The notes beneath the pieces are model-generated. The model was not told the DNA's origin. It saw only the letters and a program-made list of their open reading frames with translations, and searched no databases. 16,785 bases of DNA from Candidatus Syntropharchaeum sp. (lineage in GTDB: Archaea > Halobacteriota > Syntropharchaeia > Alkanophagales > Methanospirareceae): positions 1 through 16,785 of the forward strand of contig JADHYP010000009.1 of NCBI GenBank assembly GCA_016782355.1. The letters are read 5' to 3'. Positions 1 to 16,785 of this stretch are shown here, piece by piece. How positions within the stretch are numbered: position 1 is the first letter of the stretch; each line of letters opens with the position of its first letter. Both the position numbers and the translations under genes were made by a program.

Positions 1-226
1 CCTTGACATAAACGTCGCTCAGCACCTCGTCTTCGTCCAGCCTCTGTCTTATGTATCTCGTGACCTCATTGACGGAGTATATGCGCGTTTTCTCTTCTAT
101 TCCCTTCTCTTCCTCTATCCCTTCTATCTCTGTTCCACTTTCAACGCCAAACTTCTCTTCTTCTTCTCCTTTTTTCAAATGCAAGAAATCCGTTAATGTT
201 ACTCCTTTTCTTTGTTTAACATCCAT
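1..226 (-). CDS. xseA: Exodeoxyribonuclease VII large subunit, N-terminal part (cut by window edge)
   Basis: The 75 visible codons end in IYSVNEVTRYIRQRL followed by DEDEVLSDVYVK, which matches the start of the N-terminal OB-fold of exonuclease VII large subunits (pattern xSVxExxxYIxxxLExDxxLxxVxVxGEISN). The known family degrades single-stranded DNA in both directions together with a small subunit. The rest of the gene lies beyond position 1. About 50 very acidic residues (runs of EEEE and EE) precede the OB-fold, longer than the usual short leader, so the true start could lie downstream. The ATG at 226 is used here because no better one is visible. It overlaps the end of the upstream coiled-coil gene by 28 bp, implying co-transcription. 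Family assignment rests on this N-terminal stretch only. Confidence 0.7.
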   Translation of the reverse strand, partial: MDVKQRKGVTLTDFLHLKKGEEEEKFGVESGTEIEGIEEEKGIEEKTRIYSVNEVTRYIRQRLDEDEVLSDVYVK

Positions 227-489
227 TTTCTAATTTCTTCGATAAGCACCTCTCTCGTTTTTTCATGCGAATCGTCAATTTTTTGAAGTAGTTCTCGTTT
301 ATCTTCTCTTATATCTGCTCTCAACTCAGAAATACTATTTTCTACATTCCCCAACCTTTTGTTCAGTTGTTTAAGCTCTCCAACAACTTCTCTCAATTCA
401 GGCACCAAAAAATCCTGAACTACATTTCTAAATCCCCCCACTATCTTCTCCTCGTCCATTTCTTCTATTATGAATGGTGACAGCAACAT
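199..489 (-). CDS. Small archaeal coiled-coil protein of unknown function
   Basis: A 96-aa, highly charged protein. Residues about 12-35 contain a FRNVVQDFLVPELREVVGEL segment. It is followed by heptad-like leucine/isoleucine spacing (LKQLNKRLGNVENSISELRADI) to the C-terminus, which predicts a long helix or coiled coil. Archaeal genomes carry many short proteins of this style, with a 'QDFLVPELRE'-type head and a coiled-coil tail, without an assigned function. It does not look like the exonuclease VII small subunit, although it sits directly upstream of xseA and overlaps it by 28 bp. The start is uncertain: the ATG at 489 gives 96 aa and an internal ATG at 459 gives 86 aa. Neither has a clear ribosome binding site. 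Confidence 0.6.
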   Translation of the reverse strand: MLLSPFIIEEMDEEKIVGGFRNVVQDFLVPELREVVGELKQLNKRLGNVENSISELRADIREDKRELLQKIDDSHEKTREVLIEEIRKWMLNKEKE

Positions 490-540
490 AAGTAGTTAGA
501 GGGAACATACAATGTAATTGCTCAATATCTTGTGGACGGA

Positions 541-712
541 AATCCTAAACACTAAATCCGAAATCCTAAACAAATCTAAATGACAAAAATTACAAATTCA
601 AAACTTAGTCCTCCACAGGGGCTTGCGGAGTCGTGTGACGGTTTTAGCATTTGGATTTTGAATTTTGAAATTGTTTAGGGTTTAGAAATTAGAAATTAGG
701 ATTTTTCACTTC
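541..712. repeat. Imperfect long inverted repeat, A/T-rich, intergenic
   Basis: The left arm (541-605) and right arm (about 641-712) are imperfect reverse complements, for example TCCTAAACAAATCTAAATG against the opposite-strand reading of the right arm. They flank a GC-richer centre of about 35 nt that contains CTCC/GGAG. The left arm contains the 10-mer AATCCTAAAC twice (541-550, 562-571). The element fills the gap between thpR and the coiled-coil gene. It resembles the degenerate, word-like palindromic repeats scattered between genes in several environmental genomes. It shares TTTGGATTTTGAA with the repeat at 10583-10595. It could form a large hairpin and act as a terminator or a small non-autonomous mobile element. 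Confidence 0.6.
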
Positions 713-733
713 TTCTTGAGCTTGTTCGGATTT

Positions 734-1336
734 TTACAGGGCATTCAACTTCTTCACGTACACGTCCTCATAAATAGGACCTTTAGGCGTAAGCGTGCTC
801 TTCTTCAATTTCAGCTCTTCCACGGGCATCTCCCCCACCTCTACATCCCCCAGTTCCGCTATCTTCTTCAATATCCGCCCTATTTCATCCCTTGTCCCTG
901 CTCTCGACGTCATCTTCACACGGCAGATCGTAACGTGTGCACTGAACCTTTTTTCGCTGGGAAAACCCAATGCCCTCAACCGCGATTCCACTTCTTCTTG
1001 CAACGCCTTCAACTCTTCCACTCCCTTCTCGATTCCTATCCATACAACCCTTATGTTTCTTGCCTTTTCCGGCGACGCCTCCGGGAAGAAGCCCACACCC
1101 CGCATCCCTATATCAAACGGTTTTTGACTTATTCCTACCAATTCTCGTTTGACGTCCTCTACTTTGTTCTCCGGAACGTCCCCCAGAAATTTTACCGTTT
1201 GATGCGCCTGCCACGCATTCACGAATTTCAATTTTAGCCTGCTCTGGTCTATCTCCAAATTTGTAAATTGCTTCTGCACTTCCTTTATCTTCGCTCTTAG
1301 TTCCTCAGACAGGTCCACTGCAATAAACGCTCTCAT
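734..1336 (-). CDS. thpR: RNA 2',3'-cyclic phosphodiesterase (2'-5' RNA ligase family, ThpR)
   Basis: A 200-aa protein with both signature HxT motifs of the 2H phosphoesterase superfamily: H45-Q-T47 within AHQTVKFLG and H134-V-T136 within SAHVTICRVK. The start MRAFIAVDL is the family's typical N-terminus, supporting the ATG at 1336. Family members hydrolyse 2',3'-cyclic phosphate ends on RNA to 2'-phosphomonoesters and show weak 2'-5' ligase activity in vitro, pointing to tRNA-end repair or maturation. It lies 12 bp downstream of uppS and is the last gene of the trxA-polB-uppS-thpR run. The 541-712 inverted repeat follows its stop. Length is normal for the family. Confidence 0.93.
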   Translation of the reverse strand: MRAFIAVDLSEELRAKIKEVQKQFTNLEIDQSRLKLKFVNAWQAHQTVKFLGDVPENKVEDVKRELVGISQKPFDIGMRGVGFFPEASPEKARNIRVVWIGIEKGVEELKALQEEVESRLRALGFPSEKRFSAHVTICRVKMTSRAGTRDEIGRILKKIAELGDVEVGEMPVEELKLKKSTLTPKGPIYEDVYVKKLNAL

Positions 1337-1348
1337 AACACTTTTTTT

Positions 1349-2305
1349 CTAAGTATGTTTCCTAATTTCTTTTGATAACGCTTTTCTTTCCAAGAAAAGG
1401 TTTAACTTTAAAACCCGGGCAAGACTGCTTTGCCTTTTCTCCTCCTCTCGCTCCTGATACGTCCTTATCGCCCTGAGAAGGTCTATTCTCCTGAACTCCG
1501 GCCAGAAGGGAGCGCAGAAATATGCCGCACATTCGTTCCCCAACGCCTGCCAGGGCACGAAATTACTCAACCTCATCTCCCCGCCCGTTCTTATTATCAA
1601 ATCCACACCAGTTTTTGCTCCGGAAGCTGAGCCCGAATCTGAAGTCGAAGACCCATTTTCTACCTCGCTTATGTATAAATGCTTTGATATCGTCCCCTCA
1701 TCTATGTCAGCCACCGATAGCAAGCCTTTTTTTACCCTATCCCCTATTATACGCACCGAATCTACTATCTCCATCCTTCCACTATACGCAACGGCGATGA
1801 ATAGCCTAAATTTGTTATACTGCTCTGTTGCACGTTCCGCTTTTCTTATCTTCTCTTTTACCGAATCCGGCAGCAAATTGACGTTCCCTATTGCTTTCAC
1901 TCTTACTCCACGCTTATGAACCCTTTCATCCCTGCTTATCTTATCGAACTCGCTACGCATCAGCGTAAATAGCCTCCCTTTCTCTTCTTCCGTCCTGCAA
2001 AAGTTTTCAATAGAAAAAGCATATATCGTGAGCTGCTTCACTCCAATACCAAAACACCACTCAATCACACGCTCTGTTATCTCCGCACCATAGAGATACC
2101 CCTCTTCCGTTGAAATCCCTATCTTCTTCGCATACCTTCTATTCCCATCCATGATTATTGCTACATGCTCTGGCAAGGGCTTCTCCAATATCTCATCCTC
2201 CAGCAATTTCTCGTATTCACCGTAAACCCTATCTCGCGACCACCTGCATAATCCCACCGCTTTACGCAATGCAAAGAACTTCTTATTCCCTATCTTTGTC
2301 CTCAT
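1349..2305 (-). CDS. uppS: Cis-prenyltransferase (undecaprenyl/polyprenyl diphosphate synthase family)
   Basis: The protein carries the cis-prenyltransferase core PEHVAIIMDGNRRYAK with the catalytic Asp (D53 when started at 2305), IYAFSIENF, and the C-terminal block DLIIRTGGEMRLSNFVPWQ. The family condenses isopentenyl diphosphate in Z configuration to make the polyprenyl (dolichol-type) carrier lipid for glycosylation and envelope assembly. A Ser/Gly-rich insertion (NGSSTSDSGSASGAKTG) precedes the RTGGEMR block, which is unusual but should be a surface loop. A longer reading starting with TTG at 2341 is possible. The ATG at 2305 (318 aa) is preferred because cores of this family begin 40-50 residues before the MDG motif. 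Either reading overlaps little or not at all with polB upstream, whose stop is at 2322. Confidence 0.93.
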   Translation of the reverse strand: MRTKIGNKKFFALRKAVGLCRWSRDRVYGEYEKLLEDEILEKPLPEHVAIIMDGNRRYAKKIGISTEEGYLYGAEITERVIEWCFGIGVKQLTIYAFSIENFCRTEEEKGRLFTLMRSEFDKISRDERVHKRGVRVKAIGNVNLLPDSVKEKIRKAERATEQYNKFRLFIAVAYSGRMEIVDSVRIIGDRVKKGLLSVADIDEGTISKHLYISEVENGSSTSDSGSASGAKTGVDLIIRTGGEMRLSNFVPWQALGNECAAYFCAPFWPEFRRIDLLRAIRTYQEREEEKRQSSLARVLKLNLFLERKALSKEIRKHT

Positions 2306-2321
2306 TCCCGTCTTCACGCCC

Positions 2322-3845
2322 CTACCCTGCCCTGCTTCCAAACTCCATTACCTTTACCTTCATCTCGGAAAGCTCTACAAGCGTTGCACATCCCGGAACG
2401 GGATTTATATTCCTCTTTTTTTGATATGGCGTCTGCGATTGCCACGTCCCGGAATTTATCAGTAGCACGTTCCGGTATTTAGAAATGCCGACTGTATGCG
2501 TATGCCCGCAATGGAATATATCCGGAACACGGTCAATTACTCCGTAATCGTGCCCGTCGGGAACGATAGAGACTGCGTTTCCATATATAAGCGCAACATG
2601 CCGTCTTTTAAGCATCTCCGCCATCACTTCCTCCGGCTTTGAATAACTCAGCCTCGATACCGAGTTAACGAAATCATCGTAAGATTGCCCGTGATATATC
2701 AAGACAAGCCTGCCGCCAATTTTTACGTATGCGGGGTTGCTCACAAAGCAGGTATTATCCGGGAAGAGCTTCCTGAGTGCCTCGGGCAAAGGCGGTTGTG
2801 GCTCGGCATTCCTGACCGCATCATGGTTCCCCGGTGCTACCACCACGTGTATGTGCGAAGGGAAATCGTGAAAATATCCCGCCGCTATTTTATATTGCTC
2901 CTCTATATCCATAATTGACAACTCTTCCTCCTGACCCGGATATACGCCTATTCCATCCACAATATCGCCAGCAACAACTAAATACGCAATTCCGATGCTT
3001 CTGGATTCCTCTTTTAACCACTGCACAAAACTACCCCATGCTTCTTCCAAAAATGTGTTGCTTCCTACGTGCATATCCGAAATAAACACTGCATATATGC
3101 GCTTTTGCCCACCATTTCCCCCTCCTCTCTCGTTATCGTTAGAGCCATGACCTGAGTTGAAGTTGGCTGGAAGCGGTAATGATGATTGCGAAGTTGAAGA
3201 AGGGATAGGCACGTCCGGATATGTCACTCTATTTGCAAATAAATAACCGCCATCTGATAAAGAACCAGTAACGCCTATTATCTCATCCGGTATTATTCCC
3301 TCTTGATTTCGCAATATAACCTGTAGATGCCCCGTAGCGTCTTCTAATTCCACCCGGATATTTCCTTTCGCCGTTTTATTTACGGAAGCGACCATTCCCA
3401 CCACTGAAACCTCTTCGCCTCGCATACCATTTCTTATATATCTTATCTGCCGGCAGTTCATCCTCCTTTTTATTATCACGCTTATCCGCTCATATCTGTC
3501 AAGGAAATGCGGTAAGAAATCTTTGTGGTCCACACCCCTGCCATTGTCAGAGAACGATTTAATTATAGCCGGAGCCGGTACATGCGTTTGTTTTTGAAAG
3601 CTGATGCCCCCTTCTTTTTCTACCTTTCCTGCCACATTATTTTTGATAAATTCAGCTATCTGCTCGGTGGAAATCACAAAAATCGAAGGGTCTAAGGAAT
3701 CAGTTACGTTTTCTACTATCTCATTGAGGTCAAAACGGCTTTCGGCTTCTGATTGACTCAGCAATTCAATCGCTTCCGGCTGGACTTGAAATCCCAACTC
3801 GGCGAACCTCTTCACTATTTCTATTCCATTCTGCTTCACAGCCAT
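2322..3845 (-). CDS. polB: DNA polymerase D small subunit (DP1, exonuclease subunit)
   Basis: A 507-aa protein, typical DP1 length. An OB-fold region lies at about residues 140-210. A flexible Ser/Asn/Gly linker (about 212-247) follows, then a calcineurin-like phosphoesterase domain. Metal-site motifs are intact: D257 and H259 in ISDMHVGS, D294 in GDIVDGIG, N340-H341-D342 in PGNHD, H385 in YHGQ, and H448/H450 in CGHTH. It ends with the family's NSGTWQSQTPYQKK block. DP1 gives the euryarchaeal replicative polymerase D its 3'-5' proofreading nuclease and partners the DP2 catalytic subunit, which is not in this window. The ATG at 3845 lies inside the end of trxA (10-bp overlap), and uppS follows closely, so these are probably one transcript. 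Confidence 0.95.
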   Translation of the reverse strand: MAVKQNGIEIVKRFAELGFQVQPEAIELLSQSEAESRFDLNEIVENVTDSLDPSIFVISTEQIAEFIKNNVAGKVEKEGGISFQKQTHVPAPAIIKSFSDNGRGVDHKDFLPHFLDRYERISVIIKRRMNCRQIRYIRNGMRGEEVSVVGMVASVNKTAKGNIRVELEDATGHLQVILRNQEGIIPDEIIGVTGSLSDGGYLFANRVTYPDVPIPSSTSQSSLPLPANFNSGHGSNDNERGGGNGGQKRIYAVFISDMHVGSNTFLEEAWGSFVQWLKEESRSIGIAYLVVAGDIVDGIGVYPGQEEELSIMDIEEQYKIAAGYFHDFPSHIHVVVAPGNHDAVRNAEPQPPLPEALRKLFPDNTCFVSNPAYVKIGGRLVLIYHGQSYDDFVNSVSRLSYSKPEEVMAEMLKRRHVALIYGNAVSIVPDGHDYGVIDRVPDIFHCGHTHTVGISKYRNVLLINSGTWQSQTPYQKKRNINPVPGCATLVELSEMKVKVMEFGSRAG

Positions 3846-4264
3846 TCCTTTACCTTAGCTTCTAAATACTGCTTTGGCAACGCTCCCTGTATGACGTCCA
3901 CCGGCTCACCATTTTTAAAGATGAACAACGTGGGTATAGCCATAATCGCAAATTCAGCAGCTACTCTCGGGTTCTCGTCCACATTCAGTTTTCCAAACAC
4001 GACTTTACCTGCATATTCCTTCGATAATTCCTCTATTACCGGTGCAACCATTCTGCAAGGACCACACCAGGGAGCCCAGCAATCCACGACCACCAGTGGA
4101 TACTTTCGTACCGTTTCTATAAAGCTATTGTCGTCTATTGTCAGGGGATGGCCTATTACACCCTCTTTATTCTCCTCTCCCGTCGCTTTTATCTCCTCGC
4201 TCATCTCGCGCATCTTTCTCTCTTTTATCCGCTCTATCTCTATCTCTTCTTTTTCTTCTCTCAT
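3836..4264 (-). CDS. trxA: Thioredoxin
   Basis: A thioredoxin fold with the redox motif WCGPC (C67, C70 of 142) in VVVDCWAPWCGPCRMVAPVI, and the cis-proline loop MAIPTLFIF. It reduces protein disulfides in the cytoplasm. About 40 highly charged residues (MREEKEEIEIERIKERK...) precede the domain. The ATG at 4264 has GAGGAAGAGG immediately upstream, but internal ATGs (M18, M21) could be the real start. An extra cysteine, C62, sits where most thioredoxins have Phe (VDFWA). The gene overlaps polB by 10 bp downstream. It also overlaps the short upstream frame by 4 bp (ATGA), a translational-coupling arrangement. A/T-rich TATA-like stretches at about 4280-4305 could give it its own promoter. Confidence 0.93.
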   Translation of the reverse strand: MREEKEEIEIERIKERKMREMSEEIKATGEENKEGVIGHPLTIDDNSFIETVRKYPLVVVDCWAPWCGPCRMVAPVIEELSKEYAGKVVFGKLNVDENPRVAAEFAIMAIPTLFIFKNGEPVDVIQGALPKQYLEAKVKEWL

Positions 4265-4449
4265 ACCTCTTCCTCTGTATCTTTTAAAAATTGATTTTTA
4301 AAAACGTGGAATTCTTGATAAAACTTTCTGTTTAAAAAAGTTTTTGTACCGTATTGTGGTTGCCTCTTAACGGTCATCGCCATCTTTCGAAGGAGGCATA
4401 CCGCAGGGACCGTGCAATACGGCTTTGTTTGTAGCCCTTCGTTTGCCAT
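4261..4449 (-). CDS. Short frame of 62 codons upstream of trxA, doubtful as a protein
   Basis: From the ATG at 4449 the frame encodes 62 aa (MANEGLQTKPYCTVPAVCLL... to DTEEEV), with no recognisable domain. In favour: GGAGG lies 9 nt upstream of this ATG (an ATG at 4458 also exists), a TATA box is correctly placed at 4520-4532, and the stop overlaps the trxA start as ATGA. Against: its first half coincides with a potential pseudoknot RNA (4349-4422). Its second half is untypical A/T-rich sequence with an inverted repeat and promoter-like runs. It may therefore be a structured leader or small RNA rather than a coding gene. Confidence 0.35.
   Translation of the reverse strand: MANEGLQTKPYCTVPAVCLLRKMAMTVKRQPQYGTKTFLNRKFYQEFHVFKNQFLKDTEEEV
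4320..4344. repeat. A/T-rich inverted repeat downstream of the pseudoknot element
   Basis: AAAACTTT (4320-4327) and AAAGTTTT (4337-4344) pair perfectly across a 9-nt loop. Read leftward, the hairpin follows directly after the 4349-4422 structure and precedes the trxA start by about 60 nt. It could end a short RNA or be part of the leader. A similar A/T hairpin stretch is seen at 15743-15786. Confidence 0.4.
4349..4422 (-). ncRNA. Candidate pseudoknotted RNA element in the trxA-polB-uppS-thpR leader
   Basis: Three helices can form together. P1 is CCGTATTG (4349-4356) with CAATACGG (4415-4422), 8 bp and perfect. P2 is ACGGTC (4370-4375) with GACCGT (4408-4413), 6 bp and perfect. P3 is GGTTGCCTC (4358-4366) with GAGGCATACC (4393-4402), 9 bp with one bulged base. 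P2 and P3 cross, giving an H-type pseudoknot closed by P1. Junctions are only 1 nt on each side of P1, and a 17-nt segment between the knot halves could form a small hairpin. The minus strand is favoured because a TATA box at 4520-4532 points leftward to trxA. I do not recognise it as a known riboswitch or ribozyme. Confidence 0.45.
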
Positions 4450-4458
4450 AGTAATCAT

Positions 4459-4477
4459 CCTCCGCCGTTTAGCGAGG
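4459..4477 (-). promoter_or_regulatory. Hairpin that would hide the GGAGG ribosome binding site
   Basis: On the minus strand CCTCGC and GGCGGAGG pair (CCTC with GAGG, GC with GC, one bulged G) around a loop of about 6 nt. This locks up the GGAGG at 4463-4459 that precedes the start codons at 4458 and 4449. It lies within the predicted leader that begins near 4499. Confidence 0.35.
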
Positions 4478-4519
4478 TCAAACTACTCTTCGAAAAGGGC
4501 AATTTTATATTCGCTCTTC

Positions 4520-4532
4520 TTATATATAAAGG
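4520..4532 (-). promoter_or_regulatory. TATA-box promoter for the trxA leader/operon
   Basis: The minus strand reads CCTTTATATATAA here, a good archaeal BRE/TATA. Transcription would begin about 25 nt on, near 4499, giving a leader of about 50 nt before the ATG at 4449. Confidence 0.5.
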
Positions 4533-4549
4533 TAATTGTATAGCTCAGT

Positions 4550-4700
4550 AAAAATCCCAACTTCCAAGCATAGCCAATAGCCAGGTAGCGGTTAGGGGTC
4601 AGAGATCAATTACAAATTACGAATATTCAACTATGATTTTTTTTTCTCCTCATTCATAATTCCTGGCTGCACCCTATTCCCTATTGGCTATTCCCTATTC
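4550..4700. repeat. Imperfect inverted repeat built of 'TATTGGCTATTCCC'-like words
   Basis: TAGCCAATAG (4571-4580) is the exact reverse complement of CTATTGGCTA (4681-4690), and CCAGG (4581-4585) matches CCTGG (4662-4666). The right arm repeats CCCTATT-type words. The middle is A/T-rich with a run of nine or more T. The right arm runs into the 3' end of the tes-like gene and provides its stop codon. It is similar in style to the other intergenic repeats of this window but different in sequence. Confidence 0.55.
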
Positions 4701-6174
4701 CCAATTGAGATTTGGCGCTATGAAGCGGCATGGAAAAAGCTTTCTCTACTGAAGGTCGGTGGATGGCGTTGTAAGTGCAAAAAGGAATTATACGAAGGTC
4801 GGGCGTGGCATAGTGGATGCCGCAGCTCTTTACCCTTTCCAGGTCATAATTATAGGCGTCCTGGAAGTGCATTGCACCGATAAAAAGCGCTTTGCGATGA
4901 AACTCCGCAAGCGACTCGCGATTTCCCTTCCCCAATATATCCGCAAAGGAAGTGAAGTTATCGAATACTGACGGCGCTTTCTCCCTGTCTATAAACTTCC
5001 CCCCCAGCATCGTCATCTTCGCTATCGCTTTCAGTTTGCCAATCCTCGATTTACTTATCTCTTCCGCCGCCTCCATTATGAACTCCATCAGCCCTTCAAC
5101 GTCTATGAATTCTGTTATCGGTATGAACTTCCCGTTTTCAACGAATACATACGTTGCAGCACCGCAGTGAGGATGAACCGTAAATTCCAACTGTGGCATT
5201 CCTTTCCACGCCTCCACGAAATAAGAGAAGGGAACGACGAAAGGAATGGGATAAAAACTCTCACGAGGTATTTCGCCCTCTGTTTGCTCTTCCAGAAGGT
5301 TTATGAAATCCGGAATTGTTATTCTTCCCTCTTTCCTCGCTGATTCATCTATTCTTCCTTCAAAAGCGATGGGTTGTGCGTTCACTCCTTTTACAATATC
5401 CAGGTTCTCAGCCGCAAATCTTACTATATCGCCCACCTGGTCGTCATTTACACCTTTCATAAGCGTGGGAATGAGCACTACACTCTTTAATCCTCCCCTT
5501 CGGCTGCTCTCTATCGCCTTTAACTTCGTTTTTAACGCAGGAATGCCCCTCAACGTCTTATACGGTTCGTCAGTCACCCCGTCAAATTGCAAATACACGG
5601 TATGCAAGCCCGCTTCCTTTAATTGGCGACAAAACGCTTCGCTCTTCGCTAACGCTACCCCATTCGTCGCCACTTGAATATGCGAGAAGCCCATGTTACG
5701 TGCCATTCTTACAATATCCACAAAACCTTCTCTTATCGTTGGTTCGCCGCCCGCAAACTGCACCGCAGGGCACGGGGGCGTCTCACTCCTTAGCAGTTCC
5801 ATCATTTCCCTCAACTGTTCCATCGTCGGCTCGTAGAGGTAACCCGCGACGGCGGCATTTGCAAAACACGTCGGGCATTTCTGGTTGCACCTGTTCGTGA
5901 GGTCTATAAGTGCGAGCATTGTCGAGCTCTTATGCTCCGGGCAGAGTCCACAATCGAAAGGGCAGCCTTTATCTGTTTTCGTTAGCGTGATTCCCGCGCT
6001 GCCCTCGCATCGCCATTTTGCGAATTTGTGATATAGTTCAGCATCCGACCAGTATACGTCATCAAATTCGCCATGCCGCTCACACTTCTTTTTTATCAGT
6101 ATCTTGCCACCTTCTTCGTACACCTCTGCATCTATAACTTCAAGACATTCCGGGCATAATGACTTCGTTTTCAT
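4681..6174 (-). CDS. tes: Radical SAM protein, tetraether lipid synthase (Tes)-like
   Basis: A 497-aa protein. An N-terminal Cys-rich region (CPEC at 7-10, CERHG at 31-35, C71-PFD-C75-GL-C78) precedes the radical SAM cluster C96-x3-C100-x2-C103 in LTNRCNQKCPTCFANA. It continues with the SAM-binding stretch QFAGGEPTIREG. C-terminal cysteines occur in HPHCGAATYVF and in SCGIHYATPD...PFCTYN. This arrangement of three extra Cys regions and CPxCFA matches the archaeal family that includes tetraether lipid synthase, which joins phytanyl chains C-C to make GDGT membrane lipids. Close paralogues act on other substrates, so the lipid role is inferred. The last residues (LGIGNSQ) are encoded by an intergenic repeat. 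It diverges from gatA and has a possible leader mini-ORF. Confidence 0.75.
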   Translation of the reverse strand: MKTKSLCPECLEVIDAEVYEEGGKILIKKKCERHGEFDDVYWSDAELYHKFAKWRCEGSAGITLTKTDKGCPFDCGLCPEHKSSTMLALIDLTNRCNQKCPTCFANAAVAGYLYEPTMEQLREMMELLRSETPPCPAVQFAGGEPTIREGFVDIVRMARNMGFSHIQVATNGVALAKSEAFCRQLKEAGLHTVYLQFDGVTDEPYKTLRGIPALKTKLKAIESSRRGGLKSVVLIPTLMKGVNDDQVGDIVRFAAENLDIVKGVNAQPIAFEGRIDESARKEGRITIPDFINLLEEQTEGEIPRESFYPIPFVVPFSYFVEAWKGMPQLEFTVHPHCGAATYVFVENGKFIPITEFIDVEGLMEFIMEAAEEISKSRIGKLKAIAKMTMLGGKFIDREKAPSVFDNFTSFADILGKGNRESLAEFHRKALFIGAMHFQDAYNYDLERVKSCGIHYATPDLRIIPFCTYNAIHRPSVEKAFSMPLHSAKSQLGIGNSQ

Positions 6175-6200
6175 TTCCGTTTAACTTGCATCCATCCTCC
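6171..6200 (-). promoter_or_regulatory. Leader mini-ORF and GGAGG before tes
   Basis: GGAGG (6200-6196) lies 4 nt before an ATG (6191) that opens a six-codon frame encoding MQVKRK. Its TGA overlaps the tes ATG as ATGA. A second nested frame (ATG at 6195, encoding MDAS) also exists. The tes ATG itself is 21 nt from GGAGG. Whether this is transcribed depends on which TATA box is used: the box at 6233-6241 would include it, the box at 6208-6217 would not. Confidence 0.3.
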
Positions 6201-6207
6201 GTAATAG

Positions 6208-6217
6208 TTTATAAAAG
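6208..6217 (-). promoter_or_regulatory. Candidate TATA box for tes
   Basis: The minus strand reads CTTTTATAAA. Initiation about 25 nt away would fall near 6186 and give a leader of roughly 12 nt before the ATG at 6174. The symmetric TATATA at 6233-6241 is an alternative. Confidence 0.35.
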
Positions 6218-6232
6218 AGGGTGATTATTGTC

Positions 6233-6241
6233 CTATATAAA
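6233..6241 (+). promoter_or_regulatory. TATA box for gatA, implying a leaderless or nearly leaderless mRNA
   Basis: CTATATAAA is centred about 31 nt before the gatA ATG, so transcription should start within a few bases of that ATG. No Shine-Dalgarno sequence is present (ACAAACCAG precedes the ATG), consistent with leaderless initiation. Confidence 0.5.
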
Positions 6242-6267
6242 GGTAACTAAAAATAAAAACAAACCAG

Positions 6268-7725
6268 ATGAAAAATGATGACTTAACTGCAATAGAAGTC
6301 GCAGAGGGTATAAAAAGTGGAACCATATCGTGTGAGGAATTAATATTAAAAATCTACGAGAGAATAGAAAGAAGTGAATTAAATGCTTTTATTACTTTGA
6401 GCAAAGAGAACGCAGTTGAACAAGCGATAGAAGTGGATAAGAAAAGGAATGAAGAGGAATACGTGCGTAAAAAGCTGCTTGGCGTGCCCATCGCCATTAA
6501 GGATAGCATATCTACAAAGGGGCTTCAAACCACGTGTGCATCCGAAATTCTTTCGGGTTATATTCCACCTTACGATGCTACGGTAATAGAGGCGTTAAAG
6601 CGAGAAGGAGCGATAATTATAGGGAAAACGAACATGGACGAGTTCTGCATGGGGACTTCCACGGAAACGAGCTATTATGGACCTACGATAAACCCACATG
6701 ACCTCAGCAGGGTGCCAGGAGGGTCTTCAGGCGGTAGTGCCGCGGCAATATCGGCAGGCGAAACGGTTCTCGCTCTTGGCTCCGATACCGGTGGCTCTAT
6801 CCGATGCCCTGCTTCTTTCTGCGGCGTGGTTGGACTGAAGCCAACTTACGGGCTTGTATCGCGATATGGACTCATTGCGTATGCTAATTCGCTTGAACAG
6901 ATAGGACCAATGGCGTCTAACGTAACAGATACTGCGCTGCTCTTAGAAGTGATAGCGGCGAAGGATGAAAGGGACAGCACGCAGGTAAAGATAAAGAATA
7001 ATGCTGCAACGAACTACTGCGCTTCTTCGCTGCTAAACGTGAATGAAGACGCAGATAAAGAGGTCAAGGGCATGAAGATAGGAGTTCCAAAGGAGTTCAT
7101 CGAAGGTGTTTCGCCAGAAGTTGAAAAATCCGTGTGGAACGCAGTGCACAAATTCGAGGATTCCGGTGCCGAATATGAGCTGATAAGCATGCGAGACCTG
7201 AAATATGCACTTGCCGCGTATTACATCATTGCAATGTCCGAAGCATCGTCAAATCTTGCGCGGTTTGATGGGCTCCGATACGGGCTTCGGAGTGGAAAGG
7301 ACGAGGATTGGCATACTACGTTTTCGAGGATACGCGGTGAGGGATTCGGAGACGAAGTGAAAAGGAGGATCATTCTCGGCACTTACGCGCTCTCCGCGGG
7401 CTATTACGGTAGATATTATTTGAAAGCGTTAAAAGTGCGCACGCTGATAAAAAACGAATTTGCGGCTGCGTTGAAAAAACGTGATATATTAGCGATGCCA
7501 ACAATGCCTTTTGTCGCTTTTAAGCTCGGAGAAAAGATAAAAGACCCTCTCTCTTTGTATCTCGCGGATGTTAACACTGTGCCCGTTAACCTGGCGGGTG
7601 TTCCTTCTATATCTATTCCGTGTGGGGTTTCATACGGATTGCCAATAGGCTTACAGCTTGTTAGCGGGCATTTTGAAGAGGATAAGATATTGAGAGCGGC
7701 TTTGTGTTTCGATAACGCCCGCTAA
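6268..7725 (+). CDS. gatA: Glutamyl-tRNA(Gln)/aspartyl-tRNA(Asn) amidotransferase subunit A
   Basis: A 485-aa amidase-signature enzyme with the full Ser-cisSer-Lys triad. K78 lies in GVPIAIKDSI, S153 in GGSSGGSAAAI, and the nucleophile S177 in GSDTGGSIRCPASFCGVVG. KPTYGLVSRYG and SLEQIGPMA follow, as in true GatA proteins. GatA releases ammonia from glutamine to convert mischarged Glu-tRNA(Gln) or Asp-tRNA(Asn) within GatCAB. Length and start are normal. No gatB or gatC lies beside it, so the complex must be encoded at separate loci. It is transcribed away from tes and converges on the DUF1894 gene with a 33-bp gap. It probably uses a leaderless transcript. Confidence 0.95.
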   Translation: MKNDDLTAIEVAEGIKSGTISCEELILKIYERIERSELNAFITLSKENAVEQAIEVDKKRNEEEYVRKKLLGVPIAIKDSISTKGLQTTCASEILSGYIPPYDATVIEALKREGAIIIGKTNMDEFCMGTSTETSYYGPTINPHDLSRVPGGSSGGSAAAISAGETVLALGSDTGGSIRCPASFCGVVGLKPTYGLVSRYGLIAYANSLEQIGPMASNVTDTALLLEVIAAKDERDSTQVKIKNNAATNYCASSLLNVNEDADKEVKGMKIGVPKEFIEGVSPEVEKSVWNAVHKFEDSGAEYELISMRDLKYALAAYYIIAMSEASSNLARFDGLRYGLRSGKDEDWHTTFSRIRGEGFGDEVKRRIILGTYALSAGYYGRYYLKALKVRTLIKNEFAAALKKRDILAMPTMPFVAFKLGEKIKDPLSLYLADVNTVPVNLAGVPSISIPCGVSYGLPIGLQLVSGHFEEDKILRAALCFDNAR

Positions 7726-7758
7726 TCGTTTAGAGTCGTAAGATGGTTGGGATAGATA

Positions 7759-8031
7759 TTATCTCTTCGCCCTTAATCTTTCGACTTCCTCTCTATCTTC
7801 TATCTTCAACACGAAAGTCCCATGACATGGCTTCACATACGGAAATATTACATGGTCGTTTTCTACCCCTATCACAATCGGCGGAATACCAATCAAATAA
7901 ACGTCGAACAATTTATATCCCGGTTCGACCTCGTGAACGTCTTTGAAGTTTCTCCTTATAAATTCCCGCCCTTCCTTAAACGAGATGTCCGACAATAAAA
8001 TCTCGTAGTCCATCAATTCGATACAGCCCAT
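7759..8031 (-). CDS. DUF1894 family protein (methanogen-associated)
   Basis: From the ATG at 8031 this is a 90-aa protein beginning MGCIELMDYEILLSDISF, with PGYKLFDVYLIGIPPIVIGV and a C-terminal KPCHGTFVLKI block. I recognise it as the DUF1894 family, small proteins of methanogens and relatives without a known function. The start is set by a good ribosome binding site (GGGAGGTGA, 4 nt spacer) inside the end of the DUF1890 gene. A longer frame to 8121 exists but would overlap DUF1890 by over 100 bp. The two genes overlap by 19 bp, so they are surely co-expressed. Two cysteines (C3 and the KPCHG cysteine) could matter but no metal site is established. Confidence 0.75.
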   Translation of the reverse strand: MGCIELMDYEILLSDISFKEGREFIRRNFKDVHEVEPGYKLFDVYLIGIPPIVIGVENDHVIFPYVKPCHGTFVLKIEDREEVERLRAKR

Positions 8032-8489
8032 CTCTTCACCTCCCTTATCCTTGCATCTATCTTTTTCTTCAGCGGAATTGGATTGTGAACGGATTTGGCA
8101 ACGAGCTTCTCGCAGTTGCAATCAATTTGCCCGGCGAGGGATTCGGCATCGTGACCGAAAATGATTGCGAATAGTTTTGCTTTTGACATGCTCTGGATAG
8201 TAGCGAGATAAGATATCCCGGCATCGTTGTGCACGAAGACGAAGCAAAAATCGAACTCCATCCTCTTTTCAGCGAGAGATTCTATGCTTTTATCTATGTT
8301 CATCATCTTCTCCGCATTTACGTAATGCCCTTCCGTGTCCGAGACTTTTAGAAGCTCGAGAGCAGCATCCGTTCCTGCAACGAGTACATCCATTCCAGCA
8401 TTTTTTAGCCTGCTTGCAAGGTATAGTGCAATACACGTCTGAACTGGCACTTCCGGGCATCCCAAAAGGAGCAGTGCTTTTTTATTCAT
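8013..8489 (-). CDS. DUF1890 family protein (methanogen-associated)
   Basis: A 158-aa protein starting MNKKALLLLGCPEVPVQTCI, a nucleotide-binding-like alpha/beta beginning typical of DUF1890. It continues with a DVLVAGTDAALELLKVSDT segment and a central FCFVFVHNDAGISYLATIQ. The family is found in methanogens and related archaea, usually beside DUF1894, and its function is not known. The ATG overlaps the stop of the upstream 213-aa gene by 8 bp (ATGAATAA), and the DUF1894 gene overlaps its 3' end. Together they form a three-gene operon read toward gatA. The family call comes from motif recognition and neighbourhood. Confidence 0.75.
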   Translation of the reverse strand: MNKKALLLLGCPEVPVQTCIALYLASRLKNAGMDVLVAGTDAALELLKVSDTEGHYVNAEKMMNIDKSIESLAEKRMEFDFCFVFVHNDAGISYLATIQSMSKAKLFAIIFGHDAESLAGQIDCNCEKLVAKSVHNPIPLKKKIDARIREVKRWAVSN

Positions 8490-9123
8490 CTACTTTTCTC
8501 CTCACTTCCTCCTCCAGGTCAAAGCCTTTAAATACCGAAAGCCTCTTCAGATACCACGAACAAGGTGCTTTCTTCTCCTTTAACTCCGATTCCGCAATGT
8601 TTACCCGTATTAACGTAAATTCCAAGCCCTTTTCCGCCCCCCCTTCCCTCTTTACCAACATATCAAAACTCTCATATCGTTTAGATGCGATAAGAAGCAT
8701 AAAATAATGCTTGTAGTTATGAAGTTCCCACTCCTCCACTTCTATATCCAATCGAGAGAACTCCGCAGGATGCGTTAAACGAAGTTCCTCGGGATACACC
8801 ACGGGTTCATAATTTATCCTCGTCTTGAGAAAACCACCAGTGTCCCTCGCCATCACCTCGTATTTTTTCACGATGCCTTCATGCACGATAAGCGCGGAAT
8901 AAAAAGGCTTATTGTCCGCAGAGCCTCTAAAATTCGATACTACCTCAAAAGGTATCGTATCTCTTGTTATGAGCCCTGTGTCAGTAAAAATTTTATGAAG
9001 CGTATCCGGGCTTTCTTCAACTGTTATCTCTATTTCCACCACTATTGTATATAGAGGGCGAAGAGAAGAGCCGTAGTTCTTCAGTTCCTTTAGTCTTATG
9101 CTCTTTTGTTTGGTTTCAAGCAT
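8482..9123 (-). CDS. Uncharacterised protein, first gene of the DUF1890/DUF1894 operon
   Basis: A 213-aa soluble protein with no signal peptide or membrane segment, not recognised. It alternates hydrophobic and charged residues in a beta-rich pattern (TIVVEIEITVEESPDTL, YSALIVHEGIVKKYEVMA, HYFMLLIASKRYESF). A charged C-terminal helix (DLEEEVRRKV) follows. It overlaps the DUF1890 start by 8 bp, so it belongs to that operon and presumably the same process. A TATA-like TTTATAAAA lies just upstream (about 9139-9147) and a second A/T run at about 9163-9171. Only a weak GAGAG precedes the ATG. It could be a methanogenesis-marker-type protein, but I could not match it to one. Confidence 0.7.
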   Translation of the reverse strand: MLETKQKSIRLKELKNYGSSLRPLYTIVVEIEITVEESPDTLHKIFTDTGLITRDTIPFEVVSNFRGSADNKPFYSALIVHEGIVKKYEVMARDTGGFLKTRINYEPVVYPEELRLTHPAEFSRLDIEVEEWELHNYKHYFMLLIASKRYESFDMLVKREGGAEKGLEFTLIRVNIAESELKEKKAPCSWYLKRLSVFKGFDLEEEVRRKVDE

Positions 9124-9149
9124 TTTTTCTCTCGTCGGTTTTATAAATT

Positions 9150-9296
9150 ATGGGGTTTTTAGCTTTTAAAAATCGTGAAGAAGCAAAGCGGAATAATTGT
9201 TGGAAACGCTTGATTATGGATTGTAAAGAGAGGAGAAATGAGTGGTGGAATAGAACAATGGTTGAATTAAACAAAGTTGGAGCACAAGTAGTTTAG
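9150..9296 (+). CDS. Possible 48-aa basic, Trp-rich small protein
   Basis: An ATG at 9150 opens 48 codons ending in TAG at 9294-9296. The product begins MGFLAFKNREEAKRNN and contains CWKRLIMDCKERRNEWW, a basic amphipathic segment with two Cys and three Trp. No ribosome binding site or well-placed promoter is seen. Otherwise the 289-bp gap 9124-9412 holds only the promoters of its neighbours. It could be a chance frame or a gene remnant. Confidence 0.2.
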   Translation: MGFLAFKNREEAKRNNCWKRLIMDCKERRNEWWNRTMVELNKVGAQVV

Positions 9297-9354
9297 TGAC
9301 CCTTTTGCATTTATGTATTTAATTTAGTTATGGCTTTCTAATTTACCCCACCGA

Positions 9355-9384
9355 AATATTTAAATAAGGAAAAATTTTTATATA
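9355..9384 (+). promoter_or_regulatory. Promoter region of the GerW-like gene
   Basis: Two TATA-like boxes are present: ATATTTAAATA (9355-9365) and TTTTTATATA (9375-9384). The first gives a leader that keeps the ribosome binding site AGGTGA (9401-9406, 6 nt before the ATG). The second would start transcription at or inside that site, so the first is more likely the functional one. Confidence 0.4.
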
Positions 9385-9412
9385 TGCAATCGAAATTAGA
9401 AGGTGAGAAAAA

Positions 9413-9805
9413 ATGAGTGAAGAGCCAAAAGAGGTTATAAAAAGTATATGGGAAGAGCTTCGGAAGACGATTACGGTCGAAACAGCAATCGGGAAGCCCA
9501 TAGAGATAGAGGATAAGACCCTGATCCCCATCTTCGGGGTCGGCTTCGGCGCTGGTGGAGGCGGCGGCAAGGGTAAAGAGAAGGAGGGACAGGGATATGG
9601 TTTCGGTGGCGGCGGTGGAATAAGTCCGGTAGCGCTCGTGGTGGTGTTCAAGGGCATACCCGGACCAGAGGGGATGAAGGTGCTCTCGCTGAAACCGTCT
9701 GGCGCAATAGAGAGGATTGTCGGAGAAGCCTTGCCGATGGTGATGGAGAAAATCAAAGAGATGAAAGAGGAGAAAGAGGGAAAAAAAGCCGAAGAAAAAA
9801 CATAA
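9413..9805 (+). CDS. GerW/YtfJ-like protein (spore protein YtfJ family)
   Basis: A 130-aa protein with the family order: an N-terminal helix (EVIKSIWEELRKTI), a VETAIGKPIEIEDKTLIPIFGVGFGAGGGGG strand and glycine-rich loop, a second GYGFGGGGGISPVALVVV block, and a Lys/Glu-rich tail. In Bacillus, YtfJ/GerW is a spore protein needed for normal germination. Archaeal members occur in non-sporulating organisms and their role is unknown. The ATG at 9413 has AGGTGA 6 nt upstream. It is followed by a strong hairpin terminator and then by a DUF2953-like gene, the same pairing as ytfJ-ytfI in Bacillus. Confidence 0.85.
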   Translation: MSEEPKEVIKSIWEELRKTITVETAIGKPIEIEDKTLIPIFGVGFGAGGGGGKGKEKEGQGYGFGGGGGISPVALVVVFKGIPGPEGMKVLSLKPSGAIERIVGEALPMVMEKIKEMKEEKEGKKAEEKT

Positions 9806-9825
9806 TATTTGTAGAACGTCTATAT

Positions 9826-9866
9826 GGAGAGCTTTTAGAGAAGCTCTCCTCTCAGTTTATTTTTTG
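9826..9866 (+). terminator. Hairpin plus T-run terminator after the GerW-like gene
   Basis: GGAGAGCTT (9826-9834) and AAGCTCTCC (9841-9849) form a perfect 9-bp stem with a 6-nt loop. A T-rich tail (TTTATTTTTT, 9857-9865) follows shortly after. It lies about 20 nt after the GerW-like stop and may separate or attenuate the DUF2953-like gene. Confidence 0.7.
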
Positions 9867-9917
9867 AAAAACGTAGATTCACCTAAATTTTAAGAAGTAT
9901 TAAAAACGTAAAATACG

Positions 9918-10529
9918 ATGGACATGATACTGATTCTATTGATTGTTTTAGCGATCATAGTAGTCTTAATAGTAGCTGCGCTTCTAATACCCGTTGACAT
10001 CTCGCTTAGGCTCTTTAAGGAAGGACCTCTGGCACAAGTACGGATGTCCTTTGGGTTCTTAATGGGCACTGCTTCGGGACGCATGGACTTTAGCCACGAG
10101 AAGCAGGAATTTCAATTACGAGTCATGGGCGTCACCCTTCTCAGGAGAGACCTTGAGGGGAGGAAGGAGGAGGAGGAGGAGCAGAAGAAGCCCACTGATT
10201 GGAAGAGAATCGTAGGGAACGCAAACGAACTCTATGATGCTGGGAAGGAATTGGCTGGAGCACTCACCAAATGCCTATCCATAAAGAGATTAGGAGGCAA
10301 AGTGAAGGTGGGGCTATCTGACCCATCCCAGACAGGCATGCTGATTGGTTTTCTATATGCAGGCAGCGGTATAGCGAAGGCATTCCTGCCTGAAACACAG
10401 CTCGAAATTGAACCCTCATTTGAGGAGGAGCAGATGGACGCGGATATAGGAATAGGGCTTAGCCTACCTCTATTTAAGATTGTTATTCCAGTTATCCGTT
10501 TCTTCCGTAGGACAAAGAAGGTTTTTTGA
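9918..10529 (+). CDS. DUF2953-like single-pass membrane protein (YtfI-like)
   Basis: A 203-aa protein. Residues 3-25 are one strong hydrophobic segment (ILILLIVLAIIVVLIVAALL), most likely a membrane anchor. A beta-rich domain follows (PVDISLRLF, AQVRMSFGFLMG), then a charged EEEEEQKKP linker, then a C-terminal LGGKVKVGLSDPSQTGMLIGFLYAG region. The hydrophobic start plus GL-DPx2TG block matches DUF2953, whose Bacillus member ytfI lies beside ytfJ. The function is unknown; the context suggests action with the GerW-like protein at the membrane. The start at 9918 lacks a clear ribosome binding site, and M3 at 9924 is an alternative. Confidence 0.75.
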   Translation: MDMILILLIVLAIIVVLIVAALLIPVDISLRLFKEGPLAQVRMSFGFLMGTASGRMDFSHEKQEFQLRVMGVTLLRRDLEGRKEEEEEQKKPTDWKRIVGNANELYDAGKELAGALTKCLSIKRLGGKVKVGLSDPSQTGMLIGFLYAGSGIAKAFLPETQLEIEPSFEEEQMDADIGIGLSLPLFKIVIPVIRFFRRTKKVF

Positions 10530-10538
10530 GTATATCAA

Positions 10539-10605
10539 AAATTCCAATGTCCAATCCAAAACCAGAAAAAGGTTCTTTAGTTTTTGGATTTTGAAATTGG
10601 GATTT
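10539..10605. repeat. Imperfect inverted repeat between convergent genes
   Basis: The left arm (10539-10561) and right arm (10582-10605) are imperfect reverse complements (left read backwards TTTTGGATTGGACATTGG, right TTTTGGATTTTGAAATTGG) around a loop of about 20 nt. It sits between the DUF2953-like stop (10529) and the atpI stop (10617) and could terminate both. TTTGGATTTTGAA (10583-10595) is identical to 650-662 in the first repeat. Confidence 0.6.
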
Positions 10606-10616
10606 GGGATTTACTA

Positions 10617-12755
10617 TTAATACGTATAAGTTCTGCGGAACTTAAACGGCGAGAATTCAACCCCGCCGCCCTCATAAAATTTCGTGAACCACTCGTAGAA
10701 ATGCAGCCTGATGGTGTGGATACCAGCCATTATCGCCTCGAGCACTATAACAAGCGCAGTTCCAGCTAAGAACACCACAGCCGCCACTCCTATGTTTATC
10801 TTCAAGCACATGAAAGTCAAAAGAATGAACACCTCGATTAACGCCGCGTGACATAATGCTAAAGCGAGAATCCTGCCATAAGAAACGATATTCGCAAGAA
10901 ATCTGAAGAAATTCTCCAGCAGTGCATCTATCACGCCATCTATAAGAATGATGAGGTAGTCCATGATTGCCCTCTTTTCTCCATTACTATTACTATGACC
11001 GCTGTGTTCACGCCCCTCGCCATGTCTCAACTCAGAAACTATCTTGAGAACGAACAACGAAATTATAGGGAGCAGAACGAAAATAGTAACATTTCTTAGC
11101 AGCACCGGGAAATTATTTTCTTTAAGTTCTACAAAGAAAAAACCGAAAAGGAGGAGCAAGAAATAAAGAGCGCCGAACAAACACCAGATTTTTACAAACC
11201 CGCTTATTACTTCAAGGACGTTTCTATTAGAGAAATGGTTTATCACATTGAGAAATAAGCCAAGCCCCATGTGCATTACGCCTATCACCATAGTCACTAC
11301 GAACATGAACTCTACATTCGGGATGGGCTCGAACCACAAAGGTTTGAAGACAAGCCAGTCCGGAATGTGCATACCCATGGAATCCGCAATCAAATGCGAT
11401 GCGTATTCACTGAACCCGAAGAACTCGCCGAATAACGCGCCTCCAACTACCGAACAAAGCCCGCATAACGTTATAATCACGCCCATTTCACGCATTCCTT
11501 TTCCCAAACCCTTAAATGCGAACATCAATGCCAGACCGAGCAAAAGCAATAAAAAACCATGCCCCATATCAGGGAACATAAGACCAAAAAGAACTGGAAA
11601 TATTATAGCGGTAATCAGCGTTGGGTCTGTGTCCTTGTATAACGGATGCCCATACATCTTAACTACGGATTCAAAAGGCTTTATTATTCGTGGATTATTC
11701 AATAAAGAAGGCACTCGCACGTCCTCTCGCTTTGGCTCCCGCACCTCAACCACGGAAAATCCACACGTCTCTTCGCTTATCCCCTCTATTACGGTCTCAA
11801 CCTCTTCTTCAGGTGCCCATCCTTCGATAACCCGCACACGTTCACTCGTACCGAACAGAATCTTAGCCTTTGCCTTGCTTTCCTCTATTTGCACAAGCTC
11901 TTGCATCACGAGCAAGTCCTTAAACTTTTCTTTCCTTATTTCTGCTATTTCACGCCCCTTCTCTTTTAGCTCGTTCTCAAGCCTCTTAATTCTTGTCCCT
12001 ACTTCCACTATTGCGTCCTTTGTCCTCTCGGGAATCTCTCCCGGGGGTCGCTGCCAGGGTTCAAAGTCCAACCGCATCAACGCCCTCTCCACTTCTTCCT
12101 TATCCTTCTTTAAGGTTACAATCACCGCAAAAGCAAAAGAGTAATCCTCTTCTTCTCCCGGTATCTCCTTCGACACAACGAGGTGATTTTCACCAGTTTC
12201 CTCTTCGAGGATTCTTCTCAGCTCTTCTACATTCCTGCCCGGCAACTTACCCGCGTGCACCGAAATAAATTCCTTCTCACCTACGAAATCCAAATCAACG
12301 CCAAATTCTTCCAATAGCTTCAATACCTCTGATAGTTCCTTAGTATTTGATAATTCTTCCGTTAATCTCTCATTCGCACCTAATAACGTGGTTGCAGTCT
12401 TCTCTAATCCACTAAACTCCTTTTCTATCTCTTCCAACCTTATCTCCTCTACGCGTATCTTCCCCCCTTCTTCCGCTACCCGCTCTTTGAACAGCGTCTC
12501 CTTCAAGCTCTTTTTTCCCGCTGCTTGCGGTTGTAACAGCGCTATCAAGTTATCTATCCTCGTCAGGAGTTCAGAGGTTTTTATTAATACCGCATCAGCC
12601 TTTGAAGGTTCTATTAGTCCTTCCCACTCCTCTAAGAATTCCTTTATATCCGTAAGATGGACGGAACCCAAAGCTTCAATTCTTTTGATTACACCGTCAA
12701 CATGGTCATCCAGGGTGACAATTCTCAGTTCCCTCATCTCCACCGGCTTCAGCAT
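10617..12755 (-). CDS. atpI: A-type ATP synthase subunit I (a-subunit homologue)
   Basis: A 712-aa protein. The N-terminal half (about 1-360) is cytosolic, charged and coiled-coil rich, the peripheral-stalk arm. From about residue 370 there are roughly seven or eight membrane segments, including TLITAIIFPVLFGLMFPDMG and GFLLLLLGLALMFAF. The helix with SYGRILALALCHAALIEVF carries the arginine (about R628) expected to face the proteolipid ring. The C-terminus GIHTIRLHFYEWFTKFYEGGG is diagnostic of the family. It forms the proton or sodium path of the A1Ao ATP synthase. The gene stands alone, without the H, K, E, C, F, A, B or D subunit genes that normally flank it. It diverges from the FrhB-family gene, with a TATA-like CCTTTTAAAG at 12818-12809. 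Confidence 0.95.
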   Translation of the reverse strand: MLKPVEMRELRIVTLDDHVDGVIKRIEALGSVHLTDIKEFLEEWEGLIEPSKADAVLIKTSELLTRIDNLIALLQPQAAGKKSLKETLFKERVAEEGGKIRVEEIRLEEIEKEFSGLEKTATTLLGANERLTEELSNTKELSEVLKLLEEFGVDLDFVGEKEFISVHAGKLPGRNVEELRRILEEETGENHLVVSKEIPGEEEDYSFAFAVIVTLKKDKEEVERALMRLDFEPWQRPPGEIPERTKDAIVEVGTRIKRLENELKEKGREIAEIRKEKFKDLLVMQELVQIEESKAKAKILFGTSERVRVIEGWAPEEEVETVIEGISEETCGFSVVEVREPKREDVRVPSLLNNPRIIKPFESVVKMYGHPLYKDTDPTLITAIIFPVLFGLMFPDMGHGFLLLLLGLALMFAFKGLGKGMREMGVIITLCGLCSVVGGALFGEFFGFSEYASHLIADSMGMHIPDWLVFKPLWFEPIPNVEFMFVVTMVIGVMHMGLGLFLNVINHFSNRNVLEVISGFVKIWCLFGALYFLLLLFGFFFVELKENNFPVLLRNVTIFVLLPIISLFVLKIVSELRHGEGREHSGHSNSNGEKRAIMDYLIILIDGVIDALLENFFRFLANIVSYGRILALALCHAALIEVFILLTFMCLKINIGVAAVVFLAGTALVIVLEAIMAGIHTIRLHFYEWFTKFYEGGGVEFSPFKFRRTYTY

Positions 12756-12828
12756 CGTATCCGTAACTTATACTATATCTATGCCTATACCGAACAAATT
12801 TTTTTTCGCTTTAAAAGGTTTTTGGAAT

Positions 12829-12840
12829 TTTTATTTTATA
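12829..12840 (+). promoter_or_regulatory. TATA box for the FrhB-family gene
   Basis: TTTATTTTATA lies about 55 nt before the ATG at 12891. This gives a predicted leader of about 29 nt that contains the ribosome binding site AAGGAG (12877-12882). Confidence 0.4.
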
Positions 12841-12890
12841 TGTCAAAACGTGGTTATGGTATCAACGGAACAAAACAAGGAGTAGAAGAA

Positions 12891-13946
12891 ATGGAAGAGA
12901 AGAAGGATTTCGGCGATTTGGATAGAGAAGTGATAGGGATGGGGAAATGCGCACTTTGCGGTGGCTGTGTCGCTACTTGCAGGCTGCTCGATTACGGCTA
13001 TCTCAATGTGGACTTTTCAGAAGAAAGACCGGTGATAATAGAAGGGATGCGGTGCCCGCCGGATTGTGGATACTGCTATTACCAATGCCCGAGGGTAGAG
13101 AAACCGGAGTTAAAGGAAGGACTGGAAGAGATTTACGAAGTTGTTAGCAAAGATGAGGAGATAAGAAAGGCGTGCCAGGATGGAGGCGTCGTTACTTCGC
13201 TACTCGCTTCTGCACTTGCTGATGCGATAGTGGAGGGCTGTATAACCGTTGTAGATAAGGGAGAATGGAAGCCGGAGGTGCAAGTTGCGATGGATAAATC
13301 GGGCTTGATAAAGAGCGCAGGTAGCAAATATACGCCTGCGGCAACGCTTACCGGCATAGCGGATGCCATTTTGAACTACGGACTCTGGAGTGTCGCACTG
13401 GTAGGAACGCCGTGCCAGATGGCGGCGTATGAGAAAATGCTCGATGTCGGGCGGGATACGCACAATGCACATAATTTCTCGTCCAACGTGCGGTTAAGAA
13501 TAGGTCTGTATTGCAACGGGGCTTATTCGTATGAGAAATTGATGAAGGAATATCTCGAACGCAAGCGTGGTATAAATATAAGCGAGATAACAAAATTAGA
13601 GATTGGCGAGGACGTTTTACACGTGTATGCAGGTGATAAGGAGCCGTTAAGTGCCGGGATTGGCGAGATAGAGGATTGTAAGCGAGAGGGATGCAAGGTA
13701 TGTGAAGATTTCACCGGGCTGTTTTCAGACATAAGTGTTGGAAACGTCGGCGCACCGGCAGGTAAGTCATCGGTTATAATTCATACTGATTTTGGTAAGG
13801 CGGTATTTGAAAGCGCTTTGGAGTGGGGATTTATAGAAGCGAAGCCGATGGAGAAGTCGGGCGTGGAGCAGATACACAAACTGCAGAAAGAGAAGAGAGA
13901 AGCTGGGATTGCAGCGAAGGAGAGGAGGAAGAAGTTGATGAAGTAG
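12891..13946 (+). CDS. FrhB/FpoF/FdhB-family iron-sulfur protein (coenzyme F420 hydrogenase/dehydrogenase beta subunit family)
   Basis: A 351-aa protein. Two 4Fe4S motifs are visible: C20-x2-C23-x2-C26-x3-C30 (CALCGGCVATC) and C55-x3-C59-x2-C62-x3-C66 (CPPDCGYCYYQC). The FrhB N-domain signature follows (CQDGGVVTSLLASAL, GSKYTPAATLTGI, VALVGTPCQM). The C-domain is marked by LYCNGAY, CKREGCKVCEDFTG and DISVGNVGAP. Family members bind FAD and pass electrons between F420 or other partners and iron-sulfur chains. There is no hydrogenase, formate dehydrogenase or Fpo gene beside it, so the partner is unknown. The frame is open upstream to 12657, but the ATG at 12891 is chosen for its AAGGAG site 8 nt before. 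Confidence 0.88.
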   Translation: MEEKKDFGDLDREVIGMGKCALCGGCVATCRLLDYGYLNVDFSEERPVIIEGMRCPPDCGYCYYQCPRVEKPELKEGLEEIYEVVSKDEEIRKACQDGGVVTSLLASALADAIVEGCITVVDKGEWKPEVQVAMDKSGLIKSAGSKYTPAATLTGIADAILNYGLWSVALVGTPCQMAAYEKMLDVGRDTHNAHNFSSNVRLRIGLYCNGAYSYEKLMKEYLERKRGINISEITKLEIGEDVLHVYAGDKEPLSAGIGEIEDCKREGCKVCEDFTGLFSDISVGNVGAPAGKSSVIIHTDFGKAVFESALEWGFIEAKPMEKSGVEQIHKLQKEKREAGIAAKERRKKLMK

Positions 13947-14009
13947 AAAGGACATGGGCAATAAAAAATGTGATTGGTAAGATTTTCTTCTTAATATTTC
14001 TTTACAGAA

Positions 14010-14052
14010 AGACAGGAAATCATGGGGAAAAGTTGATCAAACTATCCTGTCT
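14010..14052. terminator. Possible bidirectional hairpin between convergent FrhB-family and vapC genes
   Basis: AGACAGGA (14010-14017) and TCCTGTCT (14045-14052) form a perfect 8-bp stem around a 27-nt loop that itself holds a near palindrome (GTTGATCAAAC). The right arm overlaps the last codons of vapC. No T-tract follows, so the terminator role is tentative. Confidence 0.3.
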
Positions 14053-14462
14053 GCTTCGTCCGGCGTGAGTGTTTTATCCTTCAGTTCTGGAATCCTCGTA
14101 AAATGCTTTTTGTTCTCCGTAAGCAGATAATCTCCGCTTTTATAAAGAAAAGTTGCGGCAATAGCGACATCCTGGTATTCTATTACCGAGCCCTCTGTAA
14201 TTAGAAAAGCATTTATCTGACCTATTATTTCGGCTATTTCCGTGTTTAAAGGGACGATTTCGAAATTTGCGAATAACCTCTTCGCCTTTTGGATTGCCTT
14301 CTTATAATCCTTCCTCAAATAGGTTCCCGTGAAAATCTCAGACGGAACAACCGCACTTATAAAAATTTCATGCTTTTGCAGCAGGTTTTCAATGGGTTCT
14401 ATTGTTCCCTCCTTGCTCCTCTCTATCTCTATAATTATGCTCGTATCCAGAGATATCTTCAT
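14037..14462 (-). CDS. vapC: VapC-type PIN-domain ribonuclease toxin
   Basis: A 141-aa PIN-domain protein. The metal-binding acidic residues are at the expected places: D6 in [10 protein letters not shown]42 in VVPSEIF, D98 in [15 protein letters not shown], and E116/N117 in LLTENKKHF. Such proteins are Mg-dependent endoribonucleases, usually inhibited by the co-transcribed antitoxin. Its ATG overlaps the antitoxin stop by 4 bp (ATGA), the classic toxin-antitoxin coupling. It converges on the FrhB-family gene. All key residues are present, so it looks functional. Confidence 0.9.
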
Positions 14463-14704
14463 GGAATTATACCCAACCTTTTGAACCTATCTCTTGAATC
14501 AGTCCTCAGTTTTTCAAGTGTAAAATTGAAGTCCCGGGGCAAGAAGTCGTTGTATTCGCTTAAGACGGTTTTAATCTTCTTGATTACGACTTTTTCATCT
14601 TCTATGCTGATATCCACTTTTTCACCTTCTTTCAACTTTAAATCCTCCTTTTTCAAAGGCTTAAACACTCCATTCTCATAAACAACCTCGATTGTTTTTG
14701 ACAT
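14459..14704 (-). CDS. DUF104 (AF2212-like) family antitoxin
   Basis: An 81-aa protein with the DUF104 signature: [16 protein letters not shown], then [17 protein letters not shown]-terminal charged tail ([20 protein letters not shown]) would bind and block the toxin. The family is mostly archaeal and regularly pairs with VapC-type PIN toxins, as here through an ATGA overlap. The ribosome binding site GGAGG is 16 nt from this ATG but only 5 nt from an intervening ATG-TAG start-stop pair (14715-14710). This may reduce or time antitoxin translation. It follows the small membrane-peptide gene by 43 bp. Confidence 0.88.
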
Positions 14705-14728
14705 TTTCTCTACATCTGCACCTCCTTT
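14702..14728 (-). promoter_or_regulatory. GGAGG followed by a start-stop (ATG-TAG) before the antitoxin ATG
   Basis: The minus strand reads AAGGAGGTGCAG, then ATGTAG at 14715-14710, then AGAAA, then the antitoxin ATG at 14704. The best-spaced start codon is therefore followed at once by a stop. Confidence 0.4.
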
Positions 14729-14747
14729 TTGTATCTATTCAAGCACC

Positions 14748-14915
14748 TTAAAATATCCTTTTTAACGCGGTAAACCAGTAGTGCACATAACCACTGATGA
14801 AATCCCCTATTTCAGTCGCCGAGAAATCTTCCGGAATGGACGTACTTCCGGAAAGAATAGGTAGCAGCAGGAACAGCGCAATCACCACCAGCACTATTAT
14901 CGTTACTATTTTCAT
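14748..14915 (-). CDS. Small single-pass membrane peptide of unknown function
   Basis: From the ATG at 14915 this is a 55-aa peptide. Residues 1-20 (MKIVTIIVLVVIALFLLLPI) form one hydrophobic segment, either a membrane anchor or a signal peptide. A short polar part ends in YVHYWFTALKRIF. A GTG at 14930 would add five basic residues (MRKKK). GAGGTG lies about 13 nt before the ATG. TATA-like TTATAATATTTAAAG sits upstream near 14962-14976. Between them is a triplicated ATTCTT tandem repeat (about 14935-14955). It lies between the antitoxin gene and the nikR-linked membrane protein and might belong with either. No family recognised. Confidence 0.5.
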   Translation of the reverse strand: MKIVTIIVLVVIALFLLLPILSGSTSIPEDFSATEIGDFISGYVHYWFTALKRIF

Positions 14916-14999
14916 TTTTTTCTTCCGCACCTCTTATTCTTATTCTTATTCTTTATTCTCTTTAAATATTATAAAAATGTATCGCAAGCAACCACGAAT

Positions 15000-15668
15000 T
15001 TAACGATTGGTGTTGCCAGTGTTATTGCCCGTTTTAACAAATAAAAGCGGGAAGATTATGTCGCTCAGGCAGCAAGGAAACCAAACAGAAAGGAATAATA
15101 TGAGGAATACAAAGGGCAGCAAGAAGAAATAATTTGCCACTCCGAAACCAAAAGCCGTGAGGTAAAATAGCGATGCCCAGGTGCTCAACAAAACATGCCC
15201 GGCATGTGGAAACTCGGTTGTGGGTTTCCAATAAGCGATTGAAATGCCGAGAACCGCAAGTGGATTTACAAGCCACCATTTCTCGATAAACCCAAGGTGA
15301 AATTCCATCTCCGCTCCTAAAAGAATACCGCCGAAATAGGGAAATAATATATCGCTTATCGTTGCTATGCCAACAGAGCCGACGTAACCAATTAAAAAGA
15401 CCGACACGCCTTTTCCTCTGTGTAATCTATACATGCCCGTGGTCACGAGCGCACTTAACACCACATGAATCGGATGAAGGGTATAGAAAATCATTTCAGA
15501 AACATTTTGCGAGAGAGAGAGGTGGATTGTCAGAAGCATGATAACTATTCCCGTAATGGCGCCAAAAGCGGTGAAAGGGGCATGGCTTAGTAACTCTCCG
15601 GTAATTAGCTTCGTTTTTTCTCGTATCCTCATCCTGAAAGCATTTACGTATTCGTTAATATGCTTCAT
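15000..15668 (-). CDS. Six-segment membrane protein with His motifs, divergent from nikR
   Basis: From the ATG at 15668 this is a 222-aa protein. The start is set by GGAGTG 5 nt upstream and a TATA box ATTTATAT at 15709-15702; a longer frame to 15740 is unlikely. About six membrane segments are visible: FGAITGIVIMLLTIHLSL, FYTLHPIHVVLSALVTTGMY, FLIGYVGSVGIATISDILF, WLVNPLAVLGISIAYW, LLSTWASLFYLTAFGF, and FLLPFVFLILFLSVWF. Histidine pairs (HPIH, HAGH) and a cytosolic or periplasmic CC near the end could bind metal. It lies head-to-head with nikR, so it may be nickel-regulated or metal-related. It is not a recognised NikM/NikQ or ABC nickel permease; the function is inferred only. Confidence 0.65.
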   Translation of the reverse strand: MKHINEYVNAFRMRIREKTKLITGELLSHAPFTAFGAITGIVIMLLTIHLSLSQNVSEMIFYTLHPIHVVLSALVTTGMYRLHRGKGVSVFLIGYVGSVGIATISDILFPYFGGILLGAEMEFHLGFIEKWWLVNPLAVLGISIAYWKPTTEFPHAGHVLLSTWASLFYLTAFGFGVANYFFLLPFVFLILFLSVWFPCCLSDIIFPLLFVKTGNNTGNTNR

Positions 15669-15730
15669 GCAACCACTCCGATTTTTTGAATTCTTTAAAT
15701 CATATAAATTATTAACATTTAAATAGTTTA

Positions 15731-15794
15731 TTAATAACAAACCTTTCTTTAAAAAGAAAGCTTTACCAAAGAAACTTTTTGTAAAGTTAATAAC
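15731..15794. promoter_or_regulatory. Candidate NikR operator/promoter region with inverted and direct repeats
   Basis: CTTTCTTT (15743-15750) and AAAGAAAG (15753-15760) form a perfect 8-bp inverted repeat. CTTTAC (15761-15766) and GTAAAG (15781-15786) bracket an imperfect one. TTAATAAC occurs directly repeated at 15731-15738 and 15787-15794. The block lies between nikR and the divergent membrane protein, where an autoregulatory operator is expected. It does not contain the E. coli-type GTATGA/TCATAC half-sites. Confidence 0.35.
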
Positions 15795-15806
15795 GGGCTT
15801 ACGAAC

Positions 15807-16190
15807 ATGAGGATAATCAGCATATCGCTAACGGAGGAGCTATTGGAGGAGATAGACGGGCTACAAAAGGAACTCGGCTTCTCCGGAAGGTCCGAAGTGA
15901 TAAGAGCCGGTGCACGTATGCTCCTTGCGGATAACAAAGAGAAAGAGAAGCTGGAAGGCAGGCTGAATTCCGTGCTTTTGCTCATTCATACACAGAAAGT
16001 GGAGGATACCGTAACGGAGATAAAACATGAATTTGGGGACATCATAAGCACTCAGATTCATAACCATTTGAGGGGGGATAAATGTCTCGAAGTGTTCATT
16101 TTAGATGGTGACGCTGCTCGAATAAAGCACCTGGTTAGATTGTTCCAGACGAGCGGGAAAATGGATTACGTTAAGTTGGTCATGGCGTAA
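15807..16190 (+). CDS. nikR: Nickel-responsive regulator NikR
   Basis: A 127-aa protein. Residues 1-42 are a ribbon-helix-helix DNA-binding domain (MRIISISLTEELLEEI, GFSGRSEVIRAG). The C-terminal ACT-like nickel-binding domain follows. All four square-planar nickel ligands of E. coli NikR are conserved in spacing: H74, H85, H87 and C93 in KHEFGDIISTQIHNHLRGDKCLEV. The protein ends normally at YVKLVMA. NikR represses nickel uptake when nickel is plentiful, relevant where nickel enzymes such as methyl-CoM reductase dominate. No Shine-Dalgarno sequence is seen, so the transcript may be leaderless or the repeats upstream may act as an operator. It diverges from the His-rich membrane protein. Confidence 0.93.
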   Translation: MRIISISLTEELLEEIDGLQKELGFSGRSEVIRAGARMLLADNKEKEKLEGRLNSVLLLIHTQKVEDTVTEIKHEFGDIISTQIHNHLRGDKCLEVFILDGDAARIKHLVRLFQTSGKMDYVKLVMA

Positions 16191-16199
16191 CAACACTTT

Positions 16200-16403
16200 T
16201 TGTATTGTAATCAGGATACACGTGTCGAATCATTGTGTAAAAAGCTTGATAAAGAACTGATAGAACAGAGAGGAATATCTTTGACAACTATCATACAATT
16301 ATCAGAATGGTGTAATACTGGCGTATCTTATGCCAAAAGCGAATCCATAGCAATAGAAATTAGTAAACTTCTGTTCGGTAAGATATTGCCACGTTTAGAT
16401 TAG
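16200..16403 (+). pseudogene. Possible gene remnant after nikR (no proper start codon)
   Basis: This reading frame encodes 67 residues and continues in the same frame after the nikR stop. It contains LDKELIEQRGISLTTIIQ and LSEWCNTGVSYAKSESIAI. It has no ATG or GTG and would have to start at TTG (16200 or 16233), without a ribosome binding site. It ends at 16403. The composition looks protein-like rather than random, with amphipathic helices, so it may be the tail of a decayed gene. I do not recognise a family. Confidence 0.3.
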
Positions 16404-16421
16404 TCTTTCACGTGGTTTATC

Positions 16422-16440
16422 ATTATCTTTTTTAGATAAT
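16422..16440 (+). terminator. Small A/T hairpin
   Basis: ATTATCT (16422-16428) and AGATAAT (16434-16440) pair perfectly around five T. This is a weak structure between the remnant and the next small ORF, which may end the upstream transcript. Confidence 0.25.
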
Positions 16441-16457
16441 CAAGATAAATTTAAGGA

Positions 16458-16547
16458 ATGGAATTTACGCTGAGTATTGCGAAGAATGAATTGGATTCGG
16501 ACGGTGTAATAGAATGGATACGAAGGCATGTGAAGAAGGAGGGGTGA
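16458..16547 (+). CDS. Very small ORF (29 aa), first of a coupled pair
   Basis: An ATG at 16458 encodes MEFTLSIAKNELDSDGVIEW and nine further residues. The composition is protein-like (amphipathic, charged C-terminus), but the product is too short to classify. A TATA-like GATAAATTTAAGG lies directly upstream, too close for a normal leader. Its stop is 4 bp before the ATG of the next small ORF, whose ribosome binding site it contains, suggesting coupling. Confidence 0.3.
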   Translation: MEFTLSIAKNELDSDGVIEWIRRHVKKEG

Positions 16548-16551
16548 TAAA

Positions 16552-16668
16552 ATGCACGAGGAAAAGAAAGAAGAAAAGAAATCAAAGGATATTGAAAAAA
16601 TTGAAAAAATAATGGATGTGAGCATGGAAAGGAATAAGGAACTGCTTAAAAAGCTCGCTGAGATGTAG
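16552..16668 (+). CDS. Small charged helical protein (38 aa)
   Basis: A 38-aa frame, MHEEKKEEKKSKDIEKIEK followed by IMDVSMERNKELLKKLAEM, almost all Lys/Glu with Leu/Ile/Met heptads, so a single amphipathic helix. GGAGG ends 9 nt before its ATG, within AAGGAGGGGTGAT, close to a perfect complement of the archaeal 16S rRNA tail and one of the strongest such sites in the window. That argues for real translation. The function is unknown; it could be an antitoxin-like or regulatory peptide. Confidence 0.45.
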   Translation: MHEEKKEEKKSKDIEKIEKIMDVSMERNKELLKKLAEM

Positions 16669-16671
16669 AAA

Positions 16672-16685
16672 GCAAAGCGCTTTGC
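16672..16685. repeat. Perfect 14-bp palindrome GCAAAGCGCTTTGC
   Basis: It lies 4 bp after the stop of the 38-aa ORF and before the end of a possible leftward gene. It may be a protein-binding site or a shared terminator stem; no T-run follows. Confidence 0.4.
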
Positions 16686-16740
16686 AAATGAGGATGCACC
16701 CTATTTCATTCTGGATGTGGCGTGGCTGGGGCTTCCCTTC

Positions 16741-16785
16741 TTATTTTTTAACCATAGCATCTACTCCTATAATATACGCATAAGG
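16741..16785 (-). CDS. Possible C-terminal end of a leftward gene (cut by window edge)
   Basis: On the minus strand the last bases read as PYAYIIGVDAMVKK followed by TAA. This is protein-like and consistent with a gene entering from the right, with the palindrome at 16672-16685 after it. Only 14 codons are visible, so the frame could be chance. Confidence 0.2.
   Translation of the reverse strand, partial: PYAYIIGVDAMVKK

Follow-up and report, generated by a model that had tools for sequence, protein, structure and literature searches.

What is encoded by a short, helix-rich stretch lying in front of a trxA-like thioredoxin gene in an uncultured ANME-1 archaeon (Candidatus Syntropharchaeum sp., contig JADHYP010000009.1, whose first 16,785 nt form the window analysed here)? 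Three long helices can be drawn in 74 nt at 4349-4422, namely P1 (CCGTATTG/CAATACGG), P2 (ACGGTC/GACCGT) and P3 (9 pairs with one bulge), and the original prediction crossed P2 with P3 inside P1 to give an H-type pseudoknot in a leader, interpreted as a riboswitch-like cis-regulator or as a small structured RNA that could not be assigned to a known class. The three helices are genuine complementary stretches and the leader position also stands, since trxA starts at 4264 and a thioredoxin-like frame is found downstream at most ANME-1 loci. The idea of a small structured RNA proved sound in an enlarged form, namely a conserved RNA gene of two hairpins with ACA boxes. We assign this gene, with great confidence, to the box H/ACA pseudouridylation guide RNAs, as a divergent ANME-1 representative of the HgcG (Pab40/Pf7) group.

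The conserved unit extends from ~4501 to 4342 and is about double the 74 nt proposed. Across 20 aligned loci the sequence is near-identical between ~4503 and 4343, single-base indels occur and the flanks are not conserved. With window positions 4261-4500 as query, a blastn-type search matched 55 of 59 genomes at E<=1. Of these 55, 32, all from the family of the window and including its own genome, matched the element at E 4.3e-18 or lower; the others matched weakly or through an A/T-rich stretch. A covariance model built from the 20 aligned sequences matched 45 of 58 genomes of the class, all 45 belonging to the same family (ANME-1/Methanophagales), and a short pattern of the element compared with named records found many Methanophagales/ANME-1 assemblies among the matches listed, together with many chance bacterial ones. 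A mobile repeat was considered and rejected, the own genome holding a single full copy and a sole other match of 17 bases (E 0.92). The search of the window for tRNA and tmRNA genes found none. Some copies deviate: hairpin I is intact and hairpin II unrecognisable at locus L239 (genome G033), and at L230 (G009) and L228 (a second copy in G021) GAACGCGACGAC-like repeats enlarge the hairpin I apical loop. Elsewhere in the window, inspection of the open reading frames by eye suggested a PIN-domain-like toxin with a DUF104-like antitoxin, and a NikR-like regulator (14037-14704, minus strand, and 15807-16190, plus strand).

The layout of the gene is given in the table. The TATA-like box lies ~25 nt upstream of the RNA gene, and a loose TATA-like pattern occupies the equivalent place in 45 of 46 ANME-1 loci. 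The K-turn-like residues, recognised by sequence, are G-A/G-A for hairpin I and UA/GAUGA for hairpin II; both sets are invariant in the ANME-1 alignments. The distance from the upper stem to the ACA box, counted on the window, is 15 nt in hairpin I and 14-15 nt in hairpin II, in agreement with the archaeal H/ACA rule of ~14-15 nt; productive H/ACA folds are described as 10/5/9 and 10/6/9 in PMC4652768.

Table. Predicted features of the guide RNA locus, in window coordinates.
Feature	Position	Strand	Basis and remarks
Predicted H/ACA guide RNA with both hairpins	4342..4501	-	conservation and fold; ends inferred from TATA-like box spacing and from ACA plus 3 nt
TATA-like box TTTATATATAA	4520..4530	-	sequence
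Hairpin I	4434..4500	-	lower stem GCCCTT/AAGGGC, upper stem GTAGT/ACTAT; alignment and fold
Hairpin I K-turn-like G-A/G-A element with 3-nt bulge	within 4434..4500	-	alignment and fold
Hairpin I 5' guide arm CGAAG	4488..4492	-	pairs with 23S CUUCG
Hairpin I 3' guide arm GCAAAC	4441..4446	-	pairs with 23S GUUUGC
Hairpin I ACA box (U-ACA)	4430..4432	-	invariant in 20/20 aligned sequences
Hairpin II (the 74 nt of the original prediction)	4349..4422	-	lower stem P1, nested upper stem CCCTGCGG/CCGTTAAGAGG; fold and homologue covariation
Hairpin II K-turn-like UA/GAUGA	within 4349..4422	-	sequence
Hairpin II 5' guide arm ACGGTC (one P2 strand)	4408..4413	-	pairs with 23S GACCGU; invariant in 35/35
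Hairpin II 3' guide arm AACC	4358..4361	-	pairs with 23S GGUU
Hairpin II ACA box (U-ACA)	4345..4347	-	invariant in 20/20 and 35/35
trxA-like thioredoxin gene	3836..4264	-	downstream conserved neighbour, outside the RNA

We explored the folding of the minus strand by minimum free energy (MFE) with a program that handles nested folds only, pseudoknots being beyond its reach. Positions 4343-4501 fold into two nested hairpins at -51.6 kcal/mol (z -3.59, none of 200 shuffles as good); hairpin I alone gives -22.7 kcal/mol (z -2.61) and hairpin II -25.9 kcal/mol (z -2.96, 1/200 shuffles as good). In hairpin II the MFE structure retains P1 and pairs the CCCTGCGG-side bases with the CCGTTAAGAGG-side bases, taking up the strands of P2 and P3, so that the structure predicted by this program is a nested hairpin with re-partnered strands. 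The 74 nt as such fold better than chance, and the nested MFE structure by itself does not speak against a pseudoknot. Simple energies of the drawn variants, which contain no pseudoknot energy, are -12.2 for P1+P2, -16.9 for P1+P3 and -18.4 for P1 with the nested upper and apical stems.

Covariation was analysed separately inside and outside ANME-1. The ANME-1 alignment of hairpin II holds 35 distinct sequences from 43 loci, which had been collected with a pattern in which P1 and the P2 5' strand were already present. It excludes L237-L239, which are truncated or, in the case of G033, have no recognisable hairpin II. Under the pseudoknot model P1 is paired in 100% of cells with 7/8 pairs never varying, P2 in 97.6% with 5/6 pairs never varying, and P3 in 78.2%, two of its pairs having one both-sided change each; part of the P3 loss may correspond to a one-column misalignment in some rows. 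The covariation score of this model is 0.033 vs 0.037 in shuffles, and that of the nested model, whose upper stem is paired in 96.1% and apical stem in 73.3% of cells, is 0.035 vs 0.036. The invariant pairs of P1 and P2 therefore give no evidence either way, and, as the covariation of both models stays at shuffle level, the ANME-1 sequences do not decide between them. In the divergent ANME-1 copies L232, L235 and L236 the P3 5' strand seems, by eye, to be part of a small apical hairpin.

More telling were the homologues outside ANME-1, of which 52 distinct sequences were aligned (54 extracted less two duplicates; seven with hand-set ends). Under the nested model both-sided changes occur at 14 of the 15 pairs of the lower plus upper stem, in 146 cells vs 46.5 in shuffles, and the score is 0.555 vs 0.269 shuffled, with 0/500 shuffles as high and slid versions reaching at most 0.189; these homologues were gathered with a model that pairs P1 and their upper stem was fitted by eye, which favours the nested structure. 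The upper stem is paired in 82.4% of cells and is not among the pairs of Rfam's own HgcG structure line. P2 is paired in 69.5% of cells, its outer two pairs being broken in 43/52 and 36/52 sequences, its inner two never varying and three of the six having few both-sided changes, which leaves P2 a small chance. In the covariation test proposed for the three helices, P1 covaries once the non-ANME homologues are added, and P2 and P3 fail as a conserved crossing pair, with no covariation above shuffles in ANME-1 and a frayed P3. P1 forms the lower stem of hairpin II; P2 and P3 draw on a guide arm and on stem strands whose partners lie elsewhere. Most likely, the pseudoknot arises from these guide-arm and stem sequences as a side effect.

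The class of the RNA was indicated by comparison with Rfam. At gathering scores there is no match anywhere in the window, whereas a relaxed search of 4300-4560 recovers HgcG (RF00064) at 4312-4559 on the minus strand over the full model (1-276 of 276), with E=7.5e-5 for the 261 bases searched and 23.3 bits against a gathering cut-off of 77; the next-best match has E 6.2. A known class is thus available for an element first left without one. Riboswitch families are absent at gathering scores and up to E=10 over the searched stretch, and in place of riboswitch-like features we find ACA boxes, guide arms and nested covarying hairpins. HgcG occurs at E<=0.1 in 79 of 294 genomes of the phylum, 41 of them above the cut-off; 12 of the 79 belong to the window's family, in each of which the best match falls on the element and none exceeds the cut-off, the highest score being 46.5 bits vs 77. 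Two stricter whole-genome searches found no HgcG match in the window's own genome. Whole-genome searches of 14 control genomes matched HgcG in two at E<=10, neither above the cut-off, and in none at E<=0.1. Nop10 (PF04135), the only H/ACA protein searched, is present in 11 of 12 ANME-1 genomes, including the own one. HgcG is the Pab40 of Pyrococcus abyssi, according to PMC4652768. We found no published description of an ANME-1 copy of this RNA in a partial coverage of the literature, and the guide RNA gene is apparently unannotated so far in ANME-1 methane oxidisers.

Each hairpin offers a candidate target in 23S rRNA (E. coli numbering via rrlB). For hairpin I it is the U within GUUUGC-U-A-CUUCGAUG of ANME-1, which corresponds to 2496; on either side of it the rRNA is complementary to the arms GCAAAC and CGAAG, 12 bp in all, in 9/9 ANME-1 genomes with a readable site; among shuffled arms, 8/1000 reached the score of hairpin I on one ANME-1 23S plus 16S. 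The target was read in relatives only, as 23S rRNA is missing from the assembly of the window and its genus-mates G000-G002 gave no LSU match. Among 20 other genomes, G226 and G055 being kept in the count, the six-base 3' arm is complete in 11 (wobbles allowed) and the 5' arm fully Watson-Crick in 5, in a comparison that took the best window per stretch and so favours matches. Guide and rRNA change together: CUUCG goes with CGAAG (ANME-1, G081) and CCUCG with CGAGG (G047, G127, G080, G110), GUUUGC with GCAAAC (ANME-1) or GCGAAC (G046, G109), and GCUUGC with GCAAGC or GCGAGC (9 genomes). Exceptions are a poorer fit in G154 and G079, a G at the target position in G055, and the bacterial-looking rRNA site of G226. 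In vitro, Pab40 guides modification of U2588 in P. abyssi, the counterpart of U2592 in T. kodakarensis (PMC6138745). We infer that U2588 is E. coli 2496, because the pseudouridines 2589, 2592 and 2607 given there then fall on U at 2493, 2496 and 2511. Judged from sequence pairing and its co-variation, hairpin I is thus likely to guide the pseudouridylation of U2496. Two observations on the rRNA itself may be added. The 23S match lies in several pieces, insert- or intron-like, on G009 contig C1 (255412-258207) and G004 contig C15 (13472-15088), neither target site being readable in the fragmented LSU of G009; and in helix 69, A1916 (E. coli) is C in 9/9 ANME-1 genomes (at the loci listed below for the A-loop) and in G055 (L271), and A in the other 5 genomes read.

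The arms of hairpin II fit GGUU-U-A-GACCGU at U2586, the last U of GGGUUU corresponding to 2586 in E. coli. This is the top rRNA-internal match in 7/7 ANME-1 genomes scanned, with a higher score outside the LSU in G006; 72 of 1000 shuffled arms did as well. Two points favour this target: GTC and ACCC of hairpin II are invariant in 52/52 non-ANME homologues, and PMC2584109 proposes HP1 of H. volcanii, described as homologous to Pf7 stem II, for Psi2621, equal to E. coli 2586. Two points speak against it: the modification, reported in that paper for Haloarcula, was not found in P. abyssi, and the arm of the sister family, ATACCC, fits U2586 more poorly. On these pairings, we hold it to be somewhat more probable than its opposite that hairpin II guides U2586; if it does, it would provide a test case for a site with that distribution (PMC2584109). 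Hairpin II of other lineages fits both the A-loop and the U2586 sites, and we no longer favour, as the leading interpretation, a retargeting of ANME-1 hairpin II from the A-loop to U2586, since PMC2584109 had already suggested 2586 as the target of the homologue. In the 9 ANME-1 genomes read (L262, L264-L269, L274, L276) the stem of the A-loop is AAGACUGUUCGUCUAU, and in most other lineages read it is GAGGUUGUUCGCCUAU.

HgcG copies elsewhere bear, by eye, a third hairpin, which is also described for HgcG-type RNAs in PMC2584109. A model of it built from 10 sequences gave strong matches in G101, in G127 and G047 (both among the training set) and in G036 and G037 of the sister family. In the window's family, 18 genomes gave no match with E under 0.5; a diverged copy may lie elsewhere in the ANME-1 genomes. 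In the sister family, L313 (G037) and L314 (G036) show stems II and III of an HgcG-like RNA; stem I is absent from the stretch read in G037, and the G036 contig starts inside stem II.

The position in front of trxA suggests another explanation, a cis-acting leader in which a riboswitch-like pseudoknot controls the trxA operon by ligand or redox state. Neighbour and ATG parsing took in 45 of 46 ANME-1 loci, and a thioredoxin-like frame with the motif WC[GA]PC follows downstream in 40 of these 45; L224 has such a frame with WCSPC, and the remaining four loci stop at or near contig ends. This neighbourhood and the near-invariance of P2 in ANME-1 speak for a leader, but the unit has an upstream hairpin with an ACA box and guide arms, P3 is paired in 78.2% of cells, the pseudoknot model has no covariation above shuffles, and homologues elsewhere covary as nested hairpins; we regard such a leader as very improbable. 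The same conserved placement could be explained by an H/ACA-derived RNA that is co-transcribed with the operon as its leader and has an added regulatory role on the trxA message. Neighbourhood conservation alone is nevertheless weak evidence, and both the distance to trxA and the spacer sequence are variable, which leaves this dual role with a still smaller chance.

P2 could also represent a real alternative state of the guide RNA, in which GACCGU masks the hairpin II arm ACGGUC in cis and opens only on rRNA or protein binding. GACCGU is also the predicted rRNA target sequence, so the guide would be self-inhibited, and we consider such a state very improbable. Finally, a small protein-coding gene with a reading of 62/65 aa would agree with the open frame and the GGAGG upstream of its ATG; however, the aligned loci differ by indels that are not multiples of three, and the ATG pattern is present in 28 of 45 loci with lengths of 7 to 62 codons, 62 occurring in the window's copy only. 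The 62-aa reading is therefore not conserved, and we reject the protein, whose probability is negligible, on account of the frame-breaking indels and the unconserved ATG and length.

We propose for the H/ACA guide RNA that each hairpin, composed of a lower stem, a guide pocket, an upper stem bearing a K-turn-like element, and an ACA box on the 3' side, would assemble with Cbf5, L7Ae, Nop10 and Gar1, and that the assembled hairpin would hold a 23S uridine for conversion to pseudouridine. The predicted uridines, U2496 for hairpin I and probably U2586 for hairpin II, both belong to the peptidyl transferase centre. As suggested by the features described above, this copy would be transcribed, form a catalytically active RNP and act in its own cell.

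The present study annotates a conserved RNA gene of uncultured ANME-1 methane oxidisers and extends to them the HgcG group, an assignment backed by guide-target co-variation. It further suggests that the hairpins of HgcG-type RNA were lost separately in different archaeal lines, and illustrates that in a single sequence guide arms and stem strands can mimic a pseudoknot. The riboswitches with an H-type pseudoknot, such as preQ1-II, SAM-II, fluoride and the like, resemble the element only in the drawn P2/P3 topology, with no Rfam riboswitch match. Haloferax volcanii, compared by the description in PMC2584109, offers in HP1 a homologue of Pf7 stem II with the same proposed target; HP1 and HP2 are far apart there and no stem I was found, whereas in ANME-1 hairpins I and II are adjacent and III was not found. 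Compared with HgcG/Pab40 (Pf7 in P. furiosus), the ANME-1 RNA scores below the gathering cut-off, is shorter, gave no third hairpin in 18 family genomes, and has a longer 5' arm in hairpin II (ACGGUC) and AACCA in place of AACCC; nevertheless, it shares with them the arrangement and shape of its first two hairpins, the ACA boxes, the full-length match to the model and a hairpin I target which, by spacing, appears equivalent to P. abyssi U2588.
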